Shown here piece by piece: positions 1 through 64,000 of a stretch of DNA of 64,000 bases; the stretch's first letter is position 1, and every line of letters begins with the position of its first letter. Position numbers and translations under genes: made by a program. The notes below the pieces were generated by a model. It made no database searches. It had not been told where the DNA came from and saw only the letters and a list, made by a program, of their open reading frames with translations. This DNA is from Umezawaea tangerina (GTDB taxonomy: Bacteria; Actinomycetota; Actinomycetes; Mycobacteriales; Pseudonocardiaceae), in contig NZ_PVTF01000016.1 in assembly GCF_003002815.1 (NCBI RefSeq), positions 62,001 to 126,000 on the forward strand, given 5' to 3'.

Positions 1-1
1 G

Positions 2-3000
2 GCGCAGGCCCTGCTGGCCACCTACGGCCAGGACCGCGAGGACCCGCTGTGGCTGGGCTCGCTCAAGTCCAACATCGGGCACACGCAGGCCGCCGCCGGT
101 GTCGCGGGCATCATCAAGATGGTCATGGCCCTGCGCAACGGGGTCCTGCCGAAGACCCTGCACGCCGACCACCGCTCGCCGCACGTCGACTGGGCCGACG
201 GCAACATCGAGCTGCTGACCGAGGCCCGCGAGTGGCCCGCGAACGACCGTCCGCGCCGCGCGGGCATCTCGTCGTTCGGCATCAGCGGCACCAACGCCCA
301 CACGATCATCGAGCAGGCCCCGGCGGTAGAGCCCGTCGAGGCGGTCGCCCAGGAGCCGGTCGCGGTTCCGTTCGTGCTGTCGGGCAAGACGGAGCAGGCC
401 CTGCGTGCCCAGGCCGCCAAGCTGAGCGAGCACCTGGCCGCGCACCCCGACAGCACCCCGCGCGACCTGGCCTGGTCCCTCGCGACCACCCGCACCGCGC
501 ACACCCACCGTGCCGCCATCGTCGGCACTGACCTGGCCGACGTGGTGCGCGGGCTCGACTCGCTGAACCCCGGCGTGGCCAAGGAGTCCGGTCTCGCGTT
601 CCTGTTCACCGGCCAGGGTTCGCAGCGCGCGGGCATGGGCCGTGAGCTGTACGCGGCGTTCCCGGTGTTCGCGAAGGCGTTCGACGAGGTGGCGGCGCTG
701 GTGGACGTGCGGGACACCCAGGAGGAGTTGGACCGCACGGAGTTCACCCAGCCCGCGATCTTCGCCCTGGAAGTGGCGCTGTACCGGCTGGTCGAGTCGT
801 GGGGCATCCGTCCCGACTTCCTGGGCGGGCACTCCATCGGTGAGATCGCCGCGGCCCACGTGGCGGGTGTGCTCTCGTTGGAGGACGCCGCCAAGCTGGT
901 CAACGCCCGCGCGCGGCTGATGCAGGCCCTTCCGGCCGGTGGCGCGATGATCGCGTTGCAGGCCACCGAGGACGAGGTCACGCCCCACCTCACGGACACC
1001 GTCTCCATCGCCGCGATCAACGGCCCGAAGGCCATCGTGCTCGCTGGCGAGGAAACCCCCGTCGCGCAGGTGGTCGAGAAGTTCGCCGACCGGAAGTCCA
1101 AGCGGCTCAGCGTGTCGCACGCGTTCCACTCGCCGCTGATGGACCCGATGCTCGACGACTTCCGCGCCGTCGTCACCACCCTGACCTTCCAGCGGCCCCG
1201 GATCGAGCTGCTCGGCGACGTGACCGACCCGGAGTACTGGGTCTCCCACGTCCGCGACACCGTCCGCTTCCACGACGCCGTGCGGACCCTGGAGGAGCGC
1301 GGGGTCACCAAGTTCCTGGAGCTGGGCCCGGACGGCGTGCTCGCCGCGATGGCCGAGGTCCCCGTGACCCCGTTGCTGCGCAAGGACCGCGATGAGGTCG
1401 AGTCCGTTGCCACGGCGGTCGGTGCCCTGCACGTCAGCGGCGTCACCGTCGACTGGACCGCGTACTTCGGCGGCGGCACGAAGGTCTCCCTGCCCACCTA
1501 CGCGTTCCAGCGCGACCGCTACTGGCTCGACGTGGTCCCCGGCGGCGTCCGGCTCGGCGCGTCCGACCACCCGCTGCTCGGCTCCACGGTCTCGCTCGCC
1601 GACTCAGACGGCCTCGTGCTCAGCGGCCACCTCGCCCTGGACACGCACGCCTGGCTGGCCGACCACGCCGTGTCCGGCACGGTCCTGCTGCCCGGCACCG
1701 CGTTCGTCGAGCTGGCGATCCACGCGGCCGACGAGGTCGGCTGCGAGCTGCTGGAAGAGCTCACCCTCGAAGCGCCGCTGGTCGTGCCCGAGCACGGCGG
1801 CGTGCAGGTCCAGGTCGGTGTCAGCGGTCCGGACGACACCGGCCGCCGCGCCCTGACCGTCCACTCGCGACTCGACGGGCCGTGGACCCGGCACGCCACC
1901 GGCACCCTGCTCCCGACCGCGCCCGCCACGACGTTCGACCTGTCGCAGTGGCCGCCCGCCGGTGCCCAGCCGGTCGCGGTCGACACCCTCTACGACGACC
2001 TCGCCTCCGTCGGACTCGCCTACGGGCCGGTGTTCCAGGGCGCCAAGGCCGTGTGGCGGCGCGGTGACGAGGTGTTCGCCGACGTCGTGGTCGACGGCGA
2101 CGTGACGGGGTTCGGCATCCACCCGGCGCTGCTGGACGCGACGCTGCACGCGATCGGCGCCGTGGAGTCGGGTGGCCTGGCCAAGCTCCCGTTCGCCTGG
2201 CGCGAGGTCGCCCTGCACGCCGTGGGCGCCACCGCGGTGCGGGTCCGTCTCTCGCCGACCGGTGCCGACGGCGTCTCGCTCCAGCTCGCCGACACCACCG
2301 GCGCTCCGGTCGCCTCCGTGGGATCGCTGGTGCTGCGCGAGGTTCGCGCCGACCAGCTCGCCGCGGGCTTCACCGAGTCCCTGTTCCACGTCGACTGGAC
2401 CGTTCTGCCGGTCGCCGGCGCGTCCATCCGGATCGTCGAGACGGTCCTGGACGCCGACCTCTCCACCATCGAGCCCGCCGACGCCGTGCTGGTCAGCATC
2501 CCCGCCGGAACCGGTGGCGCGGCCGAGGTGCACGAGGCCGTGCGGACGGCGCTGCGCCTGTTGTGCGCGTGGCTGGCCGACGAGCGCTTCGCCGAGTCGC
2601 GCCTGGTCTTCGCCACGACCGGCGCCGACCATGCGGGCAGTGCCGTCCAGGGCTTGGTCCGCTCCGCGCAGACCGAGCACCCCGAACGGTTCCTCCTGCT
2701 CGACACCGACGGTTCCGCCGCTTCCGAGGAGGTCTTGCCCGCGGCCCTCGCCACCGGCGAACCGCAGATCAGCCTGCGCGACGGCGTGGTCCGCGTCGCC
2801 CGGCTGGCCCGCAGCTCCGACGTCCGCGCGGACGTCCCGGTGCTGGACGGCACCGTGCTCATCACCGGCGGGACCGGCGGTCTCGGCGCCGTGTTCGCCA
2901 AGCACCTGGTCGTCAAGTACGGCGTCCGCGGCCTGCTGCTCACCTCCCGCCGCGGCCCGGACGCGCCCGGCGCGGCCGACCTCGTCACCGAGCTGGAAGC

Positions 3001-6000
3001 CCTCGGCGCCACCGTCACCGTCGCCGCGTGCGACGCGGCCGACCGCGACGCCCTCGCCGCGCTGCTGGCCGACCACCCGGTGTCCGCCGTGGTGCACACC
3101 GCGGGCGTGCTGGACGACGGCGTGCTCGACGCCCTGACCCCCGAGCAGGTCGGCACCGTGCTGCGGCCCAAGGTCGACGGCGCGCTCAACCTGCACGAGC
3201 TGACCCACGACCTCAAGGCGTTCATCCTCTTCTCCTCCTCGGCGACCACCTTCGGCAACGCGGGCCAGGCGAACTACGCCGCCGCCAACGCGGTGCTGGA
3301 CAACCTGGCGCACGTCCGCCGGGCGAACGGCCAGCACGGCCTCTCGATCGCGTGGGGCCTGTGGGCCGGGACCGGCGGCATGGGCGCGACCCTCACCGAC
3401 GCCACCGTCGAGCGGATGACCCGCATGGGCGTCCGCCCGCTGACCCCGGACGAGGGCCTGGCGCTGTTCGACGCCGCCTTCGCCTCCGAGCTGCCGGTGC
3501 AGGTGCCCGCGCACCTCGACACCGCCGTCCTCGGTGGCCAGCCGACCGTGTCCCCGCTGCTGCGCGGCCTGGTCCGCCCGACCCGCCGCTCCGCCCGCAC
3601 CGCCCCGGTGCCGACCGCCTCGGCGTTGACCGGCGTCTCCGGCGCGGAACTGGTCACGATCGTGCGCCACCACGTCGCCGAGGTCCTCGGCTACGGCTCC
3701 GGCGACGACGTGGAACCGGGCCTGGCGTTCAAGGAACTGGGGTTCGACTCGCTCACCGCGGTCGAGCTGCGCAACCGCCTCAACGGTCACACCGGCCTCC
3801 GCCTGCCCGCCACGCTGGTGTTCGACTACCCGACGCCCGCCGCGCTCGCCGAGCACCTGCGGACCGAGCTCGGCGGGGGAGCGGCCACGCCGACCGCCGC
3901 CGGCACCGTCGTGCTCGGCACCGACGAACCGATCGCGATCGTCGGCATGGCCTGCCGCTACCCCGGCGGGATCACCACGCCGGAGGACCTGTGGAACCTG
4001 GTCGCGTCGGGCGGGGACGCCGTCACCGGCTTCCCGACCGACCGCGGCTGGGACCTGGAGAACCTGTACCACGCCGACCCCGACCACCCCGGCACGAGCT
4101 ACGTGCGCGACGGCGGGTTCCTGCACGACGCCGCCGAGTTCGACCCGACGTTCTTCGGCATCTCACCCCGTGAGGCGCTGGCGCTGGACCCGCAGCACCG
4201 CCTGCTGCTGGAGACCACGTGGGAGGCGTTCGAGCGCGCCGGCATCGACCCGGCGGCGCAGCGCGGCAGCCGGACCGGTGTGTTCGCCGGGATCATGTAC
4301 CACGACTACGCCTCCGTGGTGGAGCGCGGCGTCGAGGAGACCGAGGGCTACCTCGGCACCGGTGGCAGCCTCGCCTCCGGTCGCGTCTCCTACACCTTCG
4401 GCCTGGAGGGTCCGGCCGTCACGGTCGACACCGCGTGCTCGTCCTCGTTGGTGGCACTGCACCTCGCGGTCCAGGCGTTGCGCAACGGCGAGTGCACGCT
4501 GGCGCTGGCCGGTGGTGTCACGGTCATGGCGACCCCGTCCACGTTCGTCGGCTTCAGCCGGCAACGCGGCCTCGCGGTCGACGGCCGCTGCAAGTCCTTC
4601 GCGGGCGCGGCGGACGGCACCGGCTGGTCGGAGGGCGCGGGCATGCTGCTCGTCGAACGCCTCTCCGACGCCCAGCGCAACGGCCACCCGGTCCTGGCCA
4701 TCGTGCGGGGCTCGGCCATCAACCAGGACGGCGCCTCCAACGGCCTCACCGCCCCCAACGGTCCGGCCCAGCGCAAGGTGATCCAGCAAGCGCTGGCCAG
4801 TGCCCGCCTGTCCACTTCGGACGTCGACCTGGTCGAGGCCCACGGCACCGGCACGAAGCTCGGCGACCCGATCGAGGCGCAGGCCCTCCTCGCCACCTAC
4901 GGCCAGGACCGCTCGGAGCCGCTGCTGCTGGGCTCCATCAAGTCCAACATCGGCCACTCCCAGGCCGCGGCCGGTGTCGCGGGCATCATCAAGGTCGTCG
5001 AGGCCATGCGCCACGGCGTCGTCCCGAAGACCCTGCACGTCGACGCCCCCACCTCCGAGGTCGACTGGACCGCGGGCGCGGTCGAGCTGACCACCGAGTC
5101 CCGCCCGTGGCCGTCCGTCGACCGCCCCCGCCGTGCGGGCGTCTCGTCGTTCGGCATCAGCGGCACCAACGCCCACGTCATCATCGAACAGCCGCCGGTC
5201 GTCGCGGTCGAAGAGACCGGGACCGACGACTTCCCCCGCCCGCTGGTCCTCTCCGGGCGCACGCCCGCCGCCCTGCGCGGCCAGGCCCTCGCGCTCGCCG
5301 CCCACGTCGAAGCCCACCCGGAGCTGGACCTCCTGGACGTCGGCCACTCGCTGCTGGCTCGCACGACCCACGAGCACCGCGCGGCCGTCGTCGCCCACGA
5401 CTGCGAGCAGGTCCTCCGCGACCTGGCCGCCCTCGGCCGCGGCGAGTCGACCACCACGACCGGCAGGACCGCGTTCCTGTTCACCGGCCAGGGTTCCCAG
5501 CGGCTCGGCATGGGCCGGGAGCTGTACGACTCGGTGCCGGTGTTCGCCCGCGCGTTCGACGAGGTCCGCGCCCAGTTCGACCTCCCGTTGCGGGACGTCG
5601 TGTTCGGCGCGGACGCCGACGCGCTCGACCGGACCGCCGTCACGCAGCCCGCGCTGTTCGCGCTGGAAGTCGCCCTGTTCCGGACCCTGGAGCACTGGGG
5701 GATGACCCCGGACGTCGTCGCGGGCCACTCGATCGGCGAGATCGCCGCCGCCCACGTGGCCGGAGTCCTGTCGCTGGAAGACGCGGCCGTCCTGGTGGAG
5801 ACCCGCGGCAAGCTCATGCAGGCCCTGCCGGCCGGCGGCGCGATGGTCGCCCTCCAGGCCACCGAGGACGAGGTCACGCCCCACCTCACCGAACTGGTGT
5901 CGCTGGCCGCCGTCAACGGCCCGAACTCCGTGGTCGTCGCGGGCGACGAGACCGCCGTCGCCGCCGTGGTCGCCCGGTTCGCGGACCGCAAGTCCAAGCG

Positions 6001-9000
6001 CCTCAGCGTGTCGCACGCGTTCCACTCGCCGCTGATGGACCCGGTGCTGGACGACTTCCGCGCCGTGGTCTCGACGTTGACGTTCCACGAGCCGCGCATC
6101 CCGCTGCTCGGCGACGTGACCGACCCGGAGTACTGGGTCCGCCACGTGCGCGGCACGGTCCGCTTCGCCGACACCATGGCCGCCTTGGAAGCCCGAGGCG
6201 TCAAGACCTTCGTCGAACTGGGCCCGGACGGCGTGCTGGCCGCGATGGCCGACGCCCCCGTCATCCCCTTGCTGCGCAAGGACCGCCCCGAACTCGCCAC
6301 GCTGCTCTCGGCCGTCGGCAACGCCTACGCGGCCGGTGCCGACGTCGACTGGGCGCGGCTGCTCAAGGGCGGCCGCCGCGTCGACCTGCCCACCTACGCC
6401 TTCCAGCGGTCCCACTACTGGCCCACCGCCGGTGCCGCCTACGGCGACGTGACCTCGGTCGGCCAGGGCGACGCGGACCACCCGCTGCTCGGCGCGGCCG
6501 TCGCGCTGCCCGAAGGCCAGCTGTTCACCGCCCGGCTCTCGGTCACCACGCACCCGTGGCTGGCCGACCACGTCGTGGCGGGCACGGTCCTGGTGCCCGG
6601 CACCGCGTTCGTCGAGATGGCGCTGCGCGCGGGTGCCGAGGTCGGCTGCGAGCTGCTGGAGGAGCTGACCCTCGAAGCGCCGCTCGCCCTGCACGGCCCC
6701 GTCCAGCTCCGCCTCGCGCTCGGCGAGCCCGACGAGGACGGTCGGCACGCGCTGACCGTGCACTCGCGGCCCGAGGGCGACGACGAGCCGTGGGTCCGGC
6801 ACGCCACCGGAACCCTGCTCCCGCAGGCACCTCCGGCCGCCTTCACCCTCGCCGAGTGGCCGCCCGCCGGTGGCGAGCCGGTCGCGGTCGACGAGGTCTA
6901 CCCCGCGCTCGCCGCCGCCGGGCTGGAGTACGGCCCGGCGTTCCAGGGCTTGCGTTCGGCGTGGCGGTGCGGCGACGACGTGTTCGCCGAGGTCGCGCTG
7001 GACGTGCCCGCGGACCGGTTCGGCCTGCACCCGGCCCTGTTCGACGCCGTGCTGCACGCCCTGTCCCTCGGCGCCTCCACGAGCAGGACGCAGTTGCCTT
7101 TCGCCTGGCGCAACGTCTCGTTGCACGCGGTGGGCGCCGAGGCGCTGCGCGTCCACGTTTCCCGCACCGGCGCCGACGGTGTCGCGCTGGAGATCGCCGA
7201 CGCCACCGGCACGCCGGTCGCGTCCGTGGACTCGCTGGTGCTGCGGGAGTTCACGCCCGACCAGCTCGGCACCTCCCCGGTGGCGCGCTCGCTGTTCCAG
7301 GTCGAGTGGACCCCGGTCGACGGCACCGGGCCGGTCGCCGCGGTGCGCGCGGAGATCACCGCCGACTCCGTGTCCGGCGCGGTGCGCCAGGCGCTGACGT
7401 CGATCCGCACCTGGCTCGCCGAGGACCACGCCGAACGGCTCGTCTTCGTCACCACCGGCGCGGTCGCGGTCCGCGGTGAGGACGTCACGGACCTGGCCGG
7501 TGCCGCCGTGCGCGGCCTGGTGCGGTCGGCGCAGTCCGAGCACCCGGACCGGTTCGTGCTGCTGGACACCGACGACTCGGTCGACCTGGCCGCCGCGGTC
7601 GCGTCCGGCGAACCCGAGGTCGCCGTCCGCGGCGGCGCCGTGCTCGCCCCGCGCCTGGCCCGTGCGACGTCCACTGCGGACGCCGGACTGGAGTTCCGCG
7701 GCACGGTGCTGGTCACCGGCGCGACCGGCAGCCTGGGCTCGGTCTTCGCCAAGCACCTGGTCACCTCCCACGGCGTCCGCAGCCTGCTGCTCACCTCCCG
7801 CCAGGGCCCCGACGCGCCGGGCGCGGACGAGCTCCTGGACGAGCTGCTGGCCCTCGGTGCCTCGGTCGAGCTCGTCGCCTGCGACGTGGCCGACCGCGTC
7901 GCCCTGAAGGCGCTGCTGGACGACCGCGCGGTCGGCGCCGTCGTGCACACCGCCGGTGTGCTGGACGACGCCACGATCACCTCGCTCACCCCCGAGCAGG
8001 TCGACAGGGTGCTGCGCCCCAAGGTGGACGCCGCGCTCAACCTGCACGAGCTGACCACCGACCTCTCCGCGTTCGTCGTCTTCTCCTCGGCCGCGGGCAC
8101 GTTCGGCAACGCGGGCCAGGGCAACTACGCCGCCGCCAACGCCTACCTGGACGCACTGGTCCAGCACCGCGCCGCCCAGGGGCAGCCCGCGCTGTCGCTG
8201 GCCTGGGGCCTGTGGGAGGACACCGGCGGCATGACCGGTGACACCGACCGGCTCAGCCGCGGCGGAGTCACGGCCCTGTCCGTGGACGAGGGCGTGGCGC
8301 TGTTCGACCTGGCCGCGTCGACCGGCAACCCGGTCGTCGTCCCGATGCACCTGAACATCGCCGCCCTCGCCGGCCCCGCGGTCGCCCCGCTGCTGCGCGG
8401 TCTGGTCCGCACGACCCGCCGCGCCGCCGCGGCCGCCACGGGCGACTCCGGCCTGCTGGCCAGGCTCGCCGGCCTGACCGCCGCCGCGCAGGACGAGCTG
8501 CTGCTCGACCTGGTGCGCGGCCAGGCCGCCGACGTGCTCGGGTACTCCGGGCCGCAGGAGGTGGACCCCGAGCGCTCGTTCCGGGAGCTGGGCTTCGACT
8601 CGCTGACCGCCGTCGAGCTGCGCAACCGGCTCACCGCCGACACCGGCCTGCGGCTGCCCGCGACCCTGGTGTTCGACTACCCGTCCCCGGCCGCGCTGGT
8701 CGAGCACCTGCGCGCCGAGCTGGGCGGCACGGCCGCCGCTGTCACCGGCCCGGTCGCGGTGAACGCCACCGACGACGAGCCGATCGCCATCGTCGGCATC
8801 GGCTGCCGGTTCCCCGGCGACGTCCGCGGCCCGGAGGACCTGTGGGCGCTGCTGTCGGAGGGCCGCGACGCCGTCGGCGGCTTCCCGACCGACCGCGGCT
8901 GGGACGTCGAGAACCTGTACCACCCCGACCCCGACCACCAGGGCACGTCCTACTCCCGCGAGGGCGGTTTCCTCTACGGCGCGGCCGAGTTCGACCCGGC

Positions 9001-12000
9001 GTTCTTCGGGATCAACCCGAAGGAAGCCCTCGCCATGGACCCGCAGCAGCGCCTGCTGCTCCAGACGTCCTGGGAGGCGTTCGAGCGGGCCGGGATCGAC
9101 CCGACCTCGTTGCGCGGCAGCCGGACCGGCGTCTTCGCCGGTGTCATGTACCACGACTACGCCTCGCGGCTGCGGTCCGTGCCGGACGGCATCGAGGGCT
9201 ACCTCGGCACCGGCAGCTCGGGCAGCGTGATCTCGGGTCGCGTCTCCTACACCTTCGGCCTGGAGGGCCCGGCGGTCACCGTCGACACCGCGTGCTCCTC
9301 GTCCCTGGTGGCGCTGCACCTCGCCGTGCAGGCGCTGAGGTCCGGTGAGTGCTCGCTGGCGCTGGCTGGTGGTGTCACGGTGATGGCGACGCCCGGCACG
9401 TTCATCGGCTTCAGCCGCCAGCGCGGTCTGGCCGCCAACGGCCGCTGCAAGGCGTTCTCCGCCGACGCGGACGGCACCGGCTGGGGCGAAGGCGCGGGCA
9501 TGCTGCTCGTCGAACGCCTCTCCGACGCCCGCGCCAACGGCCACCCGGTGCTCGCCGTCGTGCGCGGCTCGGCCATCAACCAGGACGGCGCCTCCAACGG
9601 CCTGACCGCCCCGAACGGCCCGTCGCAGCAGCGGGTCATCCGCCAGGCGCTGGCCAACGCCGGTCTGTCCACTTCGGACATCGACGCGGTCGAGGCGCAC
9701 GGCACCGGCACCTCGCTGGGCGACCCGATCGAGGCGCAGGCACTGCTGGCCACCTACGGCCAGGACCGCGAAACTCCGCTGCTGCTGGGCTCCATCAAGT
9801 CCAACCTCGGCCACACGCAGGCCGCGGCCGGTGTCGCGGGCATCATCAAGATGGTCATGGCCCTGCGCCACGGCGTGCTGCCCAAGACCCTGCACGTCGG
9901 CGAGCCCTCGCCGCACGTCGACTGGACCGCGGGCGCCGTCGAGCTGCTGACCGAGGCGACCCCGTGGCCGTCGGGCGACCGCCCGCGCCGCGCCGCCGTC
10001 TCGTCGTTCGGCATCAGCGGCACCAACGCCCACACCATCATCGAGCAGGCTGCCTCCGAAGACGCGAACAGCGGCTTCGGAAGTTCTGATCCTTCCCGGC
10101 TTGTCGTCGAGAACAGCCACAGCGATGACATCGTGTTGCCGTGGGTGGTGTCCGCGAAGACCGCGGTGGCGCTCCAGGCGCAGACCGGCAAGCTGACCCA
10201 ACACCTCGCCGACCACCCCGAGCGCTCGCTGGACGTGGCGTTCTCGCTGGCCACCAGCCGGGCCGCGTTCGAGCACCGGGCCGTCGTGATCGACGGCGAG
10301 GTCGCCGTGACCGGCTCGACCGGCGGCAAGCTCGCCGTCCTGTTCACCGGCCAGGGTTCGCAGCGCCTCGGCATGGGCCGTGAGCTGTACGACCGGTTCC
10401 CGGCGTTCGCCGCCGCGTTCGACGCCGTGTGCGCCGAGCTGGACGTGCCGGTGCAGGAGGTCGTGTTCGGCATCGACGCCAAGGCGCTCGACGAGACCGG
10501 CACCACCCAGCCCGCCCTGTTCGCGCTGGAAGTGGCGCTGTACCGCCTCTTCGAGCACTGGGGCGTGAAGCCCGACTTCCTGGCGGGCCACTCCGTCGGC
10601 GAGATCGCCGCGGCCCACGTGGCCGGTGTCCTCTCGTTGGAGGACGCGGCCAAGCTCGTCTCCGCCCGCGGCCGCCTGATGCAGGCCCTGCCGACCGGCG
10701 GCGCGATGGTCGCCCTCCAGGCCACCGAAGAGGAAGTGCTGCCCCACCTCGCCGTCGCCGTCGGCGGAGCCGACAATCTGGCGAAATCTTTGGTTTCCCT
10801 TGCAGCGATCAACGGTCCCAGGTCGGTCGTCATCGCGGGTGACGAGGCTCAGGTCGAGCAGGTGTTGGCGCACTTCCCCGACCGGAAGTCCAAGCGCCTG
10901 GCCGTGTCGCATGCGTTCCACTCGCCCCTGATGGACCCGATGCTGGACGACTTCCGCGCCATCGTCACCACCCTGACCTTCACCGAGCCGACGATCGCGC
11001 TGCTGGGCGAGGTGACCGACCCGGAGTACTGGGTCCGCCACGTCCGCGAGGCCGTCCGGTTCGCCGAGACCGTCACCACGCTGGAGGCCAGGGGCGTCAG
11101 GACGTTCCTGGAGCTGGGCCCGGACGGCACGCTCTCCGCGATGGGGGCCGAGTCCGCCGCCACCGCCGTGCTCGTCCCGGCGCTGCGCAAGGACCGCTCC
11201 GAGGTCAAGACCCTGTTCCACGCCCTCGGCACGGCCTACGCCCGTGGCGCCAAGGTCGACTGGACGGCGTTCTTCGCGGGCACCGACGCCCGCCGCGTCG
11301 ACCTGCCCACCTACGCCTTCACCGACGAGCGCTACTGGTTGGACGAGGGCTCGGTCCCCGTCGGCCAGGGCCTCGCGCCCAGCGGCCACCCGCTGCTCGG
11401 CGGCGGCATCGACCTGCCGGACTCCGACAGCCACCTGTTCACCTCGCGGCTCACCAGGGACGGCCTGCCGTGGCTGGTCGACCACGCGGTCGGCGGCGCG
11501 GTCCTGCTGCCCGGCACGGCCTTCGTGGAGCTCGCGGTCCGCGCGGGCGAGGAGGTCGGCTGCCCGGTCGTCGAGGAGCTGACCCTGGCCGCGCCGCTGG
11601 TCCTGCCGGAGCACGGCGGCGTGCAGGTGCAGGTCGTGGTCGGTGGGTCGGACGCCGTCGGTCGCCGGAGCTTCACCGTCCACTCGCGACTCGACGACGA
11701 GCCGTGGACCCGGCACGCCACCGGAACCCTCGCCACGACCGGCGCTCCCGCCGACGGCGGCCTGGACGTGTGGCCCCCGGTCGACGCGCTTCCGGTCGAC
11801 GTCAGCGGTCTCTACGACGGCTTCGCCGCCATCGGCCTGGAGTACGGCCCGGCGTTCCAAGGCGTCCAGGCCGCCTGGCGCACGGATGGCGAGGTGTACG
11901 CGGAGATCGCGGTCGACGAGGACACCTCCGACTACGCCGTCCACCCCGCGCTCCTGGACGCGTGCCTGCACGCGGTCGGCGTCGGCGACTTCTTCGAGAA

Positions 12001-13966
12001 CACCGGCCAGGCCCGACTGCCGTTCGCCTGGGCGGGTGTCCGGGTGCACGCGGTCGGCGCCTCCTCGCTGCGGATCCGGATGGCCAAGGCGGGCACGGAC
12101 GCGGTGACGCTGGAGATCGCCGACCCGACGGGTGCCCCGGTGGCCTCGGTCGAGTCCCTGGTGCTGCGCCCCCTGTCCACCGACCAGCTCGGCGGCGGCT
12201 TCGTCCGCTCGCTGTTCCGGGTCGACTGGACGCCGGTCACCGCGCCCGAGTCGAACGACATCCGCTGGGCGCTGCTCGGCTCCGACGACCTCAAGCTGGC
12301 CCAGGTGCTGGACATCCCGGTGCACGCCACGCTCGCCGAGGTCGGTCTGGTGGACGCGCTGCTCGTCTCCTCCGTGCCCGACCTCAGCGTCGGCGGCGGC
12401 CTCGCGGGTGCCACCAGGGCCGGTGTCGGCCGGATGCTCGACCTGGCCAAGGAGTGGGTGGCGCAGGACCGCGACGCCAAGCTGGTCGTGGTGACCGGCG
12501 GCGACCTGGCCGGTGCCGCCGTGCACGGCCTGCTGCGGTCGGCCCAGGCCGAGAACCCGGACCGGTTCGTGCTGGTGGAGCTGGACGACCACGAGGACTC
12601 GGTGCGCGCGCTCGGTGCCGCGCTGGCCACCGGTGAACCGAGGATCGCGATCCGCGAGGGCGCGCTCCTGGTGCCCAGGCTGGCGAAGGTGCCCGCGGTC
12701 GAGCAGGCGAGGCCGGAGCTGCGCGCGGGCGGCAAGGTGCTGCTCACCGGTGCGACCGGCGCGCTGGGCGCCCTGTTCGCCAAGCACCTGGTGACCTCCT
12801 ACGGCGTCACCGACCTGCTGCTCACCAGCAGGCGCGGCCTGGACGCCCCCGGCGCCCCGGAGCTGCGCGACGAGCTGACCGCGCTCGGCGCCACCGCGGA
12901 GGTCGTGGCCTGCGACGTCGCGGACCGGGACGCGCTCAAGGCGCTGCTGGCCGAGCACCCGGTGACCGCCGTGGTGCACGCGGCCGGTGTGCTGGACGAC
13001 GGCGTCCTCACCTCGCTCACCCCCGAACGGCTGGAGAAGGTGCTGCGCCCCAAGGTGGACGCCGCGCTCAACCTGCACGAGCTCACCGGCGACCTGGACG
13101 CGTTCGTCCTGTTCTCCTCCGCCGCGGGCACGTTCGGCAACCCCGGCCAGGCCAACTACGCCGCCGCCAACGCGTTCCTCGACGCACTGGCCGAGCACCG
13201 GCACGCGCAGGGCAAGCCCGCGCTGTCGCTGGGCTGGGGCCTGTGGGAGGACACCGGAGGCATGACCGCCGACCCGGCCCGGCTGGGCACGGCGCTGTCC
13301 GAAGTGGAGGGTCTGGCGCTGTTCGACACCGCGCTGGCCGGCCCGGACGCCACCGTCGTGCCGATGCACCTCGACACCACGGCACTGGGTGACCGGGTGC
13401 CCGCCCTGCTCAGCGGACTCGTCCGCAGGCAGGTGCGCCGCGCCTCGGCCGCCGAGGCCGCGCCCCAGGAGTCGCTGGGCAAGCGGATCGCCGGACTGTC
13501 CGACGGCGACCGGGACCAGGTGCTGCTCGACGTCGTCCGCTCGCACGTGGCGAGCGCGCTCGGCCTGCCGGGCCCCGACTCCGTGGACGAGCACCGCACG
13601 TTCCAGGAGATGGGCTTCGACTCGCTCAGCGCCGTGGAGCTGCGCAACGGACTGAACGCCGCGACCGGGCTGAAGCTGCCCGCGACGCTGGTGTTCGACT
13701 ACCCGACCCCGGCCGCGCTGGTGGACCAGCTGCGGATCGAGGTCGTGCCCGACACACCCGCGGGAGCGCCGCTCTCGCTGGGTGATCTCGATCGACTGTC
13801 CGCCGAGCTCATCGAACTGGGCCGGGACGAGTCCGCGCGTGCGCGGATCACCGAACGGTTGCAAGCGGTACTGGCCGGACTGGCGGCGCCGGAATCCGAG
13901 AACGCGGATCTGGACGCGGCCACCGACGACGAACTCTTCGACCTGCTCGACCAGGAGCTGATGTGA
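2..13966 (+). CDS. Modular type I polyketide synthase, three modules (5' end outside window)
   Basis: Elongation enzyme of a modular polyketide assembly line. The window opens inside a ketosynthase: only its C-terminal part with the KSNIGH motif is visible (to about nt 325). Module A then has AT (about 590-1480), DH (1560-2340), KR (2850-3580) and ACP (3640-3870). Module B: KS 3928-5190, AT 5467-6370, DH 6476-7250, KR 7702-8220, ACP 8500-8730. Module C: KS 8779-10050, AT 10336-11290, DH 11386-12170, KR 12730-13240, ACP 13540-13740. Both full KSs keep DTACSSS, EAHGTGT and KSN-GH. All ATs have GHS(I/V)GE plus HAFH, the malonyl-CoA signature. DHs keep HxxxGxxxxP and the second D motif; KRs carry LDD (B-type) and NYAAANA; ACPs carry GFDSL. 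There is no ER. The last 60 residues after the final ACP form a helical C-terminal docking domain. The stop overlaps the next synthase gene by 4 nt, so translation is probably coupled. Confidence 0.97.
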
Positions 13967-16900
13967 CGATGGACAACGAGGAGAAGCTGCGCGATTACCT
14001 CAAGCGCGCCACGGCGGACCTGCGCACGGTCCGCAAGCGCCTGAAGGAAGTCGAGGACGCCGACCACGAGCCCATCGCCATCATCGGGATGAGCTGCCGG
14101 TACCCCGGCGGGGTCAAGAGCCCGGAAGACCTGTGGGACCTGGTGACGGGCCAGCAGGACGCGATCTCGCCGCTGCCGACCGACCGCGGCTGGGACATCG
14201 AGGGCCTGTTCGGCGACGACCCCGAGGCCACCAACCAGAGCTACGTCGCCAAGGGCGGGTTCCTCTACGACGCCGCCGAGTTCGACCCGGCGTTCTTCGG
14301 CATCTCGCCCCGTGAGGCGCTCGCCATGGACCCGCAGCAGCGGCTGCTGCTGGAGACCTCGTGGGAGGCCTTCGAGCGCGCGGGCATCGACCCGGCGTCG
14401 GTCAAGGGCAGCAAGACCGGTGTCTACGCCGGAGTCATGTACCACGACTACTCCACCGGCCTGACCGAGATCCCGGAGGAGATCGGCGGCTACCTCAGCA
14501 CCGGCACGGCGGGCAGCGTCGCCTCCGGCCGCGTGGCCTACACGCTCGGTCTTGAGGGCCCGGCCGTCACGATCGACACCGCGTGCTCGTCGTCGCTGGT
14601 CGCGCTGCACTGGGCGATCCAGGCCCTGCGCAAGGGCGAGTGCACGCTCGCGCTGGCCGGTGGTGTCACGGTGATGGCGACGCCCGGCACGTTCATCGAG
14701 TTCTCCCGGCAGAAGGGCCTCGCGGGCGACGGCCGCTGCAAGGCGTTCGCCGCCGCCGCGGACGGCACCGGGTGGGGCGAGGGCGCGGGCATGCTGCTCG
14801 TCGAACGGCTGTCCGAGGCCCAGCGGCTCGGACACCCGGTCCTCGCGGTCATCAGGGGCTCCGCGATCAACCAGGACGGCGCCTCGAACGGCCTCACCGC
14901 CCCGAACGGCCCGTCGCAGCGCCGCGTCATCCAGTCCGCGCTCGCCGACGCCGGGCTCACCACCCGCCAGGTCGACCTCGTCGAGGCGCACGGCACCGGC
15001 ACCAAGCTCGGCGACCCGATCGAGGCCCAGGCCCTGCTCGCCACCTACGGCCAGGACCGCGCGGAGCCGCTGCGGCTGGGCTCGATCAAGTCCAACTTCG
15101 GCCACACGCAGGCCGCCGCCGGTGTCGCCGGTGTCATCAAGATGGTCATGGCGGTCCGCAACGGGGTCATGCCGAAGACGCTGCACGTCGACGAGCCGTC
15201 CCCGCACATCGACTGGTCCGCGGGTGCCGTCGAGCTGCTGACCGAGGAGCGCACCTGGCCCGAGACCGGCGAGCCCCGCCGCGCGGCCGTGTCCTCCTTC
15301 GGCTTCAGCGGCACCAACGCCCACACGATCATCGAGCAGGCCCCGGTCGCCGAGGAGGCCGCCGAGCGGACCCCGACGTCGGGTGTCCTGCCCTGGGTGT
15401 TGTCGGCTCGCGGTGAGACCGCGTTGCGCGCCCAGGCGTCCCAGCTCCGCGACCACCTGGCCGACAACCCGGACGTGCCCGTCGCCGACCTCGGCCACTC
15501 GCTGGCCACGACCCGCTCCCGCTTCCCGCACCGCGCGGTCCTGATCGGCCGCGAGCGCGCCGACTTCGCGCTGGACGCGCTGGCCGACGGCGAGGTCAGC
15601 GCCGACGTGGTCGAGGGCGTCGCGGACGTGCGCGGCAAGGTGGCCTTCGTCTTCCCCGGCCAGGGCTCGCAGTGGGTCGGCATGGCCCTGGAGCTGCTGG
15701 ACGACAACGAGGTCTTCCGCACCCGCATGGCGGAGTGCGAGCAAGCGTTGTCGTCCTATGTGGACTGGTCGCTCATCGCCGTGCTGCGGGAGGAGGACGG
15801 CGCTCCGGGCTTCGACCGGGTCGACGTGGTCCAGCCCGCGCTGTGGGCCGTGATGGTGTCCCTGGCCCAGGTGTGGCGCTCCTACGGCGTCACGCCCGCC
15901 GCGGTCGTCGGCAGCTCGCAGGGCGAGATCGCCGCCGCGTGCGTCGCGGGTGCGCTCTCGCTCGACGACGCCGCCCGCGTCGTGGCCCTGCGCAGCCAGG
16001 CCCTCGGCGCGCTGTCGGGCCTCGGCGGCATGGTGTCCGTCGCGCTGCCGTCGGCGAAGACCCGCGAGCTGCTGGTCCGCTGGGACGGCAAGCTCTCCGT
16101 CGCCACGGTCAACGGACCGCGCGCCACCGTCGTCTCCGGCGACAACGACGCGCTCGACGAGCTGGTCGCCGTGTGCGAGGCCGACGGCGTGCGCGCCAAG
16201 CGGATCGCCGTGGACTACGCCTCGCACTCCGCCCACGTCGAGATCATCCGCGACCGGCTGGCCGAGCTGTTGGGACCGGTCAAGCCGATGGCGGGCGAGA
16301 TCCCGTTCTACTCCACCGTCACCGGCAAGCCGGTCGACGGCACCGAGCTGGGCTCGGACTACTGGTACACGAACCTCCGCCAGACCGCCGAGTTCGAACT
16401 GGGCGTGCGGGCGCTGGTCGAGCGCGGCCACCGGTTCTTCCTGGAGATGAGCCCGCACCCCGTGCTGGCCATGGGCGTGCAGGACATCGTCGACGACCTG
16501 GGCACCGAGGCGGTGGTCATCGGGTCCCTGCGCCGGGGCGAGGGCGGCCCGACCCGGCTGCTCACCTCGCTGGCGCAGGCCCACGTGCGCGGTCTCGCGC
16601 TGGACTGGGACGCGGTGTTCGCCGGGACCGGCGCCCGCGCGGTAGAGCTGCCCACCTACCCGTTCCAGCGCCAGTCCTTCTGGCTCGACACCACCGGGTC
16701 CGGCTACGGCGACGTGTCGTCGGCGGGCCTCACCGTCACCGACCACGCCCTGCTCGGCGCGGCGGTCGCGTTGCCAGACTCCGCCGGTTACCTGTTCACC
16801 GGCAGGCTGTCGCAGCGCACCCACCCGTGGCTGGCCGACCACCGCGTGTCCGACGCGGTCCTGCTGCCCGGCACGGCCTTCGTCGAACTCGCGATCCGCG

Positions 16901-19900
16901 CGGGCGACCAGGTCGGCTGCGGCGTCGTGGACGAGCTGACCCTGGAAGCGCCGCTGGTGCTCGGCGACACCGAGGCCGTCGTGGTCCGGGTCGTCCTGGA
17001 AGCACCCGACGAGACCGGCCTGCGCGGCGTCTCGGTGTACTCGCGGACCGAGTTCGCGGACGACGACGAGCCGTGGACCAGGCACGCCACCGGCACCATG
17101 GCCGCCGATGGGGGAGCGGCGCCCGCTGACCTCACCGCGTGGCCGCCGTCCGGCGCCGAGGCGGTCGACACCAGCGGCCTGTACGACGGGCTCGCCGCCA
17201 TCGGCCTCGGTTACGGCCCCGCGTTCCGCGGCGTGCGCGCCGCCTGGCGCTCCGGCGACGACGTGTTCGCCGAGGTCGCCCTGCCCGAAGGCGCGAAGGT
17301 CGCGGGCTTCGGCCTGCACCCCGCGCTGCTCGACGCGGCCCTGCACGCCGTCGGCCTCGGCTCGTTCATCGAGGTCACGGACACGCCGTGGCTGCCCTTC
17401 ACCTGGACCGGGACGCGGCTCGACGCCGCGGGCGCGACCGCGCTGCGGGTCCGGATCTCCCCGGTCGGCACCGGTTCGGTGTCGGTCGTGGTCGCCGACG
17501 AGACCGGTCAGCCCGTCGCCTCCGTCGAGGAACTGGTGCTGCGCCCGGTGTCCCGGCAAGTCACCGCCGGACCCACTGCGGGCCGGTCGCTGTTCCGGGT
17601 CGACTGGCAGGTCCTGCCGCTCGACGCCGTCGAGACCCCACTGGAAGAGGTGCCCGATGTTGATGTGGTTCCCGTTGCGCTCCCAGCGTCTGACGCAGGC
17701 GCCGTTCACGCAGCCGTTCACGCCGTCCTCGCGCAGGCGCAGGACCGCCTTGCCGGTGAATCCCGTGTTGTCCTCCTCACCGGTGGCGGCGACGCCCTCG
17801 CGGCCGCGGCTGTCCGAGGCCTGATCCGCTCGGCCCAGACCGAGAACCCCGACCGCTTCGTCCTGGTCGACTCCGACGGCACCGCCGCGTCGGAGCGGAT
17901 GCTGACCGCCGCCGTCGAGTCCGGCGAGCCGGAGCTGGAGCTGCGCGACGGTGTCGTGCGGGTGCCCAGGCTGACCCGCGCGGCGGTGTCCACTGTGGAC
18001 GAGCCCGTGTTCCGGGACGGCGGCAGGGTCCTGCTGACCGGTGCCACCGGGGTGCTGGGCGCGCTGCTGGCCCGCCACCTGGTGACCGGGCACGGTGTCC
18101 GCGACCTGCTGCTGACCTCCCGCCGCGGCCTGGCCGCACCGGGTGCGACCGAGCTCCGCGACGAGCTGGTCGGCCTGGGCGCAGAGGTGGTCGTCGCGGC
18201 CTGCGACGCCGCCGACCGCGACGCGCTGGCCGCGCTGCTGGCCGAGCACCCGGTGACGTCGGTCGTGCACACGGCCGGTGTGCTGGACGACGGCGTGCTG
18301 TCGTCGCTCACGCCGGACCGGCTGGACACCGTGCTGCGGCCCAAGGTCGACGCCGTCCTCAACCTGGACGAGCTGGCCGGGGACGTGGAGAACTTCGTCC
18401 TGTTCTCCTCGGCCGCGGGCACGTTCGGCAACGCGGGCCAGGCCAACTACGCCGCCGCCAACGCGTTCGTGGACGCCTTCGCCCGCCACCGCCGCGACCA
18501 GGGCAAGCCCGCGCTCTCGCTGGCCTGGGGCCTGTGGGAGCAGGCCAGCGAGATGACCGGCGAGATGGCCGACGCCGACCGCGGCCGGGTGTCCGGCGGC
18601 ATCGGCGGTCTCACCTCCGCGGAAGGCCTCGCGCTGTTCGACGCCACCCTGGCATCGGCCGAGCCGGTGCTCGTCGCCATGCACCTGGACACCGCCGCCC
18701 TGCGCGGCGCCGGTGCCTCGGTTCCGCCGCTGCTGCGCGGGTTCACCCGTGCGCCCGGCAGGCGCACCGCGTCCGCCGCCGACCAGGCCGCGGCCTCGGG
18801 GCTGGCGCAGAAGCTCGGCGCGCTGCCGGTGGCCGAGCAGCTCAAGGCGCTGCTCGACCTGATCCGCACGCACGTCACGGCGGTGCTCGGCTTCGCGGCC
18901 ACGGACACCGTGGACACCTCGAAGGCGTTCCGGGAGCTGGGTTTCGACTCGCTGACGGCGGTCGAGCTGCGCAACCGGATCAACGCCGCCACCGGCCTCA
19001 AGCTGCCCGCCACGCTGGTGTTCGACTACCCGACCGCCGACGTGCTCGCGGAGTACCTCCGCGGCAAGCTCGTCGGCGAGGCCGGTGCCGCGGTGGTGAC
19101 GCGTGCCGCCGCCGTGGCGGACAACGACGACCGCATCGCGATCGTCGCCATGAGCTGCCGCTTCCCCGGCGGCGTCACGAACCCGGAGGAACTGTGGGAC
19201 CTCCTGGCGGAAGGTCGGGATGCTATCGGGGGCTTCCCGACCGACCGGGGGTGGAACATCGACTACCTCACGCGGGCGAGCAACGCCGCCGAGGGCGGTT
19301 TCCTCTACGACGCCAGCGAGTTCGACCCGGCGTTCTTCGGCATCAACCCGCGTGAGGCCCTGGCGATGGACCCCCAGCAGCGGCTGCTGCTGGAGACCTC
19401 GTGGGAGGCGTTCGAGCGGGCCGGGATCGACCCGACCTCGTTGCGCGGCAGCCAGACCGGCGTGTTCGCCGGGATGATGTACCACGACTACGGCACCCGG
19501 CTGACCGCGATCCCCGAGGAGGTCGGCGGCTACTTCGGCACCGGCACCGCGGGCAGCGTCGCGTCCGGCCGCATCGCCTACACCCTCGGCCTGGAGGGCC
19601 CGGCCGTCACGGTCGACACCGCGTGCTCCTCGTCCCTGGTGGCGCTGCACCTCGCCGTGCAGGCGCTGAGGTCCGGTGAGTGCTCGCTGGCGCTGGCCGG
19701 TGGTGTCACGGTGATGGCGACGCCCGGCACGTTCGTCGAGTTCAGCACCCAGGGCGCGATGGCCCCCGACTCGCGCTGCAAGCCCTTCGCCGCCGCCGCC
19801 GACGGGTCGAGCTGGGGTGAGGGCGCGGGCATGCTGGTGGTCGAACGGCTCGCCGACGCCCGCGCCAACGGCCACCCGGTGCTCGCGATCCTGCGCGGCA

Positions 19901-22900
19901 CGGCCGTGAACCAGGACGGCGCCTCGAACGGGCTCACCGCCCCGAACGGCCCGTCGCAGCAGCGGGTGATCCGCCAGGCGCTGGCCAACTCGGGTCTGTC
20001 CACTTCGGACATCGACGCGGTCGAGGCGCACGGCACCGGGACCAGGCTGGGCGACCCGATCGAGGCGCAGGCCCTGCTGGAGACCTACGGCCAGAACCGG
20101 TCGACGCCGGTGCTGCTGGGCGCGGTCAAGTCCAACCTGGGCCACACGCAGGCCGCGGCCGGTGTCGCGGGCGTGATCAAGATGGTCATGGCCATGCGGC
20201 ACGGCGTGATGCCGAAGACGCTGCACGTCGACGCGCCCTCCCCGCACGTCGACTGGACGTCCGGCTCGGTCGAGCTGGTCACCGACCCCACCCCGTGGCC
20301 CGACCACGGCCGGGTGCGCCGCTCCGCGGTGTCGTCCTTCGGCATCAGCGGCACCAACGCGCACGTCGTGCTGGAGCAAGCCGACGAGCCCGAGGTCACC
20401 GCCGAGCCCGGCGGGTGGTCGACGCTGCCGTGGCTGCTGTCCGGCAAGACCCCCGAGGCGCTGCGCGGCCAGGCCGCGAAGCTCAAGTCCCACCTGGCCG
20501 CGCACCCCGACGTGCGGCCGGTCGACGTCGCGTTCTCGCTGGCCACCAGCCGCACGCTGCTCGACCACCGCGCCGCGCTGGTGGCGGCCGACCACGACGA
20601 GCTGCTGACCGCGCTGGACGCCCCCGCGTCCGGTACGGCGGTCGCGGGGAAGCTCGCGTTCCTGTTCACCGGCCAGGGTTCGCAGCGCGCGGGCATGGGC
20701 CGTGAGCTGCACGTGGCGTTCCCGGTGTTCGCGAAGGCGTTCGACGAGGTGGCGGCGCTGGTGGACGTGCGGGACACCCAGGAGGAGCTGGACCGCACGG
20801 AGTTCACCCAGCCCGCGATCTTCGCCCTGGAAGTGGCGCTGTACCGGCTGGTCGAGTCGTGGGGCATCCGTCCCGACTTCCTGGGCGGGCACTCCATCGG
20901 TGAGATCGCCGCGGCCCACGTGGCGGGTGTGCTCTCGTTGGAGGACGCCGCCAAGCTGGTCAACGCCCGCGCGCGGCTGATGCAGGCACTCCCGGCCGGT
21001 GGCGCGATGATCGCGTTGCAGGCCAACGAGGACGAGGTCACGCCCCACCTCACCGACCGGGTGTCCATCGCCGCGGTCAACGGCCCCACCTCGGTCGTCA
21101 TCGCCGGTGACGAGGACGCCGCGCTCGCGGTCGCGGACCACTTCGCGGACCGCAAGTCCAAGCGGCTGGCCGTGTCGCACGCGTTCCACTCGCCGTTGAT
21201 GGAGCCGATGCTGGACGACTTCCGGGCCGTGGTGTCGACGCTGACCTTCCACGAGCCGACGATCGCGCTGCTGGGTGGGGTGACCGACCCGGAGTACTGG
21301 GTCCGCCACGTCCGCGAGGCCGTCCGGTTCGCCGAGACCGTCACCACCCTGGAAGCCCAGGGCGTCCGCACCTTCCTGGAGATCGGCCCCGACGGCGTCC
21401 TGACCGCGATGGGCCAGGACAGCGCCACCGAGGCCGTGCTGGTCGCCTCGCTGCGCAAGGACCGCGACGAGGTCCGCTCCCTGGTCACCGCCATCGCCGC
21501 GCTGCACACCCGCGGCGTCGAGGTCGACTGGAGCACGTTCTTCGCCGGCGCCAGGACCGTCGACCTGCCCACCTACGCCTTCCAGCGCGAGCGCTACTGG
21601 CTGGAGTCGCCCGCGGGCTTCGACGACGGCACGGCGGTCGGCCTGGGACTGGGCGCGGGCAACCACCCGCTGCTCGGCGCCGAGGTCTCGCTGCCCGAGT
21701 CCGGCGCGCTGGTGTTCAGCGGCAGGCTCGCGCTGGACACCCACCCGTGGCTGGCCGACCACGCCGTCGCGGGCACCGTCCTGCTGCCCGGCACGGCGTT
21801 CGTCGAGATGGCGCTCCAGGCGGGCGCGCAGGCCGACTGCGACCTGCTGGAGGAGCTGACCCTCGAAGCACCGCTGGTGCTCCCCGCGCACGGCGGCGTG
21901 GCCCTGCGGGTCATGGTGGGGGAGGAGGAGTCCGGTCGGCGCACGCTGACCGTGTTCTCCCGCACCGCCGCCGACGGCCCGTGGACCCGGCACGCGACCG
22001 GCACCCTCGGCACGTCCGCCGCCGATACCGACGCCGACCTGTCCGCGTGGCCGCCCGCCGGTGCCGAGCCGGTCGCGGTCGACGGGCTCTACGACGACTT
22101 CGCCGCGCTGGGCCTGGAGTACGGCCCGGTGTTCCAGGGCCTCAGGTCCGCGTGGCGGCACGGCGACGAGGTGTTCGCCGAGGTCTCGCTGGACGCCGAC
22201 ACCACCGCGTTCGGCCTGCACCCGGCCCTGCTCGACGCCGCCCTGCACGCCATCCGGTTCGGCGACTTCCTCTCCGACGGCGAGGGCACCCGGCTCCCGT
22301 TCTCCTTCGGGGGCGTCCGGCTGCACGCGGTCGGCGCGGGCGAGCTGCGGGTCCGGATGTCCGGCGCGGGCACCGACACCGTGTCGCTGCTGGTCGCCGA
22401 CACGACCGGTGCGCCGGTCGCCTCCATCGACTCCCTGGTGCTGCTCCCGGTGGCGCTCGCCCCGGCCGCGACCGACTCGCTGTTCCACGTCGAGTGGGTG
22501 CCGGTCACGGCGACCGCGCGCACCGGCGGGTTCGTCGTGGTCGAGGTGTCCGGCACGGTCTCCGAGGCCGTCCACGCCGCACTGGCCACCGTCCGCGAGC
22601 ACGTCGAGTCCGACACCACCGTGGTGTTCGCGACCCGCGGCGCGGTCGCGGTCCGGCCCGGCGACGACGTGACAGACCTCGCCGGTGCCGCGGTGCGCGG
22701 CCTGGTCCGCTCGGCGCAGTCCGAGCACCCCGGCCGGTTCGTGCTCGTCGACCTGCCCGCGGGCGTCGAGGTCGTGACCGTCGCCGACGAGCCGGAGATC
22801 GCGGTCCGCGACGGCGCGGTGCTCGCCCCGAGGCTCACCCGCACCCCGTCCGATGTGGACGGTGAGCCGGTGTTCGGAGCCGAGGGCACGGTCCTGGTGA

Positions 22901-24774
22901 CCGGCGCCTCCGGCGGGCTGGGGTCGCTGTTCGCCCGCCACCTCGTCACCGGGCACGGCGTCACCGACCTGCTGCTGGCCAGCAGGCGCGGCGCGGACGC
23001 CCCCGGTGCCGCCGAGCTGCACACCGAGCTCGTCGGGCTCGGCGCGAAGGTGGAGTTCGCGGCCTGCGACGTCGCCGACCGCGCCGCCGTGGCCGAGCTG
23101 CTGGCCGCGCACCCGGTCAAGGCCGTGGTGCACACCGCCGGTGTGCTGGACGACGCCACGATCGGCTCCATGACCGCCGAGCAGGTCGACCGGGTGCTGC
23201 GCCCCAAGGTGGACGCGGTGGCGAACCTGCACGAGCTGGCGGGTGACGTGGACGCGTTCGTGGTGTTCTCCTCCGCCGCGGGCACGTTCGGCACTCCCGG
23301 CCAGGGCAACTACGCCGCGGCCAACGCCTACCTCGACGCCGTGGCGCAGCAGCGCAGGGCACGCGGGCAGGCCGGGCTGTCGCTGGCCTGGGGCCTGTGG
23401 GACGACCTCGGTGGCATGACCGCCGACGAGGCCCGCCTGAAGCGGTCCGGTGTGGCCGCGCTGGGTGTCGCGGAAGGCCTGGCGCTGTTCGACCGGGCCG
23501 CCCGCGGCCCGCACGCGGTCGCCGTGCCGATGAGGCTGGACACCGCTGGGCTGCGCGGAGCCGGACCGGAGCTCCCCGCGCTGCTGCGCGGTTTCGCCCG
23601 CACCACGACCCGGCGCGCGGCGTCGACCGACGTCCGGTTGGACCTGCGTGGTCTGTCCACCGAGGACAGGGCGGCGGCGCTGCTGGACGCGGTCCTGACG
23701 CACACCGCGGCGGTGCTGGGCTACGGCGCCAAGAAGGTCGAGCCGGACCAGCAGTTCGTCGAGCTGGGCTTCGACTCGCTCACCTCGGTGGAGCTGCGCA
23801 ACGTGCTGAACGCGGTCACCGGCCTGCGGCTGCCGCCGACGCTGCTGTTCGACCACCCGACCCCGGCGCTGGTCGCCGAGCACCTGGGCCGCGAGGTCGA
23901 CGTCCCCGCCGACCAGGTCGCCACCGCCGCTCCGGCGGGCACCCTGGGCCTGTTGTCTAAGCAGGCCAACGCGTCCGGTCGCGGCGAGGACTTCATGGGG
24001 CTGCTGATGGCGGTCTCGGAGTTCCGGCCGTCGTTCACCGGCCCCGAGGACCTGCCCGAGCCGCTGCACACCGTCCGGCTCGCCAAGGGCGACGCGGGAC
24101 CCGGCCTGGTCTGCTTCCCGCCGATCCTGGCCAACTCCGGTGCGCAGGTCTACGCCCGCTTCGCGGCCTCGCTGCGCGACGAGCGGGACGTGTCCGTGGT
24201 GTCCACGCCGGGCTTCCTGCGCGGCGAGCTGGTCCCCGCGTCGGTCGACGCCGTCGTGCGGGCCCAGGCCCGTGCGGTGCTCGACCACGCCGAGGGCAAG
24301 CCGTTCGTGCTGGTCGGCCACTCCTCGGGCGGCACGCTCGCGCACGGTGTCGCCGCGCACCTGGAGAGCCTCGGCACCCCCGCCGAGGCCTTGGTGCTCA
24401 TGGACATCTTCCGGCACGACCGCGAGGCCCTGTCCCGCGTGCACCCCGAGGTCGTCGGGGGCGCCGGGGAGGCCGCCGCGGCGGAGGAGGACGCGACCCT
24501 GCTGGACGACCAGCGGCTCACCGCGATGGGTGCCTACTGCCGCGTCTACGCGGGCTGGCGGCCCACCCCTATCGCCACCCCCACCCTGCTGGTCCGCGCG
24601 TCGGAACCGTTGCCGGGCATGGACCCCACCGCCGAGTGGCGGTCCACATGGGACTTCGAGCACGCCGTGCTCGACGCGCCGGGCACCCACTTCTCGATGA
24701 TGCGTGAGCACGCGGGCACGACCGCCGCGGCCGTGCACGGGTGGCTGGTGGAGAACTTCCCCGAACAGGGGTGA
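13963..24774 (+). CDS. Modular type I polyketide synthase, two modules plus terminal thioesterase
   Basis: Last synthase of the line, about 3,600 aa. The first 30 residues are a charged coiled-coil docking domain ([11 protein letters not shown]...) that should receive the chain from the preceding protein. Module D: KS 14069-15350, AT 15640-16640, DH 16741-17540, KR 18016-18540, ACP 18850-19070. Its AT has GSSQGE and YASH, so it should load methylmalonyl-CoA. Its DH motif reads [10 protein letters not shown], with Asp in place of the usual Gly. Module E: KS 19130-20385, malonyl AT (GHSIGE, HAFH) 20657-21590, DH 21661-22440, KR 22885-23405, ACP 23680-23890. A thioesterase (about 24000-24770) with GHSSGG, a following Asp (MDIF) and His (GTHFSM) releases the product. 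KRs are LDD/B-type. Start: GTG at 13963 overlaps the upstream TGA; ATG at 13969 is equally plausible. Confidence 0.97.
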
Positions 24775-24780
24775 ACAGGG

Positions 24781-24809
24781 GGTGCGGGACGCCGCCGGCG
24801 TCCCGCACC
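24781..24809 (+). terminator. Hairpin terminator after the last PKS gene
   Basis: Perfect 13-bp stem (GGTGCGGGACGCC / GGCGTCCCGCACC) with a 3-nt loop, 7 nt past the synthase stop and followed by ATATTTTC. It likely ends or attenuates the PKS transcript before the thioesterase gene. Confidence 0.75.
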
Positions 24810-24909
24810 ATATTTTCATGCACCCAGTGGAATACCCATTACCTGATGCGCGTGGAGGTTGTGCGCCCCTGGTTAGGCCGTGAAGTCGTGAGAGGAAAAA
24901 CCAACCGCC

Positions 24910-25680
24910 ATGGCACGAGCAATTGTCGACACCGCATTGTGGATTCGTCGTTTCCACCCCAATCCGGACAGTGAGGTCCGATTGGTCTGCCTTCCGCACG
25001 CGGGAGGTTCGGCGAGCTTCTACTACCCGGTGTCGGAATCGTTGAGGCCCGGAGTCGAAGTGCTGGCGGTGCAGTACCCCGGACGGCAGGACCGCCGGGC
25101 GGAACCGTGCATCGAGACGGTCGAGGTGCTGGCCGACCGGATCGTCACGGCACTGGGACCGTGGGTGGGGGACAAGCCCCTCGCCCTGCTCGGCCACAGC
25201 ATGGGGGCCACGCTGGCCTTCGAGGTGGCCCGCGGACTGGAACGGCGCGGAACCGCCCCCGTCGCCCTGTTCGCCTCCGGCCGCCGCGCCCCGTCGCGCT
25301 ACCGCGACGACCAGGTGCACCTGCGCGACGACGACGGGATCGTCGCCGAGCTGCAGCTGCTCAGCGGCACCGACTCCCGGCTGCTGGGCAACGAGGACCT
25401 GCTCAGGCTGGTCATCCCGGTCATCCGCGCCGACTACAAGGCCGTGGAGACCTACCGGTGCGAGCCGGGCGCCCAGGTGTCCTGCCCGATCACCGTCCTG
25501 GTCGGCGACAGCGACCCCAAGGCCACCATAGAGGAGGCGCGGGCCTGGTCGGAGCACACGACCGGCGCCTTCGACCTCCAGGTCTACCCCGGTGGCCACT
25601 TCTACCTGAGCACCCATCAAGACGAGGTGACCGACCTCATCTCCGCACGTCTCACCGGGTATTCGCCCCCGCGGGGGTAG
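24910..25680 (+). CDS. Type II (editing) thioesterase
   Basis: Stand-alone thioesterase of 256 aa, the usual size for type II TEs that clear stalled or mis-primed acyl groups from ACP domains. The N-terminus has the family's LVCLPHAGGS(A)SFYYP segment and QYPGRQDR. The nucleophile elbow is GHSMGA near residue 98, and the catalytic His lies in GGHFYL near residue 235. The ATG is preceded by a modest AGAGG about 15 nt upstream; the following residues match the expected N-terminus, so the start is reasonable but not certain. It sits 135 nt after the PKS stop, beyond a hairpin, and before the starter-unit genes. Cytosolic helper of the synthase. Confidence 0.93.
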   Translation: MARAIVDTALWIRRFHPNPDSEVRLVCLPHAGGSASFYYPVSESLRPGVEVLAVQYPGRQDRRAEPCIETVEVLADRIVTALGPWVGDKPLALLGHSMGATLAFEVARGLERRGTAPVALFASGRRAPSRYRDDQVHLRDDDGIVAELQLLSGTDSRLLGNEDLLRLVIPVIRADYKAVETYRCEPGAQVSCPITVLVGDSDPKATIEEARAWSEHTTGAFDLQVYPGGHFYLSTHQDEVTDLISARLTGYSPPRG

Positions 25681-25885
25681 GGGACCCCTACGGGTGTGGT
25701 CAGGGGTTTCGCTCCGGAACAACGTAATAATACCCTTGTCCCAGTTGGACTTCAGCGGAGATTCGACTCTTCAGCAGGGCAGTGCATTCACGAATTACTT
25801 CTCGCTGCGAGCAGTGCGCCAACCCGACGGGACGCCGCGCGCTCCTCCGCGGCCCCGTGAGCAAGAGGAAGGAGGAGTGCCGCAG

Positions 25886-27313
25886 ATGACCGCGAAACTC
25901 TTCTCGACCGACTCGGTGCAGACCTATCCCGAGTTCGAGCAGAACGCCCTGCGCGTGGCCGACGTGTTGGGGGAGAACGGCATCGGTCACGGCTGCCGGG
26001 TGATGCTGAAAGCGGGCAACTCGGCGGGGTGGGTCGTGACGCTGCTGGCCCTGATGCACGTCGGCGCGTCGATCGTCATGGTCGACAGCCAGGAACGCGC
26101 CGACCAGACCCGGCGGATCGCGAACCAGGCGGGCGTGAAGATGTGCGTCGTCGACGAGGACGCCCCGCTGGACGCCGACGAGAGCAAGGTGTTCATCTAC
26201 GAGCTCCTGGTGGCCGCGGCCAGCCGGACCCCGTTGCGGGACAAGCTGGACTTCACCGAGTGGTCCGAGCGCCCCGACGGCCTGGTCATGTGGTCGTCGG
26301 GCTCCACCGGCACGCCCAAGGGCATCGTGAAGTCCGGCGGCAAGTTCCTGGAGAACCTGCGCCGCAACGCCGCCCAGGTCGGCCACCGCGAGGGCGACGT
26401 CCTCATGCCGCTGCTGCCGTTCTCCCACCAGTACGGGCTTTCCATGGTGCTGATCGCGTGGCAGGAGCGCTGTTCGCTCGTCGTCGCGCCGTACCGCAGG
26501 ATCGACCGCGCGCTGGTGATGGCGGGCCAGACCGGCGTCACGGTCGTCGACGCCACCCCCTCCACCTACCGCAGCCTCCTCAACATCGTGCAGAAGCGCC
26601 CCGAGGCGGGCCTGAACGTCGACACCGTGCGGATGTTCTGCAGCGGTGCCGCGCCCCTGGACCCCTCGCTGGTGAAGGCCTACGTCGACCGCTTCGGCCT
26701 GCCCCTGCTGGACAGCTACGGCAGCACCGAGATGGGCAACGTGTCGTTCGCGACGCCCGAGAACCCGGTGGCGTGCGGCGTGGCCATGGAGGGCCTGGAG
26801 ATCAAGGTCGTCGACGACGAGGGCCACGAGGTCGAGGTCGACCAGATCGGCGAGGTCCTGGTCAACACCCCCGACGTGATGGAGGGCTACCTGGCCGAGG
26901 ACGGCACGCTCGTCCCGCACACCCAGCAGTGGTTCCAGACCGGCGACTTCGGCAAGCTCGACGCGCACGGCAACCTGTCCGTCTTCGGCCGCAAGTTCGC
27001 CGTGACCAGGATGGGCTACACGCTCTACCCGGAGATCATCGAGCGCAAGATCGCCGAGAAGGGCTGCTCCGCCAAGGTCGTGTCCGTCCCGGACGAGCGC
27101 CGCGGCTGCCAGCTCGTGTTCTTCGTGGAGGACTCGCTCGACCGCGAGCCGCACTTCTGGCGGGAGCTGCTCAGCGAGCTGCTGCCGGTCTACGAACGCC
27201 CGAACCGGGTGCACGTGCTCGACAGCTTCCCCCTCAACCGCAACGGCAAGCCCGACCGGCTGCACCTCGAGCAGCTGGCGCTGGCCGAGGTCCCCGACGG
27301 CGCCAGCGTCTGA
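25886..27313 (+). CDS. Acyl-CoA ligase (AMP-forming), probable starter-unit activation
   Basis: ANL-superfamily acid:CoA ligase, 475 aa, rather short for the family. Visible are the P-loop-like segment SSGSTGTPKG (near residue 140), YGSTEMG (A5 region), TGD (A7) and a C-terminal NGKPDR with the A10 Lys; the A8 hinge is FGRKFAVTRMG. It should adenylate a carboxylic acid and transfer it to CoA. From its neighbours (free acyltransferase, ureohydrolase) the substrate is inferred to be 4-guanidinobutyrate, as in azalomycin- and desertomycin-type pathways; a different amino-acyl starter is the main alternative. Start chosen at ATG 25886 because GGAGGAG lies 8 nt upstream; an in-frame GTG at 25877 would overlap that site. 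The 205-nt gap upstream, with a 7-bp palindrome at 25677-25691, may hold a promoter. Confidence 0.88.
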   Translation: MTAKLFSTDSVQTYPEFEQNALRVADVLGENGIGHGCRVMLKAGNSAGWVVTLLALMHVGASIVMVDSQERADQTRRIANQAGVKMCVVDEDAPLDADESKVFIYELLVAAASRTPLRDKLDFTEWSERPDGLVMWSSGSTGTPKGIVKSGGKFLENLRRNAAQVGHREGDVLMPLLPFSHQYGLSMVLIAWQERCSLVVAPYRRIDRALVMAGQTGVTVVDATPSTYRSLLNIVQKRPEAGLNVDTVRMFCSGAAPLDPSLVKAYVDRFGLPLLDSYGSTEMGNVSFATPENPVACGVAMEGLEIKVVDDEGHEVEVDQIGEVLVNTPDVMEGYLAEDGTLVPHTQQWFQTGDFGKLDAHGNLSVFGRKFAVTRMGYTLYPEIIERKIAEKGCSAKVVSVPDERRGCQLVFFVEDSLDREPHFWRELLSELLPVYERPNRVHVLDSFPLNRNGKPDRLHLEQLALAEVPDGASV

Positions 27314-27331
27314 CCGGAACGGGGAACACCG

Positions 27332-28312
27332 ATGGAGAACACGCAGAGCGCCGCCCCCGGTGCGCAGAACGGGAAGTCCGGGTACGAGGTGGAACAGGGG
27401 CTCACCGCGATCGTGTTCCCCGGTATGGGGCCGTGCAACTTCGCCGACGTCGGCAGGTACATGGTCCTCGACCGCTACGCCCGTCGGCGGCTGGCCGCCG
27501 CCGACGAGGCGCTGGGGTACTCGGTGCTGCAGCGCTTCCGCGGTACCGACCACGAGTACTCCGAGGCCACCCAGATCGCCTTCCTGGTCAACTCGGTGGC
27601 GCTGGCCGACCGCGCCGTCGACGCCATGGGGCTCGACCCCGACCTGTGCGTCGGGCCGAGCTTCGGGCAGAAGGCCGCCGCCGCGTTCGTCGACTCGCTC
27701 CCGTTCGGCGACGTGGTCCGGATGACGGCGGAGCTGGCCCGGTGCGAGGAGGAGTTCTTCACCGCGGAGTACTCCGACGTCATCACGCAGTCGTTCGTCC
27801 GCACCCCCGAGGAGCGGACCAAGGAGATCCTCGCCGAGATGGAGGCGCGGGGGGAGTGGTACGAGATCTCGGGCTACCTCGACCACGACTTCTACTTCGT
27901 CTCGGTGCGCGAGTCCTCGCTGGACTTCTTCAAGCAGCGCATCAGGGACGCGGGCGGGTACTCCATGTACTCGATGCGCCCGCCGGTGCACGCCAGAGCG
28001 TTCTCCGCCCTGCGGCGCAAGGTCGAGGAGGAGGTGTTCGCCCGCTACGACATCGGGGCGCCGCGGATCCCGGTGATCGCCGACCAGAACGGCACGACAG
28101 TGGCCGACGCCGAGGCGATGCGGACCATGCTGCTCGACACGTTCGACCGGCCCATCAACTGGCCGGACGTGGTCTCCGCGCTGCGGCGCGGTGGCGTCAC
28201 CGACCTGTGGTTCACCGGCGCGGACAACCTGTTCCACCGCCTGGACTGCACCACCAGGAACTTCCGTGTGACGGCCGTGACCCCGAAAACCGCGCTGCGC
28301 CCCGAGAAGTAG
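27332..28312 (+). CDS. Free-standing acyl-CoA:ACP acyltransferase (FabD/AT-like) for the starter unit
   Basis: 326-aa protein with an acyltransferase fold. It opens with VFPGMGPCNFAD, which matches the FPGQG start of AT domains, and has a nucleophile motif GPSFGQ (near residue 110) in place of GHSxG. The usual HAFH region reads VHARAF. The histidine next to the active Ser is therefore a Pro, and the substrate-selectivity loop differs from malonyl or methylmalonyl ATs, as expected for an enzyme moving an unusual acyl group from CoA to the loading ACP. It starts 18 nt after the ligase gene and ends 19 nt before the ureohydrolase gene, so the three are almost certainly co-transcribed. Role as starter loader is inferred from family and context. 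Confidence 0.85.
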   Translation: MENTQSAAPGAQNGKSGYEVEQGLTAIVFPGMGPCNFADVGRYMVLDRYARRRLAAADEALGYSVLQRFRGTDHEYSEATQIAFLVNSVALADRAVDAMGLDPDLCVGPSFGQKAAAAFVDSLPFGDVVRMTAELARCEEEFFTAEYSDVITQSFVRTPEERTKEILAEMEARGEWYEISGYLDHDFYFVSVRESSLDFFKQRIRDAGGYSMYSMRPPVHARAFSALRRKVEEEVFARYDIGAPRIPVIADQNGTTVADAEAMRTMLLDTFDRPINWPDVVSALRRGGVTDLWFTGADNLFHRLDCTTRNFRVTAVTPKTALRPEK

Positions 28313-28331
28313 CGACCTGAGGAGAGCTTTC

Positions 28332-29435
28332 GTGATCGACGAGAAGTGGCCGCACCGGATCCACTCGACCATCAACCCACCGCGCGAGCCGGGTCCCATC
28401 GACCTGCGCCGCAACTTCGCCCAACCCGCCTACTCGGGCATCGGCACGTTCATGAACGTGCCGATCTGCCTCGACCAGGCGGACCTGCGGGCGGGCAACG
28501 TGGACGTGGCGGTCGTGGGTGTTCCGCTCGACCAGTCCGTCGGTCACCGCGGTGCCGCCTTCGGGCCCAGGGCCATCCGCACCGAAGAGCGCTACCTGTT
28601 CAACAACTACGAGGACTTCGTCCACTCCGCCACCAGGGTGAAGCCGTTCCAGCAGCTCAAGGTCGTGGACTACGGCGACGCCCCGGTGGACATGTTCAGC
28701 AACGCCAACTCCATGGAGCCGATCCGGGAGATGATCACCGAGGTCGCGCAGGCGGGCGCCGTGCCGGTCGTGCTCGGCGGCGACCACACGCTGCTGTGGC
28801 CCAGCGCGGGCGCGCTCAACGACGTGCACGGCGCGGGCAGCGTCGCGGTCGTCCACTTCGACGCCCACCCCGACTGCCACGCCGAGGTGTACGGCAACAA
28901 GGTCAGCCACACCACCCCCATCCACCGGCTCATCGAGGACGAGAAGTTCCCCGGTGCCAACATCGTCCAGATGGGGCTGCGCAGCCCGTCCGCCCCGGAC
29001 GACGAGCAGTTCAACTGGATGCGCAGGCAGGGCATGAAGTCCCACTTCATGGCCGAGGTGGAACGGCTCGGCATCGACGCCGTGATCGACAAGCTCATCG
29101 CCGACGTCTCGCACGTCCCGAACGTCTACCTGTCGTTGGACATCGACGTCCTGGACCCCGCGTACGCCCCCGGCACCGGCACCCCGGAACCGGGCGGCCT
29201 GACCACGCGGGAGCTGTTCCCCGCCCTGCGCAGGCTCGCCCACGAGACCAACGTCGTCGGCATGGACGTCGTCGAGGTCGCGCCGAACATCGACCCCGGC
29301 TACTCGACCGCGCTCAACGCGCGGCGCGCCGTGCTGGAGGTCCTCACCGGCCTGGCCATGCGCAAGATGCAGATCTCCAGCAGCAACTACGTGAACCCGA
29401 TCGTGTCCGGTCAGGTCAAGTTCCCGATGCGATGA
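28332..29435 (+). CDS. Ureohydrolase (agmatinase/guanidinobutyrase-like amidinohydrolase)
   Basis: 367-aa manganese hydrolase of the arginase/agmatinase family, which removes urea from guanidino groups to leave an amine. All metal-binding motifs are present: GGDHTL (near residue 150), DAHPD (near 178), and SLDIDVLDP (near 270); a late conserved Glu is in MDVVEVAP. Start is GTG with GAGGAGAG about 7 nt upstream. It lies in the ligase-acyltransferase-glycosyltransferase operon. In polyketides primed with 4-guanidinobutyryl units (for example clethramycin/mediomycin and desertomycin types) such an enzyme converts the terminal guanidine to an amine, so it is best read as a late tailoring enzyme; agmatine catabolism is less likely in this setting. 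Confidence 0.9.
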   Translation: MIDEKWPHRIHSTINPPREPGPIDLRRNFAQPAYSGIGTFMNVPICLDQADLRAGNVDVAVVGVPLDQSVGHRGAAFGPRAIRTEERYLFNNYEDFVHSATRVKPFQQLKVVDYGDAPVDMFSNANSMEPIREMITEVAQAGAVPVVLGGDHTLLWPSAGALNDVHGAGSVAVVHFDAHPDCHAEVYGNKVSHTTPIHRLIEDEKFPGANIVQMGLRSPSAPDDEQFNWMRRQGMKSHFMAEVERLGIDAVIDKLIADVSHVPNVYLSLDIDVLDPAYAPGTGTPEPGGLTTRELFPALRRLAHETNVVGMDVVEVAPNIDPGYSTALNARRAVLEVLTGLAMRKMQISSSNYVNPIVSGQVKFPMR

Positions 29436-29467
29436 CCGTCGGTTTCCACAGATGAAGGGCGACAGTC

Positions 29468-30694
29468 GTGCGAGTACTGAGCAGCATCACCGGCTCCCAG
29501 GGCCACGCGCGGGACATGCTCCCGCTGATCCGCGCGATCGCCGACGCCGGGCACGACGTCCTGGTCGCGCTGCCGCCCTCGCTGGCGCCGGTGTACGCCG
29601 ACGAGCGGGTGCGGGTCGAGCCGGTGCTCCCGGAGATGCACGACTCGATCATGGCCGTGATGAAGGAGGGCGCCGAGCAGCGCGCGGCCGAGGCGAAGCG
29701 CACCGGGAAGCCGGTGGCACCGCCGCCGGAGATGACCGCGTTCGACGAGATGCTGGTGATGGCGGGCGGACCGCACATCACCCCGACCTACCGCGCCATC
29801 ATGGCGCTGGCGCTGGACTTCAAGCCGAACCTGGTCGTGCGCGACTCCGCGGAGATCGCCGCCACCCTCGTCGCCGAGCAGCTCGGCCTGCGCTACATCT
29901 GCGGCCCGTCCGGCGCCGGTGACATGGTCGACCCGGTCCGCCTGGTCGACCTGCTCAACGACCGCCGCGCCGAGCTCGACCTCCCGCCCGCGCACGACCC
30001 CGACGCCCTGTACCGCTTCGGCCGCTTCGACTCCGTGCCCGAGCGCTACTCCTTCGCCGCCTTCGACGTCCCCTACGCCATCCGCTACCGCCAGTCCCCG
30101 ATCGTCGCCCGCGACGAGGTGCTCAGCCGCGAGATCGCCCAGCTGCCCACCGACAAGCCGCTCGTGGCCTGCGCCATGGGCACGGTCCTGGTGCAGCTGC
30201 GCCAGTTCTTCCAGTTCGGCCCACCCCAGGACGAGGACCCGTCGAAGGTCCTCCTGCGGGCACTGGCGGGCGGGCTGTCCGAACTGGACTGCTACGCGGT
30301 GCTCGCCACCGGCGGCCTGTCCATGGACGGCATCGAGGTCGGCGACAACGTGCACGTCGTCGAGCGCATGGCCCAACCCCTGCTCCTGCAGTGCGCCGAC
30401 CTGTTCGTGACCCACGGCGGCTACAACAGCATCCGCGAGTCCATGTTCGGCGGCACCCCCATGGCCGTCCTGCCCCAGTTCGGCGACCAGCCCTTCCACG
30501 CCGACCTCCTGCAGAAGATGAACCTCGGCCGCATCATCCCGGAGACGACCGCCGACGTCGTCCGCGACACCTGCCGCCAGGTCCTCTCCGACCCCGCCAT
30601 CACCGCGGAGGTCCGCCGGGCCCAACGCGAGATGCTCGCCCTCCCCAGCGTCGACACCGTCGTCCCCCACCTGGAGTCCCTCGCCCTGCCGTGA
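29468..30694 (+). CDS. GT1-family (GT-B) glycosyltransferase
   Basis: 408-aa glycosyltransferase of the macrolide/UGT type. The N-terminal acceptor half has the SxxGHxxxxLPL pattern (GSQGHARDMLPL); the C-terminal donor half has VERMAQPLLLQCADLFVTHGG and GGTPMAVLPQFGDQPFHA, the nucleotide-sugar binding region. It starts at GTG 29468 with AAGGG about 8 nt upstream, 32 nt after the ureohydrolase, and closes the operon at a hairpin (30711-30739). No deoxysugar genes are visible, so it may use a common primary sugar nucleotide. Most likely it glycosylates the polyene product; donor and position are unknown. Confidence 0.9.
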   Translation: MRVLSSITGSQGHARDMLPLIRAIADAGHDVLVALPPSLAPVYADERVRVEPVLPEMHDSIMAVMKEGAEQRAAEAKRTGKPVAPPPEMTAFDEMLVMAGGPHITPTYRAIMALALDFKPNLVVRDSAEIAATLVAEQLGLRYICGPSGAGDMVDPVRLVDLLNDRRAELDLPPAHDPDALYRFGRFDSVPERYSFAAFDVPYAIRYRQSPIVARDEVLSREIAQLPTDKPLVACAMGTVLVQLRQFFQFGPPQDEDPSKVLLRALAGGLSELDCYAVLATGGLSMDGIEVGDNVHVVERMAQPLLLQCADLFVTHGGYNSIRESMFGGTPMAVLPQFGDQPFHADLLQKMNLGRIIPETTADVVRDTCRQVLSDPAITAEVRRAQREMLALPSVDTVVPHLESLALP

Positions 30695-30710
30695 GGCGAC
30701 CCCACCCACC

Positions 30711-30739
30711 CTGCCCCCGAGCCCCCCACTCGGGGGCAG
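30711..30739 (+). terminator. Terminator of the polyketide tailoring operon
   Basis: 11-bp perfect stem CTGCCCCCGAG / CTCGGGGGCAG with a 7-nt C-rich loop, 17 nt after the glycosyltransferase stop. No T-run, as is common in actinomycetes. Confidence 0.8.
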
Positions 30740-30810
30740 TGGTGTGTCCGGGGGTGGTTTCGTGGGTTTCGTATGGGGGTGGCTGGGTGGGGGTTACGAC
30801 CCGCGGTGGT

Positions 30811-30927
30811 GTGGTCGATTTGACTTGGGGCCCCTCTTTTTGGGCCTCGTCGGGCGAAAAAGGGCAGGTGGTAGAGCCTGCCCGCCGACTAATTGTAGGC
30901 CCAAAAACCCCAAGTAAAATCGACCAC
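30811..30927. repeat. Long imperfect inverted repeat between convergent genes
   Basis: Left arm 30811-30847 and right arm 30896-30927 are near-complementary over about 32 bp (shared core GTGGTCGATTT-ACTTGGGG and TTTTTGGGCCT), with a 6-nt insertion in the left arm. The A/T-tracts make it distinctly less GC-rich than its surroundings. Its centre holds a second hairpin (30862-30883). A further pair, GCGCTGGGT 30960-30968 and ACCCAGCGC 31049-31057, encloses the next 100 nt. Together they make 30811-31096 one highly structured, non-coding block. It could be a small non-autonomous mobile element or simply stacked terminators. Confidence 0.75.
30857..30883 (-). terminator. Rho-independent terminator, minus strand
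   Basis: On the minus strand GGGCAGG, an 8-nt loop and CCTGCCC are followed directly by TTTTT. It would stop transcripts that pass the mmpL terminator and protects the convergent polyketide operon. Confidence 0.7.
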
Positions 30928-31060
30928 GGTTGCGTGCTTTCGTTGCCTACCAGCGGCTTGCGCTGGGTCGGCCGTTGGGCTTGTTGCGTACCAGATGCTT
31001 GGCCACACCTCGTGGGGGCAGACTCGCTTCGTCGAGTGCTGCGAGACCACCCAGCGCAAA

Positions 31061-31096
31061 AGGGGAGGCCCCGGCATCTCTGCCGGGGCCTCCCCT
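31061..31096 (-). terminator. Strong rho-independent terminator of the mmpL gene
   Basis: Perfect 16-bp stem AGGGGAGGCCCCGGCA / TGCCGGGGCCTCCCCT with a 4-nt loop; on the minus strand it is followed by TTTT. It starts 13 nt after the MmpL stop codon. Confidence 0.92.
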
Positions 31097-31108
31097 TCAC
31101 CACTCACC

Positions 31109-33310
31109 TCACCCAACGGGCTGCGGGAACCTCTGCCACTGCGCGGGCCGGTTGTCGTCGTCCTTGTGGTCGTCCTCGTCGTCGACGTCGCCGCCCTCGT
31201 GGATGGCGAGCTTCTCCTGGATGCGGCGCAGCGGGCCGGGAGCCCACCAGGCGGCGTTGCCGAGGAGCTTGAGGACCGCGGGGACCAGGATCATCCGGAC
31301 GATGGTCGCGTCGAGCGCCAGTGCCAGGATCATGCCGACGCCGACGAAGCGCATCATGGCCACCTGGGAGAAGGCGAAGGCGCCGGTGACCAGGATGAGC
31401 AGGATGGCGGCGGCGGTGATGACCCGGCCGGTCTTGGCGAGGCCGACGGTGACCGCCTCCTCGTTGCTGGCGCCCTTGTTGCGGGCCTCGACCATGCGGG
31501 AGAGCAGGAACACCTCGTAGTCGGTCGACAGGCCCAGGATCATCGCGACCATGAGGACCACGATGCCGGAGTCCAGCGGCGACGGGGTCACGCCGAGCAG
31601 CGAGGCCAGGTGGCCGTCGTAGAAGATCCAGGTGAGGACGCCGAACGTGGCCGAGAGGCTCAGCGCGCTCATGACGATCGCCTTGATGGGCAGCAGGACC
31701 GAGCCGAACGCCAGGAACATCAGGATGAACGTGGCGGCGATGAACAGCAGCGCCATCCACGGCAGCCGCGAGCTGATGGCGTTCAGGCTGTCGACGTTGA
31801 CGGCGGTGGAACCGCCCACCAGCGTCTCGCTGGCGCCCAGGGGAGGCGTCACCTTGCGGACGTCGAGCATGGCCTGCTTGGAGGCGTCGCTGAGCGGGTC
31901 GCCGTCCAGCGAGGCCGAGAGCAGCCAGATGTTGTCCTTCGGCTCCTGCGCCAGCGCCGCGGTGTCGATGCCGGGCACGGCGGCCACCCGCTCGGCGTAG
32001 CGCTGCACGGCCTCCTGGCTGGTGTTGCCCTTCACGACGATGTCGAGGCCGGTCTTGGCGATGGCGGGGAAGTCCTTGTTCAGGGTCTCCACGGCCACAC
32101 GCGCCTCGTTGCCCGCGGGCAGCACCTTCTCGGTGACCTCGCCGAACTTCACGCCGAGGAACGGCGCGCCCAGCGCGAGCAGCACGGCGACGATCGGGAC
32201 GGCGATCAGGGCCGGGCGCTTCATGACCTTCTTGCCGAGCCTGGCCCAGACGGCGCCGCCCTCGGACTTGGCCATGCGCTTGCGCCACGGCATGGACAGC
32301 TTGTCGACGCGGTGGCCGAGGATGCCCAGCAGCGCGGGCAGCAGGGTCAGCGAGACGAACGCGGCGACCGCGACGGCGGACATGCCGCCGTAGCCCAGCG
32401 ACTTGAGGAAGCTCTGCGGGAACAGCAGCAGACCGGCGAGGGCGATCACCAGCAGCGTCGCGGAGAACACGACCGTGCGGCCCGCGGAGCCCACCGTGCG
32501 CTGCACGGCCTGCTCGGTGGTGCGCCCGGCGGCGAGCTCCTCCCGGAACCGGCCGACTATGAAGAGGCCGTAGTCGATGGCCATGCCGAGGCCGAGCAGC
32601 GTCGCCACGTTGATGGCGAACGAGTTGACCTCGGTGCCCAGCGAGACGGCGTGCAGCAGCGCCATCGAGCCCATGATCGCCAGACCGCCGACGAGCACCG
32701 GCAGCGAGGCCGCGACGACACCGCCGAAGATGATCACCAGCAGGATCAGCACGATCGGCATCGACACGGCCTCGGCGCGGACCAGGTCGGCGCCGGACAT
32801 CTCGCTGATCGTCTTCTGGACCGGGATCTGGCCAGCCAGCTGGGTCTCGACGCCGTCGACCTTGAGCTGGTCGGAGAAGCGCGCGAAGTCCTTGAGCTGG
32901 GTGTTGGAGTCGGAGGCCTGCAGCGTGATCGCCACCAGCGCCTTCGACTTGTCGGCGCTGCCGAACGGGTTGGGCTGGGGGATGTTCCAGTAGGACGCGA
33001 CCGTCTTGACCGCGTCGGTCGGCAGGCCCGAGAGCTGCTTCTCGACCTTCGCCTTCAGGTCGGGCGAGTCGATCGTGCTGCCGCTGGGCGCCGTGTACAT
33101 CACGACGATGTCGCCGCCCTGGCGGCCGAAGGTGCCCTCGATGACCTTGTTGGCCCGCACGGCCTCGCTCGTGGGGTCGCCGAAACCACCCTCACTGAGC
33201 CGGTCGAATACCCCGAGTCCCCACATTCCGCCCATCACGGTCAGCACCAAGGTGGCGATCATCACCACCCAACGGCGGTGGTACGCAAGTGAACCCCACT
33301 TCGCGAACAA
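31109..33310 (-). CDS. MmpL/RND-family membrane transporter
   Basis: 733-aa integral membrane transporter of the MMPL family, which exports lipids or hydrophobic metabolites using the proton gradient. It has a first TM helix near residues 12-35, a large extracytoplasmic domain, then a five-to-six-helix bundle, and repeats this architecture in the second half (second domain from about residue 370). The C-terminus is charged and cytosolic (DDEDDHKDDDN). Start set at TTG 33310 because AGGAGG lies 6 nt upstream on the minus strand and the product then begins MFAKWG, typical of the family; an upstream in-frame TTG at 33337 would place the Shine-Dalgarno inside the gene. It is divergent from a LacI-type regulator and next to the polyketide operon, so product export is possible but not shown. 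Confidence 0.93.
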   Translation of the reverse strand: MFAKWGSLAYHRRWVVMIATLVLTVMGGMWGLGVFDRLSEGGFGDPTSEAVRANKVIEGTFGRQGGDIVVMYTAPSGSTIDSPDLKAKVEKQLSGLPTDAVKTVASYWNIPQPNPFGSADKSKALVAITLQASDSNTQLKDFARFSDQLKVDGVETQLAGQIPVQKTISEMSGADLVRAEAVSMPIVLILLVIIFGGVVAASLPVLVGGLAIMGSMALLHAVSLGTEVNSFAINVATLLGLGMAIDYGLFIVGRFREELAAGRTTEQAVQRTVGSAGRTVVFSATLLVIALAGLLLFPQSFLKSLGYGGMSAVAVAAFVSLTLLPALLGILGHRVDKLSMPWRKRMAKSEGGAVWARLGKKVMKRPALIAVPIVAVLLALGAPFLGVKFGEVTEKVLPAGNEARVAVETLNKDFPAIAKTGLDIVVKGNTSQEAVQRYAERVAAVPGIDTAALAQEPKDNIWLLSASLDGDPLSDASKQAMLDVRKVTPPLGASETLVGGSTAVNVDSLNAISSRLPWMALLFIAATFILMFLAFGSVLLPIKAIVMSALSLSATFGVLTWIFYDGHLASLLGVTPSPLDSGIVVLMVAMILGLSTDYEVFLLSRMVEARNKGASNEEAVTVGLAKTGRVITAAAILLILVTGAFAFSQVAMMRFVGVGMILALALDATIVRMILVPAVLKLLGNAAWWAPGPLRRIQEKLAIHEGGDVDDEDDHKDDDNRPAQWQRFPQPVG

Positions 33311-33378
33311 GGTCGTCCTCCTACTGTGGTGGGCCAATTCATGCCCAGGTTGGCGGGTTTTGCACGGCGTTTACCGGG

Positions 33379-33392
33379 TGAACACATTCATA
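33379..33392 (-). promoter_or_regulatory. Operator/-10-like site upstream of mmpL
   Basis: Minus-strand TATGAATGTGTTCA. It matches 13 of 14 bases of the site in front of the LacI gene, in the opposite orientation. TATGAAT could be the -10 box of the mmpL promoter; TGAACACATTCA (seen on the + strand) is a short dyad (TGAA-N4-TTCA) suitable for a LacI-type dimer. Confidence 0.55.
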
Positions 33393-33488
33393 AGCAGTCC
33401 GTCGCGGAACCGCTGGTCGCGGCCCTAAAAGGCGACTACCCGCCGGTCCATCTGGTGGAAATCCCACGGTCACCGCACGCGGGCAAGG

Positions 33489-33502
33489 TATAAATGTGTT
33501 CA
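33489..33502 (+). promoter_or_regulatory. -10 box and operator-like site of the LacI-family gene
   Basis: TATAAATGTGTTCA; TATAAAT is an excellent actinobacterial -10 box and ends 7 nt before ATG 33502, which suggests a leaderless transcript. The same 14-mer occurs inverted at 33379-33392, so one regulator could bind both and control both divergent promoters. Confidence 0.6.
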
Positions 33503-34524
33503 TGCCGGGTGAACTGGTCGCTCCTGCGACAAGGGCCGTGACCCTCGAAGAAGTCGCGAGGGTGGCCGGCGTTTCGCGTGCGACGGTTTCCCGTGTGGTC
33601 AACCGCGTGCCGACGGTCGACAGCGAGCTGCGCGAGACGGTGCAGCAGGCGATCGACGCGACCGGCTACCGGCCGAACCTGGCGGCGCGGTCGCTGGTGA
33701 CCCGGCGGGCCGGGTCGGTCGCCCTGGTGCTGCCGAGCGAGGGCCGCATCTTCGGCGACCCGTTCTTCGGCCGGGTCGTGGAGGGCGTCATGGGCGTCGT
33801 CCAGCCCATCGGCGTGCACCTCGTCGTGACGCTGGCCGGGTCGTCCACCTACGAGCACCTCGTCGCCGACCTGCGGCAGGGTAGGCTCGACGGCGCGATA
33901 CTGATCCACACGCACCGCGGCGACCCGCTGCCCTCCCTGCTCGCGAACATGCGGCTGCCCGTCGTGCTGTCCGGCAGACCCATGGGCGCCCTGCGGATCA
34001 GCCACGTCGACGTGGACCAGGCCGCGGGTGCCCGTCTCGCCGCCGAACACCTCGTCGGCCTCGGCAGACGCAGGATCGCGACGATCTCCGGCCCGCTCGA
34101 CGCGCCCGCGGGCATCGACCGGCTCGACGGGTTCCGCGCCGCGATGGCCGACCTGGGCCACCACGACGTGCCCGTCGCCGAGGGCGACTTCAGCTCCGAG
34201 TCCGGCGCGCGCGCCGTCGAGCGGCTGCTCGCCGAGCACCCGGACCTCGACGGCCTGTTCGTCGCGTCCGACCTGATGGCGCACGGGGCCCTGCCCGTGC
34301 TGCGCAGGGCCGGTCGCCGCGTTCCCGAGGACGTCGCCGTCGTCGGTTTCGACGACAGCAGCTCCGCCCTCGTGTGCGACCCGACCCTGACCACGGTGAG
34401 GCAGCCCGTGGAGGACATGGCGGCCGAAATGGTGCGGCTGCTGCTCGACCACGTCGACCGGCCGAACAGGCCCGTCAGTTCCGTGGTGTTCGCGCCGACC
34501 TTCGTGGTCCGCCACTCCGCCTGA
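33502..34524 (+). CDS. LacI-family transcriptional regulator
   Basis: 340-aa repressor-type protein. The N-terminal helix-turn-helix reads VTLEEVARVAGVSRATVSRVVN, followed by the hinge helix (GYRPNLAARSL) and a periplasmic-binding-protein-like effector domain (residues about 65-340) with the usual FVASDLMAHGAL and VAVVGFDD segments. No Shine-Dalgarno precedes it; a TATAAAT box lies just upstream, so translation probably begins at the 5' end of a leaderless mRNA at ATG 33502. An upstream GTG (33496) would lie within the promoter. Its matched binding-like sites in the shared intergenic region point to autoregulation and control of mmpL. Ligand unknown. Confidence 0.9.
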   Translation: MPGELVAPATRAVTLEEVARVAGVSRATVSRVVNRVPTVDSELRETVQQAIDATGYRPNLAARSLVTRRAGSVALVLPSEGRIFGDPFFGRVVEGVMGVVQPIGVHLVVTLAGSSTYEHLVADLRQGRLDGAILIHTHRGDPLPSLLANMRLPVVLSGRPMGALRISHVDVDQAAGARLAAEHLVGLGRRRIATISGPLDAPAGIDRLDGFRAAMADLGHHDVPVAEGDFSSESGARAVERLLAEHPDLDGLFVASDLMAHGALPVLRRAGRRVPEDVAVVGFDDSSSALVCDPTLTTVRQPVEDMAAEMVRLLLDHVDRPNRPVSSVVFAPTFVVRHSA

Positions 34525-34966
34525 GCTCTTCCGGCATTCACCGGTGCTGTGCGACTGCACGACTGCATCGCCTCCGTCCGCGATGTCGGAACTCGCGTCT
34601 GCCCTCGTTCCGGAATTCCGGTGAACGACTCCGCGAAGATCCGGACCCTTCGTAACGTAACGCCGTTTTAGGCGGTTGTCGTCATCACTTCGACGGACTC
34701 AGGGGTGGGCCCATGTGTGGACTGGGGTGCCGGTAGGGGGTTTTCGGTGTTGCGTCCGGACAGGTGGGGGAGTAGTGCGAACGCCCACCGGCCGCCACCA
34801 AGTGTCTCGGCTGAACGGAGCAGTGGATACCCCAGACCCTTTTGCTGCCCTTTCGGGCCGTAGGGGAGTCGTAGGGGTTGTTCTGCGTCACATTCCGTCG
34901 TTATGGTGATTGAACCTGAAGCGCATATCGAGTATGCCGATCCGCGCGATAGCAACAGGAGTCGCC
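34525..34966. other. 442-bp intergenic region, no convincing gene
   Basis: Lower GC than its surroundings. It holds a 12-bp perfect palindrome CCGGAATTCCGG (34610-34621) and, near its end, a promoter-like pair ahead of the small-peptide gene. A 68-codon minus-strand frame (34685-34891) is proline-rich with no ribosome-binding site, so I do not call it. Confidence 0.5.
34878..34907 (+). promoter_or_regulatory. Candidate promoter of the small-peptide/hydrolase pair
   Basis: TTGTTC, 18-nt spacer, TATGGT; close to an SigA/HrdB-type consensus. It would give a leader of about 55 nt before ATG 34967. Confidence 0.45.
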
Positions 34967-35107
34967 ATGGAACCCGCAACCACCGAGGTGGCCGTCGCGA
35001 ATGCTTCTCACGAGGACATCGTGGAGAGGTTCTGCATTCCTCCGCGCGAATGGTGGACAGCCGAAGGTGAAAGCCTCGAACCCACCATCATGCGCGGTCT
35101 TGACTGA
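34967..35107 (+). CDS. Small peptide, 46 aa, unknown function
   Basis: A 46-residue acidic peptide starting MEPATTEVAVANASHED and ending ...EPTIMRGLD, with a central RFCIPPREWW segment. Start is supported by ACAGGAG 7-8 nt upstream; the promoter-like pair at 34878-34907 and the following hydrolase gene 30 nt downstream (RBS GAAAGGGG) make a short two-gene operon. It has no signal peptide or membrane segment. One Cys, two adjacent Trp and a Pro pair in an otherwise soluble, leader-like peptide resemble a modified-peptide precursor, but no modifying enzyme other than the hydrolase is adjacent. It might instead be a small regulatory protein. I do not recognise the family. Confidence 0.6.
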   Translation: MEPATTEVAVANASHEDIVERFCIPPREWWTAEGESLEPTIMRGLD

Positions 35108-35137
35108 TAGCTTCGGCTCAACGAAAGGGGCCCACCG

Positions 35138-35926
35138 ATGACCCAGGTCGACATGTCCACGGCACGTCTGGCCGCGACCGTCCGCGGTAGCGGACCCGCC
35201 GTGGTCCTCGCGCACGGAGCGGGTGGCACCGTCCAGGCCAACTTCGGACCGCTGCTCGCGCCGCTGTCCCGCTCCTTCACGGTCATCGGCGCCGACCTGC
35301 CGGGCTCCGGCGCGACCCGCCGCTCCACCGCGCCCCTGGACCTCGACGACCTGGCCGACCGCCTGGTCGCCACCGCCGTCCACGAGGGCGCCGAGAAGTT
35401 CACCGTCGTCGGCTACTCACTCGGCTGCGCCACCGCCGTCCGCGCCGCGCTGCGCCACCCCGACCACGTCACCGGCCTCGTTCTCACGGCGGGCTTCGCC
35501 GCCCTCGACGACGTCACCCGCGCCCGCGTCCAGCGCTGGCGCACCCTCGCCACCGGCGACCGCACCGCCCTCGCCCGCTACGTCACCTCCCTCATGCTCG
35601 GCACCGCCTACCTCGGCCGCATGAGCCACGAACAGCGCGAGGGCTTCATCGAACTGGTCGCCCTCACCACCCCCGCCGGCCTCCTGGAGCAGATCGACCT
35701 GGTCCTGCAGACCGACATCACCACCGACCTCCCGTCGGTCACCGTCCCCACCCTCGTCATCGGCACCAAGCAGGACCAACTCATCTCCCCCACCCTCACC
35801 AAGGCCCTCGCCGACGGCATCCCCAACGCCACCTGGTCCGAACTCGACTCCGGCCACGCCCCCGCCCTGGAAAGCGCAGGCGCCTGGACCCGCCTCATCG
35901 AGGACTTCACCAACACCCGCCAATAA
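35138..35926 (+). CDS. Alpha/beta-fold hydrolase
   Basis: 262-aa alpha/beta hydrolase, cytosolic. The oxyanion region is LAHGAGGT, the nucleophile elbow GYSLGCA (near residue 94), the acid is likely the Asp in GTKQDQLIS and the base the His in DSGHAP. There is a helical cap of about 60 residues between. It most resembles esterase/haloalkane-dehalogenase-type serine hydrolases; substrate is unknown. The gene follows the 46-aa peptide gene by 30 nt and is closed by a strong hairpin, so it may act on or with that peptide; that is inference only. Confidence 0.88.
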   Translation: MTQVDMSTARLAATVRGSGPAVVLAHGAGGTVQANFGPLLAPLSRSFTVIGADLPGSGATRRSTAPLDLDDLADRLVATAVHEGAEKFTVVGYSLGCATAVRAALRHPDHVTGLVLTAGFAALDDVTRARVQRWRTLATGDRTALARYVTSLMLGTAYLGRMSHEQREGFIELVALTTPAGLLEQIDLVLQTDITTDLPSVTVPTLVIGTKQDQLISPTLTKALADGIPNATWSELDSGHAPALESAGAWTRLIEDFTNTRQ

Positions 35927-35942
35927 CCACTCGCAACACCCG

Positions 35943-35979
35943 AAAACCCCCGGTCGCCTCCCCTCCGACCGGGGGTTTT
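35943..35979. terminator. Bidirectional-looking terminator after the hydrolase
   Basis: 14-bp perfect stem AAAACCCCCGGTCG / CGACCGGGGGTTTT with a 9-nt loop, 16 nt past the stop. The stem ends in TTTT on both strands. Confidence 0.9.
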
Positions 35980-36014
35980 CCACAACAGCAGTGCCCGACG
36001 CAAAGCGAGTAACC

Positions 36015-36042
36015 ACCCACCCACCCACCCACCCACCCACCC
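36015..36042. repeat. Tetranucleotide microsatellite (ACCC)7
   Basis: Seven uninterrupted ACCC units in the non-coding spacer, preceded by a partial unit. Such tracts are prone to slippage. Confidence 0.95.
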
Positions 36043-36049
36043 CGATGGG

Positions 36050-36235
36050 CGCAGCCCGCCACCGCGCATCCGGCGCGAAGCGCCTGGGGCCTCGTCGGCG
36101 CCAGCCGATGCCCTGTCCGCCGCGAAGCGCGGATGCCCCGTCCAACGGCGCAGCCGAGGATGCCTTGTCCGACGCGGAGCGAGGATGCCCGAGTCGGCGG
36201 AGCCGATGCTGGCGAAGCCAGACCTACCCCTGCCC
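36050..36235. repeat. Degenerate short-unit repeat array
   Basis: Imperfect units of about 25-29 nt, each with a mini-palindrome such as GCGAAGCGC, GGCGCAGCC or GCGGAGC and a GGATGCC or CGATGCC tail (for example 36118-36200). No open frame fits. It looks like intergenic low-complexity repeat DNA; no function assigned. Confidence 0.6.
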
Positions 36236-36254
36236 CCGATACACAGCGCCCTCC

Positions 36255-36311
36255 TGTTCAACCCCTGTTTGTCAAGACAGCTTTACCGTCTTGACAAACA
36301 GGGGTTGAACA
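36255..36311. repeat. 24-bp perfect inverted repeat with outward TTGACA elements
   Basis: Arms 36255-36278 and 36288-36311 are exact reverse complements, with a 9-nt loop (AGCTTTACC). Each arm has CTTGACAAACAGGGGTTGAA reading outward, so a TTGACA -35-like element faces each way. AT content is well above the surroundings. Possible readings: remnant ends of a mobile element, an operator, or a bidirectional terminator lacking T-runs. Confidence 0.85.
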
Positions 36312-36367
36312 TTGAGACAATTGCGCGCACGGGGGCCGGGCTTCGCCAACCACCCCCCAAGCAAGGA

Positions 36368-36405
36368 GCCGGCGTCCGACCGGTCATGATCGGTCGGACG
36401 CCGGC
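36368..36405. repeat. 15-bp inverted repeat (hairpin/operator-like)
   Basis: GCCGGCGTCCGACCG at 36368-36382 and its exact complement at 36391-36405, with GTCATGAT between. It lies 57 nt after the longer palindrome. The rest of 35927-36612 upstream of the response regulator holds no gene I can support; a weaker C/G-rich hairpin follows at about 36423-36445. Confidence 0.75.
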
Positions 36406-36599
36406 GGCAGGGGATTCCCTCCTCCCCTCACAGGGGGGAGGTCTTTCAGGCGGCGACCAGAGCCACGACCAACCGATCGGCAGTACCCGAGCCAGCACCC
36501 GATAGCAGCACCCGGTCCGGCGGTCCGTGGGATCCCGAGTCTCAACGCCGCGAACAAGACTCGTCTCTACGGATCCACCACAGGTTTTCCCCGGCGCAC

Positions 36600-36605
36600 T
36601 AGTCT
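36600..36605 (+). promoter_or_regulatory. Possible -10 box of the two-component operon
   Basis: TAGTCT, 8 nt before the GTG start at 36613, with no Shine-Dalgarno between. Spacing suits a leaderless transcript; no clear -35 seen. Confidence 0.35.
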
Positions 36606-36612
36606 CTCGGTT

Positions 36613-37278
36613 GTGCGTGTACTGGCCGTCGAGGACGACGCTGAACTGGGCCATGAGGTCGTGTCGGGTCTTCGGCAGGCCGGATTCGCCGTCGACTGGG
36701 TCACCGACCTGTCTTCCGCGGAGGAGAGCCTCACCGCGAACACCTACGACTGCGTCCTGTTGGACCGCGGTCTCCCCGATGGCGACGGGCTCGATCTGCT
36801 CAGCCGCTGGCGGGCCCGCAGGTCCCGCGTCCCGGTGTTGATGCTCACCGCCATGGACGGCATCGCCGAGCGCGTCGCGGGTTTCGACCACGGCGCCGAC
36901 GACTACCTGGGCAAGCCGTTCGCGATGGCCGAACTGGTCGCCAGGGTCGGCGCCCTGTGCCGCCGCGCCGAGCAGCCGAGGCCGTCCCTGATCAAGATCG
37001 CCGACCTCGAGGTCGACGCCGCCCGCCGCCGGGTGACCCGCGCGGGCGTGATGCTCAGCCTCACCGCGAAGGAGTTCGCCGTCCTGGAGCTCCTCTGCGC
37101 GCGCCGCGGCCAGGTAGTCTCGCGCTCCGAACTCATCGAGCACTGCTGGGACGCCATGGCCGAACCGATGTCGAACGTGGTGGACGCCGTCGTCGTCCAG
37201 TTGCGTCGCAAGCTGGGGCCCCCGCCGTTGATCGCGACGTCGCGAGGGGTCGGTTTCGTGATTGACGAGATCGGGTGA
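36613..37278 (+). CDS. OmpR/PhoB-family response regulator
   Basis: 221-aa two-component regulator. The receiver (residues 1-115) has VEDD acidic residues, the phosphoacceptor Asp in LLDRGLPDGDG (near residue 52), Thr in LMLTA and Lys in GKPF. The C-terminal winged helix (about 125-220) has LTAKEFAVLELLCARRGQ and the terminal RGVGF(V) wing. Start GTG 36613 is chosen because the product then begins MRVLAVEDD; it lacks an upstream RBS. Its stop overlaps the sensor kinase start, so the pair is translationally coupled. Confidence 0.95.
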   Translation: MRVLAVEDDAELGHEVVSGLRQAGFAVDWVTDLSSAEESLTANTYDCVLLDRGLPDGDGLDLLSRWRARRSRVPVLMLTAMDGIAERVAGFDHGADDYLGKPFAMAELVARVGALCRRAEQPRPSLIKIADLEVDAARRRVTRAGVMLSLTAKEFAVLELLCARRGQVVSRSELIEHCWDAMAEPMSNVVDAVVVQLRRKLGPPPLIATSRGVGFVIDEIG

Positions 37279-38549
37279 CCACGGCCTGGCAGAGCACCAC
37301 GGCGAAGCGCTTGCGCCGGGTGCGCTGGGTGTTGACGGTGCTGTTCACCGCCACCACCGCGATCTGCATCGGCACCCTCGCCACGATCGCCCTGGTCAAC
37401 GACGAGCGCTCGCGCGCGCAGGCGCTCGACATCGAGCTGGACCGGCAGGTCGCGGGCTTGTCGCGGGTCGTCTACTACGACGGCGACGGCAACCTGCACC
37501 TCGAGCCGCTGGACGTGGACGCGCTGGTCAGCAGGACCACGCTGCTGCACGTCTGGGTGCGCGACAACGGCACGTGGGTGTCGCGCTACTCCCGCGAGGT
37601 CGACAACGCGAAGTCCGCCGAGAAGCAGGAGCTGGCGCTGGTCGAGCAGGTCCGCGACCTGCAGTACGCGGTGCTCGGCGACGGCGTCACCCCGCGCGGC
37701 GACCGGTTGCGGCTGGCCGCCGCGCCGGTCTGGAACACCACGAACCAGGTCGCGGCCTACGTCGTCGTGGCCGGTGACCCGGCGCCCGGCGTGGCCGAGC
37801 ACCGCGAGTACGTGATGTGGACGTTCTGGGGCTGCCTGGCGATGCTGGTGCTCGCCGCGGGCGCGGGCCACATGCTCTCCTACATCGGCACCCGGCCCGC
37901 GGTGCGGGCGCTGGAGCAGGAGGAGCGGTTCCTGGCCGAGGCCGCGCACGAGCTGCGCACCCCGCTGGCGACGCTGCGGCTGATCGCCGAGGCCGGTGCG
38001 AACGACCCGGCGCGGGCGAGCGCGTCCGCCGCCCAGGTCGTGGGCCTGGTCGACCGGATGGCGCAGCTGGTCACGGGGCTGCTCGCGCGGGCCCGCGTGC
38101 GCAACGGCACCCGGCAGATGGAGTGGCTGCCGCTGCGGCTGGACCAGCTGGTGGAGGAGGTCGTCGGCGAGCAGCTCGACGACGGCCGCACGGTCGACGT
38201 GGACCTGCACCCGACCATCGTCGAGGGCGACCCGGTGCTGCTGTCGCAGGCGCTGCGGAACCTGGTCGACAACGCGGTGAAGCACGGCGCCCAGGAGGAC
38301 GGCCGGGTCCGGGTGGAGGTGAAGGTCGCGGGCGGCACGGTCACCGTGTCCGACCGCGGCCCCGGCATCGACCTGGCCGACCGGGACCGGGTGTTCGACC
38401 AGTGGGTCACCGGCAGCAGCACCGGGACCGGCATCGGGCTGGCCATCGTGCGCTGGGTGGCGGACCTGCACCGCGGCTCGGCGAAGGTGGTGGACTCGCC
38501 GCTGGGCGGCACGACGATCGAGCTGGCGCTGCCCGAAGTCGTGGCTTGA
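37275..38549 (+). CDS. Sensor histidine kinase of the two-component pair
   Basis: 424-aa membrane histidine kinase. TM helix 1 is near residues 18-40, an extracytoplasmic sensor domain spans about 41-176, and TM2 is near 178-200. The dimerisation box AEAAHELRTPLATL holds the phosphorylated His (near residue 221). The ATPase domain has LRNLVDNAVKHG (N box), DRGPGI (G1) and GTGIGLAIV (G2). There is no obvious HAMP domain of full length. It begins at GTG 37275, overlapping the regulator's TGA. Signal unknown. Confidence 0.95.
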   Translation: MTTAWQSTTAKRLRRVRWVLTVLFTATTAICIGTLATIALVNDERSRAQALDIELDRQVAGLSRVVYYDGDGNLHLEPLDVDALVSRTTLLHVWVRDNGTWVSRYSREVDNAKSAEKQELALVEQVRDLQYAVLGDGVTPRGDRLRLAAAPVWNTTNQVAAYVVVAGDPAPGVAEHREYVMWTFWGCLAMLVLAAGAGHMLSYIGTRPAVRALEQEERFLAEAAHELRTPLATLRLIAEAGANDPARASASAAQVVGLVDRMAQLVTGLLARARVRNGTRQMEWLPLRLDQLVEEVVGEQLDDGRTVDVDLHPTIVEGDPVLLSQALRNLVDNAVKHGAQEDGRVRVEVKVAGGTVTVSDRGPGIDLADRDRVFDQWVTGSSTGTGIGLAIVRWVADLHRGSAKVVDSPLGGTTIELALPEVVA

Positions 38550-38632
38550 TCACTCGCTCACAGTTTTCTCATCGCCGTGCTGCCAAGGTTGTCCTCCGAG
38601 TGAGCATCAGCATGTGCACGGGGAGTCGACCG

Positions 38633-39685
38633 ATGACAGACACACTCACCCGGTCCACAGTGGACAACGGGTTCCGGTCGGTGCGGTCGGCCTACCTCGC
38701 GGCCTGCCGCGGTGCCGAACGCGGTCAGGCGGTGGAGAAAGCGGCCTCCTGCGAGGCCTACGCGGACCTGTGGCACGCGGTGTCCGTCCTGCTCTACGCC
38801 GACGAACCGGGACTGGCGCTGGAACTCTGCCTGCGGGTGGAGGAGCGCACCCGGCAGCGCGCGGTGCTCGGCCTGCTGCGCGCCCGGATCGCGCACGCCA
38901 ACGGGCAGCCGCTGGTCGCCCGCGACCTGGCCAGGTCCGTGTTGGACGAGCGCGCGCTCTCGTTGCGCACCAGGCACCTCGCGCTGGCCGAGCTCGTCGC
39001 CGCCGAGGTCGGGCTGGAGCAGTACGACGTGGCCGCGGCCCTGCTGCGCGAGCACGGGTTCGACGGGGAGGTCCCCGACGGGCCGGAGGCGCCCTACCTG
39101 CTGGCCGCCCGCGGCGCGCTGCACGTGGCCGCCGGACGTCGTCGGCCCGGTGTCGAGGACTACCTGGAGTGCGGGCGGCGGCTGGTCGACGGCGGCGTCC
39201 GCAACCCCGCGGTCATCCCGTGGCGGTCGCGCGCGGCGCTGGCCGCGCTGGGCGACCGGCGGCGGGAGCTGGCGAAGGTGCTGGCCGAGCAGGAGCTGAT
39301 CGAGGCCCGCGGCTGGGGCACCTCCCGCGCGGTCGGGATCGCGCTGCACGCGGTGGCCTCCACCCGCGACGGCGAGGAGGCCGTCGAGCTGCTGGGGGAG
39401 TCGGTCGACCTGCTCTCGCTGTCCACCGCCCGCGCGGAGCTGCTGCGCGCCCGCGAGGACCTGGCCCAGATCGTGCGGGCCGGGCGCGACCTGACCCGCC
39501 AGGAGGCGAAGATCGCCTGGCTGGCCCGGTCGGGGTACAGCAACAAGCAGATCTCCGAACGGCTGTTCCTCACCCGTCGTACGATCGAGTTCCACCTGTC
39601 CGGGGTCTACCGGAAGCTGGGCCTGTCGGGCAGGCACGAACTGCGCGTAGCGCTGCCGGACCAGTTCGGTGACCAGTCGGCGTGA
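38633..39685 (+). CDS. LuxR-family regulator with helical N-terminal domain
   Basis: 350-aa regulator. Residues about 1-275 form an all-helical, TPR-like domain rich in Ala/Leu/Arg; residues about 285-345 are a LuxR helix-turn-helix (LTRQEAKIAWLARSGYSNKQ, then RRTIEFHLSGVYRKLGL). It resembles the C-terminal half of LAL regulators without the ATPase. Start at ATG 38633 has GGGGAG 7 nt upstream; longer frames run back into the kinase gene and are artefacts. It lies 83 nt after the sensor kinase and may be part of the same regulatory unit. Confidence 0.88.
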   Translation: MTDTLTRSTVDNGFRSVRSAYLAACRGAERGQAVEKAASCEAYADLWHAVSVLLYADEPGLALELCLRVEERTRQRAVLGLLRARIAHANGQPLVARDLARSVLDERALSLRTRHLALAELVAAEVGLEQYDVAAALLREHGFDGEVPDGPEAPYLLAARGALHVAAGRRRPGVEDYLECGRRLVDGGVRNPAVIPWRSRAALAALGDRRRELAKVLAEQELIEARGWGTSRAVGIALHAVASTRDGEEAVELLGESVDLLSLSTARAELLRAREDLAQIVRAGRDLTRQEAKIAWLARSGYSNKQISERLFLTRRTIEFHLSGVYRKLGLSGRHELRVALPDQFGDQSA

Positions 39686-39725
39686 GCGGGCCCAATCCGG
39701 CGGTCCCTGAGGCAGACTGATCGCC

Positions 39726-41129
39726 ATGTACGACTTCGACGTGCTGGTCCTCGGTTCCGGTCCCGGCGGGCAGAAGGCGGCCATCGCCGCCGCGAAACTC
39801 GGCAAGAAGGCTGCGGTGGTCGAGCGCCGCGACATGATCGGCGGGGTGTGCATCAACACCGGCACCATCCCGTCCAAGACCCTCCGCGAGGCGGTGCTGT
39901 ACCTCACCGGCCTCAACCAGCGCGAGATGTACGGCCAGAGCTACCGCGTGAAGCACGACATCACCATCGCGGACCTGTCCGCGCGCACCCAGCACGTGGT
40001 GGGGCGCGAGATCGACGTCATCCGCAACCAGCTGTCCCGCAACAGGGTCACCCTGCTGCCCGGCCTCGGCAAGTTCCTCGACGAGCACACCATCGAGGTC
40101 GTCGACGGCACCGAGCAGCTGCACAAGGTCACCGCGGACAAGATCGTCATCGCGACCGGGACGCGCCCGTCGCGACCGGACACGGTGGACTTCGACGACA
40201 AGACCATCATCGACTCGGACGGCATCCAGCACCTGGAGCACATCCCGCAGTCGATGATCGTGGTCGGCGCCGGGGTGATCGGCATCGAGTACGCCTCGAT
40301 GTTCGCCGCGCTGGGCACCAAGGTCACCGTCGTCGAGCGGCGCGACCGGATGCTGGAGTTCTGCGACCTCGAGGTGGTCGAGGCGCTCAAGTACCAGCTG
40401 CGCGACCTGTCCGTCACGTTCCGGTTCGGCGAGACCGTGGCGTCGGTCGAGCGGTACGCCCGCGGCGCCATCGCGGTGCTGGAGAGCGGCAAGAAGATCC
40501 CCGCCGAGACGGTGATGTACTCGGCCGGCAGGCAGGGCATGACCGAGGGCCTCGACCTGGAGAAGGCGGGCATCGAGTCCGACAACCGCGGCCGGATCAG
40601 CGTCGACGAGCAGTTCCGCACCGCCGTGCCGCACATCTACGCGGTCGGCGACGTGATCGGCTTCCCGGCGCTGGCCGCCACGTCGATGGAGCAGGGCCGC
40701 CTCGCGGCCTACCACGCGTGCGGCGAGCCGGTGCGCGCGATGAGCGCCAACCAGCCCATCGGCATCTACACGATCCCGGAGATCAGCTACATCGGCCGCA
40801 CCGAGGACGAGCTGACCAACGCCAAGATCCCCTTCGAGGTCGGCATCTCCCGCTACCGCGAGCTCGCCAGGGGCCAGATCATCGGCGACTCCTACGGCAT
40901 GCTCAAGCTGCTGGTGTCCTCGGAGGACCGCTCGCTGCTCGGTGTGCACGTGTTCGGCACCGGCGCGACCGAGCTGGTCCACATCGGCCAGGCCGTCATG
41001 GGCTGCGGCGGCACCGTCGACTACCTCGTCGACGCCGTCTTCAACTACCCGACGCTCGCCGAGTCCTACAAGGTCGCCGCGCTGGACGCGATGAACAAGA
41101 TCAGGCAGATCACCTGGCTCGCCGAGTAG
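39726..41129 (+). CDS. sthA: Soluble (Si-specific) NAD(P)+ transhydrogenase
   Basis: 467-aa flavoprotein of the pyridine nucleotide-disulfide oxidoreductase family, moving reducing equivalents between NADPH and NAD+. N-terminal FAD site [10 protein letters not shown]; the region that holds the redox disulfide in relatives reads [14 protein letters not shown], with Thr at the second Cys, the SthA hallmark. A second Rossmann motif ([12 protein letters not shown]) binds the nucleotide; C-terminal dimerisation domain includes [10 protein letters not shown]. Length matches SthA of E. coli (466 aa). Monocistronic housekeeping gene; it could help NADPH balance during polyketide synthesis. Confidence 0.94.
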
Positions 41130-41372
41130 CGGCGGGCGGGAAGCGGGCGTGGGACGGGGGTGGAACGGGCATCCCGGAGGTCCGGCGCGGTCGTGCGGGA
41201 CACGGCCGCGCTGGGCCGTTCGGAGTAATTCGAGGGGTTCTCCGGGCCTGAAAACCCTGGTCTTCGGGAAATAGGGGTACCCGTCCGGCGAACGGGTGTG
41301 AAAATAGGGGGAATGTAAGCCGATCAGGGGTTGTTGGCACTTGCGGAACGTCCGTGACTCGCTGGGAGGTTT

Positions 41373-42281
41373 GTGGTGGTGCTGGATCCGGAGAACCTGT
41401 ACGAGGTGGACTCCGACGTACCGGACCTGACCGGAGCCGTCTTGCTGCACCACTTCGACGGTTTCATGGACGCCGGTGCGGCGGGCAAGCTCCTCGTCGA
41501 GCACATCCTCAGCAGCTACGAGCACCGCGTGGTCGCGCGCTTCGACATCGACCAGCTGATCGACTACCGGTCGCGCAGGCCCGCGATGATCTTCGCGACG
41601 GACCACTTCGAGCCGCAGCCCGCGCCCGAGCTGCTCGTGCACCTCGTGCACGACGCCGCCGGGTTCCCGTTCCTGCTGCTCAGCGGCCCCGAGCCCGACT
41701 TCCGCTGGGAGACCTTCTCCGCCGCCGTGCTGGAGCTGGTCGACCGCTGGGGCGTCGGCACCACGATCGGCTTCCACGGCATCCCGATGCGCCTGCCGCA
41801 CACCCGCCCGCTGGGCGTCACCGCCCACGCCACCCGCAGCGAGCTGATCACCGGCCACCAGCCGTTCTTCAGCCGCGTCGAGGTGCCCGGCAACGTCGCC
41901 GCGATGCTCGAGGTCCGCCTCGGCGAGCACGGCCACGACGCCATCGGCTTCGCCGCCCACGTCCCGCACTACCTCGCCCAGTCCACGCACCCGGCCGCCG
42001 CGCTGGTGCTGCTGGAGACCATCACCCGCACCACCGGCCTCGCCCTCCCGCCCGAGGTGCTGCGCGAGACCGCCCGCAGGGCCGGTGCGGAGCTGCAGCG
42101 CCAGGTCAACGAGTCCGAGGAGGTCTCGGAGGTCGTGGCGGCCCTGGAGCGCCAGTACGACGCGTTCACCGGCTCGGAGCGCGGTGAGCAGAGCCTGCTG
42201 CTGGAGGAAGAGGAGATCCCCAGCGCCGACGAGCTCGGCGCGGAGTTCGAGAAGTTCCTCGCCGAGCAGCCGCCCAAGTAG
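41373..42281 (+). CDS. PAC2-family protein (proteasome assembly chaperone-like)
   Basis: 302-aa protein of the PAC2 family common in proteasome-bearing actinobacteria. Visible family features: LLHHFDGFMDAGAAG near residue 25, DYRSRRPAM, LLLSGPEPDFRWE, and GFHGIPM/PHTRP in the middle; an acidic C-terminus (LLLEEEEIPSADELGAEF). No signal peptide. There are three consecutive GTG codons at the start (41373, 41376, 41379) behind GGGAGG; I use the first. Function in bacteria is not established; association with the proteasome is inferred from the eukaryotic relatives. Confidence 0.88.
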   Translation: MVVLDPENLYEVDSDVPDLTGAVLLHHFDGFMDAGAAGKLLVEHILSSYEHRVVARFDIDQLIDYRSRRPAMIFATDHFEPQPAPELLVHLVHDAAGFPFLLLSGPEPDFRWETFSAAVLELVDRWGVGTTIGFHGIPMRLPHTRPLGVTAHATRSELITGHQPFFSRVEVPGNVAAMLEVRLGEHGHDAIGFAAHVPHYLAQSTHPAAALVLLETITRTTGLALPPEVLRETARRAGAELQRQVNESEEVSEVVAALERQYDAFTGSERGEQSLLLEEEEIPSADELGAEFEKFLAEQPPK

Positions 42282-42288
42282 TTCTTCC

Positions 42289-42327
42289 CCGATGGCCCCA
42301 CCCGAACACACCGAGTGGGGCCATCGG
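42289..42327. terminator. Shared terminator between convergent genes
   Basis: 12-bp stem CCGATGGCCCCA / TGGGGCCATCGG with a 15-nt loop, between the PAC2 gene (+) and the acetyltransferase gene (-). Confidence 0.8.
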
Positions 42328-42332
42328 CGTTC

Positions 42333-43223
42333 CTAGACCATGTCGATCCGGCGGTACCGGACCGGGTAGCCGACCTTCGCGAACGTCGCCGCCATCGGCA
42401 GGTTGGCGCAGTCGGTGCCCGCGACGATGTGCGTGGCACCGTGCCCGACGAGCAGGTGCGTGGCCTCGACGAGCAGGTCGTAGGAGTAGCCGTTGCCCCG
42501 GTGCTCCGGCACCACGCCGATGTAGCCGACGACCGGCGAGGTGTGGTGGTGGCACGGTGCGCTGATCCCCACCAGCTCACCGTCCGGGGTGTACGCGAGC
42601 CGCCACCAGTCGCGCGGGCTCGGCATCCACCGCAGGTAGTCCAGGTCCTCCCGCGCCGCGGCGTCCAGTCCGGACTCGGCGACCGTGCGGCGGACGTGGG
42701 CGTCGAGGCTGCCCACGTGGATGCGGCGGAAGACGTCCAGCACCGCGTCGTCGTCGGGTTCCGGCCGGAACTCCAGCCGCCCAGGGCGTTCGGGGACGCC
42801 GTTCTCGGGGGTCCAGCGGTAGGTGAACCGCTCGACCAGGAACGTGAGCCCCGCGGCGGTGGCGGCCGCCATCCTGGACTCGGCGTCCCGCCGGACCTCC
42901 GGGTCGTCCCGCCAGTCCGCGGGCACCTTGAGGTTGTACTCGGCGTGCAGCGGCGCGTTCCTCAGCAGTGCCACGGCGGCGTCGAAGTCGGTGAAGTCGA
43001 ACCAGTCCAGCGCGAGCGGGGCCGGGTCGTCCGGGCCCGCCCACCAGGCGGCGCGCGCCACGACCACGTCGTCGCGCAAGGCGACCCACGTCCACTCCGG
43101 GCGGTAGTCGCCGCGGGAGTAGGTGTCACCGAACGCCGCGAAGCCCACCGAACCGGGGTCGGGCAAGGATTCGAAGAGGTGTGCCTCGCCCGCTGCGAGC
43201 GGGCGGATGACCAGGTCGGTCAC
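42333..43223 (-). CDS. GNAT-family N-acetyltransferase
   Basis: 296-aa cytosolic acetyltransferase. The acetyl-CoA binding motif is VGYIGVVPEHRGNGYSYDLL near residues 225-245, with the typical V-x-P-x-x-R-G-x-G-x-(S/A) order; a beta-bulge motif and conserved Asn (DCANLPMAATFAKVGY) follow. The N-terminal half looks like a second, degenerate GNAT fold. Start GTG 43223 has GGAAGG 7 nt upstream. Substrate unknown. A well-translated upstream frame overlaps its start (see 43126-43314), which could control expression. Confidence 0.88.
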   Translation of the reverse strand: MTDLVIRPLAAGEAHLFESLPDPGSVGFAAFGDTYSRGDYRPEWTWVALRDDVVVARAAWWAGPDDPAPLALDWFDFTDFDAAVALLRNAPLHAEYNLKVPADWRDDPEVRRDAESRMAAATAAGLTFLVERFTYRWTPENGVPERPGRLEFRPEPDDDAVLDVFRRIHVGSLDAHVRRTVAESGLDAAAREDLDYLRWMPSPRDWWRLAYTPDGELVGISAPCHHHTSPVVGYIGVVPEHRGNGYSYDLLVEATHLLVGHGATHIVAGTDCANLPMAATFAKVGYPVRYRRIDMV

Positions 43224-43314
43224 GGGTGTTCCTTCCGAAGGGGCGGTGCGCCCCCGGACCGGAACCCGACGCCCTGTGAGCGAGGAGGGAGCGCATGATC
43301 GTCGTGGTGATCAC
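43126..43314 (-). promoter_or_regulatory. Possible translated leader frame upstream of the GNAT gene
   Basis: A minus-strand frame of 62 codons starts at GTG 43314 with a perfect AGGAGGT (43321-43327) 6 nt upstream, and reads MITTTIMRSLLAHRASG at its N-terminus. It runs 91 nt before the GNAT start and then overlaps the first 98 nt of that gene in another frame. The quality of the ribosome-binding site is better than that of the GNAT gene. The downstream part looks like out-of-frame sequence, so only the first residues may matter. It could be an attenuation peptide or chance. Confidence 0.3.
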
Positions 43315-43430
43315 CGGGCTACCTCCTCGTTCTCGGCAGGGCGTGTGGTGCAACGTAGTGACCGCCCGGAGCCGGGGCAACGGGTTTTCGCGGTGGGCGC
43401 ACCGGGTCGGCGCGCCCACCGCGCCCCGGC

Positions 43431-44741
43431 TCAGGCCCGCATGACCGTGGCGATGGGGATCCTGGCCGCCCTGATCGCCGGGATCAGGCCGCCGAGCACA
43501 CCCGCGACCAGGCCGGCGATGATGCCCGCGACCCCGGCCTGCCAGGGGAAGTCGACGTTCTGCAGGAACGGTTCGCGCGACCCGAGCACCGAGCTGACCG
43601 CCTTCAGCCCCGCGATGCCGAACCCGATCGCGGCCGCGGCGGTCAACAACCCCGTCAGCAGCGTCTCCGCCAGCACGATCCCGGCCAGCAGCAGCCTCGG
43701 TGTGCCCACGGCCCGGCGCAGGGCGAACTCCTCGATCCGCTCCCCGACGGTCGCGAGACCGACGTTGAGGATGCCCGCGACACCGATCAGCAGCACCATC
43801 GCGGCCATGCCGAGGAAGATCCAGCGCATGAGCGAGAGCTGGGACTGCATCTCCTTGAGGGAGTTGATGGTCTCGGCGTGGATCTCGTCGGCGTTGGCGC
43901 CCGCCGCGACCAGCCGGGTGCGGAGCGTCTGCTGGAGGTCGGTGGCGGTGGGGGCCAGCATCAGCTCCATGGTGCCGTAGCGCTGGTCGCTGAGGCTGTC
44001 CACGGGCATCCAGTTGAGCAGCTCGTCGGAGCGCACGTAGGCCGCCGGACCCCAGCCGCCGTCGTCGACGACGCCGATGATGCGCGGGGTGGCGTTGGCG
44101 ACGGCTCCGGACACGCGCATCTCGGCGGGGATCCGGTGCTTGGCGAAGCCCTCGGCGGCGTACTTGTTCAGCACGATCCGCGGTGACAGCGAGGGCGCCG
44201 AGGAGAAGTCGAGCCACTCGCCGGACTGGAGGCGGAACGGGCGGAACTGGCGGATGTCACCGGTCAGGGCGTTCATGCCGAGCTCGATCGCCTGGCCCTG
44301 CGGGGCACCGGCGTCCTCGTCCTCCACGGGCCTGCACCCGCCGGCGTCGCAGGTGACGTTGACGGCCCTGGCGTAACCGCCGCCGTCGTCCACGCGCCCG
44401 CCGCCCTCGTTGAGCGGCTTCACACCCGGCTCGCCGATGACCGCCTTGCCGCGGGTGACGCCGACCGCGTCCCCGCGGCCCTTGATGACGTCTATCGCGA
44501 CCGGCACGGACTGGGGGTTGCTCGGCAGGTACATCTGGAGCGTGCCGTCCTTGCCGCGGGTGATCTCGACGTCGGACAGCATGGCGCGCTGCGCGATCAC
44601 CGAGCCCGCCTGGACGGTGACGACGGCGAGCACGCCGAGGAAGAGGCTGAGCATGGACAGGAACGTGCGCATCTTGCGGGCCCTGATGCCCTGACCGCCG
44701 ATGATCAGGGACGAGCGGAGCCGCCCGGACAGGCGCATCAC
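43431..44741 (-). CDS. ABC transporter permease, FtsX/MacB type
   Basis: 436-aa permease. TM1 is at residues about 25-50, followed by a large extracytoplasmic MacB-like domain (about 50-305), then three TM helices at the C-terminal FtsX domain (about 310-430) with ERIEEFALRRAVG, the conserved cytoplasmic loop. GTG 44741 and ATG 44738 are both possible starts; the ATG overlaps the stop of the ATPase gene (TGATG), so translation is coupled. Third gene of an adaptor-ATPase-permease operon that should export or extract an amphipathic compound across the cell envelope. Confidence 0.93.
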   Translation of the reverse strand: MMRLSGRLRSSLIIGGQGIRARKMRTFLSMLSLFLGVLAVVTVQAGSVIAQRAMLSDVEITRGKDGTLQMYLPSNPQSVPVAIDVIKGRGDAVGVTRGKAVIGEPGVKPLNEGGGRVDDGGGYARAVNVTCDAGGCRPVEDEDAGAPQGQAIELGMNALTGDIRQFRPFRLQSGEWLDFSSAPSLSPRIVLNKYAAEGFAKHRIPAEMRVSGAVANATPRIIGVVDDGGWGPAAYVRSDELLNWMPVDSLSDQRYGTMELMLAPTATDLQQTLRTRLVAAGANADEIHAETINSLKEMQSQLSLMRWIFLGMAAMVLLIGVAGILNVGLATVGERIEEFALRRAVGTPRLLLAGIVLAETLLTGLLTAAAAIGFGIAGLKAVSSVLGSREPFLQNVDFPWQAGVAGIIAGLVAGVLGGLIPAIRAARIPIATVMRA

Positions 44742-45439
44742 ACGACCACCCGCTCCGGCGTCGCGTCGAACACGCCGTTGGTCAGCTGGAGCACCCGGCC
44801 CATCTTCGAGGCGTGGTCGTGGTCGTGCGTCACCAGGATCAGGCCGCAGCCGCGGTCGGTGGCCGAGCGCAGCGCCTCGACGACGAGGTTGCCCGTCTCG
44901 GTGTCGAGCGCGCCGGTCGGCTCGTCGGCGAGCAGGATCCTGGGCTCGCGCACCAGGGCGCGGGCGATGGCGACGCGCTGCTGCTCGCCACCGGAGAGCC
45001 GCTGCGGCTTGTGCTTGGCCAGGTGGGCGATGCCGACCCGCTCCAACGCCTCCATGGCCTTCGCCCTGCGCTTGCGGCGCGGCAGCCAGCCCTGGCCGTT
45101 GACCAGCGCCATCGACACGTTCTGCACCGCGCTCAGGTGCTTGAGCAGGAAGAAGCGCTGGAACACGAACCCGAACTCCTCGCTGCGCAGCGCCGCGGCC
45201 CTGCGCTCGGGGATGCGGGTGATGTCGTTGTCCCCCAGCAGGTACTGGCCGCTGTCGGCGCGGTCGAACAGACCGATCAGGCTGAGCAGCGTGCTCTTGC
45301 CCGAGCCGGAGCGGCCGAGGATGGCGATGCTCTCGCCCGCGTGCAGGGTCAGGTCGACGCCCGCGAGGATGGTGCGGGGCTCGTCCTGCCCCTTCAACGT
45401 CTTGGTGAGACCGGTGATCCGGATCAGCGGCGTCATCAC
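44738..45439 (-). CDS. ABC transporter ATP-binding protein, MacB/LolD type
   Basis: 233-aa ATPase. Walker A GRSGSGKST (near residue 43), Q-loop FVFQR, signature LSGGEQQRVAIARAL, Walker B ILLADEP and switch His in LVTHDHDH. Ends overlap the permease gene and its start (GTG 45439 or ATG 45436) overlaps the stop of the adaptor gene. Energises the FtsX-type permease encoded next to it. Confidence 0.95.
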   Translation of the reverse strand: MMTPLIRITGLTKTLKGQDEPRTILAGVDLTLHAGESIAILGRSGSGKSTLLSLIGLFDRADSGQYLLGDNDITRIPERRAAALRSEEFGFVFQRFFLLKHLSAVQNVSMALVNGQGWLPRRKRRAKAMEALERVGIAHLAKHKPQRLSGGEQQRVAIARALVREPRILLADEPTGALDTETGNLVVEALRSATDRGCGLILVTHDHDHASKMGRVLQLTNGVFDATPERVVV

Positions 45440-46461
45440 GATCCCGACTTGACGCCGGGCTGGCCCTGCTGCTGTTGCTGCTCGGCGGTCGGCAGGTTCG
45501 GGCCGGGCATGCTCAGCGTCTCGTCACCGGTGAGCCCGGACTTGATCTCGACGACCTTGCCGTCGGTCAGCCCGAGCTGGACGTCCGCGATCACCTTGGA
45601 GCCGTCGGACTTCACGATCTCGACCTTGCCCTGGCCCTGGCCGCCCGCGACGGCCTCGACCGGCACGACGAGCGCGTTGGCCGAGGTCTGGGTGACGACC
45701 TCCAGCGTGGCCGAGGCGCCGTTGATGAGCTTCACGTCGCCGGGCGCGGTGCAGACCAGCCGCAGCCCGGTCGGCTCGGACTTCGTGCCACCGCTGGTGT
45801 CCGGCGGCGACTGCTGCTGACCGGTGGGGGAGGAGCCCTTGTCCCCGGTCTGCTCCTTCTCCTTGTCCTTGCCGGTGTCCGCGGGCGGCTGGGCGGGCAC
45901 CGTGCCCGCGGGCAGCGCGGCGATCGTGCCGAGCAGCGTGCACGGGAACGGGCCGGGGCCGTTCTTGATCTGGCCCTGCACCGACGCCGACCCGTCCGCG
46001 ATCTTGTACGCCTGCGCGCTGTCGACGTCCGCGGAGATGCCGTAGCCCGCGAGCTTCGCCGACGCGACGGGCATCCCCGCCGTCACGGTGGACTTGTCGT
46101 CCACCAGCCGTCCGGAGAACGTGGCGCCCGCGGGCACCTCGAACCAGGTGGGCTCGCCGTCGGCCCACACCGACCCGACCCTGGTCGGGACCGTCGGGGT
46201 GCTGGTGGGCTCCTTCACGTCCATGAACCGGACCTGCCCGCCGACCGGCGCGACGAGGCCGAACACCGGGTTCATGACCACCTTGCCGGTCAGGCTCACC
46301 TTGTTCGTCAGGTCCTGGCGGGTCGGTTTGGCCGTGGTCAGCGCGGTACCGCGGGGCACGAGCTCCGGGTTGGTCTGCTCCGGTCCGGACGCGCCGCACG
46401 CGGCCGCGGTCGCCACCACGACGGCGACGCCGCCGAGGCGCACGAGGACTTGCTTCAACAC
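45436..46461 (-). CDS. Secreted lipoprotein adaptor (HlyD/MacA-like) of the ABC exporter
   Basis: 341-aa protein starting at GTG 46461 with GGGGGAA 6-7 nt upstream. The N-terminus (MLKQVLVRLGG, hydrophobic stretch, ATAAAC) is a lipoprotein signal with the lipid-modified Cys at about residue 22. The mature part has a barrel-sandwich-like segment (NKVSLTGKVVMNPVFGLVAP), a Lys/Glu/Gln-rich loop in the middle (about 195-225), and a beta domain with LVVPVEAVAGGQGQGKVEIV and VQLGLTDGKVVEIKSGL, typical of membrane-fusion adaptors. In Gram-positives these assist MacB-type exporters. First gene of the operon; the C-terminus ends in a Gln-rich tail. Confidence 0.88.
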   Translation of the reverse strand: MLKQVLVRLGGVAVVVATAAACGASGPEQTNPELVPRGTALTTAKPTRQDLTNKVSLTGKVVMNPVFGLVAPVGGQVRFMDVKEPTSTPTVPTRVGSVWADGEPTWFEVPAGATFSGRLVDDKSTVTAGMPVASAKLAGYGISADVDSAQAYKIADGSASVQGQIKNGPGPFPCTLLGTIAALPAGTVPAQPPADTGKDKEKEQTGDKGSSPTGQQQSPPDTSGGTKSEPTGLRLVCTAPGDVKLINGASATLEVVTQTSANALVVPVEAVAGGQGQGKVEIVKSDGSKVIADVQLGLTDGKVVEIKSGLTGDETLSMPGPNLPTAEQQQQQGQPGVKSGS

Positions 46462-46605
46462 CGGTGTTTCCCCCAACTGAAGAGTTCCGGCCTGATCCGG
46501 CCTAATCACAAGACGCCCATGAGACTTCGCGGGTTGCACTTCCCGCGTCGGCAGAACGGCCAAAGTGGTTGTGGCCGATCGGCCGATTGTCGAGGATGTC
46601 GACTC

Positions 46606-47526
46606 GTGCCCGACTACCCGGTAGACGCTTTCCACGACGTGTTCGCGCATTTCGACGTCCGGCCGACGACAGCCCGCTCCTGCCACCGGTGGGCGCCGGT
46701 GTTCCCGGTGGAGTCGAACGGCCTGCCCGCGGTGGTGAAGCGCACCGCGACCCGCACGGGCGGGGCGATCGCGGCCTGGTGCCGGGGACTGGTCGCGGCC
46801 GGGATCCCCGTGGTCACCCCGATCGCGGGGCCGTCGCCGGTGCACGGCGGCGTGTGGGTCGTGTACCCGTGGATCGAGGGTCGGGTGTACGAGGGGACGC
46901 CCGACGACCTCGCGGCGGCGGGGGACCTGTTGGGGCGCATGCACGGCAGGGGCGCGCGCGGTGCGGGGATGGCGCTGTTCCCGTGGCCGGACTACTCGTC
47001 GGTCGACCCGACCGACGACCTGCCCGAGCTGCACCGGCTGTTCGCCTCGCACGCGCCCGAGGCGGCGTCGCGGCTGGCCGCGCGACTGGACCCGCTGGCG
47101 CGGGAGTTCGCCTCCCGGACGCTGCCCGCCGTGCGCGACGGCGAGCTGCCGATCGTGGCGGGGTCGATGGACTTCAAGGCCACCAACCTGGTCTACGCGC
47201 CGGGCGGTCCCGTGCTGGTCGACCCGGACAACGCGTTGCGGGTGCCGAGGATCCTCGACCTGGCCATCGCGGTGCTGCTGTTCCACGACGAGGTCGCCGA
47301 CAGGCCGTTCGACGCCGGGCAGTGGCGGGTGTTCCGGGACGCCTACCTCGCGCGGGTCGCGCTGACGGACCGGGAACGCCGGGTCTGGCCCGACGCGCTC
47401 GACTACGTGCTGTGGGAGGAGGGGACCTGGGCGATGGAGGCCAGCGACGAATGGGACGACCCACGCCAGCGCTCATTCCTGGTGAACCTGGCCGCCACCC
47501 CCAGCAACGCCTACCCGTTCGACTAA
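46606..47526 (+). CDS. APH-family phosphotransferase-like protein
   Basis: 306-aa protein with the aminoglycoside/homoserine-kinase-like fold. The ATP-site Lys is probably in LPAVVKRTA (near residue 47); VVYPWIEGR is the hinge region. The catalytic loop reads SMDFKATNLVY, keeping D and N but with Ser-Met in place of the usual His-Gly, and the metal-binding Asp lies in VLVDPDNA. GTG start at 46606 with GAGG 10 nt upstream. Divergent from the adaptor gene of the exporter. An IS element begins directly after its stop codon, so the original 3' flank is lost. Resistance or metabolic kinase role cannot be decided. Confidence 0.8.
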   Translation: MPDYPVDAFHDVFAHFDVRPTTARSCHRWAPVFPVESNGLPAVVKRTATRTGGAIAAWCRGLVAAGIPVVTPIAGPSPVHGGVWVVYPWIEGRVYEGTPDDLAAAGDLLGRMHGRGARGAGMALFPWPDYSSVDPTDDLPELHRLFASHAPEAASRLAARLDPLAREFASRTLPAVRDGELPIVAGSMDFKATNLVYAPGGPVLVDPDNALRVPRILDLAIAVLLFHDEVADRPFDAGQWRVFRDAYLARVALTDRERRVWPDALDYVLWEEGTWAMEASDEWDDPRQRSFLVNLAATPSNAYPFD

Positions 47527-47528
47527 AA

Positions 47529-48421
47529 GTTGTCCCGTAACGCCATCCCCACAAGATCGATGATCATTGGTGTGGAACAGGTGATCAGTGCGGACCGGCC
47601 CGGCTGGGTGCCGGTGTTCACGGGCTTGTCGATGCGGGTGTTCCGCAAGCTCGTGCGGGTCGTGGCCCGTCGGGGCGGCGAGCAGACCGGAACCGGACGG
47701 CGGTGGGGGTTGTCGCTGGCGGATCGGGTGCTGCTGGTGGCGGTGTACTGCCAGAAGAACCTGACGTTTCGGCAGGTCGCGCTGCTGTTCGGGATCTCGA
47801 AGTCGGCCGCGGGCCGCGTCGTGGATCATCTGGCACCCTTGTTGGCGCTTGCGCCGGTGATCCGCAAGCACGGCTCGGACACCGTGCTGGTCGTGGACGG
47901 CACGCTGGTGCCCACCCACGACCGGAGCGTGTCCGCCTCGTCGAAGAACTACCGGTACTCGGTGAACATGCAGGTCGTCATCGACGCCAACACCCGCCTG
48001 GTTGTCGCGGTCGGCGACCCCACACCGGGCAACCGCAACGACTGCCGGGCCTACACCGACTCAGGAGTGGACCGGCAGTGCCGGGGCGCGACGGTGATGG
48101 CCGACGGCGGCTACCAGGGCAACCCCGAGGTGATCATGCCCTACCGGAAACCGCGCACAGGGCAACCGCAGCTGCCGCAATGGAAGGAAGACCTCAACAC
48201 CGTCCATAAGAGCATTCGCGCGCGGGTGGAGCACGCCCTGGCACACCTGAAGTCCTACAACATCCTGCGCAACTGCCGCCGCAAACGCGACGGCGTCCTG
48301 CACGCCACCCGAGGCATCGCCCAGATGCGCAACCTGGCCATGACGACCTGAGCGACCACCAAGCGCAGACACCACCGCGGTTACCCCCGCCCGCCAACAC
48401 TCTCGATCATTACGGGACAAC
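47529..48421 (+). mobile_element. IS5-family-type insertion sequence, about 0.9 kb
   Basis: Ends carry the inverted repeat GTTGTCCCGTAA (47529-47540) and TTACGGGACAAC (48410-48421); identity continues outward as CTAAA on both sides. One transposase gene fills the element. The left end abuts the TAA stop of the APH-like gene. I could not define a clear target duplication. The element looks intact, so it may be active. Confidence 0.88.
47560..48351 (+). CDS. DDE transposase (DDE_Tnp_4 type) of the IS element
   Basis: 263-aa transposase. A helix-turn-helix region (about residues 50-95: LSLADRVLLVAVYCQKNLTF, QVALLFGISKSAAGRVV) is followed by the catalytic domain: first Asp in VVDGTLVPTHD, second in MADGGYQGNP, Glu in ARVEHALAHLKSYNIL. 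Start taken at ATG 47560; GTG 47572 is also possible. No frameshift seen. Confidence 0.9.
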   Translation: MIIGVEQVISADRPGWVPVFTGLSMRVFRKLVRVVARRGGEQTGTGRRWGLSLADRVLLVAVYCQKNLTFRQVALLFGISKSAAGRVVDHLAPLLALAPVIRKHGSDTVLVVDGTLVPTHDRSVSASSKNYRYSVNMQVVIDANTRLVVAVGDPTPGNRNDCRAYTDSGVDRQCRGATVMADGGYQGNPEVIMPYRKPRTGQPQLPQWKEDLNTVHKSIRARVEHALAHLKSYNILRNCRRKRDGVLHATRGIAQMRNLAMTT

Positions 48422-48512
48422 CTTTAGTGCGGCGACCACCGGCCATTTCCCCGAAAGGCGAACCGGGCGAGCGGCGAGCCCGGAAATGACCGCGGTCACC
48501 GCGCGGGAAGGC

Positions 48513-48550
48513 GGAACGCCCCCTCCCGCCGAAGCGGGAGGGGGCGTTCC
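48513..48550 (-). terminator. Terminator of the GH16 gene
   Basis: 17-bp perfect stem GGAACGCCCCCTCCCGC / GCGGGAGGGGGCGTTCC with a CGAA loop, 17 nt past the GH16 stop. No T-run. Confidence 0.85.
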
Positions 48551-48567
48551 GGTCGAGAGGACGCGGG

Positions 48568-49845
48568 TCAGACGACCCACTTCTGGTTGGCCGCGCCGGT
48601 GCACTCCCAGAGCTGGGTGCGGGCGCCGTCACCGGAGTTGTTGCCCACGACGTCCAGGCACTTGTTGGCCGGGATGTTGACGATGTCGCGCGCTCCGCTC
48701 ACGGCCCACTGCTGTGCGCCCGTGCCGTTGCAGTCCCAGAGCTGCACCACCGTGCCGTTGGCGGTACCGGCCGCGTTCGCGTCCAGGCACTTGCCCAGCG
48801 CGCGGATGGTGCCGTCGCCGGGACGGCTCCAGTTCTGGGCGGCGTTGTTGTTGCAGCCCACGATCTGGATCGGCGTGCCGTTGGCCGTGCTGGCGTTCGC
48901 CACGTCGAGGCACTTGCCCGCGAGACCGGTGATCCGGCTGCCGCCGCCGCTGGGCGGCGGGGTGGTGTCGGACGTGGTCACGCGGACGTAGTCGACCAGC
49001 AGCTGCTGCGGGAACTGCGTGCTGCTGTTCGGGTCGCCGGGCCAGTAGCCGCCGACCGCCAGGTTCAGGATCAGGAAGAACGGGTGGTCGTACACCCACC
49101 GGTTGCCGTTCAGGTCCGAGGGGGTGCGGGTCTGGTAGACGTTGCCGTCCACCGACCAGCGGATCTGGTTGGGCGCCCAGTCGATCGCGAACGTGTGGAA
49201 GCCGTCGGAGAAGTTCGGCCCGCTGTAGCCCGCGCCGATGCCGCCGGAACCCGAGTAGCCGGGGCCGTGGATCGTGCCGTGGACGGTGTTGGGCTCGAAG
49301 CCGACGTTCTCCATGATGTCGATCTCGCCCGAGTTGGGCCAGCCGACGCTGCCGATGTCGTTGCCGAGCATCCAGAACGCGGGCCACATGCCCTGGCCGC
49401 GCGGGAGCTTCATGCGCGACTCGAAGTGGCCGTAGGTCTGGGTGAACCTGCCCGACGTGTTCAGCCGCGCCGAGGTGTACTCGCAGCGGCCGTACCAGCA
49501 GTTGTAGTTCGCGGGGTTTTCCTTGCGGGCGGTGATGACGAGGTTGCCCGCGCCGTCGGTCGCCGCGTTGCTCGTGCTGTTCGTGTACATCTGGCGCTCG
49601 TGGTTGTTGACGTTGTCACCCGTCTCCGTCACCCACTTGCCGCCGTCCACGGCCGCACCCGCGGGGCCGTTGAACTCGTCGGCGAACGTCGTCGCCATGG
49701 CGCCGATCGCGCCGCTGTCGGCCGCGCTGACCGCGGGGGCGCTGTTGGCGGGCGTGGACATGGCGATCGCGCCCAGTGCCATCAGCGCCACGGCGCCCAG
49801 GATTCCGGCTGCTCGAGCACGCCGAGCAGGCCCTCTTGTCGACAT
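48568..49845 (-). CDS. Secreted GH16 endo-beta-1,3-glucanase-like enzyme with ricin-type lectin domain
   Basis: 425-aa secreted glycoside hydrolase. Signal peptide at residues about 1-35 (RRARAAG, hydrophobic core, NSAPA). GH16 catalytic domain about 50-290 with the active-site signature GEIDIMENVG (E-x-D-x-x-E) and GMWPAFWML. After a Thr/Pro/Gly linker (DTTPPPSGGG) comes a ricin-B/CBM13 beta-trefoil (about 305-425) with repeated GKCLD and QxW motifs (AQNW, AQQW, NQKW). ATG start with AAAGGTGAT upstream. Likely degrades laminarin or fungal glucans outside the cell. A 7-bp hairpin in its leader (49871-49890) may be regulatory. Confidence 0.95.
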   Translation of the reverse strand: MSTRGPARRARAAGILGAVALMALGAIAMSTPANSAPAVSAADSGAIGAMATTFADEFNGPAGAAVDGGKWVTETGDNVNNHERQMYTNSTSNAATDGAGNLVITARKENPANYNCWYGRCEYTSARLNTSGRFTQTYGHFESRMKLPRGQGMWPAFWMLGNDIGSVGWPNSGEIDIMENVGFEPNTVHGTIHGPGYSGSGGIGAGYSGPNFSDGFHTFAIDWAPNQIRWSVDGNVYQTRTPSDLNGNRWVYDHPFFLILNLAVGGYWPGDPNSSTQFPQQLLVDYVRVTTSDTTPPPSGGGSRITGLAGKCLDVANASTANGTPIQIVGCNNNAAQNWSRPGDGTIRALGKCLDANAAGTANGTVVQLWDCNGTGAQQWAVSGARDIVNIPANKCLDVVGNNSGDGARTQLWECTGAANQKWVV

Positions 49846-50071
49846 CGCAGATCACCTTTCGTGCAGGGTGGTGGTTCTTCGTCGAACCACTGATCAGCGG
49901 AGTCAGGGAAATCAGCGGAATGGTCCGAACCACCTGGTGTGTCGCGGACATTACTCGACGGCTTTGTTCAAGTCACGATGAAAGAACGCCCGGTCTTGTT
50001 CATCGTTTCAGTGCCGGTCGAACCCAACCTCACCCCGATAGTGTGCTGACGGGGCGCGACCCGCCTGCTTT

Positions 50072-50089
50072 ACTGAACGAACGGTCGGT
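50072..50089. promoter_or_regulatory. TetR-type operator-like dyad upstream of paaZ
   Basis: ACTGAACGAACGGTCGGT, an imperfect 18-bp palindrome (6 of 8 half-site matches) 30 nt before the start codon. It resembles sites of TetR-type PaaR repressors of phenylacetate genes; from memory, not checked. Confidence 0.5.
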
Positions 50090-50118
50090 AGATCACCCGG
50101 ACCTTGGAGGACGACCCG

Positions 50119-52149
50119 ATGGCTCTGCTGCGCAGTTACGTCTCCGGGCACTGGCACGTGCCGACGGACGAGGGCTCGCCACTGCACGACGCCGTGACCG
50201 GCGAGGAGATCGCCCGCATCTCGTCGGCGGGCGTCGACATGGCGGCCGCGCTGCGGCACGGCCGCGAGGTCGGCGGACCCGCGCTGCGCGAGCTGACGTT
50301 CCACCAGCGGGCCGCGCTGCTCAAGGCGCTCGGGTCGCACTTGAGGGAGCACCGCGAGGAGCTGTACGCGCTGTCGGCCCGCACCGGGGCGACGAGGAAC
50401 GACTCGATGATCGACGTCGACGGCGGGATCGGCGTGCTGCTGGGTTACGCCAGCAAGGCGAAGAGGGAACTGCCCAACGACACGGTCTACGTCGACGGCG
50501 CGGTCGAACCGCTCGGCCGCGGCGGCACGTTCGTCGGCCAGCACATCGCCACGCCGCTGCGCGGGGTCGCGGTCCAGATCAACGCGTTCAACTTCCCGAT
50601 GTGGGGCCCGCTGGAGAAGTTCGCCCCCGCCTTCCTCGCCGGTGTGCCGAGCCTGGTCAAGCCCGGCTCGCAGACCGCCTACCTGACCGAGAGGCTGGTC
50701 GAGCTGGTGATCGGCTCCGGCCTGCTGCCCGAGGGCACCCTCCAGCTCGTCAGCGGCAGCGCGGGCGACCTGCTGGACCACCTGACCGAGCAGGACCTGG
50801 TCGGCTTCACCGGGTCCGCCTCCACCGCGCAGCACCTGCGCACGCACCAGGCCGTCGTGCGCTCCAGCGTCCGGTTCAACGCCGAGGCCGACTCGCTCAA
50901 CTGCTCGATCCTCGGCCCGGACGCCGTGGCGGGCACGCCGGAGTTCGACCTGTTCGTCAAGCAGCTCGTCACCGAGATGACGGCCAAGGCGGGCCAGAAG
51001 TGCACCGCGATCCGCCGCGCGTTCGTGCCCGCGTCGCTGATCGACGAGGTGTCCGAGGCCGTGTCCGCGCGACTGGGCAGGGTGGTCGTCGGCAACCCGG
51101 CCAACCCGGACGTGCGGATGGGCGCGCTGGCGGGCCTGGAGCAGCGCGAGGAGGTGCGGCGCTCGCTCAAGGGGCTGCTGGAGGCCTCCCGGATCGTGTT
51201 CGGCGACCCCGAGCACGTCGAGGTGGTGGACGCCGACGCCGAGCGCGGCGCGTTCCTCTCGCCCGTCCTGCTGCGCGCCGACGACCCGGAGCAGGCCCAG
51301 CCGCACGAGGTCGAGGCCTTCGGCCCGGTCAGCACGCTGATGCCCTACACCGACACCGAGCACGTGATCCGCCTGGCCGCACGGGGTCAGGGCAGCCTGG
51401 TCGGCTCGGTCGTCACGGCCGACCCCGCGTTCGCCCGCGAGGTCGTGCTGGGAGCGGGCGCGTGGCACGGCCGCATGCTCGTGCTGGACCGCGACGACGC
51501 CAAGGAGTCCACCGGGCACGGCTCGCCGCTGCCCGCGCTGGTGCACGGCGGTCCCGGCCGCGCGGGCGGCGGCGAGGAGATGGGCGGCATGCGCGCCGTG
51601 CTGCACCACATGCAGCGCACGGCCGTGCAGGGCAGCCCGAAGGTCCTCGCCGCGGTCACCGGCCGCTGGGTGCCGGGCGCGCCGCGCACCGACTCCGACG
51701 TGCACCCGTTCCGCAAGAGCCTGGCGGAGCTGAAGGTCGGCGACAGCGTCGTGGCGGGTCCGCGCACGGTGACGCTGGCGGACGTGGAGCACTTCGCGGA
51801 GTTCACCGGCGACACGTTCTACGCGCACATGGACGAGGAGGCCGCGAAGGCCAACCCGTTCTTCGGCGGCCGGGTCGCGCACGGCTACCTCGTGGTGTCG
51901 TTCGCGGCGGGCCTGTTCGTCTCGCCGGAGCCCGGCCCGGTGCTGGCCAACTACGGCCTGGACAACCTGCGGTTCCTCACGCCCACGTTCCCCGGCGACG
52001 AGCTGACCGTGACGCTGACGGCGAAGCAGATCACCCCGCGCGAGGACCAGGACTACGGCGAGGTGCGCTGGGACGCCGACCTGGTGAACCAGAAGGGCGA
52101 GTCGGTCGCGAAGTACGACGTGCTGACCCTGGTCGCGAAGACCCTGTAG
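50119..52149 (+). CDS. paaZ: Bifunctional oxepin-CoA hydrolase / 3-oxo-5,6-dehydrosuberyl-CoA semialdehyde dehydrogenase
   Basis: 676-aa fusion enzyme of phenylacetate catabolism (E. coli PaaZ is 681 aa). The aldehyde dehydrogenase domain (about 1-520) has the catalytic Glu in FNAEADSLN and Cys in AGQKCTAIR. The C-terminal MaoC-like hydratase (about 535-676) has the D-x-x-x-x-H dyad in FTGDTFYAHMD and GRVAHGYLV. It opens the oxepin-CoA ring and oxidises the resulting aldehyde. ATG 50119 has GGAGGA 7 nt upstream. No other paa genes are within the window, so the gene stands alone here; a TetR-like dyad precedes it. Confidence 0.95.
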   Translation: MALLRSYVSGHWHVPTDEGSPLHDAVTGEEIARISSAGVDMAAALRHGREVGGPALRELTFHQRAALLKALGSHLREHREELYALSARTGATRNDSMIDVDGGIGVLLGYASKAKRELPNDTVYVDGAVEPLGRGGTFVGQHIATPLRGVAVQINAFNFPMWGPLEKFAPAFLAGVPSLVKPGSQTAYLTERLVELVIGSGLLPEGTLQLVSGSAGDLLDHLTEQDLVGFTGSASTAQHLRTHQAVVRSSVRFNAEADSLNCSILGPDAVAGTPEFDLFVKQLVTEMTAKAGQKCTAIRRAFVPASLIDEVSEAVSARLGRVVVGNPANPDVRMGALAGLEQREEVRRSLKGLLEASRIVFGDPEHVEVVDADAERGAFLSPVLLRADDPEQAQPHEVEAFGPVSTLMPYTDTEHVIRLAARGQGSLVGSVVTADPAFAREVVLGAGAWHGRMLVLDRDDAKESTGHGSPLPALVHGGPGRAGGGEEMGGMRAVLHHMQRTAVQGSPKVLAAVTGRWVPGAPRTDSDVHPFRKSLAELKVGDSVVAGPRTVTLADVEHFAEFTGDTFYAHMDEEAAKANPFFGGRVAHGYLVVSFAAGLFVSPEPGPVLANYGLDNLRFLTPTFPGDELTVTLTAKQITPREDQDYGEVRWDADLVNQKGESVAKYDVLTLVAKTL

Positions 52150-52152
52150 CGG

Positions 52153-52201
52153 CAACGGCGGCGGCCCTCCATCCACAGTGGATGGAGGGCCGCCGCCGTT
52201 G
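52153..52201. terminator. Very strong bidirectional terminator
   Basis: 23-bp perfect stem (C AACGGCGGCGGCC CTCCATCCA with its complement) and a 3-nt CAG loop, sitting between the convergent paaZ and phospholipase genes. Confidence 0.92.
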
Positions 52202-52203
52202 TG

Positions 52204-53202
52204 CTAGCTCGCGGTGTAGGAGAGGATCTCTGCGCTCGTCCAGTCGCTGGACACGATCGTCGCGCCGATCGCCCCCAGCTGCCGGACCCTCGCCTGCGCG
52301 TCGGCCACGGCCGGTGCGCGGCTGTCGATGGCGGGCGCCACGTTGTGCGCGTCCGTCATGACGACCAGGTACTTGCCTCCCAGGTAGGGTCCGCCGCCGA
52401 AGCCCGCGAAGGACGCGGCGCTCCCGTCGAACGCGACCATCCACGGCTTGCGCGCGCCGCCGCGGTCACCGGTGCGCGGGTCGGTCGCCGACGCGCCGTT
52501 GATCGCCGGGAAGGACAGCGCCGAGGCCAGCGTGCCGCCCGCGTTCGCGGCGATCAGCCGGTCGGCGACCTCGAGGTCGGTGTCGTAGTTGTCGAACGGG
52601 TTCTGCAGCTCGAACGTCCCGTTCTCCACGATCACGACGAACTTGCCCGTCAGCGCCGACCGCGACGGCCAGCCACCGGCCTGCACCGCCGTGTCCAGGT
52701 CGGCGTAGCCGCCCTTGAGGTTCGCGGGGGAGAAGACGTTGCCCGCGCCGAGCGTGTTCGCCAGCAGGGTGTCGAACTGCGGCACCCCGAACCCCGCGCG
52801 GCCGTCGAAGCCGTTCTTCATCTCGACCTTGACGACCAGCGGGGCGTGGCCGGGGTTGTGGTCGTGCCACAGCCTGAGGTTGCGCAGGCAGCCCGCGAGG
52901 TTCTGGTTGCGGCTGCCCGTCCTCAGGCCCTCGTACGTCGTGGCGCTGGAGCAGTTGTTGGCGTTACCGGGGTCGTGGCCGACCTGGAAGTCGTTGGTGA
53001 AGAAGAAGTTCGCCCACACGTCGATCTCGACCATGCTGGGGTCGCGGTCCAGCACGTCGACCAACCAGGGGGCCGTCTCCTGCGTGTAGCTGTTGTGCAG
53101 GCCGACGGCCGTCGTGCCGGTGGCGGTCGGCGTCGCCCACGCCGACGGCGCGACCGCGATCAGCAGGGCAGCCGAGGCCACCGCGGCCAAGAAGCGCTTC
53201 AT
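52204..53202 (-). CDS. Secreted phosphatidylinositol-specific phospholipase C
   Basis: 332-aa exported PI-PLC-like protein, related to the Ca2+-dependent actinomycete type. Signal peptide MKRFLAAVASAALLIAVAPS with cleavage near AWA-T (residue 23). The catalytic pair is probably His36 (GLHNSYTQ) and the His in FQVGHDPG; MVEIDVWANF and LVVKVEMKNG carry the acidic residues for metal binding. ATG start behind GAGGAG. Cleaves phosphatidylinositol or related headgroups outside the cell; exact substrate not known. Confidence 0.87.
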   Translation of the reverse strand: MKRFLAAVASAALLIAVAPSAWATPTATGTTAVGLHNSYTQETAPWLVDVLDRDPSMVEIDVWANFFFTNDFQVGHDPGNANNCSSATTYEGLRTGSRNQNLAGCLRNLRLWHDHNPGHAPLVVKVEMKNGFDGRAGFGVPQFDTLLANTLGAGNVFSPANLKGGYADLDTAVQAGGWPSRSALTGKFVVIVENGTFELQNPFDNYDTDLEVADRLIAANAGGTLASALSFPAINGASATDPRTGDRGGARKPWMVAFDGSAASFAGFGGGPYLGGKYLVVMTDAHNVAPAIDSRAPAVADAQARVRQLGAIGATIVSSDWTSAEILSYTAS

Positions 53203-53308
53203 CCGAGACTCCTCGCACTGGACGTTCCCGTACGACTTCGGAGAGTAGGAACGTGAAAAGGGTTCACGATGTCCGCCGGATGGCCATCTCGGGAAGCGCC
53301 GGGGGTGT

Positions 53309-54037
53309 TCAACAGTTGACCGACGCGCGCTTGATGTCGGTCTTGAGCTTCGGCGGACCGTCCAGCGGCGCCGGGTCCTCCGGCGTCGGCGTCACCCCGG
53401 CCGCGGCGACCTTGTCGAGGGTCGCCAGGCCCTCCTCGCCGATCGTGCCGAACACGGTGTAGTTCGGCCGCAGCACCGAGTCCGAGGTGACCAGGAAGAA
53501 CTGGCTGCCGTTGGTGTCCGGGCCCGCGTTCGCCATCGCGAGCGTGCCGCGCGGGTAGATCCGCCGTTCGCCGGTCGGGTCGTTGGGGGCGGGCGGCAGC
53601 GTGGTCGGCAGCTCGTCCTTGTACTTGTAGCCGGGGCCGCCCTCGCCGGTGCCGCTCGGGTCGCCGCACTGCAGCACCTTGAGCGTCGAGTACGTCGTCA
53701 GCCGGTGGCACGTGGTCACGTCGTAGAACCGGTGCTTGGCCAGGTGCACGAAGCTCTGCACGGTGCACGGCGCCTGCTTGCGGTCCAGCTTCAGCGGGAT
53801 GGGCCCCTGGTTGGTCTTCAGCAGGACGTCGACCGTGCCGCGGTCCGGTGTGTGCCGAGGGTCGTCCGGGAGGCGCACCGGCCGTGCCGCGGGCTCCTCC
53901 GGCGTCTTCGTGTAGCCGCACGGGCCGCGCGTGACGTCCGGGTCGCCCGCCGCGCCCGCGGCGGTCGTCGTGCCGAGCAGCAGCCCGGCGGCCGCGACCA
54001 GTGTCGCCACGCCTCGCACGATCGTCTTGCTGTCCAA
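53309..54037 (-). CDS. Exported cyclophilin-type peptidyl-prolyl cis-trans isomerase
   Basis: 242-aa cyclophilin with N-terminal export signal (hydrophobic residues about 8-30, TTAAGAAG). Cyclophilin core: FVHLAKHRFYDVTTCHRL, GDPSGTGEGGPGYKYKDE and RGTLAMANAGPDTNGSQFF with the Gln/Phe of the active site, then YTVFGTI. There are four or five Cys in the mature part, consistent with an extracytoplasmic protein. Start set at TTG 54037 because AGGAGG lies 7 nt upstream and the product then begins with a normal signal peptide; longer frames lack an RBS. Folding helper at the cell surface. Confidence 0.9.
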   Translation of the reverse strand: MDSKTIVRGVATLVAAAGLLLGTTTAAGAAGDPDVTRGPCGYTKTPEEPAARPVRLPDDPRHTPDRGTVDVLLKTNQGPIPLKLDRKQAPCTVQSFVHLAKHRFYDVTTCHRLTTYSTLKVLQCGDPSGTGEGGPGYKYKDELPTTLPPAPNDPTGERRIYPRGTLAMANAGPDTNGSQFFLVTSDSVLRPNYTVFGTIGEEGLATLDKVAAAGVTPTPEDPAPLDGPPKLKTDIKRASVNC

Positions 54038-54227
54038 CTCACGTCCTCCTCGACTGGGGCGGTCCCGCAGTCTTAGTGGAGGCGCGGAGCGGGCCACAAG
54101 GGCCGGTCGGCGGGGGCTGCGCGGTCCCGCACCCTGTCAGGGTCACGTCATCTCCTGGGCTGATGCCCGCTGACGCCGGACCGTCCGACGATCTTCGCCG
54201 GTAGGGGCGGATCGACGGAGGGGAAGC

Positions 54228-55574
54228 ATGGGACGGGTGTTGGCACTGGTGTCGGTCGTCGCACTGGGGTTGGGGTCGGTCACCGGGGTGGCGGGCGCGT
54301 CGGCGCGGGAACCGCGGTGGCAGGGCTGCGGCGAGCACGGCGCCGAGTGCGCGACGGTGGAGGTGCCGCTGGACTGGGGCCTGCCCGGCGGCGAGAAGAT
54401 CACCCTCGCGGTGAGCAGGCTGTCCGCCGCCGACCCGGCCCGCCGGATCGGCGTGCTGTTCTTCAACCCCGGCGGACCGGGCGGTCCGGCCGCGGACCTG
54501 GTCCGGGACGTGCCGGACCTGTTCCCCCGGGAGCTGCGCGACCGGTTCGACGTCGTCGGCGTCGACCCGCGCGGCGTGGGCGCGAGCACCCCGGCGATCA
54601 CCTGCCCGGTGCCGCCGTTCGACCCCGCGGTCTCCCAGTTCCCCGACGACCGCGCCGGCTTCGACCGGCTGGTCGCCTACAACCGGTCGGTGGCGTCGGC
54701 GTGCCGGGAGGCCACCGGGCCGCTGGTCGACCACGTGGACACGGTCAGCGCCGCCCGCGACTTCGACGTCGTGCGGGAGGCGCTGGGGGAGTCGCGGGTG
54801 TCGTGGCTCGGGCTGTCCTACGGGACGCTGCTCGGCGCCACCTACGCGCAGCTGTTCCCCGGCCGGGTGCGGGCCGCCGTGCTCGACGGGGCGGTGGACC
54901 ACGCGATCGGGTCGCGGAGGTTGGCGCTCGACGAGGCCCGCGTGTCCGAGGACCTGTTCGCCCGGTTCGCGGCCTGGTGCGCCGAGGACGCGTCGTGCGC
55001 GCTGCACGGGCGGGACGTGACGGCCGAGTACCGGCGGCTGCTGGACCGCGTCCCGGACTTCGCCTCGCGGGTCGGGTACGGGGTCTACTCCGGCCTGTCG
55101 CTGCGGGGGCAGTGGCCCGCCGTGGCCGACCTGCTCGTCCCCGCCTTCGCCGAGCCCGCCGACGTGAGCGCGTTCGCCGGGGTGGGCAGCGACGCCGCCT
55201 ACCGGGTGATCGGCTGCCACGACTTCCCCTCGACCGTGCGGGGAGTCGCGGACCTGGTCGCCCGTGAGCGCGAGATCCACCGGGCCGCGCCGGTGACGCG
55301 CGGCTACGTGGAGGGCTGGGACGTCCAGGCGGGCTGCCTCGGCTGGCCCGTCCGGGCCGCCAACCCGTGGGGCGCCCTGTCGGTGCGCGGGGCGCGGCAG
55401 GTGCTCGTCGTCAGCGGCGAACACGACCCGGCCACGCCGCACGAGTGGGGTGTGGGCCTGTCCGCCCAGATCCGGGGGTCGCGGCTGCTGACCTGGTCCG
55501 GGGTGGGGCACACGGCGTTCTTCAACGACCCCGACGTGCTGCGCCAGGAGGTCGAGCACCTGGTGGGTCGGTAG
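54228..55574 (+). CDS. Secreted alpha/beta hydrolase, tripeptidyl aminopeptidase (TAP)-like
   Basis: 448-aa exported serine hydrolase of the SlpD/SlpE-TAP type. Signal peptide about 1-25 (VLALVSVVALGLGSVTGVAG). The oxyanion loop is FFNPGGPGGP, the nucleophile elbow GLSYGTLLGATYA (near residue 200), acid in VVSGEHDPATP and His in GVGHTAFF; a TAP-like C-terminal domain (about 360-445). ATG with GGAGGGG 7-8 nt upstream. Probably cleaves short peptides or esters outside the cell. Divergent from the cyclophilin gene; terminated by a 19-bp hairpin. Confidence 0.93.
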   Translation: MGRVLALVSVVALGLGSVTGVAGASAREPRWQGCGEHGAECATVEVPLDWGLPGGEKITLAVSRLSAADPARRIGVLFFNPGGPGGPAADLVRDVPDLFPRELRDRFDVVGVDPRGVGASTPAITCPVPPFDPAVSQFPDDRAGFDRLVAYNRSVASACREATGPLVDHVDTVSAARDFDVVREALGESRVSWLGLSYGTLLGATYAQLFPGRVRAAVLDGAVDHAIGSRRLALDEARVSEDLFARFAAWCAEDASCALHGRDVTAEYRRLLDRVPDFASRVGYGVYSGLSLRGQWPAVADLLVPAFAEPADVSAFAGVGSDAAYRVIGCHDFPSTVRGVADLVAREREIHRAAPVTRGYVEGWDVQAGCLGWPVRAANPWGALSVRGARQVLVVSGEHDPATPHEWGVGLSAQIRGSRLLTWSGVGHTAFFNDPDVLRQEVEHLVGR

Positions 55575-55588
55575 AGGACGTCCTGACG

Positions 55589-55629
55589 CCGACGAGCCGC
55601 CGCGGACCGGGTCCGCGGCGGCTCGTCGG
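55589..55629. terminator. Shared terminator between convergent genes
   Basis: 19-bp perfect stem (CC GACGAGCCGCCGCGGAC and complement) with a CGG loop, between the TAP-like gene (+) and the NlpC/P60 gene (-). Confidence 0.92.
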
Positions 55630-55642
55630 GTGAGCTGCGGGA

Positions 55643-56671
55643 TCAGCCCACGATCCGCCGGATCGTGTTGATCGGTCCGATCGAGTCGATGGGCGCCGTC
55701 TTCACCGGCACGCCCTCGGTCGACGCGTGCACCGCGGTGTTGCTGTCCACGACCATCGCCACGTGGCCCTGGTCGGCGTAGTAGATGACCAGGTCGCCCG
55801 GCTGCACCTCGCTGCGCGACACCGCCCGCCCGAGCACCGCCTGGGCGTAGGTCGTGCGGCCGATGGAGATGCCCGCCGCCCGGTAGGAGGCCTGCATGAG
55901 GCTCGAGCAGTCCCACGAGTCCGGGCCGTTGGAGCCGAACACGTAGGGCTTGCCGCGCTGGCTCAGCGCGAAGTTCAGCGCCACGGCCACGTCACCGGTG
56001 GCGCTGGTGCTGATCGGGGTGTTGTCGCTGCCGCTGGCCAGGGAGTTCTTGGTGGAGGAGCTGAGCGCGTTGTAGGCGCTCTTCGCCTCCTTGACGCGGC
56101 CGTCGAGCTCCTCGGCCTTCTTGTCGATGTCGTCGAGGAGCTTCGCCGCGTCGTCCTTGGCCTTGCCCGCCCGGTCGGTGGCGTTCTTGGCCGAGGAACG
56201 GGCCTGGTCGGCAGACTCCACCGCGCCGGACAGCTTCCCGAGGGCCTCGCTGTTGTCCGCGGCGAGCACGCTGATCGCGGACATGCGGTTGAGGAAGTCC
56301 TGCTGCGACTCGGCGACCAGCAGAGCGGAGAGGTTGTTGAAGCGGGCGCCTTCGAAGGACGCCTCCGTGAGCAGGTCGACCTGGCCGCGGAACTGCTCCT
56401 CGACGGCCTTGGCGGAGTTCTCCGCCTCGGTGGCCGTGGACAGGTCGGCGTTGGCCTTGCCCAGCTCGTCCTCGGCCGCCTTCAGCGCTTCCTGCGCCTT
56501 GAGGTGGTCGGCGTTGAGGACCTCGGCCTCGTGGGAGAGGTCGTTGTACTTCTGCAGAGCCTCGGATGCCGGGTCGGCGTTGGCGTAGGGAGCCGTACCG
56601 AGGACCGATGCGGCGACCGCTGTGGCCGCCAGTGCTCCTTGGAGCATCCGCTTGCGTGGTTGCGACGACAC
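55643..56671 (-). CDS. Exported NlpC/P60 peptidoglycan hydrolase with coiled-coil domain
   Basis: 342-aa cell-wall endopeptidase. Signal peptide at about 1-33 (RKRMLQGALAATAVAASVLG...YANA). Residues about 35-215 are long Ala/Glu/Lys coiled coil. The C-terminal NlpC/P60 domain (about 230-342) has the catalytic Cys in SWDCSSLMQ, His in GHVAMVV and a third polar residue in AVHAS. Start is GTG 56671 with AAGGAGG about 9 nt upstream; an ATG at 56728 would add an unlikely N-terminal tail. Role: cleavage of peptide stems during growth or division, as in RipA-like proteins. I looked for a c-di-AMP riboswitch in its leader and saw none. Confidence 0.93.
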   Translation of the reverse strand: MSSQPRKRMLQGALAATAVAASVLGTAPYANADPASEALQKYNDLSHEAEVLNADHLKAQEALKAAEDELGKANADLSTATEAENSAKAVEEQFRGQVDLLTEASFEGARFNNLSALLVAESQQDFLNRMSAISVLAADNSEALGKLSGAVESADQARSSAKNATDRAGKAKDDAAKLLDDIDKKAEELDGRVKEAKSAYNALSSSTKNSLASGSDNTPISTSATGDVAVALNFALSQRGKPYVFGSNGPDSWDCSSLMQASYRAAGISIGRTTYAQAVLGRAVSRSEVQPGDLVIYYADQGHVAMVVDSNTAVHASTEGVPVKTAPIDSIGPINTIRRIVG

Positions 56672-56920
56672 GTCGCGCAGCCTCCTTCGTCGGGTACTTC
56701 CCACCTGTGCCCATGCAGCACTTGTCACAGTCTGTGCGGCGGTGACCTGGTCGTTCGCCCATAAGGGCTAGCGACTGGCGCGAAGTCTCGATCAGGTTAC
56801 GGAACGTCTCCCTTGGAGTCCACCTTCGAGTTTTCGCAGACCCGAACGGCCGTGTGGGAATCACTTCGGGTGCAATATCGTTGAACCGGTGAGTTGAAGT
56901 GTCAACCTGGGAGGAAAGCG

Positions 56921-57922
56921 ATGCCCGCGGTCACCGTCACCGACATCACCAGCCTGGCCCGCGTCCCCGAACCGGGACCCGCGTCGGTGGACCGCGAGGT
57001 CCGCTCGGTAACCACTGGTCCCAGTGGTTTCGAGGGCGAGGGGTTCCCCGTCCGGCGGGCGTTCGCGGGCGTCGACCTGGCCGCCCTCGACCCGTTCATC
57101 CACATGGACCAGATGGGCGAGGTCGACTACGGGCCCGGCGAGCCCAAGGGCACCCCGTGGCACCCGCACCGGGGCTTCGAGACCGTGACGTACATCATCG
57201 ACGGGGAGTTCGAGCACGCCGACTCGCACGGCGGTGGCGGCAACATCACCAACGGCGACACGCAGTGGATGACCGCCGGAGGCGGGCTGCTGCACATCGA
57301 GAAGCCCACCGAGGAGCTCGTGCGCACCGGTGGCGTGTTCCACGGCGTGCAGCTGTGGGTGAACCTGCCCAAGGCCCGCAAGTGGGTCGAGCCGCGCTAC
57401 CAGGACCTCCGCGGGCACCAGTCCGTCCTGCTGACCACACCGGACGGCGGGGTGCTGCTGCGGGTCATCGCCGGGGACGTGGCGGGCCACCAGGGCCCCG
57501 GCTCCACCTACACGCCGATGACGATGCTGCACGCCACCGTCAGCCCCGGCGCGCGCCTGCGGCTGCCGTGGCGGCCGGACTTCAACGCGCTGGTCTACGT
57601 CCTCGCGGGCGACGGCACGGTCGGTGCGGGGAGGCGGCCGATCTCCACCGGCCAGCTCGCCGTGTTCGGGCCCGGCGACACGATCACCCTGGACGGCGCG
57701 GGGAAGCAAGAGTCCCGGTACGCCGAGATGGAGGTGGTCGTCCTGGGCGGCGCGCCGATCCGCGAGCCCGTCGCGTGGGGCGGACCGTTCGTCATGAACA
57801 CGCGCGCCGAGGTGCTGCAGGCGTTCGAGGACTTCCAGGCCGGGCGGCTCGGCACGATTCCTGCCCAAGGGGTTCCTGCCCAGGGGGTTCCGCACGGGGA
57901 CGTGGGTGGGGAGCTGCTCTGA
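56921..57922 (+). CDS. Pirin family protein
   Basis: 333-aa bicupin. Metal ligands in TPWHPHRGFETVTY (two His) and GLLHIEKP (His and Glu), matching human and bacterial pirins. N-terminal cupin about 20-135, C-terminal cupin about 190-300. ATG 56921 is preceded by GGGAGGAAA 5 nt upstream. Some pirins are quercetinases or redox-linked regulators; the role here is open. The C-terminal tail has a short duplication (PAQGVPAQGVP) made by an imperfect 15-nt DNA repeat. Confidence 0.92.
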   Translation: MPAVTVTDITSLARVPEPGPASVDREVRSVTTGPSGFEGEGFPVRRAFAGVDLAALDPFIHMDQMGEVDYGPGEPKGTPWHPHRGFETVTYIIDGEFEHADSHGGGGNITNGDTQWMTAGGGLLHIEKPTEELVRTGGVFHGVQLWVNLPKARKWVEPRYQDLRGHQSVLLTTPDGGVLLRVIAGDVAGHQGPGSTYTPMTMLHATVSPGARLRLPWRPDFNALVYVLAGDGTVGAGRRPISTGQLAVFGPGDTITLDGAGKQESRYAEMEVVVLGGAPIREPVAWGGPFVMNTRAEVLQAFEDFQAGRLGTIPAQGVPAQGVPHGDVGGELL

Positions 57923-57931
57923 GCGGCTGAC

Positions 57932-57957
57932 GGGGGCCGTGACGTGCGACGGCCCCC
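57932..57957. terminator. Hairpin terminator after the pirin gene
   Basis: 9-bp perfect stem GGGGGCCGT / ACGGCCCCC with an 8-nt loop, 10 nt past the stop. The 150 nt up to the LAL gene hold nothing else I can name. Confidence 0.75.
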
Positions 57958-58107
57958 AGCTCACCTGGGGGGTTGGGAGCCGGGGGCCGTGTACACGCCG
58001 GGTGCGGTCAGGGGGGTCGACAACACCGGGCAAGGGAGAGTCTATGCGGTGAAATCGGTTCGTGTACGCCAACCGCGCTGAAGAGACCATGCGAATTTGC
58101 TCATACG

Positions 58108-61023
58108 TCATCCGGCCATCGCCGCGGCGAACGTGCTGAGCGCCTCGCGGTCGGGTCTGCTCGTCTTGCTGATCAGGCTCGCGACGTGCTTCTCCACCGT
58201 CCTGGGGGAGATGTGCAGCCGTGCCGCGATGGCCTTGTTGCCCATCCTGTTCGCCAGCAGGCGGAACACTTCGAACTCCCGAACAGTGACTCCGAGCACT
58301 CTGAGCTGACGCGGTACCTGCTCGGTCCCGCTCCGCCGCTGCTGCACCGACGCGCCGACCTGGCGCAGCAGGCCGCGGCACGCGCTCGCGACCGGCGTGA
58401 CCTGCGCCTGGTGGAAGTACTCCTCCGCGCCGCGCAGCCACGTCACCGGGTCGCCCCAGCCGTCGGCGTGCGCCGCCTCGGCGACCAGCCGCAGCCCGAG
58501 GTGGCGCGCCACCGGGAACAGCGAGGCGGTGCGCTGGGCGTCCGCCACGGCCGCGCCCGCCTCCTCCACCCGGCCGTCGCGGCCGAGCAGCACGGCGTGC
58601 GCGAGCTCGGCGAACACCCGGTTCCACCGCATGCCGCTGGCGGCCGCCGCGGTGATCTCGCGGTAGTGCGGCCACCCCGCCCGCCCGGCCAGCACGCCCA
58701 GCAGCAGGTGCAGGCCGTGCCGTCCGGCGAGGTGGAACATCGTGGGGTTCTCGGCCTCGTAGGCCAGCGCCTGGGCCAGCTCGCTCTCGGCGAGGTCGCG
58801 GTCCTCCTCCAGCAGCGCGCAGAACGTCCGCGCCAGGCCGAAGCACAGCGGCAGCTCCTGCGACCCGCCGCCCGCGTGCGACCGGAACTCGGTGATGGCC
58901 TGCTCCATGGCCTGCCGGTTGAGCTGGTGGGCGGCCGAGGTGGCCCTGACCATCAGCAGGTACCGGGTCAGCGGCGTCATCTGGAGCCTGCTGGTGACCT
59001 GGAAGGTCTGGTCGACCAGCTCGGCGGCCTCGTCGTAGCGGCCCAGCAGCACGGCGTGCAGCGACCGGATGGCGTCGACGTTGTACACGATGGTGATCGC
59101 GCCGACCCGCTGCGCCTCCTCGCGGGTGCGGTCCAACGACGTCGTGCTGGCCTCCACGAGCCAGTCGTTGCCCGCGATCCGCACCATGGCGTAGATCTGC
59201 TGGATCGGGAGGTCGTACTCCTCGGCGAGCTTGCGGGCCTGCTCGAAGCACGCGTTGGCCTCGGACAGGTCGCCCTCGCGGGCCAGGATGCCCAGCAGCT
59301 GCCACGCCTCGCAGCCCACCAGCGGCAGCGGCACGCGCTTGGCGGCGTCCACGGCCCGGCGCGCGAGGACGGCGGCGTCGGCGATCCGGTCCGGGCTCTG
59401 GGTGTGGATCGTCAGCGCGGCCGCGATGGCGTCCACGGGGGCGGTCTGCTCGTCGTCGGCGTCGTAGCCGAGCAGCGCGCGGGCGGCGCCGACCTGCGCC
59501 ATCCCGTAGTCCCAGCGGCCCGCGATGTGCGCGACCTTGGCCAGCTCGGTGTGCAGCTTGACCCGCCGCGACCTGGCCAGCCCGGCCCCGGACAGCTCGG
59601 CGAGCGTGTCGGCGAGCCGGATGGCCGACTCGAACTGGCCCGCCTCGGCGAGCGCGGGCAGCAGCGACTCCAGCACGTCCGCCCGGATGTCCGGGTCGAC
59701 GCCGCTGGTCAGCAGCCGGTTCGCCTGGTCGAGCAGGGTGATTGCGGACCCCGCGGCACCGCCCTTGAGCGCCCGGCGGCCCGCCTCGGCCAGCAGCCTG
59801 CCCGCCTGGGCGTCCTCGCCCGCGTCCAGCCGCAGCGACGCGACCAGCGCGCACCACTCGCCGGGCAGGTCCGGATAGGCGATCTGAATGGCGTCGGCGG
59901 TGCGCCCGGAGATCTCCGCGCGGTCGCTGGGGGTCAGCTGCGCGCGCAGCGCCTCGGCGGTGAGCGGATGCCGGAAGGCGTACCAGTCGGGTGCGGGCTC
60001 GTCTGGGGTGACCAGCTGCGCGGCCACTCCCGCGTGCAGGTGGCTGAGCAGTCCGCGGTGGTCCATCCCGGTCACCCGCTGCACCACCGACAGCGGGAAG
60101 CGGTGGCCCAGCACGGCCGCCACGGACAGCAGCTCGCGGCCCTGCGGGCCCAGCCGGTCGGTGCGGTGGGCGATGCTGCGCACCAGCGCGGTCGGCACCT
60201 CCACGCGCAGCTCGCCGAGCACCCGCCAGCCGTCCGGACCCGGCACCAGCAGGCCGCTGCTGACCATGCCGTGCAGCAGCTCCTCGACGACGAACGGGTT
60301 GCCCGCGCTGTCGGCCCACAGCCGGTCGGACACCTCGGCGGGCACCGCGTCGGAGGCGACCTCCAGGCAGGAGGCGGCCATCCGGCGCACCTCCTCGCGG
60401 TCGAGCCGGGACAGCTCCAGCATCACGCCCGCGTCGCGCCGCGCCGCCAGTGTCACCACGTCCAGTGCGTTGCCGGGCTCGGCGCGGATGGTCACCAGCA
60501 GCACGACCGGCTGCTGGTCGAGGTTGTCGGCCAGGTACTCGATGACGGCGAGCGTCTCGGCGTCGGCGTCGTGCAGGTCCTCCAGCACCAGCAGGCACGC
60601 CTGCCGCTTGCCCACGATCGAGAGCAGTCGCAGCACGGCCTCGGCCAGCACCACCAGCGACTCGCCGTTGTGCTGGCCCTCGCCCCGGCTCCACTCCGGG
60701 ATGAGCCTGCCGAGGACGGGCTTGTAGGGGCCCAGCTCCTGCTCGTCGGGTCCCTCGCCGCCGCGGAACAGCGACAGCAGCGCCTCCGACAGCGGGCGGA
60801 ACGGGACCATCGGTCCGATGGTGCTGCCGCGGCCCCGGAGGACCCTCATACCGCTGTCGAACGCCCGGCCCGCGGCCACCCGCGCGAGTCTCGACTTGCC
60901 GACACCCGCTTCGCCGACGAGGAATACGGCGCTGCCGCGGCGGGCCCTGGAGTCTTCCAGTGCCCGCTCCAGCTCGTGGACTTCCTTGTCCCGGCCGACC
61001 ACGACCGGCGCGCGGGTCTGCAT
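58108..61023 (-). CDS. LAL-type (large ATP-binding) LuxR-family transcriptional regulator
   Basis: 971-aa STAND-type regulator. The N-terminal ATPase (from about residue 10) has Walker A GEAGVGKSRL and Walker B ACLLVLEDLHDAD; the middle 500 residues are helical TPR-like; the C-terminal LuxR helix-turn-helix (about 905-965) has LGVTVREFEVFRLLANRMGN and SPRTVEKHVASLISK. Such proteins act as pathway-specific activators in actinomycete clusters. Start set at ATG 61023, where the product begins MQTRAPVVVGRDKEV, typical of LALs; an upstream ATG at 61104 would add 27 atypical residues and overlap the lan terminator. It lies directly beyond the lanthipeptide genes, on the same strand, and may activate them. 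Confidence 0.92.
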   Translation of the reverse strand: MQTRAPVVVGRDKEVHELERALEDSRARRGSAVFLVGEAGVGKSRLARVAAGRAFDSGMRVLRGRGSTIGPMVPFRPLSEALLSLFRGGEGPDEQELGPYKPVLGRLIPEWSRGEGQHNGESLVVLAEAVLRLLSIVGKRQACLLVLEDLHDADAETLAVIEYLADNLDQQPVVLLVTIRAEPGNALDVVTLAARRDAGVMLELSRLDREEVRRMAASCLEVASDAVPAEVSDRLWADSAGNPFVVEELLHGMVSSGLLVPGPDGWRVLGELRVEVPTALVRSIAHRTDRLGPQGRELLSVAAVLGHRFPLSVVQRVTGMDHRGLLSHLHAGVAAQLVTPDEPAPDWYAFRHPLTAEALRAQLTPSDRAEISGRTADAIQIAYPDLPGEWCALVASLRLDAGEDAQAGRLLAEAGRRALKGGAAGSAITLLDQANRLLTSGVDPDIRADVLESLLPALAEAGQFESAIRLADTLAELSGAGLARSRRVKLHTELAKVAHIAGRWDYGMAQVGAARALLGYDADDEQTAPVDAIAAALTIHTQSPDRIADAAVLARRAVDAAKRVPLPLVGCEAWQLLGILAREGDLSEANACFEQARKLAEEYDLPIQQIYAMVRIAGNDWLVEASTTSLDRTREEAQRVGAITIVYNVDAIRSLHAVLLGRYDEAAELVDQTFQVTSRLQMTPLTRYLLMVRATSAAHQLNRQAMEQAITEFRSHAGGGSQELPLCFGLARTFCALLEEDRDLAESELAQALAYEAENPTMFHLAGRHGLHLLLGVLAGRAGWPHYREITAAAASGMRWNRVFAELAHAVLLGRDGRVEEAGAAVADAQRTASLFPVARHLGLRLVAEAAHADGWGDPVTWLRGAEEYFHQAQVTPVASACRGLLRQVGASVQQRRSGTEQVPRQLRVLGVTVREFEVFRLLANRMGNKAIAARLHISPRTVEKHVASLISKTSRPDREALSTFAAAMAG

Positions 61024-61089
61024 GAAGCCGACCTTAGCGAGACTCCGGCATCGGCCGGTTCCGCTATTGGAATGCCGAATGTGGGATGA

Positions 61090-61126
61090 CCGGACTGCCT
61101 GCACCCCCAGGGGGCAGGCAGTCCGG
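61090..61126 (-). terminator. Terminator of the lanthipeptide operon
   Basis: 13-bp perfect stem CCGGACTGCCTGC / GCAGGCAGTCCGG, extendable by CCCC/GGGG around a bulged A. It begins 12 nt after the precursor stop codon. Confidence 0.88.
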
Positions 61127-61138
61127 ACGACAAACCGG

Positions 61139-61354
61139 TCAGACCGGGAATCCGGGGGCGCTGACCGTGGTGAAGGTGTTGGTGCCGTACGCGAGGACGG
61201 CCATGCCCGCGGTCAGCGCGAGACCGGAGAGCACCCTGGTGCGCATGCCGACCCTGGTCCGGTTGGACAGCGCCATCTCCCCTGCGGGGTTGGTCTCGGC
61301 GTCGTCCTCGTCGGTGGCGAGCGCCGGGGCCTCGGTGTGCATGGCGTTGCTCAT
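61139..61354 (-). CDS. Candidate lanthipeptide-type precursor peptide lacking cysteine
   Basis: 71-aa peptide encoded immediately downstream of a LanM gene and ahead of a terminator. Start at ATG 61354 has AAGGAGA 8 nt upstream; an in-frame ATG at 61387, overlapping the LanM stop as ATGA, would give 82 aa. Residues 1-30 are acidic and leader-like (TDEDDAETNPAGEMALSN); NPAGE recalls leaders of the mersacidin/lichenicidin group, from memory. Residues 32-40 are basic; about 41-57 form a hydrophobic helix; the tail is GTNTFTTVSAPGFPV, with four Thr and one Ser. There is no Cys anywhere, so no lanthionine ring can form within it; dehydrated Thr/Ser are the expected change. Confidence 0.72.
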   Translation of the reverse strand: MSNAMHTEAPALATDEDDAETNPAGEMALSNRTRVGMRTRVLSGLALTAGMAVLAYGTNTFTTVSAPGFPV

Positions 61355-61383
61355 CGGGATTTTCTCCTTGTGGGATTCATGGT

Positions 61384-64000
61384 TCATCGGGACTGGAGCA
61401 GGAGCACGGAAGGCACGTGTTCCGGAAAACCTAGGCGGAGCAGTCCGTAGCCGATACCGGACAAACCGGTGAGGAGTCCCGCGGAGGGCACTCCGCCGGG
61501 TGTCCCGCAGCGCGCGCCGTACTGGTCGAGCGCGCCGAGCACGAGCCCGGCCCGGCGGGTCCTCGCCGCGGCCGCCCGCTCGTGGCCGCGCTCGGCGAGC
61601 ACCGCCAGCGACTCCACGACACCGAGCTCGCCGTGGCACAGGCTGAGGTCGCGCAGGGGCTCGTGCACCGCGAGGGCGTTGATGCACCGGTCCAGGTGCA
61701 GCGTGTACGCGTCCAGCGGCTGTTCGGGGTGCGCGACGTGGGCGAGCACCGCGCCGGACAGACCCGCGCACCAGCCGTGGTCGGCCTCGCCGACGGGCAG
61801 CAGGCGCTGGCGCAGGCTGCGGTCGGCGCGCAGCGCGGCCCTCCCGGACACCGCGTGCCGCACCTCGCCGCTGGCGGCGGCGAAGCGCAGCAGCGCCCAC
61901 CCGACCCCGGCGCCGCCGCGGGCGAAGCCGTCGCCGCGCACCGCGCGGTCGGCCAGCCGGTCGGCGAAGCGGTGCGCGAGCTTCCCGGCCTGGGGGAGTC
62001 CGGTCTCGGCGTGCACCGCCACCATCGCGGCCAGTCCGCCCGCGCAGCCGTCGACCACCGACGACGACTCGTCGTCGATGTCGGAGGCCAACTCGACGCA
62101 GGCTTCGAGCCAACGGGGCAGCTCTGGGTCTTCGGGCAGGATCGTGGACAGCCTGGCGAGCGCGTAGGCGATGCCGCCCAGGCCGTGGAAGCCGCCGCTG
62201 CCGACGGCCGGGGCCAGCTCGGGGTCGGCGGCCAGCGCGTCGAGCAGGCCGGGGATCGGCCGCAGCGCGTCGCGGGCGAAGTCGGTGTACCGCTCGGCGC
62301 CGGTCAGCGCGCCCAGCTGGGCCAGGAACAGCGCGACGCCGGTGTAGCCGTTCGACATCCCGGCGCCCATCGGCATGACGGTCCAGTGCCGGTCGTCCAC
62401 CAGTTCCAGGCCCAGCCAGTTGACCCGGTCCCCGTCGACGGTGGCGTGCGCCAGGACCTCGTCGGCGATGCCGCAGGCCGCGACCAGCAGCCGCTGCGGG
62501 TCGGGCACCCCGGCCGCGACCCGTCCGGGCACGACGGCGGCGCCGCGGTGCGCGACCGTCCCCGTCCTGCTGGCCAGCGACGCGGCGATGAGCCACTGCT
62601 GGTCGTGCCGGTCGACCTCGTCCATCCCGGCGATCTTGCGCTCGGCGGCCTCCAGGCCGGACAGCGGCAGCAGGTCGGGGACGCGCAGGCCGTGGGCGGT
62701 CCAGACGTCCCGGCTGCCGGGCCGCACGGTGAACAGCGGCACGTCGCCCGCCCACAGGTCGGCCAGTTCGTGCGGGACCAGCGCGCGCAGCAGCGCGTCG
62801 TCGCGGGCCTCGGTCCACAGCAGGTCCAGCGCCAGGTCGCGGTCCAGCGCGTCGCGCGCCACGTCCGGGTGCGTCGTCTCGTCCAGCGCGGTCGCGTACG
62901 TGCGGGTGGCCCGCGTGACGAACCGCACCGGCACGTCGGCGCACGTCCGCAGCAGCTCCAGCAGCTCGGCGCGGTGGGCGCAGATCGTGTCGTGGCCGAC
63001 GCGGAACCCGGCCAGCAGCGCGGTCTGGTAGTCGCCGGGCTCGGCCTCCTCGCCGCCGAGCCGGGGCCGGTTGTGGGCGCCCGTGCTCGGCGCGGGGCGG
63101 CGGACCAGCCGCATGGTGTCGGTGGCGGGGTCCGCCCAGTCGACCGTCTCGGCGGGGTAGTTCGCGCCGTCGTGGTCGCCGCCGAGGCCGGACAGGTCGA
63201 ACACGCCGTGGTCGCCCAGCAGCATCTGGGGCAGCAGCGCGGTGCGCGTGACCGAGTTCGCCAGCGCGTTCGCCGCCGGGTCCGAGCTCGGCGCGGCGGT
63301 CAGCAGCGTCGGGTGGAACAGGGTCTCGATGTCGATCAGCACCGGCTGGTCGCCGCACGCGATCAGGTTCTCGTAGTGCATGTCCGTGCCGTCCACGGCG
63401 TAGACCAGGGCCAGGACCGCGCCGAGCCGGTGGTAGAACCGGCCGATCCCGCTGACCTCGGAGCACTCCTCGTGCTCGACGAACTCGACCCAGCCGTAGT
63501 CGTCGCCGCGCACGATCCGCACCCGGCGCAGACCCAGCCGGGTGTGGCCGTCCAGCCAGCCCAGCATCTCGTTGAACCGGACGTGCAGGTCGATCGGGCG
63601 CGGCTTGTAGACCAGCCGCGAGCCGTCGGCGAACCGCAGCGTGCACACCGTGCGGCCGCGACCGTGGCAGTCGCCCTGGCCGGACTCCACCGCGATGATC
63701 GCGCCGGGGTCCACGCCGTCGAGCAGCTCCGCCACGATCCGGTCGCGGTCGGCGGCGAACCGGTCGAGCATCTCGCCGTGCGCCTCCGCGGCGTGCAGGC
63801 AGGTCTGGCTGAGCATCCGCGCCAGCACCGGGTAGCGGGCCAGCAGGTCGGACAGGTCGACGCCGTTCACGAAGCAGGTGAACCGGTCGGCCGGGGTCGC
63901 GCCGACCAGCTCGCCGCGCTGCCGGGCCAGGTTCAGCTCGAGCACCAGGGTGCGGGCCGCGGTGCGGACCAGCCGGGACGTCAGCCGTTCGGTGAACGCG
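61384..64000 (-). CDS. lanM: Class II lanthipeptide synthetase LanM (5' end outside window)
   Basis: 871 residues visible of a bifunctional LanM; roughly the first 100-200 are missing beyond the window edge. The dehydratase (DUF4135) part shows the kinase-like LVYKPR, GTDMHYENL and VLIDIETLF motifs used to phosphorylate and eliminate Ser/Thr. The C-terminal LanC-like cyclase has GGFHGLGGIAYAL, GCAGGLAAM and the zinc ligands Cys (GWCAGLSG) and Cys-His (LCHGELG). Both halves therefore look catalytically intact. The stop overlaps or sits 29 nt before the precursor gene, so expression is coupled; gene order lanM then precursor is less common. An in-frame GTG at 63945 is internal, not the start. 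Confidence 0.93.
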   Translation of the reverse strand, partial: AFTERLTSRLVRTAARTLVLELNLARQRGELVGATPADRFTCFVNGVDLSDLLARYPVLARMLSQTCLHAAEAHGEMLDRFAADRDRIVAELLDGVDPGAIIAVESGQGDCHGRGRTVCTLRFADGSRLVYKPRPIDLHVRFNEMLGWLDGHTRLGLRRVRIVRGDDYGWVEFVEHEECSEVSGIGRFYHRLGAVLALVYAVDGTDMHYENLIACGDQPVLIDIETLFHPTLLTAAPSSDPAANALANSVTRTALLPQMLLGDHGVFDLSGLGGDHDGANYPAETVDWADPATDTMRLVRRPAPSTGAHNRPRLGGEEAEPGDYQTALLAGFRVGHDTICAHRAELLELLRTCADVPVRFVTRATRTYATALDETTHPDVARDALDRDLALDLLWTEARDDALLRALVPHELADLWAGDVPLFTVRPGSRDVWTAHGLRVPDLLPLSGLEAAERKIAGMDEVDRHDQQWLIAASLASRTGTVAHRGAAVVPGRVAAGVPDPQRLLVAACGIADEVLAHATVDGDRVNWLGLELVDDRHWTVMPMGAGMSNGYTGVALFLAQLGALTGAERYTDFARDALRPIPGLLDALAADPELAPAVGSGGFHGLGGIAYALARLSTILPEDPELPRWLEACVELASDIDDESSSVVDGCAGGLAAMVAVHAETGLPQAGKLAHRFADRLADRAVRGDGFARGGAGVGWALLRFAAASGEVRHAVSGRAALRADRSLRQRLLPVGEADHGWCAGLSGAVLAHVAHPEQPLDAYTLHLDRCINALAVHEPLRDLSLCHGELGVVESLAVLAERGHERAAAARTRRAGLVLGALDQYGARCGTPGGVPSAGLLTGLSGIGYGLLRLGFPEHVPSVLLLQSR

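What the first reader, a model, noticed from the sequence alone, without database searches (positions are those of the whole stretch)
61139..64000. LanM synthetase paired with a cysteine-free precursor
The LanM keeps dehydratase motifs and the cyclase zinc ligands, yet the only peptide gene between it and the terminator encodes 71 aa with no Cys. Its C-terminal half is a hydrophobic helix plus the tail GTNTFTTVSAPGFPV. LanM enzymes are known to act on Cys-poor peptides (bicereucin, where dehydro-residues are later reduced to D-amino acids). Three readings: a dehydrated, ring-free peptide; a peptide that forms rings with a Cys on a partner encoded outside the window; or a non-substrate membrane peptide. 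A Cys-free dehydropeptide with a built-in membrane helix would be unusual.
Basis: partly seen in the sequence, partly recalled or inferred. Interest (0 to 1): 0.85.

Follow-up and report, generated by a model that had tools for sequence, protein, structure and literature searches.

The report
Ring-making enzyme with a ring-less peptide
A soil actinobacterium, like many of its relatives, carries an enzyme of the kind that builds sulfur-bridged antibiotic peptides next to a short peptide that has no cysteine to make the bridge, plus a large regulator gene; the trio looks like a machine for making unbridged, dehydrated peptides.

Summary
In detail: a LanM with intact dehydratase and zinc-site motifs is followed, 29 nt later, by a 71-aa Cys-free peptide gene, and no second precursor was seen at the lanM 5' end. 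A third gene, a LuxR-type ATPase regulator (LAL), completes a conserved trio. Of the 80 best LanM relatives kept from named genomes, 79 have a LAL just downstream and 78 a related precursor; 69 of 84 distinct precursors have no Cys after the leader. Two single-contig Saccharothrix-type genomes show one LanM and one clear leader-bearing gene, Cys-free. In nine Streptomyces LanMs both zinc-binding Cys are replaced while the dehydratase residues stay; eight have precursors with nearly the same tail, DTSVSAP versus TTVSAP. Best reading: LanM used as a dehydratase giving a ring-free dehydropeptide. Against its simplest form, the cyclase domain is strongly conserved in the window's own clade, so external-thiol addition stays open. 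The 'membrane helix' is borderline and not universal. Product, activity and regulator role are untested. Cys-free LanM substrates have precedent; I did not find this LAL-linked family in eight paper searches.

The parts
61384..64000 (-). lanM (class II lanthipeptide synthetase), 3' part; continues beyond the window (longest ORF to about position 64536 in window numbering, likely start about 64416)
61139..61354 (-). 71-aa Cys-free precursor peptide gene (with stop codon)
   Evidence: homologues
61223..61354 (-). proposed leader, residues 1-44 (NPAGE motif ... G-M-R-T-R-V-L-S-G); the boundary is inferred from the conserved P-x-G ... G-x-R-x-x-A-L-x-G element
   Evidence: inference
61142..61222 (-). 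proposed core, residues 45-71 LALTAGMAVLAYGTNTFTTVSAPGFPV
   Evidence: inference
61151..61171 (-). conserved tail TTVSAPG (residues 62-68), proposed dehydration sites T62, T63, S65
   Evidence: alignments; the sites are inferred
61364..61369 (-). Shine-Dalgarno-like AAGGAG before the peptide start
   Evidence: read directly
61090..61126 (-). 13-bp perfect hairpin between peptide and regulator genes, no T run; similar hairpins in U. endophytica and several Saccharothrix
58108..61104 (-). LAL-type regulator (AAA_16 ATPase, C-terminal LuxR/GerE HTH), ORF of 998 aa; likely start at about 61023 (my reading)
   Evidence: conserved downstream of lanM

Best explanation
The three genes lanM - peptide - LAL form one conserved unit. 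The peptide is a LanM substrate. LanM recognises its leader (the PAGE motif and the G-x-R-x-x-L-x-G segment), phosphorylates Thr and Ser of the C-terminal tail TTVSAPG and eliminates phosphate, giving roughly Dhb-Dhb-Val-Dha-Ala-Pro-Gly. With no Cys, no lanthionine ring forms. The product is a mostly hydrophobic, ring-free dehydropeptide that is not processed by a C39-type LanT. The LAL regulator most likely controls the unit or responds to its product. Shown by sequence: gene order, conservation, absence of Cys, intact dehydratase site, no C39 domain found in the genome, loss of zinc ligands in one related clade. Inferred: dehydration itself, its sites, the leader/core boundary, export, and the regulator's role.
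For: Gene order: LAL downstream in 36 of the 37 LanM-bearing loci (the other is a contig end), in 79 of 80 named loci and in 128 of 131 LanM-bearing loci held (many genomes are in that set twice, named and unnamed). A family precursor in 78 of 80 named loci and 128 of 131; the profile was seeded with 48 sequences, most of them from these same loci. Outside the trio no gene cluster is in more than 17 of 37 loci. No Cys after the leader in 69 of 84 distinct precursors of the named set. The peptide start overlaps the lanM stop by 4 nt in 17 of 20 Saccharothrix-type loci. Dehydratase D, H, N, D present in 129 of 129 sequences that cover them. Nine Streptomyces LanMs have both zinc-binding Cys replaced (TGR, SGH, SGR, SGQ, AAQ, SGH, HHR, HHR, VGQ for CCH) while K, D, H, N, D are kept in nine of nine; one change on the tree; eight of nine have a recognised precursor, Cys only in the leader, tail DTSVSAP or DTSVSSP. 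G071 and G080, single-contig genomes, have one LanM each and one strong leader match each. No PF03412 match in the window's genome at E <= 0.001 (draft, 99.5% complete). L227 (Kitasatospora) reads VRFWKDPEAREA..DHPSGEI, a mersacidin-type leader by eye. Best-scoring solved relative of the LanM profile: LicM2.
Against: No chemistry was measured. In the window's clade (six Umezawaea and Saccharothrix LanMs) the cyclase domain diverges less than the dehydratase domain (ratio 0.69; 0.98-1.13 in five other groups; 1.50 for two zinc-less LanMs), so the cyclase does not look vestigial there. CCH is kept in 129 of 131 LanMs. Two of the nine zinc-less LanMs have His at both Cys positions and two keep the His ligand, so residual metal binding is possible. 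15 of 84 precursors have a core Cys, and six related loci (L139-L144) end in TTCCPT plus three residues. The window peptide has no TIGR03898 or Pfam match; of 28 relatives one hits TIGR03898 (E 0.0067) and one a linaridin-like model (E 0.0083). The Lys of the YKPR motif is Arg in 30 of 129 LanMs, not in the window. Two of 80 named loci gave no precursor. The window's genome also has a LanM cassette with Cys-containing precursors.
Confidence: 0.6

Rival explanations
1. The LanM dehydrates the tail and its zinc-bearing cyclase domain then adds an external thiol (free Cys, mycothiol or another low-mass thiol), giving a linear thioether-decorated peptide: a bacterial counterpart of human LanCL enzymes, which add glutathione to Dha/Dhb.
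For: Zinc ligands CCH are kept in 129 of 131 LanMs although most precursors have no core Cys. The cyclase domain is under stronger constraint than the dehydratase in the window's clade. Intermolecular addition of glutathione by LanCL1/2 is described in PMC9934072 (passages).
Against: Nine Streptomyces LanMs without both Cys ligands; eight of them sit beside precursors with nearly the same tail. PMC9934072 reports that NisC and HalM2 did not bind glutathione (passage). One of the two patterns contains SLCHGE, so zinc-bearing LanMs are over-sampled. No link to mycothiol was tested.
Confidence: 0.15
2. Rings form between the dehydrated tail and a Cys on another peptide, for example the two Cys-containing precursors of the second LanM cassette of the same genome.
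For: That cassette exists: L006, two precursors with ..TPSVSAPCLGYG.. and ..PPSVSGPCLGYG.., its own LanM and LAL.
Against: G071 and G080 have one LanM and one clear leader-bearing gene each, and it is Cys-free; only 150 of about 1000 first-look candidates per genome were scored, and a partner with a different leader would not be seen. I recall no lanthionine joining two precursors.
Confidence: 0.05
3. The peptide is not modified; it is a small membrane protein that anchors, helps or protects LanM or the LAL regulator.
For: Hydrophobic stretch after a basic segment; no transporter is part of the conserved unit.
Against: The leader element is shared with Cys-bearing precursors in related cassettes and, by eye, with the mersacidin/lichenicidin leader. 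Polar-core relatives in Amycolatopsis have the same leader and place. The tail Thr/Ser are better conserved than the stretch before them.
Confidence: 0.1
4. A decaying lanthipeptide cluster in which the precursor lost its Cys.
For: A Cys-to-Gly relation can be imagined between SAPC in the second cassette and SAPG here.
Against: The peptide is conserved across many genera. Between the three Umezawaea-type genomes dN is below dS in all three pairs (0.075/0.121, 0.099/0.245, 0.103/0.336) and FTTVSAPG is identical in all three.
Confidence: 0.03

Closest known systems
Mersacidin/lichenicidin-type class II lanthipeptides (LicM2, TIGR03898 leaders)
   Same: LanM architecture; best solved match of the LanM profile is LicM2 (6st5, E 4.9e-156; that LicM2 is a lichenicidin synthetase is recalled); HPAG/NPAGE leader motif; one of the two precursors of the sister cassette passes the TIGR03898 cut-off and the other just misses it (25.6 and 22.3 against 23.5 bits).
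   Different: No Cys, so no lanthionine; no C39 domain found in the genome; a conserved LAL gene; the window peptide itself does not hit TIGR03898.
LanM + LanKC clusters whose LanM-associated precursors lack Cys (Zhang 2015, 10.1128/AEM.00635-15, as cited in PMC7268733)
   Same: LanM paired with Cys-free precursors in Actinobacteria.
   Different: No LanKC was noticed here, and the LAL gene is constant. The 2015 paper was not held, so overlap with its families cannot be excluded. PMC7268733 states that these Cys-free precursors were not considered lanthipeptides in its analysis (passages).
Bicereucin, carnolysin, rodencin
   Same: LanM products in which dehydro-residues matter outside rings (recalled; only a search listing with abstract beginnings was seen).
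   Different: Those have reductases giving D-amino acids; none was seen among the neighbours scanned here, and the genome was not searched for one.
Dehydrazole LanMbC enzymes (CcaM)
   Same: DUF4135 dehydratase fused to a cyclase domain without zinc ligands (PMC10676384, passages), as in the Streptomyces clade found here.
   Different: CcaM has a class III cyclase domain, needs azoles made by a YcaO and does not need the leader; the window LanM keeps the zinc ligands.
Prochlorosins/cyanotins
   Same: Some LanM substrates lack Cys (PMC7268733 and PMC11251773, passages).
   Different: Nif11-type leaders and many substrates, often far from the enzyme gene; here one substrate gene beside the enzyme.

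Membership tests
Class II lanthipeptide synthetase (LanM) | DUF4135 dehydratase plus LanC-like cyclase in one chain | tested here: met
   (TIGR03897 712 bits, cut-off 304)
Class II lanthipeptide synthetase (LanM) | catalytic K, D, H, N, D and zinc ligands C-C-H | tested here: met
   (window LanM KDHND, CCH); residue roles from PMC4550811 (passages)
Lanthipeptides (product) | core with Cys able to form (methyl)lanthionine | tested here: not met
   no Cys in the 71 aa; 69 of 84 distinct relatives have none in the core
Lanthipeptides (product) | thioether rings in the product | not testable with these tools
   needs mass spectrometry
Mersacidin/lichenicidin family precursor (TIGR03898) | match to the leader model | tested here: not met
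   no match for the window peptide (not among the genome's six matches at E <= 5); 1 of 28 relatives at E 0.0067
LanT-exported class II lanthipeptides | C39 peptidase/ABC transporter | tested here: not met
   0 matches to PF03412 at E <= 0.001 in the draft genome
Bicereucin-type D-amino-acid lanthipeptides | LanJ reductase beside the synthetase | tested here: inconclusive
   none among the neighbours scanned by Pfam; no dedicated search
LanM + LanKC clusters | LanKC next to LanM | tested here: inconclusive
   none noticed in the L005 translations; no LanKC model was run on the neighbours
LAL regulators | N-terminal AAA ATPase with C-terminal LuxR HTH in a protein of about 900-1000 aa | tested here: met
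   AAA_16 1.9e-24, GerE 1.1e-9; the name LAL and the definition are recalled
Dehydrazole LanMbC | class III zinc-free cyclase domain and YcaO neighbour | tested here: not met
   zinc ligands present; no YcaO among the ten proteins scanned

The most novel reading that the evidence does not exclude
LanM-peptide-LAL is a widespread actinobacterial signalling cassette. LanM works as a dedicated dehydratase (or as an external-thiol ligase) that makes a short, ring-free, electrophilic or thiol-tagged dehydropeptide, and the co-encoded LAL ATPase regulator is its receptor. In one Streptomyces clade the ring-forming half of the enzyme has been given up.
Probability: 0.2. Interest if true: 0.88.

Novelty: new variant of a known kind. 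Interest (0 to 1): 0.72.

Why it matters
PMC7268733 says that LanM-associated precursors lacking Cys in one cluster type were not considered lanthipeptides in its survey (passage), so a family such as this could fall through similar filters. If the product is ring-free, nature has separated the two halves of LanM chemistry, and the zinc-less Streptomyces enzymes are candidate stand-alone dehydratases. The constant regulator partner makes a peptide-signal function directly testable. Genomes with one LanM and one clear precursor give clean systems for such tests.

Tried and rejected
Considered and set aside: a second precursor beyond position 64000 (none seen); a C39 transporter elsewhere in the genome (none at E <= 0.001); TIGR03898 precursors elsewhere in the genome (only the second cassette scores near or over the cut-off; the other four of six matches have E 0.58 or worse); chance peptide hits (L070, L072, L073, L075 of the 41 loci, and L145, L149 of the 15 loci, have no LanM). 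Peptide-profile searches: 51 of 397 genomes in the order sample and 39 of 394 in the class sample match at E <= 0.01, many by short weak hits inside long frames; 88 of 390 family genomes match P0001 at E <= 0.05, again many weakly. Plasmids gave no match. The hairpin between peptide and LAL genes: 31 of 125 gaps have a perfect stem of 9 bp or more, not compared with shuffles, and only the first 60 were printed. A first LanM tree had rows that I judge were read on the wrong strand; it was discarded and redone. The second tree is a quick one (SH-aLRT only) with long branches, so deep branching is unsure. In one search two of 131 rows lack the dehydratase columns. The leader/core cut is a text pattern that failed for 2 of 84 peptides; over whole ORFs 59 of 84 are Cys-free, some ORFs including upstream codons that are probably not translated.

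Paper searches: (eight). No title or abstract beginning in those listings showed a LanM-peptide-LAL family; subscription papers, Zhang 2015 among them, are not held, so this is not proof that it is unpublished.
Full report
Place. The window is positions 62001-126000 of contig C16 of a 10.68 Mb draft genome. Its genus is very likely Umezawaea: G001, of the same genus, has a contig of 79,415 bases with the same peptide as the named locus L151, Umezawaea endophytica. lanM runs off the window; its 5' end and flank were read in L005.

Anatomy. On the minus strand: lanM (stop at 61384), 29 nt, the 71-aa peptide gene (61354-61139, AAGGAG before its ATG), a 13-bp hairpin without a T run (61126-61090), then a 998-codon ORF for an AAA_16-ATPase/LuxR-HTH regulator, called LAL here. 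Upstream of lanM and divergent lie a B12-binding protein, a MutE/tRNA-synthetase-like fusion, an MFS transporter (Pfam) and an NRPS-like ORF (read from the translation). I saw no LanT, LanJ or second precursor there. No C39 peptidase domain was found in the genome.

Is the peptide real and tied to LanM? It is in 3 of 3 genus genomes. The family search gave 88 of 390 genomes at E <= 0.05, many of them weak. Of the 41 loci (window plus 40 fetched for peptide hits) 37 have LanM. One search shows a family peptide ORF just downstream of LanM in these 37, in L074 as part of an ORF that runs on to 243 codons. The LAL comes next in 36 of 37, the exception being a contig end; no other gene cluster is in more than 17. 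In 17 of 20 Saccharothrix-type loci the peptide ATG overlaps the lanM stop. Starting instead from LanM, one search kept 80 of 401 confirmed relatives in named genomes (Umezawaea, Saccharothrix, Kutzneria, Lentzea, Kibdelosporangium, Kribbella, Amycolatopsis, Streptomyces, Micromonospora, Kitasatospora and others). Of these, 79 have a LAL just downstream (the exception again a contig end) and 78 a precursor found with a profile seeded largely from the same loci. One of the two patterns used is DxSLCHGE, so zinc-bearing LanMs are favoured there.

What the precursors share. The constant element is a leader: P-x-G-(E/P/D), then G-x-R-x-x-A-L-x-G. After it comes a core that is hydrophobic in many lineages but polar in Amycolatopsis and in one Streptomyces group. 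In 43 of 85 distinct peptides (named loci plus window) the last 15 residues hold a T(T/S/V)VS-like motif. Of 84 distinct peptides in 78 named loci, 69 have no Cys after the leader and 15 have one or more. The window stretch is moderately hydrophobic, so a membrane helix is possible, not shown.

Link to lanthipeptides. The same genome has a second cassette: a LanM 46% identical to the window's, two Cys-containing precursors with TIGR03898-like leaders, and a LAL 50-51% identical. A PF02441 flavoprotein lies nearby. So the Cys varies within one kind of unit; on the LanM tree core Cys needs at least 10 changes.

Is cyclisation needed? Nine Streptomyces LanMs form one clade (one change on the tree) in which both zinc-binding Cys are replaced, while the dehydratase residues K, D, H, N, D are kept in nine of nine. 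The His ligand remains in two of the nine, and two others have His at both Cys positions, so some metal binding cannot be excluded. Eight of the nine have a recognised precursor, each with one Cys in the leader, none in the core, and a tail DTSVSAP (seven) or DTSVSSP (one). That almost the same tail is served by LanMs with and without the zinc site argues that the common chemistry is dehydration. Against this, in the window's clade the cyclase domain diverges less than the dehydratase (ratio 0.69), unlike the zinc-less pair (1.50). This leaves room for a use of the zinc site that needs no Cys in the peptide, such as addition of an external thiol, for which LanCL enzymes are the precedent (PMC9934072, passages).

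Is there a partner? In the single-contig genomes G071 and G080, of the genus that matches named Saccharothrix contigs, the LanM model finds one gene each. The leader model finds one strong match each (E 4.7e-14 and 4.1e-14); the nine others have E 0.029 or worse and lie inside longer frames (150 of about 1000 first-look candidates scored per genome; one row of that model had one mistyped residue). Both precursors are Cys-free (L046 and L045). A partner with the same leader is thus unlikely there; one with another leader is not excluded.

Known or new. LanM acting on Cys-free peptides is known in outline (PMC7268733, PMC11251773; passages). Zinc-free cyclase domains fused to DUF4135 are known from dehydrazoles (PMC10676384; passages). 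I did not find this LAL-linked family in eight paper searches, but Zhang 2015 was not available. I rate it a new variant of a known kind.

Noticed in passing
L006:7948-14773 (second cassette, contig C2 of the same genome): Second LanM-precursor-precursor-LAL cassette with two Cys-containing precursors (85 and 90 aa, ..TPSVSAPCLGYG.. and ..PPSVSGPCLGYG..) and a nearby PF02441 flavoprotein (LanD-like by recall).
   Followed up: partly
L005:6506-8785 (beyond the window end); a clustered homologue of 760 aa in L039: Unusual fusion of a methylaspartate mutase E chain with a class II tRNA-synthetase-like domain, beside a B12-binding protein and an NRPS-like ORF; perhaps makes 3-methyl-asparagine for the NRPS (inference).
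   Followed up: partly
L231-L238 and L223 (Streptomyces): Nine LanMs with both zinc-binding Cys replaced; the eight recognised precursors share one Cys in the leader (RAC, KAC or GAC) and none in the core.
   Followed up: yes
window 61090-61126; L038, L039, L052, L159: Similar 13-14 bp hairpin with a CTGGGGGTGC-like strand between peptide and LAL genes, without a T run in the window; could be an operator or an attenuator.
   Followed up: partly
L057, L063, L066 (Saccharothrix-type genomes): LanM match broken in the cyclase domain by an inserted stretch, and a gap of about 1 kb between peptide and LAL genes.
   Followed up: no
L212 (record titled Candidatus Melainabacteria), L182 (Nocardia sp.), L184 (Rhodococcus rhodnii): Cassettes that resemble those of other genera; the record titles may be misassigned or mis-binned.
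   Followed up: no
L241, L243, L246-L249 (Streptomyces): Another Cys-free tail type after the same kind of leader, (D)LP(W/Y)TT(M/F)..., without a hydrophobic stretch.
   Followed up: no
L150: The LAL gene matches in two pieces with an open frame of 682 aa, perhaps a frameshift in genome G064.
   Followed up: no
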